Shown piece by piece: positions 1 to 64,000 of a DNA stretch of 64,000 nucleotides. The translations under genes and the position numbers were made by a program. Position 1 is the first letter of the stretch. Each line of letters starts with the position of its first letter. The stretch lies in NCBI GenBank assembly GCA_021234155.1, contig JAJEKV010000040.1, positions 9,219,541 to 9,283,540 of the forward strand, read 5' to 3'. This stretch comes from Isoetes taiwanensis. Its lineage: Eukaryota > Streptophyta > Lycopodiopsida > Isoetales > Isoetaceae. The notes beneath the pieces are model-generated. The model had not been told where the DNA came from, ran no database searches, and worked only from the letters and a program-made list of their open reading frames with translations.

Positions 1-378
1 TCTCCTTGTGTCTGTCGTCCCTTCGGTTCTGCACCTGCTCTTCCTCTTCTTCGGAGTCGGAGTCCGAATCCGAGCTTGAGTCGGAGGATTCCGTACTGGG
101 GGACCTCCTTCTCTTGCTCTTCCTCTTGTCCTTCTTCATCTTCTGCGGTGGTGCTTCGGATAACTGGACACTGCCATCTGGGCCAACTCCTCCTTGTGCC
201 GCTAAGAGAGCCTTTATTTGCTCGAGGTTCGTTCTCATCTGAGACATTTCTTCCTCTGGAGTCATGGCACCAAATGCCTCATACAGGCTCCTTGCCGGGG
301 GTGGTCTGGGTGGAGTCTGTTCTTCTCTATGGTCTCGGCGTTGTCGTTCCCCTGAGCCCGGTCCTCTAGCTGCATACA
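1..378 (-). CDS. Gag-like ORF, N-terminal part, truncated by the window edge
   Basis: An open minus-strand frame runs from about 378 to base 1 and beyond. It encodes a charged protein with a Pro/Arg-rich start, a segment LYEAFGAMTPEEEMSQMR, a Lys/Arg-rich basic block (KKDKRKSKRRR) and then a long Ser/Asp/Glu tract. Coiled, charged, low-complexity N-termini of this kind are common in plant Ty3/gypsy Gag proteins, and the place after the PBS and the accessory ORFs fits, but no capsid or zinc knuckle is inside the window, so Gag is an inference. The frame has no clear ATG near 378; a 3' splice site (TGCAG) at about 379 could join it to an upstream exon, or translation may start at the ATG near position 262. 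Bases 379-546 between this frame and ORF2 are AT-rich and hold nothing else I can name. Confidence 0.5.
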
Positions 379-546
379 CAAGTAGGTCATGGCTGTACGG
401 TTAGTTTTATTTGTTCTCTTGCATTATATGTGTTTGTTGGTATAGTTGTGGAACAAAATACGTCAACAAAACATTTAAAGTGCAAAAGAAATTATGTTTA
501 TATTATATAATATCTTAATACAAAGCCTCCGGGATCAAGAGTTTAA

Positions 547-2073
547 CTATTCTTGAAATCGCCGGTAGGATGGGTTATCTTCAAGGAACTTCTTAACTTG
601 GGCCGTTCCTTCCGAGCGTCCCAAGTTCTTGAGGACGTTTGTTGATGACCCGCCCTGCAAAGCTGTCACCAATTCCTCTACCCTGCGGTCGGAGGTGTAA
701 GCTGCGGTCACTGCCAGTCTTTCCTGCCATCGGTAAGGTATGGCGAAGTCGAAGATGTCGAGTGCCATCGCTCTCTTGACTAAGATGGCATAGTCGGTGT
801 TGGCAGCTAGCCGAGCATGCCGGCCAAAGCCTGTGAGCGCGATGAGCATGAATACTCCTTCTTCGCCCCTGGGGCTGAATTTGCGGTGTATTACCGCTAT
901 TCTCCAGTCCAGCAGCAGGGGGAGATAGTATCACAGCGACCTGTCGTTGTGCGTCTTTGTTGATTCTTTGCCTCCTCGGCCACCAGCTCTGTATCTTCCG
1001 GCATATTCGTCGACCTCCACCTCGGTGAACTCTCTGTAATCCCTAATTGTTGATGAAGCTCGCATGAGGTCGATCTCGCCTCTTCTCTCTGTAGGTGCTG
1101 GTGTCGAAGAGCTCGGCATCAAAATGTTTGTGGTCCTGCCACGGATCCCCATCTGTTCTTGGATGGCATAGAACTCCTCTTCAGTCGGTAGTTCCCGAGC
1201 TTCCATTATCTGCCTGATGTTGCCGTAGGCTTGGATGTCAGAAGTTGACTCTCCTGTATAAGTGTCGGCTTCTCTTACTTGAAGTGGAAAGTCAGAAACT
1301 CCTCGGACGATGAAATCATCCAGCTCTTGTTGCTGCAGTTGGTGCAGCAACTCGTCGAGTCGATACTCCCTTTCCCTGCATTCGGGAAGGTTCTGGATGT
1401 CGCTGAGGAGCAGGTACTCCTCGCCGTCGATGATGATGGGGGCTAGGCTTGTGATACCTAGCCCAAGTGGTGGAGCGATCCTGAGGGTTTGCCGGCTCCG
1501 TTCGAATTCTTGTAACTCCTGCTCTGCCAGCTGCTGCTCTTGTGCTGGGTCGAGCTCGACGTAGTCCTCGTCTTCCGATTCTTCGTCTTCTGCCCTTCCT
1601 TCTTGCTCCTGTTGGTACTGCAAAAGGAGCTGGTCTGCTGCGGAGGAGGCTATGGGGTCCACATCTATGGGAGGGATAGAGGTTCCCCCCATGGAGTTTT
1701 CGGCACGGTGGGAGAGAAAAATTGCTAAGGCGGCGGTGTAGGAGAAATACTTGGTCCTGCCAGCTGTCAAGACCATGTAGTCTGGCAACCTCTGGGCCTT
1801 GTTGGTCAGGTACTTGGCAATGTTTGGAACATCACCCAAGGCTGCTTGAAGGGACTGCCTGGGAACAAAGTAGCCCGTATAAGGGGGGAGCTGCACTAAG
1901 GACGGTCCTACCCTAGCTTGGAACTCGGTCAATACTTGTCTATATGCTGGGGTTGCGTGCAGAGTGGCTTGGACATCTATTTCTTTCTGGAAGACTCGGA
2001 AAATGTCATTGACATCGGCCTCGGCAGCATGAGCACTGGCACTGTACCATCGCCTGAAGTCAGCAGTTGCCAT
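547..2073 (-). pseudogene. ORF2 of the E1 retrotransposon, unknown function, one in-frame TGA
   Basis: Starting at the ATG at 2073 (protein begins MATADFRRWYSASAHAAEAD), one frame stays open to 547 apart from a TGA at 933-931, giving about 508 codons. TGA could derive from CGA by deamination of a methylated CpG. The protein has a globular N-terminal part, a central acidic stretch (Glu/Asp/Gln rich), the segment APPLGLGITSLAPIII, then a segment with NLPECREREYRLDELL, and a C-terminal globular part after the TGA. I recognise no known domain. The central part recurs at 55.6 kb (PPLGLGIT, NLPECR and LPTEEEF are conserved), where it is joined to a Ty3-type integrase, so it belongs to the retroelement and is under some constraint. 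The ATG at 2073 is chosen because it lies about 113 bp downstream of a TATA box and the upstream frame lacks an ATG. It might be a divergent capsid or an accessory protein. Confidence 0.7.
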
Positions 2074-2185
2074 GGATCTAGGGAAGATGAGGCTATCAAA
2101 CGGATGCAAAAGCGCCTCAGGGAGCTGAAAGATCACCTAAAAGATCAAGAGCAAACTTGTAGGGTGCTAAGTGAGAAATGGGGAC

Positions 2186-2195
2186 CTATTTATAG
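2186..2195 (-). promoter_or_regulatory. TATA box upstream of ORF2
   Basis: The minus strand reads CTATAAATAG, a textbook plant TATA box, 113 bp upstream of the ORF2 ATG. The identical ten bases occur about 102 bp upstream of the histone H3-like ORF at 4201-4210. A separate promoter for an internal retrotransposon ORF is unusual, since LTR elements normally transcribe from the LTR. Confidence 0.6.
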
Positions 2196-2376
2196 AGAAG
2201 GGGAAAACCCTAATTTTTGGGTGACTTGAAAAACTCTTGAGGTTGGGCAATTCTAGCCTATGTTGAGGTCCAAATGGGAGTTGGAAGACTAATTTTTGGG
2301 TTTGAGCATGACTGGATTATCTAATGAACCTATTGCAATAAACTAGAAGATATCATGGTGGAGAAAATGCTAGGAG

Positions 2377-2443
2377 GTCTCACACGTTGCGCCCAGATCA
2401 AAACCTGGAGTCTTGTTTTTGCTCCTGGCGCGACGTGTGAGAC
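2377..2443. repeat. 67-bp hairpin repeat, copy 1
   Basis: An imperfect inverted repeat: the left arm GTCTCACACGTTGCGCCCAG pairs with the right arm whose complement is GTCTCACACGTCGCGCCAG, around a loop of about 28 bases. The same 67-bp unit occurs three more times in E1, exactly 200 bp away at 2577 and as a second pair at 4311 and 4503. It lies upstream of ORF2. Confidence 0.9.
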
Positions 2444-2576
2444 ATCTGCCCTATTTTGGTCAAAACTTGTCCAATTTGGGCGATCTAAGGGTCTAATCAT
2501 GCTAAACTCATCGAGTTAGGCAGAATTGACCCCTTACTTGGTCGATTTGGAGGTGTTTTGGTCTAATTTGGATATG

Positions 2577-2643
2577 GTCTCACATGTTGCGCCCAGGTCA
2601 AAAACTGGAGTTTTGTTTTTGGTCCTGGCGCGACGTGTGAGAC
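2577..2643. repeat. 67-bp hairpin repeat, copy 2
   Basis: Same inverted repeat as copy 1, with one arm change (CACATG for CACACG). It is spaced 200 bp from copy 1, in the interval between the histone H3-like ORF and ORF2. The bases between the two copies show no strong similarity to the spacer of the other pair, so the hairpin itself seems to be the conserved unit. Confidence 0.9.
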
Positions 2644-2785
2644 ATCTCACTATTTGCTCTAGAAATGTCCTATTTTACTAAAACAAGAGCTGTTACCTAT
2701 AACTCAGCTTAATTAAGTAAGATTACACATATAATCTACTCAAGATTCTTTTGTATTAACAAAATTTTCATCATTTACAAAATTT

Positions 2786-4099
2786 CTAATGGGGATCTCC
2801 CTTAATTATACTGGCCAACTGCATATCTTTCCTCATTAACGTTACTCGCTTGGCATGCACGGTGCAGGCTGTGGAGTCTTCAAAATGCTGCACTATCTTT
2901 TGCTCGGCCGCTTCCTGCAGTGCCAACAGCATTTCGTCGGTTACCCTCATGCCGGTGTTAAAGTCCTGCATTACTTCTCTAACTAGACGGGCGAAGGGGG
3001 CACGGGGGATTAAGAAGCTGAAGCTGCGCTGGAAGTGCCTGATCTCCCTCAGTGCTCTTCTCTCGGTCTCCTTTCTGCTGGCTCTCTTCTTGGCTGGCTT
3101 CTTGGGGAGCTTGGGCTTCTCTGGTGGCGGCCTTAAGGTCTGCTGCTTTGTTGGATGTCCACCCTCGACAATCCTGACCCTGTTCTCCTGGTAGTAGGAG
3201 TTGTAAGCCTCCCACTTCTTCATGTAAGCGTTGTGCTCCCTCATCTTTCTCTCGTAGATCTTGATGGGGTCTGTCACGTAAGATTCTCGGGCAGGTCGTG
3301 GCTGTTTCTTCCTGTCCCAAGTCGGATATGGCGGGGGCTTCTGCACTTGATCCGGCTGCTCTGGGTCCTGTGCTGCCTGCTCGTCGCCTGGGGGCTTAGA
3401 AGAGCTTCCACCTGCGGTGTTGGGGTTGAAGTCTTCATCTTCAGAGTCGTCAGAGGAGGGTGGCTTGTCGGGCGGCCGTTCCGTGATGATGACCTTTGTT
3501 CTTGGGGCCTTCTTAAGTTTTCTTTGGCCCGCCTCCACGAACTTCCCTTTCTTCAGTCTCAATTCCTCGGCCTCTTTGGCCTCCTGCTCCTCCCCCTCCC
3601 TCTTCCTCTTCTTCTCTGCCCTCTTCTTTTCTCGGCGGCATTCTTTTGCTTCGTGCTTTTTGATCCATGCCGCGAGCTCTTCTTCCTCAGCCGGCTTGAG
3701 TGTCGGCTCTCTCTGTTCTTCTTGCTCCTCCGCCTCCTTCTCTCGAATTCAAGCTTCGAGTTCTTCCTCTATGGTTGGCTCGGGAGTCGGCTGCCTCTGC
3801 TCTTCGCGAGCCTTGGTTCTCTGCTCTCGCTCTGCTTCCTCGTCCTCAAGCACTTCTGTGCCTGCTTCTGAGTGCACCTCGTCTTGATCGACCTGCTGGT
3901 CTATCTCTTCGTCCTGTGCTCCTCCCTGCTGGGATCCTTCCTTCTGGTGCTCCTCTGAAGCTATCCCCTCGCTCGATGAAGACTGGCCATGCCTGTTAAA
4001 AAGGCGCTCCTGAAGCATCCGCTGTATCAGGCTCGGATCTTGGGCGCTGGCTGATCCATCAGGTCGGGGAACTCGAGCGGTCTGCTTGGTCCGGGCCAT
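2786..4099 (-). pseudogene. Histone H3-like protein with H3 tail, long insert and C-terminal H3 fold (E1), one in-frame TGA
   Basis: The ATG at 4099 begins a protein whose first nine residues, MARTKQTAR, equal the start of canonical histone H3 (R2, K4, Q5, R8 present; K9 replaced by Val). One frame stays open to the stop at 2786-2788 except for a TGA at 3751-3749, giving 438 codons including stops, about three times the length of H3. The middle (about residues 10-345) is acidic, Ser/Gln/Glu rich and then Lys/Arg/Glu rich and coiled, unlike H3. The last 89 residues (3055-2789) are a histone H3 fold: ALREIR, RLVRE, a QDF motif, LALQEAAE, FED, HAKRVT and KDMQLA all align in order with H3, at roughly half identity by eye. 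The closest fold is therefore H3 or CENH3, not H4, H2A or H2B. It has its own TATA box and lies about 670 bp after the primer-binding site of an LTR retrotransposon. Whether it enters nucleosomes is unknown. Confidence 0.9.
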
Positions 4100-4200
4100 G
4101 TTTGACGGTTCGTCAATCCGAGGGTCGGCGCCAAAAGATCGCCTTAAAAAGCGGGAGCAGATTTCTAAGCAGGGAACGTACAAATGAGGGGGGTCTACAT

Positions 4201-4210
4201 CTATTTATAG
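4201..4210 (-). promoter_or_regulatory. TATA box upstream of the histone H3-like ORF
   Basis: The minus strand reads CTATAAATAG about 102 bp upstream of the ATG at 4099, the same ten bases and nearly the same distance as for ORF2. The hairpin pair at 4311-4569 lies just upstream, so hairpin pair, TATA box and ATG recur as one module. Confidence 0.6.
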
Positions 4211-4310
4211 CTTGGGCAATTTTAGGTCAAAATTCAAGTTGCTCTATTTAATGTGCCAGGGCACCTATTGACTTAAAACATACACTTATTTCAGAGTTTT
4301 CTAAGTACTG

Positions 4311-4377
4311 ATCTCACACGTTGCGCCCAGGTCAAAAACTAGAGTTCTGCTTTTAGTCCTGGCGCGACGTGTGAGAC
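4311..4377. repeat. 67-bp hairpin repeat, copy 3
   Basis: Same inverted repeat as at 2377, about 100 bp upstream of the TATA box of the histone H3-like ORF. The arms CTCACACGTTGCGCCCAG and CTGGCGCGACGTGTGAGAC are preserved; only the outermost base and loop bases differ. Confidence 0.9.
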
Positions 4378-4502
4378 ATTGTACATTTTTGACTAATTTA
4401 TGTGATTGTAACATACCATTCTAGCTAAATCTTACCTTAGAACTCGATCTAGCATGTTACTTTTCTAAAATTCATCAAGTTTTAAGGTGTTTTTGGCCCA
4501 AT

Positions 4503-4569
4503 GTCTCACACGTTGCGCCCAGATCAAAAACTGGAGTTTTGTTTTTAGTCCTGGCGCGACGTGTGAGAC
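4503..4569. repeat. 67-bp hairpin repeat, copy 4
   Basis: Fourth copy, 192 bp from copy 3, lying between the primer-binding site and the histone H3-like ORF. Both arms are complete. All four copies have the same length. Confidence 0.9.
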
Positions 4570-4761
4570 CTTCTTGCTTTAGAAGGATTCGGCTCACTAT
4601 TTTTAATCTTTTTATGTTCCAATTCTCTTAACTGTTACTAGCTTAGCATTTACTACAAAAATGAGAAATTTTTTTTCCCATTTTCCGAGGTTTGAGGATC
4701 CTATCAAGTTAATACTACTGGGATCATGGTCAGTGCTTTGCTCTTGGTCTCCAAGAACATT

Positions 4762-4773
4762 GCTCTGATACCA
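4762..4773 (-). other. Primer-binding site of E1 (initiator tRNA-Met type)
   Basis: The minus strand reads TGGTATCAGAGC, the standard plant PBS complementary to initiator tRNA-Met. It starts two bases after the terminal CA of the LTR at 4775, with one G between. It fixes the direction of the element and shows that the histone H3-like ORF is the first internal gene. Confidence 0.9.
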
Positions 4774-4774
4774 C

Positions 4775-6130
4775 TGTGACGTCCCCTACTCATATACGGT
4801 GCACTCACCGTATACAAACAGGAGTTCATCCCCCATACCAGCTCCATACTGATACAGGGCCCTCCATATATCACTGCAATCTTGATGAGTTCCAGTGGGA
4901 AGAATGAAGGGGTCATTTTACCCTGTCTCCCCCAGGGCCTACCTAGCTGCGGAAGCGTAACATACATGTCAGTATACAACATCAACACCACATAGCCATC
5001 TCGAAGGATGGCTCATCACATATCTGCATAGACAATGATCAGCACATCACATGGGAAATCCTACCCAAGGCTCAGACTCGAAGGGATGACTGACGGCTTG
5101 GGCCTCCAGAGTTCATTGCAGACAGAATTCATGGCAATGGATTTGGCTTGCATGAGAACATGGCTAAGGGTTGTCCACTCCATCTGCCCCTCCTGTGCAC
5201 ACTTTGCAGAGTAGGTTGAAAAGTGTTGGGACCTGACTGTAGCCCGCCAGATGCATAGCCAAAGGGGCTATTCATGGGTTGCATCTCCCCAATTCCGATG
5301 GGGCAGGTAGGGATCACTCCCTCCAGAGATCTACATGCTGACCCAAGGTGACTAGAGGGCCACTGCCCTTATTCGACTTGAACCCAATGGAGAGTGACGC
5401 ATCACTCCACGGGTGTCGAGCCCATACCTTGCCCACACGCAGTGGCAAGCCATTAGACCTAGTCCACAGTGATCCCCGGTAGGCCTTACACACCAGAGGG
5501 ATCGTTCAAGGGTCAAAACATGAACCTCCTTATAAGCCAGTCTGGCCCCTTCACCCACAACCAGGTGTGATTCTTGTACACAGGCTGAATCTACAGTGTG
5601 CTAGAGAGGCTACTCTAGGAGCATCAACTACTAAGCTTTAGGGTCTCTACCCCCCTTCCCAATACAATGAGTTCACAGAGATACATCATCCATATACATC
5701 AGAGAAGAACTAAAGAACTAGATCTAATCTATATCATAGAGTTAGGTTCTTTAGTTAGAGTCTGGTAACTGGGAATCTAAATGGCTGCTATGGGCAATTT
5801 AATAGGCTAAACCTACTGATACAATGACTGGAGGACGGTTTATGCTATTAAATTGACTAAATACCTGATCCTTGGCTCGCTCCTCCTGCTCTGAACTCGA
5901 CCATCCTGCTGAACTGCTAGAAGATGAAGCTAGGAAGGAAAACTAAAGAGTCAAATCGCTCAGATAGAGTCTGGGAGGTGGTTTTGACCCCTGGAGCAAG
6001 CAAAACAGAGCTCTAAAACCCTATGGACGAAAATGGCAAGTTAGGGTTTCTCTTACCTAAATAGAGAAGGGGTTAGGGCTAGGGTTTCCAATTATCCCTT
6101 TAAGCATGTGGGATAATTGGATGTGCTAGG
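4775..6130 (-). repeat. 5' LTR of E1
   Basis: This non-coding block ends in CA directly before the PBS. Long parts align with the plus-strand block 7545-8227 next to the second PBS: both share CTCTAGCACACT, CCTGCCCCATCG, CTGCAAAGTG, CACAGGAGGGGC and GTACGCTTCCG-type segments in the same order. The block also holds near 5870-6080 a leader-like stretch (minus strand) with CCCTAACCCC and CTCTATTTAGG, where transcription might begin. The far edge could not be set, because the other LTR is outside the window and the terminal TG cannot be chosen by eye. Confidence 0.75.
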
Positions 6131-7544
6131 TGGCATAAAGTGTCCACATGGGAAAATGTGCACCTAGATAAATGTGCACATTGGTAAATGTGCACATTAA
6201 TAAATGCGCATACCTTGCAAGTTGCCCCCTAGGGGCTACCCACTTGGCTACGTCGGTACCGCCGTCGGTCGAGGTGGCGTGTACAACGGCGAGGCGATGC
6301 AAGATATCGTCACGGGACCATATCTTTGTGCTAGAAGCCACCGGTTGGATGTTATAAAGACATGCTGGTGTTTTCTGAAATACCCTGCATATTATATGAT
6401 TTCTGTTTATGCAAGTTTTCTGTTGATAAACAATAACTTTAGTTCTTACAAATTGCTTTAATGTTTCTCCATTGAATATTATGAGTTGTTATATGCTCAG
6501 TATCATTATCCTTTGTAGATGTGTAGACCAAAAGGGTAGTTTAACAAAAAAACCCTTGCCAGAATGGCCGAGCAGAAAGCTTCAGATGCAAAAAGGAAGA
6601 AGTTGTATGACTATCACAAACCTGTTCGTAATGATGCCGGTTGTAGTGGCAAGGCAGCCATAGGCATAATTCCGGTTGCTAGTCAGCTGGCACAAGATAA
6701 GCGACACACTTACAAGTATAAGCGACTTACAATGGAAAATCGGGGAGAAATCAGGCGATTTCATCCATCCCATTGAATGATGACAGATATGCAAAGAGGA
6801 AATAAGTGGATATGGAGCATGATGCTGATAATACCAATACTGCACCGAATAATCAGGTTTGAGATAGATATATGTATTTTATAGAAGTGGAAACATAGTC
6901 TCAAAGTAACATAGTAATGTAACTATTGTCCTTCGATATCTTTGGAGCTGGCCTCGGATCGTGGCAAAGATCTTTGTGAAAAAAGATGAATCGGGGAGCC
7001 ATAAGTGATAATAGGCTTGATTTTTGAAGGCCATATTTTTACATGAGAGATACTATAGCTTTCAGTTTAGCATGTCTAGCTAAATCCTTAACGCAGTCAA
7101 TAAAGCATATGAATATTCGTAGGCAATATACACAGGTTACTAATATCTTAAAGTTCTCATCAGAACACAGATTAAATTAAAAGGAGCTTGGCCTTGCTGT
7201 AAGTGCAACCGTTATAGATATTGTAATAACGTAATAGTTATAATATACCAGAAATCATGTAAAGTTGCAGATATGATGCACCGTGAATGAGTTAGGCTGT
7301 ATACGGTGCAGACAAATATTTTTGTGTAATGTCCACTATTAAGTACTGTGCATGCAGAAAAGAGGTGATGGAACACTATTGAACATCGAATTTTATGTAG
7401 ATCTGTGCAATGGAAATAAAGAGGAAGTACGGCAGGCGAATTTTCTTATATGATTGCTAACGAATAACTGGTTAAATCCTTAGCATGCTGTGATAATAGA
7501 ATATATTTGAATAAAACAAGATATGAAACGAGCCTTGCGTAGAT
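6131..7544. other. AT-rich spacer between E1 and E2 with one doubtful small ORF
   Basis: It begins with three short tandem copies of a segment like AAATGTGCACAT (6150-6205). At 6564-6776 (plus) is a 70-codon frame starting MAEQKASDAKRKKLYDY, basic, no known domain, preceded by an intron-like stretch ending in TTTGTAG at about 6517. No splice partner or homology is visible, so I do not call it a gene. The rest to 7544 is AT-rich with no coding signal. The true left edge of the E2 LTR may lie inside this block. Confidence 0.4.
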
Positions 7545-8227
7545 TTAGGGGGGTAAGTCGGGTACGGATACGGGTGCTGTAGGTGTGGCAGGTATCCTCT
7601 AGCACACTCATGGAGCCGTTGTGATCCAGGAGGGGAAGCTTCTCTGACCTGCCCCATCGAACCAGGGAGATGTAACCCGGAGTAGTCCCATAGGGTGATT
7701 CCTTGAGATTGCATCGCATCTCCGGAGGGCTACAAGCACGTTATAGCATGTTTCAGCCTATCTGCAAAGTGTACACAGGAGGGGCGGATGGAGTGGATTA
7801 CCCTAGCCATTGTCATATGCCAGCCAACGCCATGTTATACTTATGTCTGCTGATATCTTGAGGCTCTGACCGTCAGTTGACCCCATGGAGTCTGAGTCCC
7901 AGGTAGAGCCCTTGTCATGGTGTGTCTCTCATGTTATTTATGGTTGTATTGTCTTTTCGTTGATGATGATGGATGGACCACCCTTCATGGTGGCATATTA
8001 TTTCAGCATGATTGTTGTATGCTAACATGTATGTACGCTTCCGCTGTATAGGATTCCCATAGAGGACGTGGGACGAATGACACCTTCATGTTCCTCGCCC
8101 GGACGCTTGGCCATCCGAAGTGGTCCGAGTATGACGGAGGGCCCTACCATGGTGATGTAGTCGCCACGGGAGGGGAATTCCCATATTTATATGATGGGAG
8201 CATCGTATAGATTCTGGGAGCGCCACA
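7545..8227 (+). repeat. 5' LTR (partial or diverged) of E2
   Basis: It aligns in order with the reverse complement of 4775-5640. Shared segments include CCTCTAGCACACTC-type, CTGACCTGCCCCATCG-type, a segment reading CTGCAAAGTGT then ACACAGGAGGGGC, ATGGAGTGGA, and CATGTATGTACGCTTCCGC just before the end. It terminates in CCACA, then the PBS. The upstream limit is where I lose the similarity and is approximate. Confidence 0.75.
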
Positions 8228-8228
8228 G

Positions 8229-8240
8229 TGGTATCAGAAC
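8229..8240 (+). other. Primer-binding site of E2
   Basis: TGGTATCAGAAC differs at one base from the E1 site TGGTATCAGAGC. It has the same one-base spacing from the terminal CA of its LTR, which supports common descent of the two elements. Confidence 0.8.
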
Positions 8241-8616
8241 ATGATTTTGATAGACCAAATCATTGTACTGGCCATAGTCTAACTCAGTTGATGGGACTTT
8301 TTAGGTTAAAGTATCCCAATTCTGTAGTTAGCATGTGGGTTGACCCAGTTATGGGAGGACTAACTTAGTTGAGTAGGAGAGTGTTCTACAGTAGGGTGAG
8401 TAGGTTCAAATGGTGAAGCAAGGGGTTCGTATATTCCAAGCACCATAACTTTCTCCAGGTAGCTCGGATAGACGAGATTTTTGCACCAAATTGTGGGGCA
8501 TGGTTCAATTATCCTAGGCACATCATCATCCCGCATCGAAATGGCATCAAACGGGCCCAAAATCATACTCGGGTGCCCCTATACTTTGGGTGTCTTAGAA
8601 TCCAGAGAGAAACACG

Positions 8617-8673
8617 TATAAATCCAGCGGCACCTGGCATATAAAAATGCGTATTTCGCCGCCGTATAAATTA
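8617..8673 (+). promoter_or_regulatory. Cluster of TATA-like boxes upstream of the E2 histone H3-like ORF
   Basis: GTATAAAT (8617), CATATAAAA (8639) and CGTATAAATT (8664) lie 220-280 bp before the ATG at 8894, flanking a short GCGGC...GCCGC inverted repeat. The 67-bp hairpins of E1 are absent here. This may be a separate promoter for the ORF, but AT-rich sequence gives such matches easily. Confidence 0.35.
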
Positions 8674-8893
8674 AAAAAAAAATAAATAAAATTTTTGACA
8701 AAAAATTTTGAATTTAAAATTAAAAAGTGACGTTTATTTTTTTACTCTTCTCTTTTGCTTAAGCACCCCGCCTCGCCCGTCCGCCATAGCCGCCGGAGTA
8801 GAAGCTTCAAGCGCCCTGCCTCCGCCTTTGACCTACGTCGTCGCTACCTACCAGCGCCTCCTCTCTCACCTTTCTTTTCCCATTCCAATGAAT

Positions 8894-10150
8894 ATGGCTC
8901 GTACCAAAAGTACCCAAAGCTACGACAGTCTTAGCGTGCCCCAAATCTTTGCCGAGCTTGGGGAGCAACTCGCCACCGACCCTGCCAAGGTAGAGCTCTG
9001 GTCGAGCTTGTGCAACATTTCGTCGCCGGCCATAGGATTCCTTACCCATCTTCCACTTGTCTGAGCGCTTTCTGATAAAACTTAACCTTCTCCAACAACC
9101 TTACACTTTGGTCGAACAGCCTGACCAAGTGCTCATGCTAGTTAAGTTCTACCCGCCCTCGTGTGTAGAAGTCTCCGAGGAAGAAGCCATTCGGAAAGAG
9201 GTTGTTAGGATCCGGGGGCTTGCCCACGAGGATGACACCCGGGAGATGGAGAGGGGAGACCTGAAGATTAGGGGGTTCGAGTATGTTTATCTGTGTGATG
9301 GGAGAGCCATCATAGCAAGCAACCCTTTCGACCTCCTTCCCTATTAGTATGATGAGGCCACCCAAAGTTTTTCTTGGGATGAAGTTCCGTCCTACCTCAT
9401 GGTGGACCACTTGATAGCCATCCAGATGGACATGCAAGCCAAGCCGGATTGCTATCATGCAGAGTTGTTACGAAGGATTACGGCCCAACGCTTCACTGAA
9501 GTGGAAGAGCGCATGGCAGCTGCCCTTGCCGCGCAATAAGAGGCTGAGCGGGCTGAGCAACAATGGCAAGCAGAGGAGCTTGCTAAGCAGAACCAGGACC
9601 GTCAGCAACAATCCCAACCAAACCACGAGCACGACACACCACGCCCTCCTCAACAGACTGAGACTCCCACCATTAAGCGACGGCGGAAATCCACCCCCCG
9701 TAAGTCCGGGAGTGTGCATAAGGAGAAGCTCAAGGTTGTTGGGGGTATTGGGAAGGCCACCAGCTCTGCCCGCTGGCAAGACTGAGTGGATGCAGCCCGG
9801 CCTCATCCAATAACAGGGGGCAAGACCTTATCCAAGAAGCCAACGCAGACCCAGCAAGCGGCGCCACCAAAGAAACTTTAGCCTTAAGGGAAATTCACAA
9901 GTACCAGAAGACCACAGAGCTGCTGCTATGGAAGCTCCCTTCTAGCGCTTGGCCCGCGTGATAGCCCAGGAATTCAAGATTGACCTGCGGTTCCAGACTT
10001 TTGCCATACTTTGCATTGCAAGAGGCTGCCGAGGCTTACCTGATAGCCCTTTTTGCGGATGCAAACCTTTGTGCCATCCATGCCAAAAGGGTTACTATCA
10101 TGACGAAGGATTTGGTTCTCGCTCGAACTATTCGGGAAGACCATAATTAG
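8894..10150 (+). pseudogene. Histone H3-like protein with H3 tail, long insert and C-terminal H3 fold (E2), frameshifted
   Basis: The ATG at 8894 starts MARTKSTQSYDSL, again an H3-type ARTK start. The reading continues over about 419 codons through frameshifts near 9055, 9880, 9940 and 10010 and in-frame stops at 9345, 9538 and 9783. The middle holds a globular part (about 9060-9540), a Gln/Glu-rich coil, then a basic block with RRKSTPRKSG, which resembles the K9 region of the H3 tail. The end (9881-10147) is an H3 fold: [57 protein letters not shown] and TKDLVLA align with H3 in order at about 70% by eye, much closer to canonical H3 than the E1 protein. The inserts of the two proteins show no clear similarity. 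The lesions make this copy non-functional. Confidence 0.88.
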
Positions 10151-10237
10151 CTTGCCTGTCAAGCATCGTTTGATGTATCAATTTTGTATATATATAAATA
10201 TAATCAAATTCTGTCTATCTAAGCTTTGTCTGGAACC

Positions 10238-10266
10238 AAAAAAAAAAAAAAAAAAAAAAAAAAAAA
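10238..10266 (+). repeat. Poly(A) run ending E2
   Basis: A run of 29 A begins 87 bp after the stop codon of the histone H3-like pseudogene, behind a short AT-rich 3' region. This looks like a copied mRNA tail. I found no convincing target duplication: the flank GCACACCAGAAGG after the run is not repeated upstream within the area I compared. Confidence 0.7.
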
Positions 10267-11099
10267 GCACACCAGAAGGCTTTAGCAAGGTCAAAAGAAT
10301 GTCAAATTAATTTGGTGCTACTAAGCTGTGGTATTTGGGAGGATGCATTTATAGTGACAATGAAAATCAATGCGGTGTATATAACTTTATGGCTCAAAAC
10401 TTTATAAAATAAAAGGGGATCAAGTTTTGTGTATTTCATAGTTCTCCTTTGTTTGAGGAATGATTTCTTGGTCTTGCTTAGCATTGATAATTGCAGGTGC
10501 TTTAGTCCTTTCGAGAAAAATAATATAAAATATCCACAAGTGGCCAATGGAGCATGTGGCATTAAAAAAATTAGTTGAATGATACATCACAATAATTTCT
10601 TCTTCCTACGGCTCAAACATCATTTTTTTTTTTTTTTTTTTTTTTTTTTGTAATATATGCATTTAGTTGTCATACTTTGCCCACCATTGTTTCGGCTATT
10701 TAATATAAGCAATGCTTTTACCTATTTTTTGCATTTTTTATATTATTTCTAGAGAGAAATTATAGAAGGAAGGAAGTATATTTTAACGTCCACGGAGGCC
10801 AACTGGCCTATTAGAAGAAATTTGTACATGGCTAAATATAGGAAAACAAATGCTGGGCTTCATCATGTAATTTAGATGAATAATATTTGTAATAGCCGAT
10901 GTCTCTCTCCAATCTAAGATGGTTATATAGTGCAACCATCTATCCATAATAATGACACATTTGTTCGCATGACCCATTATGCTTTTAGATTTCTTATGCC
11001 GTTAATTTCATATGTATATATAATTTACTGCCAAATGGCATAAATGAGATAATACAAAAATTATATGAAGTCAGGCTAACTATCGTGTTTTCATCATGC
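10267..11099. other. Non-coding AT-rich stretch
   Basis: I see no gene. It holds a run of 28 T at about 10622-10649 and scattered short frames without coding character. Confidence 0.6.
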
Positions 11100-11335
11100 G
11101 AATAATAGATGTTTTCTTTGAAGCCCTCATGATAGATGTTTGTACAGTTTGACAGCAATCTTATTCCTGTCATGGTTTCTTCCCCCAAAAACTCTTCGGG
11201 GCAAGGTTTTTTTTAACCTGGACAGTAATATGCTTGTTGCGTCTCCTTTTTGGGTCCCATAGGCCGATTAGTCTTCGTGGACGATAGAAACTCTATTCTA
11301 TTCTATTCTATTCGATTCTATTCTATTCTATGTAA
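11100..11335 (+). mobile_element. 3' end of a LINE with a (TTCTA)n tail
   Basis: The segment TTTGTACAGTTTGACAGCA, followed by CTTCGGGGC, a T-rich stretch, GGACAGTAATA, GGTCCCATAGGCCGATT and GTGGACGATA, is nearly the same as the end of the LINE at 53.93-54.08 kb. Here it ends in a pentanucleotide tail (TTCTA)n at 11293-11331, there in (ATTCTT)n. Only the last 200 bp or so of the element are present, typical of strong 5' truncation during target-primed reverse transcription. Confidence 0.85.
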
Positions 11336-11468
11336 CAAATCAAGGCACACATAGGAAACTGTTGCTTGAGGAGGCGCTCGTGACGGTGGCGCTTAGGGCT
11401 GCCGGCGTTTTTCCTTGTAACTTGAGCATCTGAACTCTGTTTTCGATGATCTTTAGCTCATAGTAGGG

Positions 11469-11966
11469 ATGGGGAAGACAGATATGGTTCCAGCATCTAA
11501 GGCAGCGACAAAACGGCGTGAATCTAGCACCAATTTGGTGATACGTGATCCCCCAGTTGCTGCGCAAAAAGAGGTAAATAATTCAGTTGAAAGTTCTTTG
11601 CCTTCGATGCTGGCTACTCCAGTGGTTCTTGAAGAAAGGGATTTTCCTCCCTTGCAAGGCGTTGTGAGTAAGGGAGCGGAAGTTAATGGGAACTTGCATC
11701 CACCAGGTACGGATTCCAGTCCTAATGTAGTTCCTCAGCCTCAGGCAAATAATAGTGCTTGGAAATCATCTGATTCAGTTACAAGAGTTTCATATCAAAG
11801 ATTTAGCGATTGGCTTTGTAAGGATATATCTAGTGCATCTAGAAAGGCAAGGGTAGCAGCGGCTTTACAGGTATTGTCTGAAGGAAGTAAGGATGAGTTG
11901 TCGGCAATCTTGGACACATTAAAAGCTGGCGGGCATTCAAGCGCAACAACAATTGCCTCCGGATGA
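11469..11966 (+). CDS. Unknown protein, 165 aa, first ORF of the retrocopy (LINE ORF1-like?)
   Basis: The ATG at 11469 opens about 115 bp after the 5' target duplication. The protein is Ser/Pro/Ala rich and hydrophilic with the segment EERDFPPLQGVV. That motif, followed by a Ser-rich low-complexity region, resembles N-termini of plant LINE ORF1/gag-like proteins, but no RNA-binding domain is visible. The frame stops at 11964 (SATTIASG end). Downstream frames (12051-12320) continue in the same phase with a hydrophobic stretch, so the original protein could have been longer. Function unknown. Confidence 0.4.
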   Translation: MGKTDMVPASKAATKRRESSTNLVIRDPPVAAQKEVNNSVESSLPSMLATPVVLEERDFPPLQGVVSKGAEVNGNLHPPGTDSSPNVVPQPQANNSAWKSSDSVTRVSYQRFSDWLCKDISSASRKARVAAALQVLSEGSKDELSAILDTLKAGGHSSATTIASG

Positions 11967-12374
11967 TATATTTTACCCGGTCGATTGTCGAAATGTGGTT
12001 CAAGCTTCCGGTATTCACATGGTTGAAGTGGACCATCAAGCTCATATTAAGTGTCTTTGAGAACTTATCTTCTTGTCGCGCTTCTTGGGTATTTTCTTGG
12101 TGGTTATTTATATTTTTCACGGTTCCGTGTTTGGTTGTCTCGGCCGAGGCGCCTTCAACTTCCTCCTTTCCGGTCCATCAAGTTGTTGGCAAAAACTTTG
12201 TTCTCATTATGTTTGAAAGTAGTGATCACGGTGGACTCTTTGGTATCAAGAGGGATTGATCCACTTGGTGGGGAATATATAATGTACCAAGATTACTCTC
12301 ACGGCTTTACACCGGTCTGATTCGTGCATTAAAGATGCCTTCTTGGTTCTCATTACCTAATCTTCCTCGATCTA

Positions 12375-13148
12375 ATGGCTCATCAATTTATAGTTGCAAT
12401 TTGCAACGGGACTTGGGGTTCATATCTCACACTCCATCATGAATGGTCCAAGGATTTGTGTTTCTATGCACGTGGACTGCGCCTTTGCCAGTTGTGTAGT
12501 TGTAAAGAGGCGGGCCTTGGTATAAGAAGTTGGATCTTAAGCTTCAATGGTCCGTGCTTAGCCCGTTTGTTTCCTGATAAGGAGGCTTTTGCTAGCTTTC
12601 GTCGAGGTACTCGTGCATCTCAGGCATCTGTTCAACATTCTTCTCAGGTTCAAGCTCCTACTGTTATTTCTTCATCTATTCATGATCAACCTTCGCCAGT
12701 TGTCTTGCATTCCTCGGCTATGGAAGATGCTCTACACACAGTTCCAATGGTGTCGTCCTTAGCACCGTCAACCACAACTATAGTTCCTACCACTCTCCCC
12801 GTTGTCGCTTCTGCTTCTCATGTTTATGAGGTTGTTATGGCTGATAGTCCTAATCTTCAGTGCGCTAAAGAGTCATGGCAACAGGTCAATTGGAAGAAGG
12901 CAGCGAGGAAGAAGTCAGTTATGTCATCTCACGAGGCTATCCTGCCTCGTTCTATTCAATGGCATGATAACTTGATGTCTGTTGATGATTATCCCGATGT
13001 TGCAGAACATGTTGATTGTGATGAGGCCATTAAACGCCTCACGTTTATGATTATGATTATGTACTGTGTTTGGGTGGTTTTGCTTAGTGGACCATCTCGT
13101 CCTCTAGGTTTTGAGTCCCATGTCACAGGTCCCTTGTATGTATCCTGA
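12375..13148 (+). CDS. Unknown protein, 257 aa, second ORF of the retrocopy
   Basis: An open frame with a Cys-containing N-terminal part (CQLCSCKEAGLG), a Ser/Thr/Pro/Val-rich middle and a basic segment QQVNWKKAARKKSV near residues 168-181, followed by DDYPDVAEHVDCDEA. A Trp-Lys-Lys-rich segment after a Ser/Pro linker is typical of gag-like proteins of plant LINEs. The frame ends 30 bp before the A run, so it is the last ORF of the copied RNA. I cannot name a domain. With the first ORF it may once have formed a single longer protein. Confidence 0.4.
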   Translation: MAHQFIVAICNGTWGSYLTLHHEWSKDLCFYARGLRLCQLCSCKEAGLGIRSWILSFNGPCLARLFPDKEAFASFRRGTRASQASVQHSSQVQAPTVISSSIHDQPSPVVLHSSAMEDALHTVPMVSSLAPSTTTIVPTTLPVVASASHVYEVVMADSPNLQCAKESWQQVNWKKAARKKSVMSSHEAILPRSIQWHDNLMSVDDYPDVAEHVDCDEAIKRLTFMIMIMYCVWVVLLSGPSRPLGFESHVTGPLYVS

Positions 13149-13203
13149 TATTCCTTGATAATAGACTGTCGTCCTTCCAAAAAAAAAAATCAAGGCACAC
13201 ATA

Positions 13204-15784
13204 TCAATAATGTTAACAAATTTGAAAACTAAACAAGAAAATAAATTTGCTTCATCCAAAAGCACTTAATAATATTGCTTAACTTGAACGTTGAAATTTC
13301 AATAAAAATCATTGCATATGCAAATATTTAAAAGGAATAAACTATAAGGGGAGAAAAATTTGCTTCATCCAAAAGTACTTAATAGTATTGCTTGACTTGA
13401 ATGTTGAAATTTCAATAGAAATTATTACATTATGCGAACATTTAGAAGGAACAAGTCTAGTAAGTTGGTAAATGCCTTTGACAAGATGATTGAAAGCCAA
13501 TGCAACATACAATGCTATAAAATGCAATGATATATGCAAATGTCAACTTGGATCATGTACTACGGATATAATTGAGTTTGAATCATGTATTACCGATCTA
13601 AATGAATTTGAAGGATGCTTGGAACATGCTATAGATTATGAGGGAAACCTCCAATATGTGATGAAAACCCTTTTCAATGTATGCAGATGAATTTGAAGGA
13701 TGCTTGGAACATGCTATAGATTATGAGGGAAACCTCCAAGATGTGATGGAAACCCTTCTTAATGTATACATTGGAATAGGAAATACCAAACTGGTGCTTC
13801 TACATAAGTTGGAAACACATTAAGGATGGGAAAACCAATCGTTTTCCAACAAAAAAAATCCTTCGCACGAACTATAAGTAAACAACAAATAATGTGGCTT
13901 GTAACAACAATAGCCCCATTACTTTCTTTGCTGAGGCATGTTCTTTTATCCAGCCATTATTTTTCTCCTTAAGCTCTATTGATTCGGTTTTGGTGTTTTA
14001 ATGTTGAAACTCAATCTGATGCCCAATCTTTGAAATTATGATTGTTAAATAAAAGTCATCTGTTAGTTTGTTTTAATATTGAAACTCAATCTGATGTCCA
14101 AGCTTTGAAATTACGATTGTTAAACAAAAGTCATTTCATATCTTTAAGAGCAGATAATATTCAAATCATTTGATTATGCAACAAAAATACTAATTTGGCA
14201 GTGTACACCATCAAACTCCTCAAAGACCATAATGTTGGATGCATCAAAGCTTTGCACGTCTTCATGTGGAACAACATCCATGTGCTAGCTGCATACTCAA
14301 TATGGCATTGCATCATATGGCATTGCATCTAGAAACTTCTGAGCATATAAGCAATTCCAAAGTTCGACAAGTTTGTCACCACAATAAAATAGAGAGGCCT
14401 GCGAATCTAAATGCGGAATAAACTTGATAGTGTCCTGCTGATTGGATAAAACCCTACTATGCTAGGAATACACAATGCAAACAACCAAATTCAGGAGAAA
14501 TGACAATATAAACCTAATAGTAGTGATGCTTCTAAAGACTACATTCAGGAGAAATGGTAATATAAACCTAATAGTAGTGACGCCTTAGATAGGTATAAAC
14601 AATCTAGATGACAAGGTGTAGAACCTACGTTAAAAGATGTTGATTTCTTACCCGATGATGAATCTAATGAAGCAGACCTGATGTTGAAGCTGATAAAGCA
14701 ACCCTACTGAAGTCATGATAAAGCCAACTTATTAGCATTGCTTTCAAACAGGAATGCCAATATTTGTAATATAGATCTAACATGGCACGCGGGGGCGGGG
14801 AATTTTGTGGCCGCTGTGCATGGTCACAGAAGGCAGGTTATGCCATCACGAGGGCTGCTAAAAGCAGGTCGATCTTAGCAGCCGGACAGGTGAAGTCGAG
14901 TAGAAGATGCTGTCTCTATGCAGAAATCGGCCTTCTGGGTGGCAATGGCATCATTAGCCTCTGTTGGAACTCCAAGTAAGACTTGAGTTTCTTTTGCTAC
15001 AAGATGTTCTTCCGTAAGCTAGCAAGGGCCACTGGGAAAGGGTCCTAACATGTCATTGGCATCGCAAAGACACGTTTTTAGTATAGTCTACTAGAATATG
15101 TATTTTCTTGTCGTTTGTATTGCATTTGAACATGCATGAAGTATACCCATGAAAGACACAATACAACAAAAAGAAATGCATGTTTGAAATTTCACAAGCA
15201 GAATATACCATAAAAGACTCAAGCATTTAGTTGAAGTAATTGTACTCAACTATACGGCTATGTATTAGAACAAGTGCAACTCAACATAGAGCTAGCTATT
15301 TATGTAACCCCCTATCAATTTCGGAGCCCCGTATATATCGAACACTGTCATGTTATAGCCACGGGCATATCCGTGGTATATCCGTGTCTTTGACATATGT
15401 TATAGCCACGCCCAAAAAAATTACACGGCAGCCATTTAAGACTGGCTATAACATGCCCACATCCGACATGATCAATTTCACCTAAATGTAACTTTATATG
15501 GTCCCTAGCTTTCCCTAAATGTAATGTTCGGTATCGATAGAATGAGGACAATTTACATGGGGAAATGTGCCCCCGCAGGTTACATGTTACGAAGTCAAAA
15601 AAAAAAAAAACTCTTTTCCTGCAATATTCTCTAAAAAATCGTACATTTCTTCTTGTTATAATTTGAATTAGAGATTGGTGGGATCAAGTCCACGACTTTA
15701 TTACGCAAGTTGCTTGCTGTGATGCAAGCCAGCAAGCCTATGTTGAATTTGTTTTAACTCTCATGCATCTCCAAGTTTTTGGCT
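13204..15784. other. Non-genic region with several local tandem duplications
   Basis: No gene recognised. Four separate two-copy direct repeats lie here: about 13240-13340 with 13355-13460 (TTGCTTCATCCAAAAG), 13608-13685 with 13690-13765 (GAATTTGAAGGATGCTTGG), 13995-14060 with 14070-14140 (TTGAAACTCAATCTGATG), and 14480-14525 with 14547-14585 (TTCAGGAGAAATG). Near 15345-15415 there are copies of GTTATAGCCACG. The last 100 bp before 15785 should include the promoter and 5' leader of the receptor kinase, but I could not place a TATA box. Confidence 0.5.
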
Positions 15785-18700
15785 ATGGCAATGGCAGCTT
15801 CCATTTTCGTCATCTTCTTGCTTCTGTCGGCCTCTGTTACCTCCAGCGCCCAAAGCAATTGCACCACCAGCGAAGTTGAAGGTAAAGATAGCCTACAGCT
15901 GCAAGTTTTGGCGATTCGGTAGGAATTTGTTGTAATTCGATTACCTTTTCTAGTTGCGGCTTTAAAAGCAGTGTCCGATGCTCTAAGTCAAAAATGGGAC
16001 TTCGACAGTGGGGATCCTTGCACCAATCTGAAGATTCCTGATGAAAATGCAGAAACGCTGAATGGCGTGATATGTGATGATGACTGCCATGTTATCAAAC
16101 TGTAAGTTTTTAATGAAGCAAGTGGTGGTAATCTTGATATGGCTGCTGCTCAAGTGTCTTCTAGAATGAGTAATGCTGGTAAATTTTAGTGCTTCGTTGC
16201 GCCTGTGGTCAAATCATATATGATTTCTTTTTGCCTTTTACATATGCTATTAGTTTGATATATACTGACATGTTCTTAATTTTTTATTTTAGTGCAATAA
16301 CTAACCTGCATGCACAAGGTCAAATTCCTGCAGCTATTGGAAATCTCACATATCTTCAAACTTTGTGAGAGATTTTTGCATCATTTATTCATCAGTTATA
16401 AGTTTATTTCTTGTTATTGACATAGCGAGCACTTGTTCTTTTGCTGGTACAGGAACTTTGAACAAAATGTCCTTGACGGAAGCCTTCCCGAAGAAATTGG
16501 AAAGCTCACAAACCTACAGAACATGTGGGTGGAATGTTTTCTTCTTGACGCTATAAGGGACTTCCTTTTGAAAAGTGGTTATATTCATATTCTCTCTATA
16601 TGTCTTTAAACAGGACACTCAGGAGGAATAAACTGAATGGGCCTATTCCTCCTCAAATTGGCAGTCTTACTAACTTGATTGGCTTGTAAGTATAGATTGC
16701 CCTTTACACAAATTTCTTCATACATGATGGTACTAAAAGTTTCGGCCACCAGAAACATTGAATCAAATGAATTCACTGGTTCTATACCGAAGGAGCTTGG
16801 AAATCTGAAGAATTTAACAGATTTGTAAGATCCAATACTCTTTCTAATAGGATCAAAATGTGAAACGAATTGACAGCAAATAATTTTATTTCAGTTGTTG
16901 ATTCAAGAAATGCACGAATTTCTTTCTTTCAGGAATATTGGTTCTTGTGGCCTTGGTGGTGAAATTCCTTCTGGATTGGCCAACCTTACAAGCTTAAAAG
17001 TCTGGTAGAAATACCTGTATCATTTATATGTTATATTCACCTTTTAAGATGTAAAAGAGGACTAGTTCTTGATTTTAACATTTCTTATTATTTTGAAAAA
17101 TTGCTGTTCCTTATTTACAGTTTCAAGGAAATGCTCATAATCTTGAGTCTGTCTTTGTGCAGGAATGGGTATGGGAACGACTTTAATGGTTCCATTCCAG
17201 ATGTGTTTACAAATATGGTTGATCTTAAAGAGTTGTAAGTTGTTATTATAGTTAATAGATATCCATGTCATTCTGGTCGCTTTAGGTATTTTGATTTCAA
17301 TGTTTCTATGCAAGCAGGAGACTTTATGGAAATAATTTTGAAGGTCCATTACCCTTGAGCTTAAGGAATCTCACAAACCTTGAAGTCTTGTAAGTGCTTA
17401 AATGGTTAGTGGAAACTAGAGATGTGTATTTCATTGACTTTGCATGTTCTGAGCTATGCATTCAATACTTCAGAAAGTGTTTTCAACCACAGATTAATGA
17501 TAGTTGAGAGTAACAAGGTATTGTATCACCTGAGACATGGTATCTTAGGTCAAAAAAGTTGGTTTTTGTCCTCGAGGTCAACTAAATTTAGAGAACACAA
17601 CATAAACTCAAGGGTTCTGTGTTATCATGTAGTCACCATATTAAGATACAAGATATTAGTACTTCACTTTGTAAAATTATGCACATTGAAACTATAACCT
17701 TTCGGAATCCATATATACATATATATCCGAAGAGGCTTTGATGTATATCAATGGTTTTAAAGGGTTCGATGCATTGGATTCTTTCTACTAAATTTTCTAC
17801 CAAGCAGGTACATGGGGGATATGCTGTTGCCCAACACATCCATTCCATCTGGTTTGATGAATTTGGAAGCTTTGAAGGAACTGTAAGTCATCTATATGTT
17901 TTCATTTATCCTTTCTGGTATTTGACAATTCCTTTTCCTTGAAATAGGTCTTTTCGAAATTGTCAGTTGACTGGAGAAATACCTAGCTTTTTGGGGAGTC
18001 TAGAGAATCTCACTTACTTGTATGCTCCATGTGTTTAAGCCTCCTCTTTACTATATGCCGATGGCTGATGCTAGAAACTTCTCCCAGAGACCTAAGCTTC
18101 AACAATTTATCAGGCAAGGTACCAGCAGCATTGGGAACATTAACTCAGTTGGATACTCTGTAAGTGTGTTGCATCCTACATTTTTGTTACGTTGGTATTA
18201 GAAGTCCAGTTATAGGCTACTGAGCTGGCATACATTATCTGGGAAAAGATCAAGGCGAAGAGATTAGAATCAGCATTATGTGGGATTGAGATTCTGAAAG
18301 GATCGAATAGATCTGCTCACTAATAACAAAAATACAGTTGAAGATTTCAAAAGTTACCAAAAAATGAAATTCATACTACACCTTTTTTTCTCATTTGTAT
18401 TAAGATGGGACAATGAGTGTCACAGTTCAACCTTTTACTAAAGTTCACATGTGACCAGGTCCTTGTTTTCTCAAGTCGGTCTAACTCTGGTAACAGATTT
18501 CTAGAGAGCAACAACTTGACGGGAGAGATTCCATCAAATCTCAGCAAACTCACCAATTTGCAGCGCCTGTAAGTGTACAGAAGATTGATGAAGTTGCACA
18601 TACGTTCACATCAAAATATTCGACTTTAATTGTGCAGTGATCTCTCTTATAATCAACTATCTGGATCTTTACCTGCATGGCTCAACAAATCAAGTTTGCA

Positions 18701-21700
18701 ACTGTAAGCTATGCTTCTCAAATTGCCCAAACTCATGTCAGTAACTTCAATTTCTTACTTTGCTTCGCACCAATGTAGGCAACAACTTCCAAACAAGTTG
18801 GCAGTGATTTGCCTTCATATTATTGAAAATTAGAATGCTTATATATTGTGCCCTTTATAAATTGTAGACTTAAAAAAGAAATACCTTTTGTGTAATTGGA
18901 TCAAAGACTCGTCAACTTGTTTGTTAAGAGGATACCCTACTTAAAATGCGTATACGTGTCCTACCAGTAAACCTTCCCTGCTGCTTGTGGTTTCTGCATA
19001 AAGAAGACAGTCAAACACTCTCAAATCTGTTACATCCAGTTTTCCTTCAGTAAAAGGCACATATGGAGTTTTTTTTACCTATATATAGTTTGCTACGTGA
19101 ACTGTTCTCAAGTCAATGTTTTAACCCAAAAAGTAGGCTCTAGATGCATATAGCCCATAAAAGAATCTCGCAGGGACCTGCTTTTCAAAGCCCTTTGTCA
19201 CCGGATTTCGAGAATGGCATAAGGAACAATATGTTCTCTTCTAAGTTCCTGTTAAAATATGCCTCTTTCTATTCAGTGTATCACCCATTCTCAGTGATCT
19301 TTTTGCTTGTTTATATGCAATGTCAAAGTACTGAGCCTTTATCAAAGCCTAACATTTTTTAGATCAAAACCAGCTTTTGCAATTCCAACTTTTCCATCCT
19401 TAGTTAAGCATTCTTGGCCCCTTGTATATCTTGCTCAAAGGTATTTTGAATTAACGCGTGTGCAGAAATCTGGTTTGGAATTTCTTCAATACCAAAAATG
19501 CAACTGGAAGGTTTGAACTTTTGTTTAATGGTTCACTGCCAAGGGTGTCAATAACTTTTCATAACAAATTCACGCTTTTTGTCATATAAGACTAGCGTCA
19601 GCAGCGGAGTTCAATTGTCTTGATGACAAGCCAAATTGTAGTAGAACTGCATCTGCAACTGGAAGCAGTAAGTGCTTTCTATGAGCCAAGAAGCAGGTGT
19701 ATAACTCTCAGGTACTGAAGAATCCGTGGGTTTTGCAGATGATAAATTAAGTATCAATTGTGCTGGGGAAAACCTTACTGTATCAAACATTGCCTACGAA
19801 GGTGATGCTGAGGAGTTGGAAGATGTAGAAGTTGTAAAAAGTGCGAGTAAAAATTGGGCCATCATCACGACTGGCTATGTAGGGCATGCTGGCTTTCAAG
19901 ATCTTGTAAAAACAAATACGCAGACGTCTAAGATAACAAATACTGCGGATCAAGAGTTATATTCAACAGCCAGGGCATCACCTAGTTCTCTGAGGTACTA
20001 TGGGTTGAATATGAAGAATGGAAGTTACAATGTAACACTACATTTTGCGGAAATTTCTATATGGTCAGATTCTGGAAATTGGAAAGGCACTGGAAAACGT
20101 GTTTTTGATATCTACATTCAGGTCAGATATTTCTTTAAGATTGACATCAGAGATGGGAACTGGGTAGCTAGATTTCAACAAAGAATTTGATGACAAGACA
20201 GACTATGTTACAGGCAATTTAACGCAGTGTATATTCCAATCTGCAGGGTAAAAAGGTTTTTGATAAATACAATATTATGGAGAGGGCTAATGGACAAGCA
20301 TCTGCAGCCGTATTAGAGACGTTTGCAGCTTCTGTAGAAAATAGTATCTTGGAGATTCACTTAAAATGGTCAGGAAAGGGCACTTGCTGCACTCCAGAAA
20401 GAGATACTTATGGACCTCTAATCTCAGCCATCCATGTTATTTCTACCGGTATGAGACTTATTGTAATATTCAATTTTTATTTCCGTGGAATGTACCTTGT
20501 CGTGATTACTAACAGCTAAGAGTAGTCTCAGACTGCATTGCCAAATCATCATGTATTGCACATACACACACAAAGCAACGAAGTCTGATTTTTTAGCAGA
20601 TGTCACATGTGACATGTCATGACATTTCACTTTTCCACATGAACCAACTGAACCTTCCTACACTTGTGGGATGCTAGTTGTTCATAAGACTCATCCAACG
20701 AGACCCTTCAAGAGGTCCTTGATTTGGTGGCACCTCCTACATGCTAACATTGGAAGGTTGGAGGAACCTCTGACTGATGACCAACTCAAAATAGTATCTA
20801 AATTAAGTTACTTAACTTAGTGGTATAATAGATAGTAGATAGATAGTACTTTGTACGTCATACCACATGGCAGCTAAGTGTAGGAGTTAGTGGTTAAATT
20901 AGTAGAAGCAGTTCGTAGAAAGGGCTGTCTAAATTACAAAGCCTTGCACAGATGATGATGCTGATGTGTCATCTTATCCTAGTTGATCCTTGGAAGGCTG
21001 AACGAACCTATGATCAGGTGTACAGTTAGGTCAAAGTCAGTGTATTAGTGGACCTTGCTCACTATATTTTTCATTCAAATTCCAGCGTTCTTCTCCTCAT
21101 TCTTCTAGGAATAGGGAGGACGTAAGAAAAGATCTTTGAGTCTACAATTAGGGAGGACATGCTGAACCTTCTTACCAGACGAGCAAATTGATCAAGATGA
21201 AATTGACATTGATTCATGCCTAAAACAGCCTATTCCTTTTCCATTTTGCTTGTCGAGAAGGCCATCAACAGTTGAATACAGGGAAAGCAACAGATTGTGA
21301 AGGGCTTCAAGCTGAAATGATCGTACCCGGGGCGAAGATTTTAGTACCGCAAGTTGTGCTGGTCTTCCCAAGGAATGGTCTAATAATGTTATCAGACCTG
21401 TCCATAAAGCTGGAGATCCCATGGAGCCGTCAAACTATTGGCTAATCATGATTGGCCATGTAATGGCAAAGTTATATGGATCATTAGAATTGATTCTCAG
21501 CGATTATGCAGAGAAGGTAGTGCCTAGGGCTAAAGGCCATGCGAGGCTATTAAAGAAGAGAAGGCCAAGAAAAGTAAGATATATTGCTGTTTTGTCGATT
21601 TCCAAAAATCTTTTCATACGGTAATTTCTCCTGAAGTTTAGAGCGAAGGGGAGCTTTCTTTGCTCCAAAAGAGGCTTAAAGTCTTTGGGAAACAGAGATG

Positions 21701-23747
21701 GTGTTGGTCTGTTTGCAGTTTGGACAAAGAGCAACTTTCTATCAGGAGCTTTTTTGTTGTGATGGACGCACTCAAGCTCAACCCAAATGCTATCTTCAAT
21801 GGTGAAAGTTATAGCTGTTTCCAAAGGATGCTTAAAGTTTAAGCACCTATCTGGAAAATTGCAACCTATTGCTCGTTGGAACATGTTCATGGAAGTAGTG
21901 ATTTTGTAATTCAGGAATTCACTGACTGCAGGGTATGATAACGTCTCTACATGATGCAACCATATTCATGTCAAATTTCAACAAAATACACCCGTTGATA
22001 TTTTTCCATACATATTCATGTCAAAGTTCATCAATTATCAACTATCTCCCAGTCTACTTCCGTTGGTTTCTGCATATGGCTTGACACCACAGAATTTTTT
22101 TTTGTTTTTGACATCAAGCAAAATTACAAGTAGCTATGTGATGATTAATGGGTTATCCTGGAGGAGCTGATTGGAAAATATCATCCTGAGTGCAGAAATA
22201 GGCGCTGCTGGATCGTCCAAGTCCAACACAAAAGTAGTTGCTATCACAGTACCTTTGGCAATCTTGTTAATAATTGCTGGCATATCTCTGTGGTTGTGGC
22301 ATCGGAAGAAGCATTTGTTCTCCTTGAAAGATGGAAAGGATGGTAATGGCTGAATGATCATCAAAGGTCTTGGATTAGCGTTAACATTCCTTTTTCTACA
22401 GAGTTCTGGAGCATAAAAAACAGGCTAAATTTGTACGATTACAATGAATTGAGAGATGCAACAAATGATTTTCATCCTATGAACAAACTTGGACAAGGTG
22501 GATTTGGTACGGTTTATAAGGTACATGCGATCAAAAAAACATTCGAAATTATGGTTTAGCTATTAGCCATAAATTTTGTAATGTTGGACAACAGGGGGCC
22601 CTGAAAGATGGCACAGCTGTTGCAATCAAGCAACTCTCCGTAAAATCACCTCAAAGTGAATTTTTAAATGAAGTTGAAGTGATATCTTCTGTTCAGCACC
22701 GTAACTTGGTGAAGTTGCTGGGATGTTGCTTCGAGGGAGACCAAAGGATTCTTGTCCTAGAATTGATGGAAACAAATAGTTTGCACCAAGCTTTACTTGG
22801 TATGATGTGCTTGCTTTATTCCATGGCTATGTGCATGGTCATCTTGTTGACTAAAGACTTTTGCAGGACCACGCGAACGGAGGATCTACATTGATTGGCC
22901 AACACGAGTGAACATTTGTCTTGGGGTTGCTCGCGGTATTGCCTACCTCCACGAAGAAGCATCTCCACGGATCATACATCGAGACATAAAATCGAACAAT
23001 ATACTGTTGGACAAAAGTTTGAATCCTAAAATTGCTGACTTTGGACTGGCAAAACTTTTCAAGGATGAGCAAACACACATCAGTACTAGAGTTGCTGGAA
23101 CAATGTGAGCTGGACATGTCTTTTGCATAATGTTAGTACATTTATCTACAATTTAGTTATCATCAAAACTTTCTTTCTGTGCCTGGGACAGAGGATACCT
23201 TGCTCCTGAGTATGCAATGCTTGGTCAACTTACTGAAAAAGCAGATGTCTACAGTTTTGGGGTACTGGCATTGGAAATAGTTAGTGGGAGAAACAATATG
23301 GACCGGTCAGTGTCACCAGAGGAGACGTACCTGCTAGATCACGTAAGTTATAAACTTAAAATAGGGTCTTGATATGATATGCACTGCTTACATTTCCTGC
23401 TGCAGGTATGGCATCTAGTTGAAGAAGACCGTCTTCTAGATATTGTGGATGAGCAGGTGAGAAACGAATGTTCAGAGGAGGAAGCAAAGAGAATTATCAA
23501 AGTGGCACTCTTTTGCACGCAGCACAACCCAAACCATCGCCCAACAATGTCACAAGTTGTCACGGTACTGTCGAAGCCTTGCGAAGTTGATGTGTCAGGA
23601 CTCCGGCAGGACGATCGTGAAGACAACAAACACGCTCTGCAAGGCTACAAACCAAGCTTGACTGAAAACAGCTCCGAATCCAGTAGTTTGTTAACCAGTT
23701 CGAGTGCGATTAGCATGCCAACCTATAGGCTATCTCTTCTGCGGTGA
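15785..23747 (+). CDS. LRR-malectin receptor-like kinase (LRR-VIII type), intact, 24 exons
   Basis: Splicing 24 exons from the ATG at 15785 to the TGA at 23745 gives 1005 codons with every junction in phase. Exons: 15785-15881, 15954-16101, 16293-16364, 16453-16524, 16614-16685, 16753-16824, 16933-17004, 17163-17234, 17318-17389, 17808-17882, 17948-18019, 18088-18159, 18497-18568, 18638-18703, 19466-19510, 19591-19667, 19739-20121, 20247-20448, 22196-22342, 22402-22520, 22595-22799, 22867-23104, 23192-23342, 23406-23747. Order: signal peptide (about 1-22), LRRs each on one 66-75-nt phase-2 exon, malectin domain (about 410-604), one membrane helix ([20 protein letters not shown]), then a kinase with [18 protein letters not shown] and DFG, all intact, so an active RD kinase is expected. 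It should sit in the plasma membrane and sense a ligand or wall state. Exon plan and malectin domain are those of the LRR-VIII family. Ligand unknown. Confidence 0.93.
21300..21960 (+). mobile_element. LINE reverse transcriptase remnant inside a receptor-kinase intron
   Basis: Within the 1.75-kb intron 20449-22195, a frame around 21365-21624 reads in pieces [11 protein letters not shown], then [34 protein letters not shown], which matches the plant LINE reverse transcriptase pattern (W..a.i.PihK.GD...NYR.I...kl...l..rl). It is broken by stops and frameshifts. It has the transcription direction of the host gene. The rest of the intron (20449-21300) holds no recognised feature. Confidence 0.6.
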
Positions 23748-25800
23748 TCGAACATTGGAACATTTTCCATTAAGTTATGCAAATTTCTTGTAGCCGTATT
23801 CATGACCTTTACCTCAAATCAGCCATACCGGCAACCGGAAAAAAATATGGCAGCTTTTGATAAGTTGAATTAGGAGCCCCATAAACCAACCACAGTTCGT
23901 TTTGTATTGGGGAAGGGTATTTTTGCCATGGTTTGGTTTGGCCTATGATTTTAGTATTGTACTAGTAATGGTGCCCAGCGTTGCTGGGCATAAGTTGAGG
24001 GGTTGTGAATGTTGGGATGCAATGTGAAAAGCATGCAGTAATAATCCAAGTTTGTATCCTTTTATTATAACAAAACTTTCCAAAGGCTTAATAACAATAA
24101 AAAAAAAAACTAGCTCCTTCATATTAGATAGTGTTGAATCAACTTAAGTTTATCTCTATTTGCTTTTTTATGTTTCATTCGATATTAAAAGTCCCTGCTT
24201 GTTTTTATTCATGATAAAGTCGAATTCAATTGAATATCATGGAATATGAGTGGGACTGCCTAATTCAAGATATTCATATAGTATATGGACCATGCATAAC
24301 TCTTATGAGAAATACAAAGTGAGTATCTATTTCTAAAGGTTTTTTTTTAGTACAACTGAAGAATTGGAGTTGGTTTCAATTGCAGTAGTTAAAAGGAACA
24401 GAATATATGGTTGGTATACAAAACCACTGAGGATTATTGGAGTCATCTCTTCATTTCTAGAAGTTTGCAAACACCAGGAAGCAAGTCACCAAGAACAACA
24501 AACTGACAACATCTAGATATATTAGAGAAGCATTTCGTACCAGGCAGCACCGTGCAATTCTCAACTTTCCTCATAACCATATCATATTTCCTGTCTTGTT
24601 GCTCCTTTGTTGCTCTAGAAAAGAATAGAGTTCTGAACACTTGAGAGGCCAATGTATCCCAGAGATGTTAGACTTCACTTCAATTACCAGCACTTGAACT
24701 TTGAAAAATTATTCAATGTCCAAAATGAATTCAACGTGCTCTGTACAAAGCTTGGCAAAGAGTATTAGAGTATTATTGGTTCTCAACGATTAAAACCAAC
24801 TAAATTAACAAAAGCAACAAAGCCAAGAGAGCCAACCTGATAATGTGACAGCAATAATAGATGCATTTTCTGCTCCGTAACAGATTGTCATTTTAACATA
24901 TTTGTCAACATATTTTGTAATAGCCTTGTGCATAATTGAACCAACTCCAATATATTTTGCAACTATGACATACAAAACCTATTTCTCAACAACTCCATTT
25001 TCGAATTATTGGGGTACATTCGATAGATAGGTTTCTCATGGTGTGTGACACTGTTTCAATTTGCTTAAGTACCTGCGCATGTGTAGCCAGATGGTTTATG
25101 CATTAAAATAATCTATAAATTGTCCCATTATTTTTGCTTGCCTTTCTGTGCAGAGTAGAGCATGATGACAATGACCGCTCAGTTCTTTTTAACATTCCCT
25201 GTTTCATATATGATTTCAGTCTCTGCAAAAAATTGGTATTGCTTTTGTTGACAAATTCTGACAAAGGGTTTTCTTCCTTTTCTAGTTCTTTTTTTTTTTG
25301 CAGGATACCATTGAAAAGACATCATGGCATGGGAGAAAAGGGCTCCAACGTTGCCAAACACGATGAAGATTCTACACAGTAGAGTAAATATTAGAATGAC
25401 TCTAAGAATCCAAGACTCCCCAAACAATGAAAACTTTATTTCCTTAAGTGTGTCATAAGTTACAAAACTGAGTATTCCATGTTATAGTAGAACCATGTCA
25501 TGGGACTCATCAAATTCCATTCTATGTTTCTGTCAGTCAAAAAGTGCGGTGAATAATAAACCTGCTCTTTCCTCTTCTCACGGGGATGATTTTTCTGGTA
25601 CAATGTCTACAATGTGATGTCTTTGCGGCAGAAAAATTGCAAAGGCAGCTCAAATTCTAAGTTTACATCACTATTGCCGATAGTGAAAATGATATTGCCA
25701 AAGAACCGATAGAAGGAAATAGGTTACAACCGCCATTTTTAGAGGGTCGAGACCGTCAAGTTGGCATTAATAGGCACACTTTGCAAAAGAAAACAGGATC
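23748..25800. other. Intergenic AT-rich region
   Basis: It includes the 3' region of the receptor kinase. I see short A and T runs and no coding signal. The small frames at 24443-24652 and 25134-25427 have no domain, codon bias or splice context. Confidence 0.55.
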
Positions 25801-25812
25801 ATCGGATAGAGA

Positions 25813-26480
25813 TTAAGCACGGAACGAGAAAAAATCGCTTACTTGGATAAGTATTGACATTGGCCAAGACGCAATTAGAAAACAAATAACTAAGCAACTT
25901 ATTGATATATGATTACCATGCAAATAACCTTGGAAGCAGAAAAAGAACACATCTTTTGGGATCAATGGTGGTAAGAGTAGCAACTCCAAAAAATCCACGA
26001 GGAGCCGGTTGCCTTCATGTTCTTTTGATACATAAGAAGCATGGCGTAATACTATCGGAAAATAGCAACTCTTTCCAGTGAATAAGCGAGCAATCTGCGC
26101 CTCCTTGACCACATGCATAATCAAGAGCGACCGCAAGTCGTTGGAGCTAATCCCTTGCTTGGCAATGCACCAAGTTCTCACAATAGAAATGTTAACCGCT
26201 AGTAGCCCCGCTCTGTGGTATCAAGAGTATAAATAGGTGTTTGGTCCGGATAATAAATACCATAGTTCTTCTCGAGTAGGCCCACGCCTTCGATCTTCGT
26301 TGAAGATCTCGTATACATAAGTGTTAATAGCAATTCCTATGCTTGGCATAGGGCCGGTTCATCTCCCGAAAACCGCAAGGTCACGCAAGATCGGCCATGG
26401 CGGAATATAGGATAGCATCCCCATTACCAAGACATAAGCATAAATCCCGTGCATTCGCGGAAAAAGAAATAAGAATTTGA
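25813..26480 (-). pseudogene. Unidentified coding-like remnant
   Basis: On the minus strand, an open frame of 122 codons (26181-25813) can be extended upstream to about 26480 through two stops in nearly the same phase, with protein-like composition: segments such as EIFNEDRRRGPTREELWYLL, then IVKTWC-like, LRSLLIMHVVKEAQIARLF and NRLLVDFLELLLLPPL. The string looks like part of a real protein decayed by point mutations, perhaps from a transposable element, but I cannot assign a family. The small frame in the rest of this area is not supported. Confidence 0.3.
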
Positions 26481-26749
26481 AACAATGTGCACTTACCAAG
26501 TTCTCTCCAAACACACATTGCACGCTAGTAGAGCCTTACGCTTTTATGAGACCTAGGAGACTAACACCTAGGAGACTCTATATCTTGCTCCATGACTTTA
26601 TCTCTAAGGCAACATTGTTCAAATTTCCTAAAGTTGCTCCTGTTTCCATTTCTTGATATGCATTGTTGTAAGGTTGTTGGACACTTTCATCACGTCCCGG
26701 AATCCATTCACATCCTCGGCGGGAGCCACCACGAGCAAGAAATTTCACG

Positions 26750-27152
26750 CTATCCCGTAAAGATTGCTTGCTTACCCATTCTTTAAAATATATTTCTAGT
26801 GCTTGCTGCAATGAATGATTCCAAAACTTGATTGACACTCACATCATTGTAGTAATGCATTATGAGCATCTACCTTATTGCCCCCAGTTTGCAAAGCAGC
26901 TACTTCTGCAGCAGTGAATTTTGCCATTGAAATGGACTTTACTGGATGTGTGAACTTCCGACTACACCACAAAATTGAAAAGTCAATCCTTCCCACAGAA
27001 AATCTAAACACATAGTAATTCCTGGTATTAGGATTACTGGATTCCACTGCAAGAAATACAGACAAAGAAGAAAAGGTTGTGCAAACATATTGAGGTCCCA
27101 CCTGCAATTCCTTAAGCAGGCTCGTACATGATATGCATGTAGTAGGCTGCAT
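26750..27152 (-). pseudogene. ArfGAP-domain fragment (AGD14-like), degenerate
   Basis: Minus-strand pieces in order: CISCTSLL and VGPQYVCTTF (about 27140-27070), then FTHPVKSISMAKFTAAEVAA and LQTGGNK (about 26955-26870), then ALEIYFKEW (about 26800). These follow the ArfGAP zinc-finger domain of plant AGD14-type proteins (CINC..GPQYVCTTF..F..H.VKSISMAKFT..EV..L..GGN....YFKEW). ArfGAPs activate GTP hydrolysis by Arf on membranes. The second zinc-finger Cys pair, expected before FTH, is missing (it reads WCSRK), and frames are interrupted, so this is a broken fragment. I found no convincing further exons in 27.2-29.7 kb. Confidence 0.6.
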
Positions 27153-27159
27153 ATATTCT

Positions 27160-30100
27160 TAAAACCCATTCCTCTAAACGGATTTTCATAGATCCCTGTA
27201 TTTTGGTAGTGTACAGGTACACCTATACAACAATTTTGATGATTGTTGAAATGCATGGGGTTACAATTTCAACTGTCATATTGAGCAATTTTATCATGGT
27301 TATGCAATCGCTAATCGCTTATTGTCATTTGATTCTTCAATTTTTCCTACTTAGTTTTCAGCCAAAACAACCTCCAACTCTTGATATAAAACTCAAGAAC
27401 GTCTTGTTTCATGTGCCAAAATTAGTTAAAACAAAAGGTAGTTTGCCAAAATTAGTTAAAACATAAGGTAGTCGACCATTATTGCATCGATAAGCATCAT
27501 GCTTAAATAAGAGTGTTGTTTCTCTTTTTTATGGTAACTTCAATTTCAATCACATCTGTGTTTTTTTGCAGACCAGAATCATTGTAATCAGAGCTTTTCG
27601 CCCCTTTCTAATATGGCATACACCAATATATACACCCCAGTTATCTTGCATTAACTTTAAACATGACAAAGACAGCTTATGCGTTTAACATTAACTTCAA
27701 ACATGACAAAGACAAAGCTTATGCGTTCAAGGTTTTTGCTAATAGTCTGTGCGCTTTTGTTCAATGCACATTAAGTTCAAACATGGACACAGAAAATAGC
27801 ATGGGTAGACCAAGCTACAATATTACATGATTTGGTGGTTGTACCAATGGCAATACCAATTGCAGGCCATCGGCCAGTCTACAATCTACAAAGAATCTGG
27901 GATTTGGCACTGGGATGTTTAATCCAGAATATGGCCACAATATAACCCTTAGCTTCCATGGCCACAACGGACCCCTTAGCTTCCATGGGTGTAACAATGC
28001 TCTTTGCACAAAAACATGTCTTGGCATTCATTCGCACCAAATCCATTACTTTTTTGTTTCCTTTTCTAGAGCAGAATGCAGACACAATCACTGCATATCA
28101 TATACACTGTGGTGCTATGGCAGATGATTAATTAGAAATGTTGAAACTACTTGCACCGGATTTTTACCCTCAGTTGGCACTATTGAGAATCATAAGCAAT
28201 ACTCTGTCCACGTGTTAACCCTCCATTGTGCCTCTATCCTGCAAACAACAAAACAAAAACAGATGCCAACATGGTTACATGGTTACAGATGTTTGCTTAC
28301 ATGGTTGCTTGTAAACGATTGTGCAACTTGAATAATGTTTTTAATGAAGTCACAACTTAACAACGTCTGCATTATTAAAAGTTACAGTTGAGATTAAACA
28401 ATCAATGAGCAAATTCCTGATGCTGTTCTGCAGACAGAATGGCAATTAATACTACATACGTTATGCATATTTTAGAGCTACATGTTTGAAAGATTCTTGA
28501 TATCGTTTTCTTTATTTTTTAGCTTCTACAGTGGAAAGATAAGAGCCTCATCCCGAAAGTAGTTATAACTTACTCAAATCCATCAGGGGATAAGATACAA
28601 TTGCAGGGAAGAAAAATGTACCCGAGTTCTAGCTTCTTTTTGCCTCACAAAAAAAACTTGTTTGAGAACCTAAAAAAAACAGGGAGATGTTTTTGAGAGC
28701 TCCGATCGGACAGGAAAAATGAGACATAAACTTAGAAGCCCAGAAGGGGAGGAAATACTAAGCAAACACTTACAGATGACTGTGGATCGACAAAACCGGT
28801 TCCCCACCAAACGATCATGTAGGTAGGTAGCCACGAAACCATATTGTGAAAACTTGGCGCTTCCTATTCATAATTTCTCAATCTTGTAAATCAAGCAGAA
28901 ATTGAAGATCAGTAATGAGTTTTGGCGGCTCTGTTCTTGCAGTAGCATGAAAGAAATATGAAGATGCCGCTGCCGCTCCCATAATCACACGGGGGTGTGT
29001 CCACATTAGAGCTTTTGTCTACATGAACCGTTATTTCTGCTTGTACATTAACCAATTGTCTCTTCTACAGGGTCAAATAATAACGGATCTAACTCATATC
29101 AATAAAGTTCTAATTTATCTCCATCCCCGTAGGTAATCTGCAAATCTGTACAACAAAACTTGATTCTTAATCAACTACAGATGCTACTTTTAAGTACCAA
29201 AAAATATAAGAGAGAATAGAGCACCTTATCAACTTTTTCTTTGCATTAGATCTGACTACCTATCCTTCAAATGCTTGCCGTCAAACAACTTCCCAATTTC
29301 TTTCCCTTCAATTTAATTCCAAGGTCAAGAAACGAAAGTTAACAGAGGATGCAACGATTGATTTTAGCTGTTCCAGGATCGCTTCTTCAGGTGCTCCAAA
29401 TTCATCTTTCACCGGTTCCAATCTGGAAAAAGCCTCATGTCCTTACACAATACAGCTAAAACCAAACCCTAAGATCAAGAACGTGATAGGAGAAATTCCA
29501 CAGCATCGTTGCTCCATTATTTTCCCCCGCCATTGTCACCGAGCGATGTCGGCTGCCTAGATTCTGCAAACCAACTGGTGAAGTCGAACCTAGCAACGCC
29601 GTGCCACCTGTATGTGGATACTGGAGGAATGCAACGGGCGCCATAGCCTAGCTGCCATCGCAAACTTTAAAAAGAAAAACCCATATTAAGGAAAAACAAT
29701 TAAAAATCTTGCGACGTGGCATCATCTCATCCATTGGCTTGATCAAATCTGGGCCGCCCAAATTAGGGCTGGGTCCAACACTTACACAATAACATTATAA
29801 TATAAGATTATATTGAAATTTGTATATTTTAGTGAGAATGAGCAGCTTGTTTGGTTATCGCACGATCTCTCAATTTTTTATTTCCAGGGAGAGTTTTTTT
29901 GCAATGGTCTGCAAATAGAATGTTATGGAGGGGCAGACACAAGTTCCGTTCTTCTATCTTCATGTCGATTAGAGAGGTCTTGTGCTGCAAGATCTTGGAA
30001 AACCAACTCTTCCTTTTGATTTTTTCATTCTTTGTTACTTGTGCAGTATGACTTTTGGGTTTAGAGTATGGCAGCAGATTTAGGTCTTCTTTAACTGGTG

Positions 30101-31483
30101 TCCATAGCCAGCTTTTGTTGTGTCATGTTTTCTTTTGCATGAGAAATTATGTGCTCTGTACCAGGGATTCTTGTTTCTGGTTTGATGGTGGTGGATTCAT
30201 TCCACTTTCAGAATTTGGCATTGCTTGGGCTCGTTGTAGGGTAGTTCTAGAGCACGTCACCGTTTTCCAATTTTGGGTTGCTTGTGCAGGTTTTTGGCGG
30301 TTACGGCGGAGCTTGCAAGAGGTTGTTGCCATTGCAGTTCTTTGGGGCCCTGGTGAGGCTCCACTTTTTGGCGACAAGAGGTTCTGGTTCGTGCTCTATT
30401 TTTTTTAGTTGATTGGACAATGGTAAGGTGAAATATTAGTCACGCTAGAATTGATGTTTTGCACCATTGAATCACATAATTTTTTGGCGAAAAATTTACT
30501 GGCCTTTGATTTGGCATAAATCAAGGGTTGTAATTAAACAAGTGCTATGCACGGAGGGTTGCCCTCTGGTGGCCCGAGAGTGTGTTTTCATATTTGTTGT
30601 TGCCGTTTCGTTTTCATGGTTCTTGTTGGGCCATTTGATGTGTCAGGGGTTATTAATGGTTTGAAAAGGGAGGTTTTGTTTTGTGTTGTTTTGTTTTCTT
30701 TTGTTTATGAATTGTGCATGGACCAAGCCTATTTCTAGCATTGTGCTTATGACTTGAGATCCCTGATAAGAGATGTTTATTATTCGTTTTGCTCGCGCTT
30801 TACATACCTTGTAGGAAAAGGCGTTATTTTGTTGTTTTTATGTTCTAAAGCATCAACAAAAGTTTCAAGACCTAGATACGACACCTTTAGAAGTCATAGC
30901 CATATATGAGCATTGATGTAGGGGGTGCAGTGCAATTTCTACGTTTTAAGTTTGGACCAGTGGATGGCCAAGACCAAGAGTGCTAATCTGGAATTTCATT
31001 GATATGGTGCAAGAATGGTATTAATATGATGTAAGAATGCTTGAGTCATAACTTATTGCCTAAATGTGTTGTTGGATTCCAATAGCTTAAGTTTAAGATG
31101 TAATCACTTGCACAATCTCTAGCATATAGTTAGAGGGAATGATACAATACCCTTGTGAATTAATTTTCTAAGCATGTTGAAGTAGACTAATGAATAGTCT
31201 TCAATAACTTCGTATAACTCTTTAGAAGTTCTATGAAGCCAATAATATTAAATGTAAGCCTAGATAAGGGAAAATATTAAATCGTAACTTCATACACTGG
31301 CCTGTATTTTCTAGAATGTAAGTCAATGTATGTCCGTATAGAACTCCAAGTTGTATGCTGCAAATACAACCACATAGGCATTACAATTGCTTTCATTGTC
31401 TATTTAAGGTTAGATACCATTTCTATGGGAGGGCTGAATTATCTCCCAAGCTTACGCATCCACATCTAATTTTAGATGCGAAT
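27160..31483. other. Largely non-genic region
   Basis: No gene recognised. A duplicated pair of short segments (ACATGACAAAGACA) lies at 27660-27715. At 29456-29660 (minus) a GC-richer stretch with in-frame ATGs could be a first exon of an unknown gene, since it precedes an AT-rich region and a GT, but I cannot connect it. At 30540-30575 a segment with CACGGAGGGTTGCCCT recurs in inverted form at 38145 kb next to a poly-T run. The frames at 29.8-30.7 kb on the plus strand have no recognisable product. Confidence 0.4.
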
Positions 31484-31993
31484 CTAATTCTGCATCTGCA
31501 TCTGTTTCAATCCGCCAAAGCCAAAGAGCTCCACTGCCCAACTGCACATTCCTTTTCTAAAGTAACAAACAGTCAAAGACATAATTCCAGTCCAACTTCC
31601 TTTCTCCATAGATCAGAACCTTATAATTCTTCCCTCTAAGGCTGCAGTATTAACATTAAATATCAGAATCAGCTACCAAGAAACACAAAATACTTTGATG
31701 AAATTTCACTATGCAGGGGGGGGGAGGGGGGATACAAACTAGCCCCATGTTTCGTCAGGTCGAGGATACTCTCATAGCCACTCTGGAGTCACCAGTGGTC
31801 TTTCCTGAACCAATCTTTTCAGAAAGTGAATGCGGTTAGTCTCATAGAATGTTTAGGGGGTGGCCTCTTCCTCCTCTTTTTCTATTTTTTTCTTTTTTTT
31901 TTTAAAGTTGGATGCTCACTTTGGATATGTCGCAAGGAAGATATATCAAACCTACACTTCAATGTGTTGGTGGCAGCGGAGGTCAATGTCTAA
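31484..31993. repeat. Interspersed repeat R1, copy A
   Basis: It is nearly identical to 33115-33652 (for example CAATCCGCCAAAGCCAAAG and TTTCGTCAGGTCGAGGATAC). Differences are a G run (copy A) against ATGGGGATGGGG (copy B) and small deletions in copy A near 31885-31945. Copy A is interrupted after GTCAATGTCTAA by repeat R2. Confidence 0.85.
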
Positions 31994-32628
31994 TTTTTTT
32001 TTATCTTTTTTTTTTGCCATTCTTTGCATGGCTAGGACCCAAGAATCGTATCTAATTCAAATTTAAGACTTAGCATTGTTTTTATTTCAAATTTCGGGTT
32101 TGATTGACCTATGATTTGGAGTCTCACGAATTAGTGCAGTGACTCCACGATTTGGAGCGCGAGACCTACGTTTATGGAGCTTTGGCAAAATTTGCTCTGG
32201 TTTTTGTCTTGGTGGCCATAGTTTTTCCATGGAATGAATATTGAGTCCACATTCACAAAGTTGATGGCAAATTCTTCACTCTGTAACTTGACTTTAGTGG
32301 AGATTCAACATTCAGTCCATTGAAAGCCAAACCAATCGAGTTGTTTAGCACTTGAGGATTAATAGTTCTGGTGCATGTCAAAGAAAAGGTAGAATTATTC
32401 ATAATAGAACATGCCATGTTCTATTATAACTTCCGTTCAGAGCCTTCGGAGCAGGGAGGTTATGGACTATGGCGCTTCACGAAGCTCGAGGAAATGTGTG
32501 CATCAATTCCGACTGGGCATATTCGGTTTTCTGAACAATAAGGCCTAGGCATTTTGGTAATCTACACATCTTATAAGGGCATTTGGATAATTTTCCCTTC
32601 TTTTAAAGGCTCCTTTTTGTTGCCTTTG
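31994..32628 (-). repeat. Retroposon-like repeat R2, copy A
   Basis: A T-rich run (31994-32017) followed by TGCCATTCTTTGCATGGC and about 600 bp that are almost the same as 38165-38940. Read on the minus strand this is a sequence ending in a poly(A)-like tail. It lies exactly where copy B of repeat R1 is uninterrupted, so it was inserted into R1. It lacks a 130-bp block present in the other copy. No coding frame was seen. Confidence 0.75.
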
Positions 32629-33114
32629 CGAGGCTTCTAGCCTACATTCATAAAGTCTCATTTGAGGGTTCATACCACTATGCTCAATCCAAAAGCTTAG
32701 GGTCTTCCAAAGGGATTATCTCAAAGGCAAAATATTTAAAAGCCTGATAGATCCACTTACTTAAAAAATGTATGGATGTCTTCTTCCGATGCTGGATCTA
32801 CAATTTTGGTCGTAAAATCAAGAAAAGGAAAAGAAATTGCTTCTTCGTGTTTTTCTTCTAGAAGGTTTTCCATCCTGATTGCTTTAGCCTCCATCTACTT
32901 TATTTGCCCTCTTTGTCTCAGAAAATAAGGCAGGATAATATTCTGGTTGTAAAACTAAGGTATAAGTTGTTCTTGCTCTACTAGGATCAATTAAGTGTTT
33001 CTTTTATAAATAGAAACAGAAAATGCGAGTATTGTTTAATATAGTTTCTCATTGATACGTTTAATGCAGTACAACAGAAATAATGGCATGTTTGGAGCAT
33101 GATAAAATGCGGAA

Positions 33115-33652
33115 CTAATTCTGCACCTGCATCTGTTTCAATCCGCCAAAGCCAAAGAGCTCCACTGCCCAACTGCACATTCCTTTTCTAAAGTAACAAA
33201 CAGTCAAAGACAGAATTCCAGTCCAACTTCCTTTCTCCATAGATCAGAACCTTATAATTCTTCCCTCTAAGGCTGCAGTATTAACATTAAATATCAGAAT
33301 CAGCTACCAAGAAACACAAAATACTTTGATGAAATTTCACTATGCAAATGGGGATGGGGGGATACAAACTAGCCCCATGTTTCGTCAGGTCGAGGATACT
33401 CTCATAGCCACTCTGGAGTCACCAGTGGTCTTTCCTGAACCAATCTTTTCAGAAAGTGAATGCGGTTAGTCTCATAGAATGTTTAGGGGGTGGCCTCTTC
33501 CTCCTCTTTTTTTTTTTATATCTCTCAAAGTTGGATGCTCAGTTTGGATGTTTGCAACACAAATGTCGCAAGGAAGATATATCAAACCTTTCAGATATGA
33601 TCAATTGACACTTCAATGTGTTGGTGGCAACGGAGTTCAATGTATAATTTTT
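33115..33652. repeat. Interspersed repeat R1, copy B (uninterrupted)
   Basis: See copy A at 31484. This copy keeps the sequence AACACAAATGTCGCAAGG and continues without R2 into the region upstream of the PPR pseudogene. The 32629-33114 interval between the repeats shows no gene. Confidence 0.85.
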
Positions 33653-33830
33653 GGGTTGCCCCTAGGGGGCAAACCCTCGTTTATGTGGGTATGTGGGCAT
33701 ATTCAAGTATATGCTGGCATATACCTAGCATATGCTGATGACTGCTAAAAACTGGCTGCTGCCTGTAAATGGTCGGTCATCCAGCCCCATTATCAGCCTA
33801 CTACACAAACGCTATCCGCCGGACTTGGCT

Positions 33831-36800
33831 ATGGCTTCTGCACCTCGGATTCTGCCCTCCCTTCCGCGCCTTCCTCCCAAAATAGCCACCCCGCAACCCC
33901 TCCCCACCTCCGTCGAGAAATGCCTCCTTTCCGAACAGAGCTCAAATCTGACGAACAGTCTCCTTCCGACGCTTCCGAATGAACGCTCTCCTTGCAGGTA
34001 CGTCCCTCGCCGCTGTTGCTTCAATGCTAAATGCAACTCCATACTACTGAGTTTTTAAATCCTTTTCACTCTATAGTGCAACCTAATTCATTGTTTATCT
34101 TCAAACACCAAAGTCATTGGCCTGTCCAGTTCAAATTCCAGGTTCTATGCAGAATGTCTTACAGTCTCATCCAAATGCAGTTTTATCTTTTTAGATGAAC
34201 TCTTCTATACAATCACCTACAAGTAGTTGCAAGAGCTTACTACAACAACTGTATTTGCAGTCCGGACAGGGAACACAACATGCTACTCAAATTGTTGTAC
34301 ACCATTCCTTCAAGAAGTAATGGATCCTCAGTTGAGCAATGGACGTTAGTTACAGCAGAGGTTAAGCACCTCTAGCAGCGCAGGTGGCAATATGAGAAAT
34401 AATGGGGCGAATACTATGGGTTCCTTTACATAAAACTGGGAACAATGCAAACATGCAGCAATAGCAACTTAGGCTAGATCTTGTGTGGAATCTACTATAG
34501 TCATAACCTCTGAAGATGCAGACAATGCAAAGGGTGATTGATGGACCCGAGCATCTGAATTGGCATGATAATAATAATCCAATCAATAAGCAACCTTCTT
34601 TTAAAAAGTGTTGTCTAAAATTCCTGCCAATTCAGATGAGCAGAAGCTTCTGTTCAAACTGTTATGGCAGATGCAATGTTTGAGATTTTAAAGAGATGGT
34701 ATAGATTATGCCATCGATTTTGCCTTAAAGTTATAAGTATTCAAACGGAGGCAGTGAGTTGGCAGCCTTCCTTGCCTTTCTGTTTGTAAGCATAATGAAG
34801 AATTTCCAACAATTTAGTACATGAATGAGCATATGAAATCTGGCGAGACAACAATGGATCTGCTTCGCAGGCCATGTTCGAAGCATGCCATCACACGAGA
34901 GAATAGCTAAATCAAGGCACGCTAAGGATTCTGACTTCTTCATCTGCCATGTCTACTGTTTTGGTTTTTTCTCACATTCAGTGGAAAGTCCTTTTAAGGT
35001 ACGAACTCTTACCTTTTTGCATTTATTTGGAACATCTAACCAAAGCATTTCAAACGCCCAGATCTAACCAAAGCATTTCAAACGCCCAGACCATATGTGA
35101 GTATCAGTGTTGTGAAAGAGGCGAAAATGAAAAGAGGTACGGAATTTTTTCTTGTGGCAATAAACATAACAATAAATAAATGCATGGTCTTTTTCACAGG
35201 ACATATGGGGAGATTGGTACATTGTTTGAAACTCACCAGCTTGGTGACACCCTTGGTGCTAAAATTATTGTACACCATGAAAAATGTATGACCAGGGATG
35301 AAGTATACTGCCTTTTGCAAAGTCATGAGAAACAGAGAGACCTGGAGGGAGCCAGACAAGTGCAATATCTTCTAGCAAACAATGGGTTTGAATCAATCAC
35401 TGTCTTAGGTGGCCATCTCATTCGGTTGTTTGCACACTGTCAGCGTTTGTTTGAAGCAAATAAAAGTTTCAATAAAATTGCAGAACCAAATGCATTTACA
35501 TAGGCCGCAATTATTTTAGCCAATGCTAACCTTGACCAAGGAGATGAAGCTATTGAATTGTACCACAAAATGAAATCTTCAGGTATGGAAAGCGATAGGT
35601 ATATTTATGTTGCAGTCCTCAAAGCATGTTCGATGACATCTAAGCTTCCGCAGGGAACATTCATCCATCACCAGATTATCTTGAATGTTTTGAGAAGATG
35701 CAAAAAAGTGGCATACAACCGAATATAGTGTCATGGGGTGCAGTTATTGCGGGATGTGCCCAGCATGATGAAGCATCTAGAGCCCTAGAATGTTTTGCAC
35801 AAATGGTACATCTAGGCATAAAACCAGACAAAGAAGTCTATTTTAGCACGTTGAAAGCGTGTGCCAGCTTGGGCGAGGCAGAACAGGGCAGGCTTCTCCA
35901 TAAAAAGATTATTGATCAATGATAATTTCCAATCAGATGTTGTTTTGAGTAATACACTTATTGATATGTATGTTAAGTGTTGATCGATCCAAGATGCATA
36001 TGAAGTGTCTGACAGCTTATCAGAAAAGAATGTGGTCTCATGGGATGCTATGATTGCAAGACATCTTCAGCATGGCCAATTTTTCGTCGCACTAGAATGT
36101 TTAGGAAGGATGCACCAGGAAGGTATGGAGCCGAATAATTTTGTATTCTTAAGCATCCTAAAAGCATGTGCCTATATTGAGGAGGTAAGCCATGGCAGAC
36201 TAGTGCACAATTGGGTAATTAGAAGTGGTTTTCATAAAGATGTGTTCATAGGGAGTACCTTAATTGATATGTATGCCAAATGTGGAAGTCTGGATGAAGC
36301 AGCTCGAGTCTTTAGCAGTCTACCATATCGAAATGTGGTATCATGGAGTGCAATGATGTCTGGGTATGTCCAACATGGTGAAATTTTACTTTCTTCAGTT
36401 TGTTTCATGGAGATGCAACAAGAAGGCATCGAGCCAAATGTGGTATGTTGGAATGCTGTAATAGCTAGATATTCTCAGCATGGTGACTGTCTTGTTGCTC
36501 TAGATTGTTTCTTAAAAATGCAATATGAAGGTGTGCAGCCAAATGGTATAACGTTTTTAAGCCTTTAGAATGCATGCCCTAGCTTAACAACAGTTGAACA
36601 AGGACGCCTTCATTCGCTCCAAAGTTGAATGTGGTATTGATTTGGGAAATGCTCTTCTTGATATGTACTCTAAATGTGGAAATCTGGACGAGGCACAAAA
36701 AGTCTTTGACAAAATGCCAAGTCGGGATGTAGTCATGGAATGAGATGGTTGTTGGGTACTTGCAGAGCAGTGATAGTCTTGTTGTTGCTCTAGAATGTTT

Positions 36801-37188
36801 TGACATGATGCAACTTGAAGGCATAAAACCAGATGTGGTTACGTGGAACACAATGATTGCAGGATATGTAAGCCATAGTGAAGGTCTGCTGGCTTTAGAT
36901 TGCTTTGCAAAGATACAACATGAAAACATTGAATTCTCCAAGGCCACATTTCTAGTTGCTTTGTCAACATGTGCCACTATTAGAGCTATAGACCAGGGTA
37001 GATGTATCCATGATAAGATTGCCAAGATGAGCAAGCAACTTGACATAACATTGGGAAATTCTGTCCTTGATACGTATGCTAAATGTGGTAGCCTGAGCGA
37101 GGCCTGCATAGTGTCTGAGAATTTGCCAATGCAAGACAAGGTGTCATGGAATGCAATGATTACAGATTCTTTTGAGAAGACTTTATGA
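33831..37188 (+). pseudogene. Pentatricopeptide repeat (PPR) gene, PLS type, broken
   Basis: Exon 1 (33831-33997) encodes a Pro/Ser/Leu-rich start like an organelle transit peptide and ends at a GT donor; intron to 35199; exon 2 from 35200 in matching phase. Exon 2 encodes PPR motifs with typical strings: VSWGAVIAGCAQHDEASRAL, LIDMYAKCGSLDEAARVFSS, NVVSWSAMMSGYVQHGE and PNVVCWNAVIARYSQHGD. These proteins bind organellar RNA for editing or processing. The frame is broken by a TAG at 35501 (expected Trp), frameshifts near 35690, 35920, 35985 and 36600-36730, and it ends at 37188 without E or DYW domains. The intron plus several lesions point to a decayed native gene, not a retrocopy. The R1 repeat (copy B) lies just upstream. 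Confidence 0.85.
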
Positions 37189-37337
37189 AGCACTCCCCCT
37201 CAGCCAATTCGAAACTAACTCCATTTCTCCTTCTCCAAACCATCTCATGCAGCAGATTCCACCACTTGCAACATAGCTACTTCCAGATGGAGTTTTTCCA
37301 GGTCTAGCTCTAGCAACAACATTACCTCTATAATTTT

Positions 37338-38039
37338 TCAAAAACCGTAAGGCCTCCAAGTGTTATCAGGGTATCTTGTAACCATTTGCAAAACTACCGG
37401 CATAACCTCCAGCGCCTGCAGCCCCACCTGATGCTCCATACTAGTCGCTCCCCTAATTATCCCTTGGATTAGATGCATAGCTGCAACCAGTCTGCCCATC
37501 GGTATAGCTACTATATTCTGGTGTACTGGCAGTATTCTGCCTAGTTGTTGCACCTGATCCCCACACTGCTGCACCATAGTTACCAGCACCACACCACTTG
37601 GGTACCCACATGCACTACAGTTAGCACCCCAAGCACTTCTGGCTTTTGATGTTGCTTCATAGTTGCCTGCTCCAAGTCCACTTCCATATGCACCACGATA
37701 AGCACCAATATAACCACTATTATATCTAGATGGTGCTACTCCATACCTTGCATTTTCACCGTAATTGCTGGCAGCTCCCTCATTCATCGCTCTATATACT
37801 CCTGTAGCACCTCTGGCTTTTGATGTTGCTCCATAGCTGCCCGCTCCAAGTCCAATTGCATGTTCACTATAACCGCATGCAGCTCCCTCATTCATTGCTC
37901 TATATGCCCCTGCAACTCCATAACCACTGACAGCATATCCCTTCATTGCTCCATATGCCCCTGCATCACTATAACCTGGCTGAATTCTGAGCATATGCAT
38001 CAGGTTCATATATTCTATAAAACAAATGGCTACCATCAC
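37338..38039 (-). pseudogene. Gly/Tyr/Ala-rich C-terminal fragment, hnRNP-like
   Basis: The minus strand encodes a Gly/Tyr/Ala-rich low-complexity protein built from two long imperfect repeats (GAYRAMNEGAA, LGAGSYGATSKARGA; then GVYRAMNEGAA, LGAGNYEATSKARSA). Such sequence is typical of C-termini of plant RRM proteins of the hnRNP A/B type, which bind nuclear RNA. A frameshift near 37580 moves the Gly/Tyr-rich reading to another frame (SSYTDGQTG follows). No RRM domain is visible upstream; instead a poly-T run and repeat R2 follow at 38165. It is a fragment. Confidence 0.55.
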
Positions 38040-38164
38040 CTTCGCAAAATGTCAATGTCCTAAAATAGCAACTTTGATCGATTGTAAAAACATGACTTTC
38101 AAGTAGGATTTAAGCCACTTCGCCATCCGGCCATGAAGGGCAACCCTCCGTGCGCAGCACCTTG

Positions 38165-38195
<31 letters not shown>

Positions 38196-38940
38196 CATTC
38201 TTTGCATGGCTAGGACCCAAGAATCGTATCTAATTCAAATTTAAGGCTTAGCATTGTTTTTATTTCAAATTTCGGGTTTGATTGACCCCATGATTTGGAG
38301 TCTCACGAATTAGTGCAGTGACTCCACGATTTGGAGCGCGAGACCTACGTTTATGGAGCTTTGGCAAAATTTGCTCTGGTTTTTGTCTTGGTGGCCATAG
38401 TTTTTCCATGGAATGAATATTGAGTCCACATTTACAAAGTTGATTGCAAATTCTTCACTCTGTAACTTGACTTTAGTGGAGATTCAATATTCAGTCCATT
38501 GAAAGCCGAATCAATCGAGTTGTTTAGCACTTGAGGATTAATAGTTCTGGTTCATGTCAAAGAGAAAGGTAGAATTATTCATAATAGAACATGCCATGTT
38601 CTATTATAACTTCCGTTCAGAGCCATGTGAATTCGAACTTTGATTATTGTATTTTTGATCTAAAATTATATCATTCACACAATTTGTAGATTGTGACTGT
38701 GACCCTTTTTTGTGGCAGAGTAAAGATTTGTTAGTTCGAAAATGGGCGTGGTGAAACGGAGCAGGGAGGTTATGGCAGCTATGGCGCTTCACGAAGCTGT
38801 AAGAAATGTGTGCATCAATTCCGACTAGACATATTCGGTTTTCTGGACAATAAGGCCTAGGCATTTTGGTAATCTACACATCTTATAAGGGCATTTGGAT
38901 AATTTTCCCTTCTTTTAAAGGCTCCTTTTTGTATACATCT
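38165..38940 (-). repeat. Retroposon-like repeat R2, copy C, with 29-30 nt poly(A) on the minus strand
   Basis: The plus strand has a run of about 30 T, then TGCCATTCTTTGCATGGC and the R2 sequence. Read on the minus strand it is a tailed retroposon of about 775 bp. It carries a 130-bp block (about 38625-38757) absent from copy A, flanked by CAGAGCC and GGAGCAGGGAGG. The head contains GGCATTTTGGTAAT and ATAAGGGCATTTGG, words also seen in the palindrome at 59.6 kb. Confidence 0.75.
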
Positions 38941-39524
38941 ACCAATCATATCTTCGCGGAAGCTTTGTTTTGCATTAATGATTTTCTTTTAATACATACT
39001 TTTCTATATGCATTCTCCAGATGTTTGTACATGCAATTTTACAATGGGCTTGAGTAAACATTAACTCATTAAATCAAAGGCTAGATTTTTAGTTGATAAA
39101 TCAGCCCATCTTCGTGCTTAAACAACCTCAATTGGACTGCCTAACATTCTTGGATGGTTCATGCATACAGCCCTTAATAGCAATGTTGTCACATACCTCC
39201 CCTGATATGACCTGCAAAACATGCTTGCCGCGGTTGCTCTAAAACTAATACATATGTAAAAGGGAACTAAATTCGTGTAGGATATTGACAGTTGATATAC
39301 ACTTGCCGCCCCCAGGATACCATATTTACAAATGTGCCACGAGGTCCTTTTTTGTCACTACGCAGCAGTAGTATGCACAACCGCCTGTGAAATAATTCAA
39401 AATTCAAAAGCAAGTGCAACAGTAGTTGCACGGCTTTACCTTTCCAAAAATCACGTGAGAGCTTTACTATATATGGTATTGGTATAAATAGATGGAGACC
39501 CATCTATTCTTCATATCCTTAACT
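38941..39524. other. Spacer downstream of the CHR24-like gene
   Basis: No gene seen. It should contain the 3' untranslated region and poly(A) site of the minus-strand CHR24-like gene near its 39525 end. Confidence 0.5.
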
Positions 39525-42500
39525 TCAATCAATCACCTGAAGTTTCTCAAATCCAAGTGTGGCCATGCCAAGATCAACCTTGGTACCATCATCATTAGAT
39601 TCACTTATCCTCCTTGGGACCGTGAAATTGGTGATCAGCGTTTGTCTCTTGGCACTATCCATAATAGATCCAACAGGTGTTTTGATCATGTTCAAAACTG
39701 GATTCTGGTTCTCTCTCAACGACTCAGCAATTGCAAGTTCCATGTTCAGCTCATCCAACCGTCTACGAATGTTATCTCCACGATCTGGAAGCCTTGAGAT
39801 CATTGCCTGAATCATATCCTCCCCAATGAGTCAAGTTTATGCTGTGTCGCAGACAATATCCATTTGCAAGAATATGAACATACCTGATCAGCAAGTGTCT
39901 TGGTTAGTCGACCAATATTCTCCCTTAAGCCAATGATTCTCAAATTGACTTGAGACACCCCTGTATCATGTGATTTTGGTGACTTTGTTTTCTCAGAAGG
40001 GGCTTCATATCTGAACATTGAACAAAATTTAGTAAATTGAAGCCTGCACTTATTCATAGTTGCAACCAAATGGACTTGCTAAAAGGTAATTAAATGCCCT
40101 GTTAGTAAATGGCCAAAAAACACAGGCCCGCCTTTTTACCATTCTTTAAATGCATCCTCCTACAGGTGGTTCTGAGACTTATTATGAGAGGCGATACTAC
40201 GTTGAAGATCCTACGAAGGATTACATTATGCTTCAAACTATGGTGAGATTAATGTGGTCCAGAAGAAAGGTACTTCCATTGAAACTGTCAAAGGTTTGCC
40301 ATTTAGCCATTAAATATGTTCTCACTCAATGTTCTTTACAAATCTTAAATAACCAAAGGTGGGAGTTTCCAGTTGAAATGGTAATGCTGATGCTGCCTAA
40401 TAGCCAGAACTCATGAACTACTAAACAACAGATATGAACTATATTAGAACTCAAAAGAACAAAATCTAAAATGCTTGTATGTTCTCAAATGAAAAAATAC
40501 AGGAATTTGAAAAATCTTCTTGACAAAGGAAAACGAGATCATTACAAAGGATGAGCATCTCTGCTTCTATAATTGTTGGAAGCTGCCATCCTTGAATGCA
40601 TTCCTGACCTGTAAAATATAACGAGTTGCATATTTGAGAACCGTTAAGAGATCTGAAGTAGACGGAACATTACCTGGGATCCCACGCAGAGGCTATCTCT
40701 TCCTGTGTGGCAGGAGCCAAAGCAGGAGCAGTTTTCGTAAACAACAAATCATGGTGACTTACGCCTGCAATCCCCTGGCCTTCAAGGAATTTTATGTGTT
40801 CCATAAGCTTTTCATCACTGGCCACACAAGGATTCTCTAATCAATCAGCTGAGCCCTCAAAAATGAAGAGATATCATCCAAAATGAAGTTATGTACTTAC
40901 ACTTGACATTGATTCTCATGTTCCTGAAAGAGCTGCTGCTGCGTGATTGAAATATCGTAGCCCGTCTTGGGTATGGTCAAAAGTTCACGCAGCTCCTGCA
41001 CAGGCATTTTTTATTCCCAGAAGCATATAATCCTTCTACAAACATAAGGGCAACCGTGTGGGGTCATACCTGCTGAGAAAAGTAACGAACTTGTTCTTTA
41101 TGCTCAGTTGCAACTTTCATCAAGCCTCCTTTGAATACCTATAAATGAGGGAACACCTAACAAACTTTAAAGCCTAGTAAAAACCACTTCTACTTTGAAT
41201 TGAGTAAATAATTGATTACAGGCTCTGAAATAAAATAAAAACGAGATCTAGAAGCTAGACAAGGAACGAGTCAACAGTTATTGTATCCAGAAAGAGTTTT
41301 GAGATCACCTGCTTTCGATAGATCTTTTCCTCTATTGTGCCACAGGTCATTAAGCGATACACCACCACATCCTTCTTTTGTCCAATACGATATGCCCGGT
41401 CAACACTTTGATTGTCCATGCTGGAAATTAAAAGATATCCATTAACAAAATCCTTTTTACATCCTAGCGAATAGCAATCCAACCTTGGATTCCATGCTGG
41501 GTCAACAATGACGACTCTGTCGGCACCTGTTAACGTGAGCCCTAAGCCACCTACTTGTGAAGTCAACAAAAATATTGAAATGTGATCATTATGTTGAAAC
41601 TCCTGCCATTTGTGAAGGAGAATTCATTAGCTGCTTAAAGTAAGAAACCAAGGGTTTTGCAAATCATGTGGCTCACTTGTACGATCTTCTCCCTGTCCGC
41701 AGATTTTGTGGTCCCATCTATCCGGCAGTAACGGTACATTTTTTCTTGCAACTCTTCCTGCAATTTTCTATACTGTCAGGACAAGTTTTGTTCATTCATG
41801 TTGCAATGGAACTAAGTGGGCTAAAATTGACCTCTACGATGTTGAGCATCTTGCGAGTTTGTGCAAATATGAGCGTACGATGTCCTTCTGCAAGTAAATT
41901 TTCCTGACACCACAGTTTTATAAGAAATGTTATATTCCTAAACCAATCATCCTATCGCGTTATTTGGTCTGAACACCTCCTGAAGAGGTTTGTGAAACTC
42001 CAAATATATATAAACAACTCAAGGCATAGTATAACAACCACAATTAGAAAAAAGATAAAAAACGCACCAACAAGGCCATTAAGAATACTATTTTGCATGA
42101 CAGCCTGCGCTGTTGTTCTTCGTGGTCATCGTTACTATCAACTAATCCTGCAACAGATGCCCTCATAGCCTCAAGATCAGCAGCATTAGCACCTTCCAGT
42201 AATTCCATGCCTTCTGCAATGTCATCAGTGGCCTTCTTTGTCAGCAGCAAAGGGTGATCACAAATTTTTTTCAATACCTGCAGCAGACTATGGGAAGTTA
42301 AATCATGCACAAGACGACAGAATTCTGACAGCTTACTTACTGTTAAAGCAGCTAATGCAGATCCTTCAAGAGACTTATGAACAGTTTCACTGTTAAGAAA
42401 TGCCGAATATAACTGTCGCTGCGCACAGATAAAAACAGATCGGTTTCAAAACAAGCCATTTCAAAATTGAATAAGCAGATTAATGCTATAGGCTTTATGT

Positions 42501-45259
42501 GTGATCATATAAATTCTTATGAAGCAAAGGCAATGCAGAGAAGTAGATGTAATCACCTGATGAGAGGACAACCGAAGCCAGCAGATAATGTCATTTTTGT
42601 TTGCCAATTGGCGTTCTGCCTTCCCAGTGTCTGGGAAAACTTCACTCTTTAAACGCCGTAGGAAGAATGGAGCGATGCGTTCTCTCAACTCCTATCAAAA
42701 AGCAAAAGGGAAAGAAAACCTTTAAGGGAAATGCAATACGTGTGGATATTTGGACATGAGGTTCATACCTGAGCAACTGCAGAGCCAATCCTTTTCTGTC
42801 TGTCAGAAGCATGTTTATCATTTCCCTGAAGTATAAGGTTTTCATATTTTGCCTTAAATCTGAGGAACAAGGAAAAACGTCAGGTGATAGCTTCTAATAA
42901 AGTGCTTTTCATATTCGTAAAGACATACTCTTTACGATCCCCTAATAATTCTGGACAGCAGAAATCGTACAGAGCCCACATTTCCTAGAGCAGCAAAAAT
43001 TTGGCATGAGGGAAAAAATCATCAATGCCGAGACTTTCCGGACTATGAGTCCCTACCCTGAGGTTATTCTGAATAGGTGTACCACTGATAATTATGCGAT
43101 GTGCGCTAGGGATCTCCCGCAGGCTTTTAGCACGCTGGGTGCTTGGGTTCTTGATTAGGTGCCCCTGGAAGACAACACCATCAAAAGTGATCACATGTTC
43201 GTTTTGTGATGTCCATTATGTTTGCGCACCTCATCAAGAACCATATAATCCCATGTCACAATATCATCACTCATGTCTCCGTACCCATCCCTGCCATGGA
43301 AGTCACCTCTCAAAGCTTTCCAATTGTGGCGTACAACATCATAAGTTGCCAAAAGTATTCCTCCTCCCTGGCATCAATTTGTTCACCATACAAAAAGTCA
43401 GAAGACACTACAAAATAGCAACCGTATTAAAGCTGGTACCTGTAAAACATGATGTAGAGCGAAGTCGCGAGCATTTCCTGTGCTCCCAGAATAACTGCCA
43501 GCAAATTATTAAACTTACTCTCTCAGAAAAGTTTCTTATTTAGTCTCTCTTGAGTATTCTTGACTCAAGTTCTATATTTATAAAAAAAGACAATGCACGC
43601 CAGAGTAATATATGGTAACAATAGTTTCTCAACTTTTTGCCTATTACCTCTCTGCAAATGCACTTACAGGAAGAATGAGAAAAGTGAGTACAACTAGAGA
43701 TATGAATGGGGTTATAATGAAAAAATGCCCATCATCATATACATGTTTCAAGGGCAGCAGTGTTGCAACCAACTGTGTTCTTTTGACACATATATCTACA
43801 TCCTAGAACTAATTATTAGAAAAAGAAGCTTTAAAAAGCTAGTGCCATACTCTCTAATCTTCTGTCGAAGACCAACTACAGCTAGCTCCTTCATCCAGTG
43901 GGCAATTAATGTCTTAGGTGCAATTATTAGTACGCGCTCTGTGAGACGGGAGGCGAATAAGCCTGCCAAAAAAGCTGCAATCTGTTCCAAATGGTGAGAT
44001 TTATGTCTTAGACAAAGACGGCTTACCAAAGCGTGTAGCAAATTACCTGCATGGTTTTGCCAAGACCCATGTCATCTCCTAAGATTCCTCCCATGCATTT
44101 CAGATGCAAGTTCCAAAGCCATTCTATTCCTTGCCTTTGATGAGCGTAAAGCATTGTTGAGATTTTCCCATTTAAGAGAAACTGTTTCCCTCCTCCTTTC
44201 AATATCATATCATCACCACGAATGTGCACATTGTCCATGGGAAACTTGGTTGTGCTTTCCTCCTTACTTGTTTGGCAACCCGTCTTGCTTGTAGTGCTTT
44301 CATTTGCAGCATGCATCTTTTGAGCCACTAATGAAACAGACGATTTTGTAGTATTTCCATTCTTTGCAGAGACAGAAGATACCTTGAACTGTATATTTCT
44401 AGTCGAACATGCCACATCTTCATCTGAACTGTCAACAGTATTAATTCCATCCCCTTTTCTAGTGTCATTAATCTGAGTGCTTTCCATATCTGAATCATCA
44501 CTGCTTATTAAAAAGCTAGAAATAATCTTTGCTTTAGACTTCATATCCTTATTACTTTTGGTTGTTATCTTGCTTGAAAGAGACATGGAATCCAAGTGTT
44601 TACTGAGCGCATTTGTAATGTCATCATCATTATCAGCGAACTGTTCAATAATCTGGATACTGGACTCCTCGGACTGAACCATAAGGGGTGAGTCTGTTTG
44701 TACTTTACGTAATCTACGTCTTCTTGGCCCCTTTGCACTTTGAGCATGGTCTATTGTAAGAAAAAATGCAAAATGTTATTTGAAGTTTCCAGTTTTTTAA
44801 AACTGTTGAACTAGCTTAACAAGACACTTTACCTTGTCTATCATCTGTAGCATTATTAATGGAATCTGGGCTTCCAGTTATAGCAGGTCCTTCGGATGCA
44901 GATTTGAATGACTCACTCTCTAATGTTTGGACACTTTTTCCGGTGGAAGCCTCTGAATCATCAAATAACCGAGCATCATTTTCCCCGAGAGATGGCCAAA
45001 ATGGATTTCCAGATCTTTCCATTGAGCACGATTTCTTTTGTTCGTCGGCAGTTCCCTCTGTAACTCCATCAGCACCAGCAAATTTATCAACTTCTTCATC
45101 ACTACATTCATCTTCATCCTCCGGCAAAATGGATTTTTTAGCTCTGAGCTGAGCTATTTTTTGAAGGAGGGCCTTATTCCGATCATTTTCTCTGGCCCTG
45201 TTACGACCATTTTCTCTGACCCTAGAAGAAGGTCGACTACTTCCTTCTGAATCCGCCAT
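39525..45259 (-). CDS. CHR24: SNF2-family chromatin remodelling ATPase, CHR24 (ERCC6L-like), intact, 21 exons
   Basis: From ATG at 45259 to TGA at 39525, 21 exons join in phase to about 1099 codons. Main exons: 45259-44833, 44750-44047, 43981-43851, 43494-43440, 43367-43230, 43164-43057, 42984-42929, 42859-42769, 42691-42557, 42418-42341, 42277-42068, 41903-41832, 41757-41677, about 41602-41485, 41420-41309, 41140-41072, 40996-40902, 40830-40687, 40612-40550, 40012-39882, 39806-39525. A long acidic Ser-rich N-terminus precedes the two RecA lobes: GGILGDDMGLGKTMQ (Walker A), VLDEGHLIKN (DEGH box), IIISGTPIQNN, FFLRRLKSEVF, TSQVGGLGLTLTGADRVV and QSVDRAYRIGQ (motif VI). Downstream, KGGLMKVATEHKEQVRYFSQ and QQQLFQEHE match plant CHR24. 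These ATPases move nucleosomes in the nucleus and are ERCC6/ERCC6L relatives, likely linked to repair. Length and order fit the family. A Mutator-like element starts 163 bp upstream of the ATG. Confidence 0.92.
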
Positions 45260-45422
45260 ATGTATGATCGATCAAGGGGCAGAGTTAGGGCGCGGGAATT
45301 TGGAAAGATAAAAATTCTTAGCTAGCCCGTTTTGAATATGAATGAATCTTCAAATACACGCTATTTCAATGCATCGGGAATTGGGATTATGAATTTTCGA
45401 TTTGCATTACGCCCTCAAAATA

Positions 45423-45850
45423 GGCTCAGGATAGTCTTACCCTGGTTTCGGGGAAAAAAACCGTCCTCCGGTATCACCGCAGGGCTCGACGGAATCCGTT
45501 TCAGGACCCCCCGTTTCACCGTACTGACACACGTGAGGGGTCCTGCATAAATCTGGGCCGTCCGCCCACGCGACACATCCGGGCCGTCCGTGGTGTTCCC
45601 CGCCTCCGGTATCACCAACACCTGATCCCGCCCTCCGGAATCACCAATGCGTGAACCCGCCCTCCGGGATCCCCATGCCCTGGCCGATAACCGCGCCCCG
45701 ATATCAGCCGTGGGTATGATCCCCTCCTCCGGGATCGCCATCGCGTGGCCGATATCGGCCACCCGATATACGCCACTTGATCCCGGCCTCCGGGATCACC
45801 ACCATGGCCGACATCGGCGGACATCGGGGACCCGTGGAAATCCCGGCCTC
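45423..45850 (+). repeat. Left terminal inverted repeat of the MULE
   Basis: About 430 bp, GC-rich, aligning with the reverse complement of 50340-50764 (for example the segments GATATCGGCCACCCGATAT and CATCGGCGGACATCGG). It is full of the word CTCCGGGATCACC and similar. Divergence between the two arms shows that the insertion is not very young. Confidence 0.85.
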
Positions 45851-46003
45851 CGGGATCACCGACACCGCCGGTCGTGATTCCTGCCTCCGGGATCACCCAC
45901 CGCACGGTCTCTGCATGAACCATGAGGGGATCATGAAAAGAGGGCTGAAAAGATTAGTATGAAAGTAGAATATAAATGTGAAGGAAGACAACAACATGCT
46001 TAC

Positions 46004-46145
46004 TTTGGAACGTTTTGATGCTGTCGGGTTGGGCGAGATCTAGCCCCACTTCCTCCTGAATTTCATTCAAGTGGACGAGAATATCCTCAAGGCTGTGGGC
46101 ATTGATGGCACTGCCCTGCCGTAGCTGTTGTCGGGTCCTCACCAT
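46004..46145 (-). CDS. Small first exon in the MULE, unknown protein
   Basis: Minus-strand ATG at 46145 opens MVRTRQQLRQGSAINAHSLE, an amphipathic, Gln/Glu/Leu-rich 47-residue stretch ending at a good donor (CCAAA then GTAAGC) at 46003. The next exon is not clear. It could be the 5' end of a captured gene fragment or of an element gene. Function unknown. Confidence 0.3.
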
Positions 46146-46461
46146 CTGTCACTTAGCTACTGAACTCAATTGAAACCAACTTACTTTCTAGCAAGAACCA
46201 CTAAGGCAAGGGTATATATAGACTCATGAATCAACCGTTGTACTATCCGTTGTACAACAGTTAACCCTTGATTTCAATTTGTAATGGTAAAGTGGTAAAG
46301 TGGACTTTTTTTTCAATGGCTAGGTACCTCTATTATTTTTTTGGAAGTGGGGATCCCGGAGGACGGAATCCACTCATGGGGATCCCGGAGGACGGGATCC
46401 ACTAGTGGGGATCCCCACTTCCGGGATCACCAGATTGCAGACAGACTTTTTTTTTTTTTTC

Positions 46462-47088
46462 TTGCCTATTAGGTACAATGGTTTTAAGGTGTTGGAATTT
46501 ATTCCCGTTCGCGATCTGGGGATCCCGGAGGATGGGATCACCAGTCGTGATCCCCACCTCCCGATCACCCGGATGGCGGGGCCGGACTTTTTTTTTTTTT
46601 GCCTATGAGGTAATATAGTTCTAACCTTTTCGAATTTATTCCCGTCCGCGATCTGGTGATCCCGGAGGTGGGGATCACCATTGGTGATCCCCACCTCCCG
46701 ATCACCGGATCGCTGGGACGGGCCTCCTTTTTTTTTGCCTATTAGGTACAATGGTTTTAAGGTGTTCGAATTTTTTCCCGTTCGCGATCTGGGGATCCCG
46801 GAGGGTGGGATCACCAGTCGTGATCCCCACCTCCGGGATCACCAGATGGCGGACGGGCTTTTTTTTTCTTTTTTTTTTTTGCCTGTGAGATACTATGGTT
46901 CAAAGCTTTTCGAATTTATTCCCGTCCGCGATCTGGTGATCCCGGAGGACGGGATCACCAATGGTGATCCCCACCTCCGGGATCACCAGATCGCGGACGG
47001 ATTTTTTTTTTTATTTTGTTGCCTATAAGGTGCAATGGTTCTAATGTTTTCGAATTTATTCCCGTCCTCTGGGATCACCACAATAATT

Positions 47089-47100
<12 letters not shown>
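46462..47100. repeat. Internal tandem array of the MULE, ~140-bp unit with T tracts
   Basis: About 4.5 units start near 46462, 46602, 46736, 46881 and 47020. Each has a T tract, GCCTAT(T/G)AGGTA, a CGAATTTATTCCCGT box, CGCGATCTGG and then GATCCCGGAGG with a nearby complement CCTCCGGGATCACC that can fold back. Units 1 and 3 resemble each other more than 2 and 4 do, so the array is of dimers of about 278 bp. The T run at 47091-47119 closes it. Related words lie in the terminal repeats. 47120-47600 has no gene; it holds GGGATCCCAGAG-type short repeats. Confidence 0.8.
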
Positions 47101-47119
<19 letters not shown>

Positions 47120-47623
47120 CTTTTCCATTGGTTGTTTTAATATTTGGCTCCCTGGGGATCCCGGAGGTGTTCAAACTTCGGGATCCCAGAGCTATTCAAG
47201 TTTGGGGATCCCAGAGGTGTTCAAATTCCCAGACATCTGTTATGAATTGAGGGGATGCAGATTGACAGTTCAGGAGTGAACCCGGATAAGAAAAAACAAA
47301 AGCTATTTCCCACATCAATTAACCATTCAGAAACTGTCATATTTTACAATCATAGCCAAAAATTTACATGTTGAACAAGGAACAACCTTTTTTCTCATTT
47401 ATGGACCATTCAAAGATCAAACGGGTCACGGGCGATCGAATTGGTTGCTACCCTCGGGCAAGTAGAAGGTTGATTTTCCCGCTTTTAGGCGATCCTTAAC
47501 CTCTGCGAAAGATCACCTTGAAGCTTGTCCTCAAATTGTCCATGTCTTCTTTGGCAAACCAGTCCCGGTGGATCACCATCTGTACACAGTAGATTATAAA
47601 TGGACACTAAATAAATTTGCTGA

Positions 47624-49934
47624 TCAAGAAAGACAAAAGATAAGACATGGACAACTCACATCTGTCTCCTTCATGTAGATTTCTCTGATGAATTTCTGCA
47701 CACAACCAATAACATAGATGCCACAATCCTGGTTGTTGTGCTGCTGTGGAGCTTCCATCAAGATTACTGGTGCATTATGCAATGCTGATGCCTCGTGCCT
47801 CCACCTCTTAAATACATCACTTAAAAACCTGCAATTCAAGGCATTAGAAGATAGGCTATGAATGTATAGTTACCAAATGTTGCACTCACAAAGTGATGAA
47901 CCCGCGTGTTGGAGCATGGAGGGGATCAAAGGAATCGAAGTGCAATATGCAAGGGCAAGGCTTCTTCAATTTACGGCATGCCAAAGGATCGATCCACCAA
48001 AATGAACAGGCTCCAAAGGCCTTTGCATAGGACAAAAGGCGCCATCAATTCAAACCGAAACTAAAAATGCAATAAAAATCAATTTACACGGCATTGACCG
48101 GTATCTGGTAGAACTGTGCATCTTGGATTTTCCACACGGCCTTGCCAAAGGGGATCCCTAATTAGCTTCACGAATCGCTCGTAGGCACCACACGCCCTGG
48201 TTTTGTGCCATTTAGAAACGTACCAAAAGCGGCGGTGGTGGAGGAAGACATGATGACAAAGATTTTTTTGGTGAGGAATTGAGTGTGCAAGAACCCTGCC
48301 AAAGCTCAATTTAGCATACCATGCAAGAAATAAAAACAAAGACAACACACATACAGTAAATAGGCTCCTAAGCAGTCGGCATCGATCTCTGAGTCTTCAA
48401 TACCGAGGTCACCTGGAATAGTCGAGAATTTTCGTGCCTCTGCCTCTGAGATGTGGAATTCAACATCGGATGATTTGCTGCCCACCTTCAGCAGAGGACT
48501 TTGAACCACAATTGGATAATCTAGAGAAAATCTAAACTGCCAAAGCTCCTTTCTAATCTCTCTGTCATATAATTTTAGAGATTCAAAGAAGTGGGGGTCC
48601 AGCATATACAAATACCACATTTTTATCTTGCTCGGGGTCGGGGGAGCCAATTCATCTGCATTTTCAAGCTCCTCCTCTGATTCTTCATGCACAATATGGT
48701 TTGGAGCCATCAGATCTGCATCCCTCCGGGCCTGCACAAAAGTCCGCTTCCTTGGGGTACCCTGCAGACTTGGGCTATTCGAATTTGGGGTTTTCAGAGG
48801 AGGTGAATTAAATTCAAGCGTATGCGCAGCTTCAAACTCCGCACTCACATCGTCTTCGTCCAACTGGTGCTGTTCATAGCTCAAATCACCAAACAAATCC
48901 TTCTCATCCAAATTGCCATGCTTGCTCCTAATCCTTTCCTTGATTTCCCTTATCCGCTCTACCTGCATTTCTAGTTCTGTGGCCTCCTTTCTCCGCACCT
49001 GCAGGTTTATAAACTCGGCTCGGGCCGTGTCATCCAAAAGGCCGAGGGCGATTTGCTCATCTGCCATACGCTCTGCTGCTGCCCTTGCCCTCTGAAGTTT
49101 TCGTCTCAGATTGTGGGTAAATTTGAAGTCGGGATCAAGAGATCTCTCCACACTTACCTTCCCATAATCTCTAACCCTCACCTCTGCCTTGTTCTTCGGA
49201 ATTCGACCCCTCGGGGCATCTGGAAGCCTGTAATTCTGCCATAATTGATGCACCCTGAACCTATGATTCTCAAGTTCGATCTTCCTGCTGTAGGATTTGC
49301 TGCAGTCACCGACCTGGCAACGCCATTTTCGACTGACCTAATCATACCTGTAGTCCTTCAAAATTTCTTCAGTGGTCAGTTCCTCGCTTGGATTGACGTT
49401 AAAACATTCAATATTACTTTTTGGGGCCTCATCCCCCTCATCTGCATTTTGAGCATTCTTTAGAACATCTGCTTTTCCGTGCCATTGGCCATCGACTGAA
49501 GCCTCGTCCCTGGCAGCAGGGGTATTCTTCTGTGGTGAAGCGCCCTTAGCTCTTGCTTCTGCCCTTAATCTCTTCTTGTTCGGGGATTGAACCTCTTGGT
49601 TGGATTCAATCTCAGCAATATCTTTGAGGCATTCGGGCAATGGCCAAGCCGAGTTTCCTTCCATTGCCCCATTCCAGTTCTCGTTAATGGAGGTGTTTAG
49701 GCTGATTTCGAGGTTAATCGACTCCTCCACCATCTGTAAAATAACATAACCGGTTAGAATAAGACTAAAATAGACTTTAAAAATGGACCTGTCGATGGCG
49801 CTCACCTTTAAATACTCGGCAGATGCAACAGCAGCGACAGCGCCTCTGGATTCGGCAGCAATCGGACCCTTTCCACTCAGTTCCGGTCGGAAAGGGCAAT
49901 CGTTCTTAAGCGCCGCGAGTTCGGACATAGCCAT
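47624..49934 (-). pseudogene. C2H2 zinc finger - coiled coil - Ulp1-like (C48) protease gene of the MULE, degenerate
   Basis: Exon 1 49934-49806 (MAMSELAALKNDCPF...), exon 2 from 49733 (MVEESINLEISLN...). A TAG at 49340 interrupts the frame just before a C2H2 finger (CQVGDC...H-x4-H, 49320-49255). A long Arg/Glu-rich coil and a Ser/Pro region follow, then an Ulp1-like domain in pieces: DADCLGAYL (about 48370), GAYERFVKLIR (about 48165), LWSLFIL (about 47995; the catalytic His is Leu), CILHFDSF (catalytic Asp) and APQQHNNQDCGIY (catalytic Gln and Cys, about 47740). A frameshift lies near 47975. Ulp1 proteases remove SUMO. Ulp1-carrying MULEs are known in plants (Kaonashi type). Loss of His and the interruptions argue for no activity. 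Confidence 0.7.
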
Positions 49935-50339
49935 CGCCGGGTCCGTGCTCCCTTCCTCGGAATCCCCACCGCTGCGTGGCGACTTCGCAATTGGCCCGTC
50001 ACGAATAATCGGCGGTTTTCCGCTCTCCGGTTACACCATTAGTGGATGGCGTCACGACATCGACTTCGTCGGGCGCATTAATTCAAACCAATGGCATCGA
50101 TTGAACCGTGGGCGGCCCGGCTTCGTCAAAGGCGGTGGTGATCCCGAGGAGGTTTTCACCAGAAGGACTTTCGGGATCCCTGGAGGCTGAATAACCCCCG
50201 ACGATAACGGGCATCCGATATCGGCCAACGATGGCCATCCCTTAGGAGGGGATCACACCCCGCCGATTCCGGTGATCCCGGCGAAGTAATCACCGGGGTA
50301 TCCGTATCGGGCGCCAAGTATTCGGCGAGTCCTATCCGG

Positions 50340-50764
50340 ATCCCGAGGCCGATTTCCACCTGGTCCCGATGTCCGCCGATGTGTCGGCTATGGTGGTGAT
50401 CCCGGCGTCGGATCGGCGATATCGGGTGGCCGATATCGCACGCAAATGGCGATCCCGAGGAGGGATCACACCCACGGGCCGATATCGGGCGCTGGTTATC
50501 GCCGGCATGGGGTCCCCGAGGGCTGGTTCACGCTTAAGGACTCTGAGGGTGGATCAGTGTTGGTGATACCGAGGCGGGAACACCACGGGACGGCCGGATG
50601 TGTCAAGCGTGTGTGGGCGTTTATCCGCGCAGACCCACCACGTGTGTCGTAAGATGCGGTGAAACGGGGGTCTGAAACGGTTCCGTCGAGCCACAGCGGT
50701 GATCTGCGGGGCGGTTTTACCTTTTACCTGGGATCCCGAAACCAGGGTAAGACTATCCTGAGCC
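50340..50764 (-). repeat. Right terminal inverted repeat of the MULE
   Basis: Reverse complement partner of 45423-45850. The stretch 49935-50340 between the gene and this repeat is GC-rich and without a recognised gene apart from the likely promoter of the element gene. Confidence 0.85.
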
Positions 50765-50773
50765 CTCAAAATA

Positions 50774-51712
50774 TCTCTTTCCTAAGATTTGGGAGTAGGT
50801 GGGCCGGAAAGAGGGGGAGTTCGAATTTTTTTTCTCTATGGTCCGACGAGCATTCTTTCTTTTGTATTTGCTCTGCATAGTCGGAAATAGGAGGTCTTGG
50901 CTTCATGGGGCTGCTAAGAACAGCCCGATGGAGGCGCCCAGACAGCTAGAGTTGCGTATAAATGGTGCGTCTGCCCAAATCGGCCTGCGATGGCATCTTC
51001 GACGGCTTCTTGCTTCTGATTTTGGAGGACAACTCCACCTTCACCCATTTCAATTCTTCCCTTTTCTTCCCCATTGCAAATGCATCAGTTGGATGCACAA
51101 ATTATTGATAGAAACTCTTCTTTGAAATTGCGTCATGTAGAAGCCCCTTTTGCTTGGCGCTTTTGCCATGGACATTTTTGTTTCAGCAAGCAGAGAATGA
51201 GGAATGGTTCTAGGTAGCCAAGAGGTTTCATGAGCAAGCAAAGAATGAGCAATGGATTTGGGAGAACACTATTCATCCCTGGTGCTTGTTACCAGATATT
51301 CTACCTTGGTTTAGGTCCGGTAGATTGTGCACCGTCAGGTAGATTGTGCTCTAACAGAGTGTGCAGCTTCTGCCAGCTTCTGGTCTGATTGCAAAAACAA
51401 TTTCTTGCGTTGCAATGGTTCATGGCACTGCATTTTCCATTCGCAAACGTATTTTATACGTGTATATGGCGTATGGGGAGCGTTGTGCTATACGGGGGTG
51501 TGAGGTGTAAAATCCCTTGCCCTTGATTTAGCATATTCTCACGATTATGCCTTCATCCAATGCACAAAAAAAAAAACATTAACACATGGAGACATTAACA
51601 AATGGCGTATGAATTTTCGATTTGCAGTATGGTTTGCCCGATATAAAATAAAGTTAACCCTACTAAAAAAATTTATTGAGGCAGCCAAGCCCGCAAACAT
51701 TTCTCTCATTCA
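50774..51712. other. Spacer between the MULE and the LINE region
   Basis: No gene supported. The sequence becomes AT-richer after 51300. A short inverted duplication around AGCAAGCAGAGAATGAGGAA and AGCAAGCAAAGAATGAGCAA at 51186 and 51234 is a tandem copy of about 48 bp. Confidence 0.45.
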
Positions 51713-51838
51713 AATCCCATATATTTTAGAAGTGAATGAAAAGACGAGAATGTCTTAGACCATCCTTCTCATTTCTCTCATTCGAATCCCTTATATTTTG
51801 GAAGTGAATGAAAAGACGAGAATGTCTGAGACCATCCT
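51713..51838. repeat. Two tandem copies of a ~72-bp unit (third copy at 54247)
   Basis: AAGTGAATGAAAAGACGAGA with the following AGACCATCCTTC occurs at 51731-51772 and 51800-51841, and again at 54262-54305 beyond the LINE. Read on the minus strand the unit is the last part of a Ty3/gypsy pol reading frame (see 54250). The LINE sits between the copies, so it inserted into a tandem array or duplicated its target. Confidence 0.75.
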
Positions 51839-51839
51839 T

Positions 51840-54180
51840 CCCGCGACGGACCTCCAGGAACACAACCTTCCCATGTAATCAATGGTTTGATGCAGAGTGC
51901 AAGAAACACAAACGCTGGCTCCGCCAAGTCACAGACCCTGCTTTACGCCCACGTGCAGTCAGACAGTACCGCGTCCTCCTTAAAGCTAAGAAAGCCAGGT
52001 ACATTGCAGCGCATCAAAAGGAAATGTTTTATCTCCTGGAATGTCACCCTAGGAACTTCTGGCAAAGGATTCTTAGAAAGCCAGTACAGCCCACAGGGAA
52101 CATCACTCCCGAGCAGTGGAGGCAATACTTGCAACAGCTATACAACCCTCAGGGTGCACATGCAGCATTACCCCTGAAAGAAGGCCCAGTGCTGGAAATC
52201 ACATATTCGGACGTGGAACAAGGCTTATAGTGTCTTGCCAATGGGAGAGCCCCGGACCTAGATGGTATGCAGGCAGAATTGCTTAAGTGGGCAGGGCCGT
52301 CCATAATACCAGTGCCGACCGCCTTGTTCAACAAGGCATTACAGGAAGGCTTCCCGCTGTAACGGACCAATAGCAGAGTTGTTCCCATCTATAAGGCAGG
52401 TGACCCGCACTGCAAAGCCAATTACCGAACAATCATGGTCAGTTCAGTGTTTGCAAAATTGCTTCTTTGGGATTCTCGGCGGCAGTTGATTAGCCGGGCG
52501 AAGGCGCGATGGAGATTTGCGAGAATGCGTGTACAAAGCTATCTGAAAAGATGCTCGGGTCGGTTGCAGCCGACAAACCAACCATTTGATAGTAGTATAG
52601 GGGTTGGATGCCCTCTCTCCCCAACACTGTTTGGGCTTTACATTGATCAATTGGAGAGCTGGCTTGCTGATAATGGGGGCGACGGGGCTCACCTTCTCTA
52701 CCAGATTATCAAGCAGTTAATATATCTTTGATGATGTGGACCTCCTAGTTTACACACCAGCGGACATGCACGCGACATCTCGATGCCACGGACACATTTT
52801 GTCAAGCGGTCGATATCTTGCGCGTCAACTTGGCCAAGACTAAGGTGGTTTTCATATCATCTTCCACGACAACCGAGGATCCCTCCTTCGATTCTTCCGA
52901 GGGCGAGAATGTGGAAGTAGCATCCACATACAAATATTTGGGAGTGGAGTTTCCTTCTACTATGCAATCGGGACACATCCATACGGCTTGATAGTCATAT
53001 ATGCAATGCAAAACAATAGTCATAGAGCGGAGTTGTATGATTGGACCCATCAGTCACACCTGTTCAAGGTCTTAGTGGAGCCTGTCCTTTTATACGGGGT
53101 TGAAGTATGGGGCTCAGTAGTATCCCTCGCTACTTGGAATGACTTGGAACAAAAGAAAGCCTTCTTGGTACGAGCACTAGGGGTGAAACAAATCCCATAT
53201 CAAATTCTACTGCGGAGACGATTCTTGCCTCTTGAGGGCCCCTTGATCGCCACATTGTCTATTTTCAGAAGGTGGTCAATAGGGACGATGCTCGTCTCCC
53301 TAAACTAGCTTATATCATGGCAATGGGGCCACAGCGCCTCACGGCCTGCTAGAGGGAAAAGAGAGCTCAATGGATGGCTAGATGGAATGTTCAGGAGCAC
53401 AGGTGCATACATGTGCAAACAGAGGCAGATCGCCATAGCTTGAGGCAATGTCTTGACGCTTGCTTCATCAACAAGTTTTGGGATGCCAGCGCCCTTGAAC
53501 AGGTCAAGACAGCACACTACCAGCGCTACATAAATCCCACATTGGAACAAGGCCCACAATGCTACCTGCTCACCCACTTGCCCATGAAAAGACGCAGACT
53601 CATTGCCTCCATTCGCACAGGGGCACATCATCTTCGAATTGAGACAGGTAGATGGATTGGTGAGCCACGTCAGGACAGGCTCTGTCAATGCTGCCAAATG
53701 GGAGTCATTGAGGATGAATCTCATACCCTTCAAAGTTGCCCAGCATATGATCAAATCCGGACGCACTATCCTGAGTTGGTCAGGTCTGGCCAGCCGCTAC
53801 ATGTGACATTGAGCACGACATCCATACGGGTGCTAGGATCATACCTTCAGGAGGTCATGGACATGCGAGATCAGCTATGTCCTCGGGCACGCGCTTGACA
53901 TGTACATATACATTTATTTCATGATGATGTATACTTGTACAGTTTGACAGCATTCTTATGACTGCCACGATCTTTCCCTTGAAAACCCTTCGGGGCGAGG
54001 GTTTTTTAACCCGGACAGTAATAAGTTTGTTGCGCTCCTTCTGGGTCCCATAGGCCGATTGGTCTCAGTGGACGATAAAAAACTATTCTTATTCTTATTC
54101 TTATTCTTATTCTTATTCTTATTCTTATTCTTATTCTTATTCTTATTCTTATTCTTATTCTTATTCTTATTCTTATTCTT
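51840..54180 (+). mobile_element. Non-LTR retrotransposon (LINE), 5'-truncated, with (ATTCTT)n tail
   Basis: Broken frames encode the thumb-to-RT part of a plant LINE ORF2: CNQWFDAECKKHKRW and FWQRILRKP (51870-52080), then GRAPDLDGMQAELLKWAG, PIYKAGDPHCKANYR and GCPLSPTLFGLYIDQLE (52230-52660), the RT core. The Tyr-Xaa-Asp-Asp catalytic box expected near 52730 is only FDDVDLL-like. The C-terminus has RTGAHHLRIETGRW and a Cys2-His-Cys box CQCC...EDESHTL..C (53680-53745). Many stops and shifts make it dead. Its 3' end matches the LINE tail at 11.1 kb but ends in a hexanucleotide repeat at 54083-54180. Confidence 0.9.
54083..54180 (+). repeat. (ATTCTT)n tail of the LINE
   Basis: About 16 copies of ATTCTT directly follow the conserved LINE 3' end. 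A tail of simple repeats, not poly(A), is a clade trait shared with the (TTCTA)n tail of the related copy at 11293. Confidence 0.95.
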
Positions 54181-54249
54181 CTCTTGACTCACTATAATGT
54201 TTTTAAAATCTTTAAAAATTGATAGATAGATAGTATTTTTACGCCAAAT

Positions 54250-54445
54250 CCCCTATGTCTTAGAAGTGAATGAAAAGACGAAAGTGTCTGAGACCATCTT
54301 CTCTTGACTCACTAAAATGAGGAAAACGTTGCACAAACTCATCCGTCTCCCAAGTGGCATCCGTAGGAGACTGGCTTCACCACAAGACTAGATATTCATG
54401 AATATCTCTATTGCGCAACTGCCGAAGAAGCACCATGCTTAGTTC
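54250..54445 (-). pseudogene. Ty3/gypsy pol C-terminus (chromodomain-like) fragment
   Basis: On the minus strand the frame reads LRQLRNRDIHEYLVLW followed by DATWETDEFVQRFPHF, which is the pattern of the chromodomain-like C-terminus of plant chromoviral integrases (..eyLVqWkg.....ATWE.e..l...fP.F). The segment then ends in the unit repeated at 51.7 kb. One in-frame stop lies after LVLW. It is a small remnant on the opposite strand from the 55.6 kb fragment. Confidence 0.65.
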
Positions 54446-55574
54446 ATAAATGTTCATCATTTAGAATAAGGCATTAGCTCCACATTTGCAAACACAACTT
54501 TCTTAGACCATCTTGCAATCCAAAAGTTGCATCAACAATAAGAAGCAAATTTAGATCATCTGTCTTAGCCCAAAATGCATCAAGCACTACTCGCCAACAG
54601 ATATTCTTGGGGAAACCAGAGCCAAGCATAAGTCAAATCCCTGATTAGGCAAGATAGTATGACTTAGAGTAGTTTGACATATACATCCAGTGATGCAACC
54701 CCAAAACAAGAACCCTTGCTTTTGCAAGAAAAGAAAAGAAAAAGTTGTACTTTGCATTCTGGGCATATTTACCTTTAGATTAATCCAAGCCAATCATGGT
54801 TGTCCTGTCAACCCATACAAATATAGAGGTTTCAAGTCCATTCTTGGTCTCCTTAACCTTGATTTTATTGCCACGAACGAACTATTGCCATCTTAAAATT
54901 CACTATCCGCACTCAGTAGATACAAATCATCTACTTATGTCAATCATATCACAGACTACCCAGTTTCACAACACTCAGTACTAGATCTAGTTTTCCCACA
55001 AAGCTAACTCATATGCTAATATTTCCAGCCTCCTTCCCTCGAAAGGGATTAGCATAATGCGGAATGAACATTGACACTTTCCTTAACCATATTATTAAGA
55101 AAATTGTTTGTATAACTAAGAAATTATCATTTCTCAGGTTAACACAATCATGTTCCTCAAGATGACCTCAACTTGCATAAGGTTTGACTCTAACTTGGAG
55201 ATCCACGCAACTCTACTTCTGGGAAAGTGAGAATTGCCTCTCCATCATGCAACAATGCAAAGTAGAATTCTTTTTGAGGCACTTATGTACTGCAGTACAT
55301 ATCATAGGATTCTACGCCAATCTACATATATTAGATCACTTTAGATTGTTTACATGGTTTAATTTGAAGCAACAGGGTAGGGTAACTAATCCTTCCACTT
55401 GGTTAACTTCTCATGGATAAATTTTACTCTCAACACATCTTCCAAGACGACGTTGATCGCAGTACATCTAGATGGTTCATTTATCCAATACATGATCTCA
55501 CAATCCTTCACATAGACCATTTCAATGGTCCCATCATGTTGCATGCATATTTTAACCACATTGGATTAACGTAG
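54446..55574. other. Degenerate, no gene recognised
   Basis: Probably further decayed retroelement sequence, given remnants on both sides. A weak minus-strand reading LLDAFWAKTDDLNLLLIVDA (about 54590-54530) looks protein-like, but I cannot assign it. Confidence 0.35.
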
Positions 55575-56515
55575 CTGTAAATAGGAGGAGATACTCCTCA
55601 TACACCGCAGCTATAGCAATTTTCCTATCCCATAGAGCCCAGACCCAGATAGGGGAACCATCTGTCCAACCCCTAGATATTGAGCCTATGGCCATGGCAA
55701 CAGGTGAAGAAGAGCCGATGCTTCTGGAGTACGAGAGGGAAGAGCAAGAGGAAGATGAAGGACGTGGGTCGGACAGGGAGGACATCAGTAACATCGACCC
55801 GGCACAAAAAAGGCAGCAAGCGGAGCAGGAACTTCAAAGCTTTGAAGAGGGGCTGAGAACCACGCAGACAGCTCCACCACTTGGGCTAGGCATCACAAGA
55901 CTAATCCCGATAATCATCCAAGGAGAAGCGTACCTGAGCCTCCACGACATCAAGAACCTCCCAGAGTGCAGGGACAAGGGCTACAGGATAGACGAGCTCC
56001 TACATCTCTTACGTCAATAACCGGACCTTGATGACTTCATCGACCGGGAGACATAGGACTTCCCCATCAGCATAAGGGAGGCCCCAGACGTACACTGACC
56101 AATCTCCGACGGACATAGAAGCTTACACTAGCATTAGGCAGATGATGGCACAACAGGAGTTACCCACAGAGGAGGAGTTCATAGCGATCCACGAGCGGAT
56201 GGGAATCAGAGGGAAAACAACGAGTGCGCTCCTACCTAGCACCTCGGCAGCAGCAGAGCGAACTAATCGAATTATTGAAGATATGTTAAGGAGTTATGTT
56301 TGGAACAAACAGTCTAAGTGGGATTATTTCATCCACTTAGTAGAGTTTGCCTACAACAGTACCAAGCAGGAGTCATCCCAGATGTCTCCTTTCATGATTA
56401 ATTATGGGTACCAGTGCCCGACCCCTGATACATAGCACAACCCAGTGTCAAAGGTAGAAGTCTCCCAGCAAATGCAGCTTGCAGTAGGAGCTGCGTGTAT
56501 CTTATGAACATCAAC
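55575..56515 (+). pseudogene. E1-family ORF2 fragment joined to a Ty3-type integrase fragment
   Basis: The first part corresponds to the middle of E1 ORF2 (SSYTAAIAIFLSHRA, APPLGLGITRLIPIII, NLPECRDKGYRIDELL, LPTEEEF, MGIRGK), with stops near 56018, 56053 and 56096. After LLPSTSAAA at about 56255 it passes straight into ERTNRIIEDMLRSYV, WDYFIHLVEFAYNSTKQ and MSPFMINYGYQCPTPD, the end of the integrase core of Ty3/gypsy elements, and fades by 56515. A deletion has removed the sequence between ORF2 and integrase. It shows that ORF2 and a Ty3-type pol belong to one element family. Confidence 0.85.
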
Positions 56516-59500
56516 ACAAGATTGATAATTATGCAGGGAAGATAATTTCTCTCTATTTGATACGTTCAATTTGGTTGTTGCGTTGGCTACTTCACCGCAA
56601 ATTCGGCTCCTCCTCCTGATATTTCCTGAATAATTAGCATGAAGCAGGCTATTAGCATCATTAGTACCGCCCTAGGGTACTTCGTCAAACCTTACTAGAA
56701 CCAAATGCGCTGCCTAGCAGTCCCGAGCAATGTGACTCATGCTTTCACACTTACGTAATGGTTCCATGTAATTAAACTTGTTGCAATCTTAGTATGCAAT
56801 CATCCTTGGCTTTCATAGCCTGACATATTGCACACTCAGCATCAAGTAACAACTTGACAAACTTGACCCATAACTTTCCATACCTAGTATAGAATTTCGT
56901 GATGCATTGCACACAAACATAAGGATCAACCACCAGGATATAACCACTTTTCCACAAGAAAATACTCTAATGCACACAGTCCCAGACCCAGGCATAGCCA
57001 CCATGTCCTTTAGTCAATCTTCTCGACGTGCATTAACAATCCTTCAAATAAGGATTATATCACAATTCAGACACAATTCAGGAAACTCTATGCTTATAGA
57101 GATTGCTATGGTCATCTGTATATTATCTTCTAGATAATATCCAACACTTCGACTCATGAACTTCTAATCATAAGTTCTCAACCCATGGTCACGTAATCTC
57201 ACCTAGCTACACTTAGCTTGAGATTATTTAGGCCACCTTTTGACTTTGGCAAATCTGATAGTCCTTCAAGCTCACTTCTAACACCAGTTTTATTAGCAAT
57301 CCTTGTTCCAAGTCCCAATGCTTGAAGTAGTATTGCCAACAACAGCTTTTGACCATGCCAATAGCTTCCAATTGAGCTCTAATCCATTCCATTCTTGACC
57401 CTAAGTCAAAGATTCCATGAATGAAGTAATTGAAGATTAAGAATTTATACTTGAACGATCTTCCTCGTCACTGCCTACTAATGAAACTCCATCATCATCT
57501 ATGGCATTAAGTATTTAAGGCCAAATCCTCTGCACCTATTTCGTCTTACCTAAATTGGAGTCGAGGATGCTCGCTTTTCGCCTTATATGTTTGCTCTTAT
57601 TTTCTCTTCCAGCTCACTATAGGCTTCTGTATACCATAATCGCCACGTAAATATCCCACCTGGACTTTTTCAGAATTTGTAATTTATTTTTTCTTTGTAG
57701 TTCTTAGTTTCTTCCAAATAAATTTCTAGGTGAACAAGGTTGCATTTTAAACGGGAGTGTTGCAGCACTCCTGGTTCAAAGATTCCTTCATAGAAATAGA
57801 CCATGCTCTTAAAAGTGACCTTCCTGGACTAAGGTTGAGAATTTCCAAAGGTTTAAATATTTTTTCATGTATTTTGGCTACTCAATAAGTGCATAAAACA
57901 ACATAGTTGAAAGAGGCAAAATTTACAGATGATAGTACAATCTATGAAAGCAAGACAAATCAAAAACATCAAATTTAAGAGAAAATAATTTCATTAATTC
58001 TTTTCAATACATCGATTTTGGAAGCTAAATAGATGTTATCAATAAATGTGTATCACAGAACAAGTCAAAGGTCGACATCATAGTCTTCCTCATTTGATTT
58101 AGTGCACTTAGATTTGCAGATTCGCCAACACCGCTGAAACTCTAAGAAATTAGAGAAGTTCTGGCAGATAGCAGTGTTTCAGTGCTCCATGGTTCTCTTG
58201 CCGTCAAAGCTCCAGTAACAAAGCAAATCAGCCACAAGAAGCATATAAAAATATGATTTTTTAATGAGGTAAATCAGTATGCACTTTTCATGCACTTATC
58301 GATGGCTAGGGCTCTCTTATCATCTACCTCATTTTCTTTAACAAGAAGCTGAAATAGAAAACAATAAAATATTTAACATCTCCCCATTTTGTTTAACAAC
58401 AAGAGAAAATAGCAGTACACACTGATTTATCTTTTCTACTTAAATAAAAATTCTTAGATAAGACTGATAAGGTGGTATTATCTTTTTCATGAAAAAAATG
58501 GGAATACAAGGGTTCAAATCCCTAAGCCTTCTAAGCTGTACACATTCATACAAGGGAATTTTATGCCAATAGAAAGACCATAGAAAACAAAGCCTATCTT
58601 GATGAAAGAACCATGAGCAATCACTTAATAATGTTTGAGACATTTTATTATGTGGAACATCATTTGTTTGTAAGAAAAGTAACTTATAACTTCAATTGAA
58701 AACCACTTTTAATTGATATCCAAAGTTATTATTGGTCTATGGTATAAGACGTACACAAGTTCACTAGCAAAACATCGTAAATTAAAAGTCAAAATTGCTA
58801 GTGGTTTATAGCCAAGATGTAGATAACTTTTTTACTCATGGTTAAGTCTTCAAAACCCATTCCTTTGGAACTCGCTGTCGTTGTTTAATAGATGGCGGTT
58901 AGCAATTGCAGAGAATTGCCATTGCCGCAACTGGAATCTGCCCTGAATATAAGAGTCGATTTCTATGATCATCATTTTGCCTTTTGACTTCTAAGTCAAG
59001 GCGGTGTTTTCCCCCTTCCCATGCATCTTCAGACCCGACTTTGCTGCTGGCGTGGTCCAAAAATTGCCTTGGCCTTCCAGAAAGGGGGAGGACCCTTCTG
59101 GCCTCCCGAATCAGGCTGCTGCCGTAATCTCTCTTCCTCATGCTTCAGCAAGCAGTTTGCTCGCAAGCAATTCGATGGTGCTAGTGACAACTACTCCGAT
59201 CGAGAAGGAGCACATAGAAACGACACACAGAAAAATAGCTTGACCTTGGGCACATGTGATCCGGTCAGGTTAGGCTCAATAAGTCCTCGTAGAAACACAC
59301 CCTAAGTAACTAGCACTATGGCAAGCTTAGGGCAAATGGTTGGTTGGTAGGTTTGGTTTGGTGGGTGCATCAATTATAACATTTGCAATGGTTGACCCTA
59401 GACTTGATGTCAACTTTGTGGAGTTGTTAGGGATCTATTATAAATATTCTTACAACTTGTAGGTGCTTGTCCAGTTGTTAGGGATCTATCACTAATACAA

Positions 59501-59563
59501 TATAACATACTTTGTAATGCTTTTTGTAACGTAAAATGCATTAATAAGTATTTTTTTTATTGG

Positions 59564-59745
59564 GAAAAATACTAAAATACCCCTATGAGTTTATATAATT
59601 ACCAAAATGCCCTTATGAGTTTCAAATTTACCAAAATGCCCCTACAGACCTACTATACACAAGGGCATTTTGGTAATTTTGAAACTTATAAGGGTATTTT
59701 GGTAATTACATAAACTTATAAGGGTATTTTGGTAGTTTTCCCTTT
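59564..59745. repeat. Palindromic element (MITE-like)
   Basis: The left half contains AATACCCCTATGAGTTTAT, ACCAAAATGCCCTTATGAG and ACCAAAATGCCCC, and the right half contains their complements in reverse order (GGGCATTTTGGTAAT, TATAAGGGTATTTTGGTAA, twice). The two halves can fold into a hairpin of about 180 bp around CTACAGACCTACTATACAC. I could not confirm target duplications. Confidence 0.8.
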
Positions 59746-59754
59746 TTTATTTAC

Positions 59755-59935
59755 GTCACAAAAAGTGATATGTGACGCGTTATCAACGAAAAACTACTTG
59801 TAACGCGTCACAAAGTATTAATCTATAACGCATTATTAATCTAATATTTGTGACATGTAGCAAAATTCAATAGTAGTTGTCGCGCGTTACGAATTATAAA
59901 TTTTATTCTCCTTAAATTGGCATTTGTCACGCATC
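59755..59935. repeat. Cluster of TGTGACGCGTTA-type motifs
   Basis: TGTGACGCGTTA, TGTAACGCGTCACA, TATAACGCATTA, TGTGACATG, TCGCGCGTTACGA and TGTCACGCATC lie within 180 bp in both orientations. Such clustered short subterminal repeats occur in CACTA-type DNA transposons, but I see no terminal CACTA. The element is unnamed. Confidence 0.45.
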
Positions 59936-61208
59936 TCTTTCTTCACACATGATTATGATTATTAATTGTACCAGCACGTTCAGTTATCATAGATATCAAT
60001 TACAAATGAATTAAACTAAGGGGGGTAAAGAACCTCCAAAGCAAAAGGGAGTAAAAGACTCGCTGAAAATTTGATTAAGTATAGAAAATAAAGTATACAA
60101 AAAATGGATGGTTCAAAGTTTTCCAGCACGTCTATGCAACATGCATGATGATTTTCATGTTGCTTGGCTGCTCCCAACCCCTCATAGTTTGGCGAAATCT
60201 TTGGTTCAAACCCGTGCAAGCTAGATAGTACCAGCACACCCATTAATTCATTCCTCTATCCCTCCTGCCTCTTTGTATATGTCTGAGAATATCTGCATTG
60301 CAACATTAAACGAGTCCTGCAAAATCTCATCCATTTACATTTGAAATAAACTTGTTAACATGTGCATTTCCATGATCATTTCCATAAAAATACCCCCAAA
60401 ATTAGGGGCGTTTTGTTAATTTTAGCAAAACATAAGGGTATTTCGGAGTTTTTCCCAAAGAATGGATAGGATTGACGTTTATTGTTTGCCTTACGAGTTA
60501 TAGCCTATATTGTATTACATTGCCTTACACCAAAGGGAAACTAGATTTGTTTGATGTGAAGGGGTATCATCTTTCGAGGATATTAAAATGATTTCCATTA
60601 CATAGAGGCCCCCAAGGTCATTGTACATATGGGGCAAAGGTAAATTCCTCTTGCAAGATGAATCTACTTGAGGTGTATATTTGGACATATTGTGGCCGTT
60701 GGGGATTCCAGTCTGTTAAAATCCCCAACGGCTCATGACAACACTACCTTTAGGGCATAAACAATATTCTATCTTAAGCTATGTTGGTGTTGCTTGCTAC
60801 CACTCCAGTGTTGGCAAACCTTTTAAACTGAAAAATCTCCTATTGTTCCCTTAAGTAGACAAATATGTCAAGTTCTCAATAGAAAATTTGTTTTGTCCTT
60901 GTAGAAATATGCGTAAAAATTTATCAAAATTTTTTCTACCATGCGCTAGCTTTTTAATGCCGGAACAAACCTTTTTACCCGGAATTTACCCACAATCACC
61001 ATCTGGTGAAATCCTGGGACACGTCATAACAGTATAAGATGACCGTAATGTCCACTACCATGTGACCCACAATCCACTACGGCCGTCAAGTACTTAGCTC
61101 AAGTGCCAGTGTAAGGTCACCCCGTCCTCCAAGATCATTGGACGCAATCTCCCCCGTTGAAATTTGCTTATCCCATCGGGGTATTCTTGGAGTCGAAGCA
61201 TTGGAGCT

Positions 61209-63109
61209 ATGGAGGAAGCTCTACATGTGCAGCTTAAACACAGGGCTTCCGGAAATTCCAATGACCAAACTAACCCTGATCAAATCGAGAGTTTTGTCGA
61301 GGATGATGATTCTAGGTATAAGCAGATTGGCAGAGCTGCCAGCTCCAGAGGTGAAGGATCATGGCGGATTTTGCTCTCTGAATTTCCTCCATTGGATCAA
61401 CCGGCCACTTCTTCCCGAGCTGCTAAGAAATGCTTCGGTATTATGTTAACTTACTTCTGGCCTATTTTCTTTTAAATTTCTTTTGAAGGCAAAGCCATAT
61501 GCATGTTGTTTATTTTGCACAAGTTCCAACACCTCCATGTATTTGCAGGGAAAAGCCGTGTCGATCAGTATTATCATCAACAGGAAGTTTTACTTCAAAG
61601 ATTTACAGAGTTGGATTCTATAACAGATGAGCCGACTACCACAGAGGCTTCTATAGAGGTGCGTATTTCCAGAAGAAATTCGTATAGACCCATAAATTAG
61701 GCTTTACATTGACATGGTGGAGCATATTAATTATATGGTCTGTTTGTGCAGGCAAGCAGAGCACATATTGCCAAGAGAGAAAGAATAGCCATAAACATAT
61801 CCAATGCAACAAATCTTGTATTATTTGCAGCAAAAGTGGTGGCATCAATAGAGAGCAAATCACTTGCGATTATTGCGTCAACGATGGATTCCCTTTTGGA
61901 TTTATTATCAGGATTCATACTCTGGTTTGCCTCTGTATCAATGAGACATCCCAATCCTTATCGCTACCCAATTGGCAAGAAAAGAATGCAACCACTGGTC
62001 AGTTTGGTCCCTTGCATACATCATAGATTTAACTTTTTTTTTCTGTAACAGTCGATAGCGATATCTAAGGAATTTTCCGTAACTGACAAATAAGATGCAA
62101 CTTGTCCTTCTATATTCGGGGTCTATTTAGACTTTTCTGGCCTTACAAGGAAATAATTGCATTTTCATGTTCTTACAGGGAATAATTGTATTTTCATCAG
62201 TCATGGCGACATTAGGTTTGTTAATCCTACTGGAGTCCATCAGGCAACTAATATCAAAGGCAAGCATTACCCTCTTGTTCAAACTTCGGATTTAACATGT
62301 TGGATCCTTTTTTCTTTTCTTTTTGTTTTATTCCCTGTAGGGCATACTGTACAAAAAGCCGTTGACATTGACATTGGATAGAGTTACTAGACCATGAATT
62401 AAGGCTGAAACACCGATTCTTAATGTGTAACTTTTCTTGCAGGATCACGCCTTGGCTTTGAAAGGTCCACAGGGCATGTGGGTCATAGGCATAATGGTAG
62501 CTGTGACAGTGATTAAATTGATTCTCATGTTATATTGCAGAATGTATAAGGACGAGATTGTTAGGGCATATGCACAGGATCATTTGTTCGATGTGATTAC
62601 TAATTCCATAGGTCTAGTAGCAGCATTTTTGGCTAGCAAATTCTACTGGTGGATTGATCCACTGGGGGCAATTCTGGTAAAAGCAATTATCCCAGTAGTT
62701 CCTGCATAATTTAGCTTTAAGTTTACATACTCGCTCAATCGTCTAATTATTTACGCAGCTGGCTCTGTTCACCATCAGAACCTGGTCAATAACTGTTCTC
62801 GAGAATGTAAAGTCCTTAGTGGGCAAGTCTGCATCCCCAGATTTCCTGCAGAAATTGACATATCTATGCTGGAACCATCATGAAGACATCAAGCAGATCG
62901 ATACAGTAAAAGCCTATAACTTTGGATCAAGTTACTTTGCCGAGATTGACATAGTATTATCTGCTGAAATGCCCTTGAGGGAGGCCCATGATATTGGTGA
63001 GTCTTTACAAAACAAACTGGAGAAGTTACCAGAGATTGAACGCGCTTTTGTTCATCTTGATTACGAATGTTCACACAAGCCGGAACATGCTTGCATTGAT
63101 GCATCTTGA
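61209..63109 (+). CDS. Metal tolerance protein, Mn-type cation diffusion facilitator (MTP8-11 group), intact, 6 exons
   Basis: Exons 61209-61437, 61549-61658, 61752-61997, 62179-62259, 62443-62676 and 62759-63109 join in phase to 417 codons (416 aa), the usual size. The ATG at 61209 is the first that gives [14 protein letters not shown] and a hydrophilic cytosolic N-terminus. The transporter core follows: [20 protein letters not shown] with the DxxxD metal site (DSLLD) in helix 2, the loop [12 protein letters not shown], helices in exons 4-5, and a second DxxxD (DHLFDV) in the helix with ITNSIGL. The C-terminal cytosolic part has a CDF dimer domain with HHEDI and [12 protein letters not shown]. 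These proteins exchange Mn2+ (and related ions) for H+ and load vacuoles or the prevacuole/Golgi. The intron after exon 4 has a GC donor (AAG then GCAAGC). Confidence 0.92.
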
Positions 63110-64000
63110 CTGGAAAAGCTCTTGTATGTCAACGTGCTACTTATTCGTTGTGTTTTCATGTTAACCAGGCCTGAGAGAACAAGTGTTTTTTGCTTTTTTC
63201 CTGCAAACATTATCAAGCTGTCTCCATTTATTTTTTTGCTCAATTTAAAATGTAGGATGTTATTCTCGTCTCGTAAATATGGAAATATAGTTTTGGTGGG
63301 CTGGCTCGTACGTCAAATTTAAAAGTTGCATTGTAAATCACGATAAAATGTTTCAAACCAGATCAAATTTATCTAAGTCGGGAATTGAAATTCACAATTG
63401 GAAATGAAATTCACAAGTGATACTCTTTTGAGGAGGAATTCAAAACATTTGTTCCAAACATTGCTTTTGCAATTGTGATCTTCCTTTTTATCATTGTGAC
63501 TAAGGAAAATGGAACGAGGTTATGGGTAGCATGGTGGAAGTAGGTGTTAGGCTAGTAAACAACGAGGTTCCTTACTAGGTTTAATACTAGGAGAACTTCC
63601 TTGATTGGCAGATCCCCTCAGTGTACTACACAACAAAGATTTATTGCAATCCAAACGAAAAAAACCTTGTTTATCCACATAAAACATTATAGAGAGGTTT
63701 GGATTCTACATAGTAAAATCTCCTCCACAAAACGCATCTCTCAATTTATGTCTTATTCTCTCACGACTATTATGTAGAAATTGTTCCAGAAATAGTCAGT
63801 ATAACAATAGCTTTATTCACCAAATTTGCTAGACAACTTTATAAACAAGGCTTATAAAAGCTTAGGTTCATGGAGCCAAAATATGGTCACTCATCCAAGA
63901 ACCTTTTACAAAATACAACTCCTGCGCTCAGCACTCGACCTGTGTGCTACCTTGTCTTTCATTACTCCAGTATTTATCTCCATATTTACCTTCCAATCCG
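63110..64000. other. 3' flank of the MTP gene
   Basis: It contains the 3' untranslated region and then AT-rich sequence without a gene. ATTTGAAATTCACA-type words are duplicated at 63390-63415. Confidence 0.5.

Follow-up and report, generated by a model that had tools for sequence, protein, structure and literature searches.

Histone H3-like open reading frames recur in Ty3/gypsy LTR retrotransposons of Isoetes taiwanensis

Introduction

Can an LTR retrotransposon possess a histone gene of its own and, if so, what might such a gene do? The question is raised by a stretch of 64,000 nucleotides of the Isoetes taiwanensis genome (hereafter the window), in which a preliminary description, made from the letters alone, had noticed an ORF within an LTR element that starts with the first residues of histone H3 and ends in an H3-like stretch.

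Results and discussion

ORF1 encodes the tip of the H3 tail and an H3 fold

Translation of the minus strand yielded both the MARTKQTAR start and the C-terminal H3-like stretch that had been described (Table 1). The frame, ORF1, comprises 438 codons counting stops and is interrupted once, by an in-frame TGA at codon 117 (3749-3751). Its last 89 residues form the H3 domain, and the roughly 300 residues N-terminal to the fold include a strongly charged linker with basic clusters. When the frame was compared with histone families by HMM, as had been proposed, the Pfam Histone family was matched at the C-terminus (E = 2.5e-27). A search of the PDB gave H3.3 as the best hit (E = 1.2e-25), with 175 distinct sequences at E ≤ 0.001, and in TBLASTN the segment 3055-2795 aligned to H3 residues 47-133 (55% identity). 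Judged by these matches, the C-terminus of ORF1 is an H3-type histone domain. A single-sequence AlphaFold prediction of the core gave four helices in a poor model (mean pLDDT 63). The nine-residue tail by itself is not significant (E = 0.75 in the 64 kb search); it counts as evidence because it is kept in other copies despite synonymous codon change. The original claim of an LTR retrotransposon with an ORF for the tip of the H3 tail and for the H3 fold holds.

Table 1. Location of features of element A and of the second H3-bearing element. Positions are those of the window; L005 denotes adjoining DNA.
Feature	Position	Strand	Basis and remarks
ORF1: H3 tail tip, charged linker, H3 histone fold	2786..4099	-	translation, Pfam, PDB, TBLASTN
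MARTKQTAR, identical to the start of histone H3	4073..4099	-	translation, TBLASTN, copy comparison
H3 core (H3 residues 47-133)	2795..3055	-	PDB, Pfam, TBLASTN
5' LTR of element A	4775..6336	-	BLAST edges taken as ends; outer 5' terminus seems truncated
3' LTR of element A	L005 2133-3696		BLAST
PBS TGGTATCAGAGCA, just behind the LTR end	4761..4773	-	read from sequence
Hairpin repeat, leader before ORF1	4502..4573	-	
Hairpin repeat, leader before ORF1	4310..4381	-	fold -36.6 kcal/mol, z -8
Hairpin repeat between ORF1 and ORF2	2576..2647	-	
Hairpin repeat between ORF1 and ORF2	2376..2447	-	
ORF2	931..2073	-	no family matched in Pfam; one B and one C element have a related ORF in this position
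ORF2-to-gag region	1..930	-	gag, protease, RT, RNase H, integrase and chromodomain lie beyond the window, L005 8962 down to 4634
PBS-like site, second element (lineage B)	8229..8241	+	read from sequence
Broken lineage-B ORF1: MARTKSTQ start, lineage-B N-terminal domain, H3 fold	8894..10144	+	TBLASTN; start read from sequence

Architecture of element A

Element A, a Ty3/gypsy element with a chromodomain, lies on the minus strand in the order LTR, PBS, H3 ORF, ORF2, gag, pol, LTR. Its two LTRs are 96.6% identical over 1570 columns, and its PBS presumably matches the initiator methionine tRNA. ORF1 had been placed right behind the PBS and before gag; the first part of this placement is correct, and the second has to be amended in that ORF2 intervenes. 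Pfam matches were obtained for gag, protease, RT, RNase H and the integrase zinc domain, some of those for gag and protease falling below the Pfam cut-off. At the C-terminus of the integrase a chromodomain (PF00385) was matched in lineage A (E = 5.7e-10) and in lineage B (E = 3.2e-8; lineages are described below). By eye, and relative to an HP1 sequence, the A chromodomain is without two of the three cage residues, and a direct link of the integrase to H3K9 methyl marks is therefore not supported. Group II chromodomains are likewise without these residues, according to the available part of PMC3350952.

Four 72-nt repeats are arranged as one pair ahead of ORF1 and one pair ahead of ORF2, and the one that was folded gave a strong hairpin. 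Genome-wide, the exact 19-base hairpin arm occurs 2349 times, and its reversed control 0 times. The hairpin was matched in 20/20 A loci and in none of the B-E loci compared, and no inverted repeats were found in the part of the B and C leaders that was searched. These hairpins may serve translation, packaging or dimerisation.

A 1 kb stretch flanks element A on both sides (window 6512-7532 and L005 731-1744, 96.5% identical) and seems to be part of a lineage-B LTR. Element A may therefore sit within or between older B copies.

ORF1 recurs in many copies and in five lineages

The genome (1.66 Gb, 1110 contigs) was searched with the H3 core of the window, which gave 9169 rough first-look candidates; the best 150 were scored and all 150 matched. 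Arabidopsis H3.1 gave 9022 candidates, and among the best 150, which were scored, 15 showed 96-98% identity, followed by matches at 71-86%. The former are taken as host genes. A query with H4 returned 69 candidates and 43 matches, and by this comparison of H3 with H4 a general histone expansion in the genome is not supported.

The preliminary description had considered that the frame might be absent from other copies of the family, or be a single host H3 gene insertion. The first is not the case, as many copies carry ORF1; the second is ruled out by its recurrence at the same place in many copies. Moreover, a set of 16 copies was assembled without choosing by H3, from 100 listed of the 2349 places of the hairpin arm, using arm pairs 1.5 to 2.1 kb apart. 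All 16 of these copies, fetched by a non-coding sequence, carry ORF1, 14 of them with stops.

Forty further copies, most picked for long open frames, were read and sorted into lineage A and lineages B-E. The Pfam Histone match was found in A (E = 2.5e-27), B (3e-41), C (3e-39) and D (2e-43). Identity of the H3 core to Arabidopsis H3.1, compared for four A copies and a single copy of each other lineage, is 52-59% in A and 85-86% in B-E. A long N-terminal domain is common to B-E and different from that of A (six sequences), and no Pfam family was found for it. Of the H3 tail, lineage A has the first eight or nine residues only. The B-E frames that were read start with MAITKS, MATTKS, MSRFK, MEPVK or MEE..., and an internal K-S-G motif is present in five of the six sequences aligned.

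The same layout was found outside lineage A. On contig C1068 lies a C copy with a pair of LTRs at 91% identity, a PBS, the H3 ORF, a relative of ORF2, gag and a pol ORF of 1095 codons, with stops breaking the chromodomain. A partial B copy on contig C1034 has a PBS, the H3 ORF, ORF2, gag and broken pieces of pol, and its 3' LTR was not found within the 9.95 kb examined; for D and E, ORF1 alone was looked at. The ORF2 of A is similar to that of B (E = 8.6e-7, 23% identity) and of C (E = 5e-4), the latter two being 44% identical to each other. In the RT-integrase part A and C are 78.6% identical and the B pieces are 73-97% identical to C, whilst the pN of the H3 core is 0.356 between A and C and 0.101 between B and C. 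Since A and C are close in RT-integrase and far apart in the H3 core, the A histone either evolved unusually rapidly once the two had split or was replaced. When the A and B-E proteins were compared as profiles, the H3 core and the stretch before it aligned (probability 99.7); as this alignment reaches beyond the core, common descent of ORF1 is favoured. We regard ORF1 as a stable gene of a Ty3/gypsy chromodomain lineage, derived from a host histone H3 gene and found in the same gene order in A, C and, in part, B.

Selection on the core and on the tail tip

Median dN/dS of the core was 0.057 in A and 0.025 in B (153 pairs each), values that are biased downward because the copies were picked by high score and mostly have an open frame. 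The set comprised 18 A and 24 B-E copies and excluded L032 and L040, in which the core start motif is missing, and L001, which is the window copy itself.

In the hairpin-anchored set the tail was readable in 11 of the 16 copies and letter-perfect as MARTKQTAR in 6, and codons 2-9 gave a pN/pS of 0.07; a tail was counted only where the match reached it (11/16), which favours kept tails. The corresponding values were 0.69 for the linker and 0.39 for the core, the latter being inflated by frame breaks, and so codon positions were counted on the DNA alignment instead. By this count the ratio of second- to third-position differences was lowest in the core (0.33), followed by the tail (0.45), the stretch before the core (0.59) and the linker (0.64); upstream of the ATG, 150 columns of the same alignment differed by 0.319. 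Among 20 A copies, fetched mostly via the core, pN/pS was 0.15 for the tail, letter-perfect in 9/20, and 0.42 for the residues that follow. The in-frame non-coding stretch before the ATG gave 0.55 and not 1, and therefore 0.55 is the baseline to which the 0.15 of the tail should be compared. Position 9 of the tail is K in 10 of these copies, V in 7 and another residue in 3 (ratio 1.1); since it is free to vary, methylation of K9 is unlikely to be a selected trait of the A tail. Across copies, these patterns show that the H3 core is under purifying selection, as is the tail tip in A.

A passenger origin, in which a fragment of a host H3 gene is carried without function, has some points in its favour: the capture of gene pieces by plant LTR elements has been reported (PMC7264820), and 14 of the 16 unselected copies are broken. 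We nevertheless hold it to be very improbable, as ORF1 is present in several lineages separated by near-saturated synonymous distances, and as the excess of third-position differences, seen in a sample not chosen by H3, departs from what is expected under no selection.

Residues kept and lost in the core

Seven core residues (R72, C110, R116, V117, D123, L126 and I130) are invariant across the 18 A and the 24 B-E cores, and R83 and H113 are kept in all cores but one. We take the kept positions to include H3-H3 and chaperone contacts. In A, R63 is replaced by P and F84 by V, and R129 is present in only 2/18 cores; several of the positions that have diverged in A are, we assume, DNA contacts. 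E105 is lost in 24/24 B-E cores and kept in A. The residues before the core (PHRYRPGT), which presumably contact entry DNA, are kept or nearly so in B-E and are replaced in A.

Could the protein act inside the virus-like particle instead, its histone fold condensing RNA or cDNA or aiding import, with no entry into host nucleosomes? ORF1 is the first ORF and lies ahead of gag, its linker carries the charge and basic clusters noted above, and A has diverged at several of the presumed DNA-contact positions. All this would suit a particle protein. However, the B-E cores, at 85-86% identity to Arabidopsis H3.1, are conserved beyond what general packaging should need, and presumed H3-H3 and chaperone contacts are among the positions kept. 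We therefore consider a particle role unlikely.

At residues 87-90 the host gene reads SAVL, B and D read FAIL, C and E HAIL, and A EMLL. According to the available text of a review of viral histones (PMC9145170), these residues set the assembly pathway in animals, and single viral H3s have SAIL or TAIL here; the FAIL and HAIL of B-E are of the same xAIL type of chaperone site.

Resemblance of lineage A to CENH3

Lineage A has LIPxAPF and VTLMRKD motifs as well as a MARTK start, all of which resemble plant CENH3. In a tree of 27 rows, two of them long, A and plant CENH3 fall on the same side of a branch with support of 97/93. These likenesses could mean that the A histone came from, or turned into, a CENH3-like protein that directs the element to centromeres, a scenario that we rate as rather improbable. 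The tree does not reject a clade of A with B-E (p = 0.0545), and the alignment of A with B-E also takes in a stretch ahead of the core. Moreover, loop 1 of CENH3 is longer than that of H3, whereas loop 1 of A has the canonical H3 length, its core aligning to H3 without insertion over the same 88 positions. On contig C907 the nine top-scoring A copies lie at relative positions 0.09-0.99, with the same skew as nine B copies.

Centromere targeting by A was not favoured in a weak comparison covering three contigs, there being no A-specific block on C907, where the 9 A and the 9 B copies are both skewed to one side (KS p = 0.013 and 0.017, respectively).

The 27-row tree gave no supported clade separating B-E from host H3, and FastTree groups B-E. 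The histone may have come from a single capture or from more than one, and the likeness of A to CENH3 may reflect descent or convergence. When the host's own CENH3 gene was sought with a CENH3 query, host H3 and other H3-like frames were found among the 150 scored.

A putative nucleosomal H3 variant with an element-specific extension

The reading that we favour, with a probability of about one half, is that ORF1 encodes a nucleosomal H3 variant that would pair with host H4 and hold a long N-terminal extension on chromatin, as a stable gene of the element. The part common to all lineages and strictly kept is the H3 fold, and a common function should therefore run through pairing with H4. The protein would enter nucleosomes, B-E much as ordinary H3 does, for which they look fit by the ordinary route, and A as a more divergent and CENH3-like form. 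Entry would fix the extension of about 300 residues on chromatin, its N-terminal part, different in A and B-E, being the payload. The most likely site of action would be the DNA of the element itself or its target sites, with the outcome that copies stay accessible or that integration is guided. In A the extension would end in an authentic H3 N-terminus that readers and writers of H3K4 could use; the initiator methionine is removed from the H3 N-terminus.

More speculatively, and with slightly less than even odds, the lineage might build its own chromatin, an H3 variant with an element-specific arm marking its own DNA or targets; A would then have moved CENH3-ward, with a K4-type tail in which K9 is dispensable.

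The strong conservation of the A start, ARTKQTAR (pN/pS 0.15 in the 20 copies and 0.07 in the readable hairpin-anchored ones), next to a free position 9, would also be expected of a decoy that dampens silencing by binding H3 chaperones, writers or K4 readers, with little entry into nucleosomes. A precedent for action via an N-terminal tail is the bracovirus H4, as reported in the available part of PMC9145170. However, the B-E frames that were read have no ARTKQTAR start and yet have the most strictly kept core, so that the tail cannot be the common function; a decoy seems to us unlikely, and a nucleosomal variant remains the preferred reading.

Relation to known elements and viral histones

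Element A shares its LTRs, PBS, gag, PR-RT-RH-INT and C-terminal chromodomain with plant Ty3/gypsy chromoviruses; a histone ORF is not described for chromoviruses in the available text of PMC2864245 and PMC3350952. Host-type genes as such are not foreign to plant LTR elements. The accessible portions of two reports describe a 2-ODD domain likewise fixed in a Gypsy family of orchids (PMC9289625) and elements with additional ORFs (PMC7264820); here, the extra gene is an H3 and precedes gag. When 121 angiosperm genomes were screened, LTR elements yielded 15 extra domains, and none of the nine named in the available part of that paper is a histone (PMC9289625).

Single H3s of viruses (xenomavirus, sylvanvirus and others) have a conserved fold and some have a longer or divergent N-terminus, as far as the available text of PMC9145170 goes. 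Their carriers are DNA viruses, whereas here the carrier is an LTR element, with about 300 residues or more before the fold. The same review, in which the term 'retro' has 0 occurrences, describes the bracovirus histone H4 as an element-borne core histone with an extended tail that is incorporated into host nucleosomes. That histone is an H4 and a virulence gene of a parasitoid wasp; ours is an H3. No paper on an LTR element with a histone was among the matches listed in the open-licence PMC literature, preprints excluded. Within the literature searched, then, the element is of a known kind and carries a gene described for no LTR element.

Hosts silence transposons by means of modified histones, and an element with its own histone would act on the very substrate of this control. 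It would provide a retroelement parallel to viral histones, and the large number of natural H3 variants would reveal the positions of H3 at which change is possible. Moreover, one could test with it whether the evolution of H3 variants, including CENH3, is influenced by genomic parasites.

A second H3-bearing element and other observations

The window contains a second, broken ORF1, of lineage B, on the opposite strand (Table 1). It lies some 4.8 kb away from ORF1 of element A and was matched by TBLASTN with the lineage-B protein of locus L010 (E = 1.5e-75) and with H3 (E = 4e-26). When the window was queried with the pol, gag and chromodomain of A, no match was obtained. Two further stretches, at 46377-47067 and 54084-54180, are tandem repeats with units of about 137 bases and six bases, respectively, as estimated from BLAST offsets.

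Outside the window, an ORF of 569 codons that by eye resembles a MULE-type transposase lies beside a B element (L051 759-2468, plus strand). Lastly, contig C840 (L049) is AT-rich and has an open rbcL together with atpB-like and accD-like frames; it differs from the rbcL copy on contig C1052 (L048) and may be plastid DNA that entered the assembly from a different organism.
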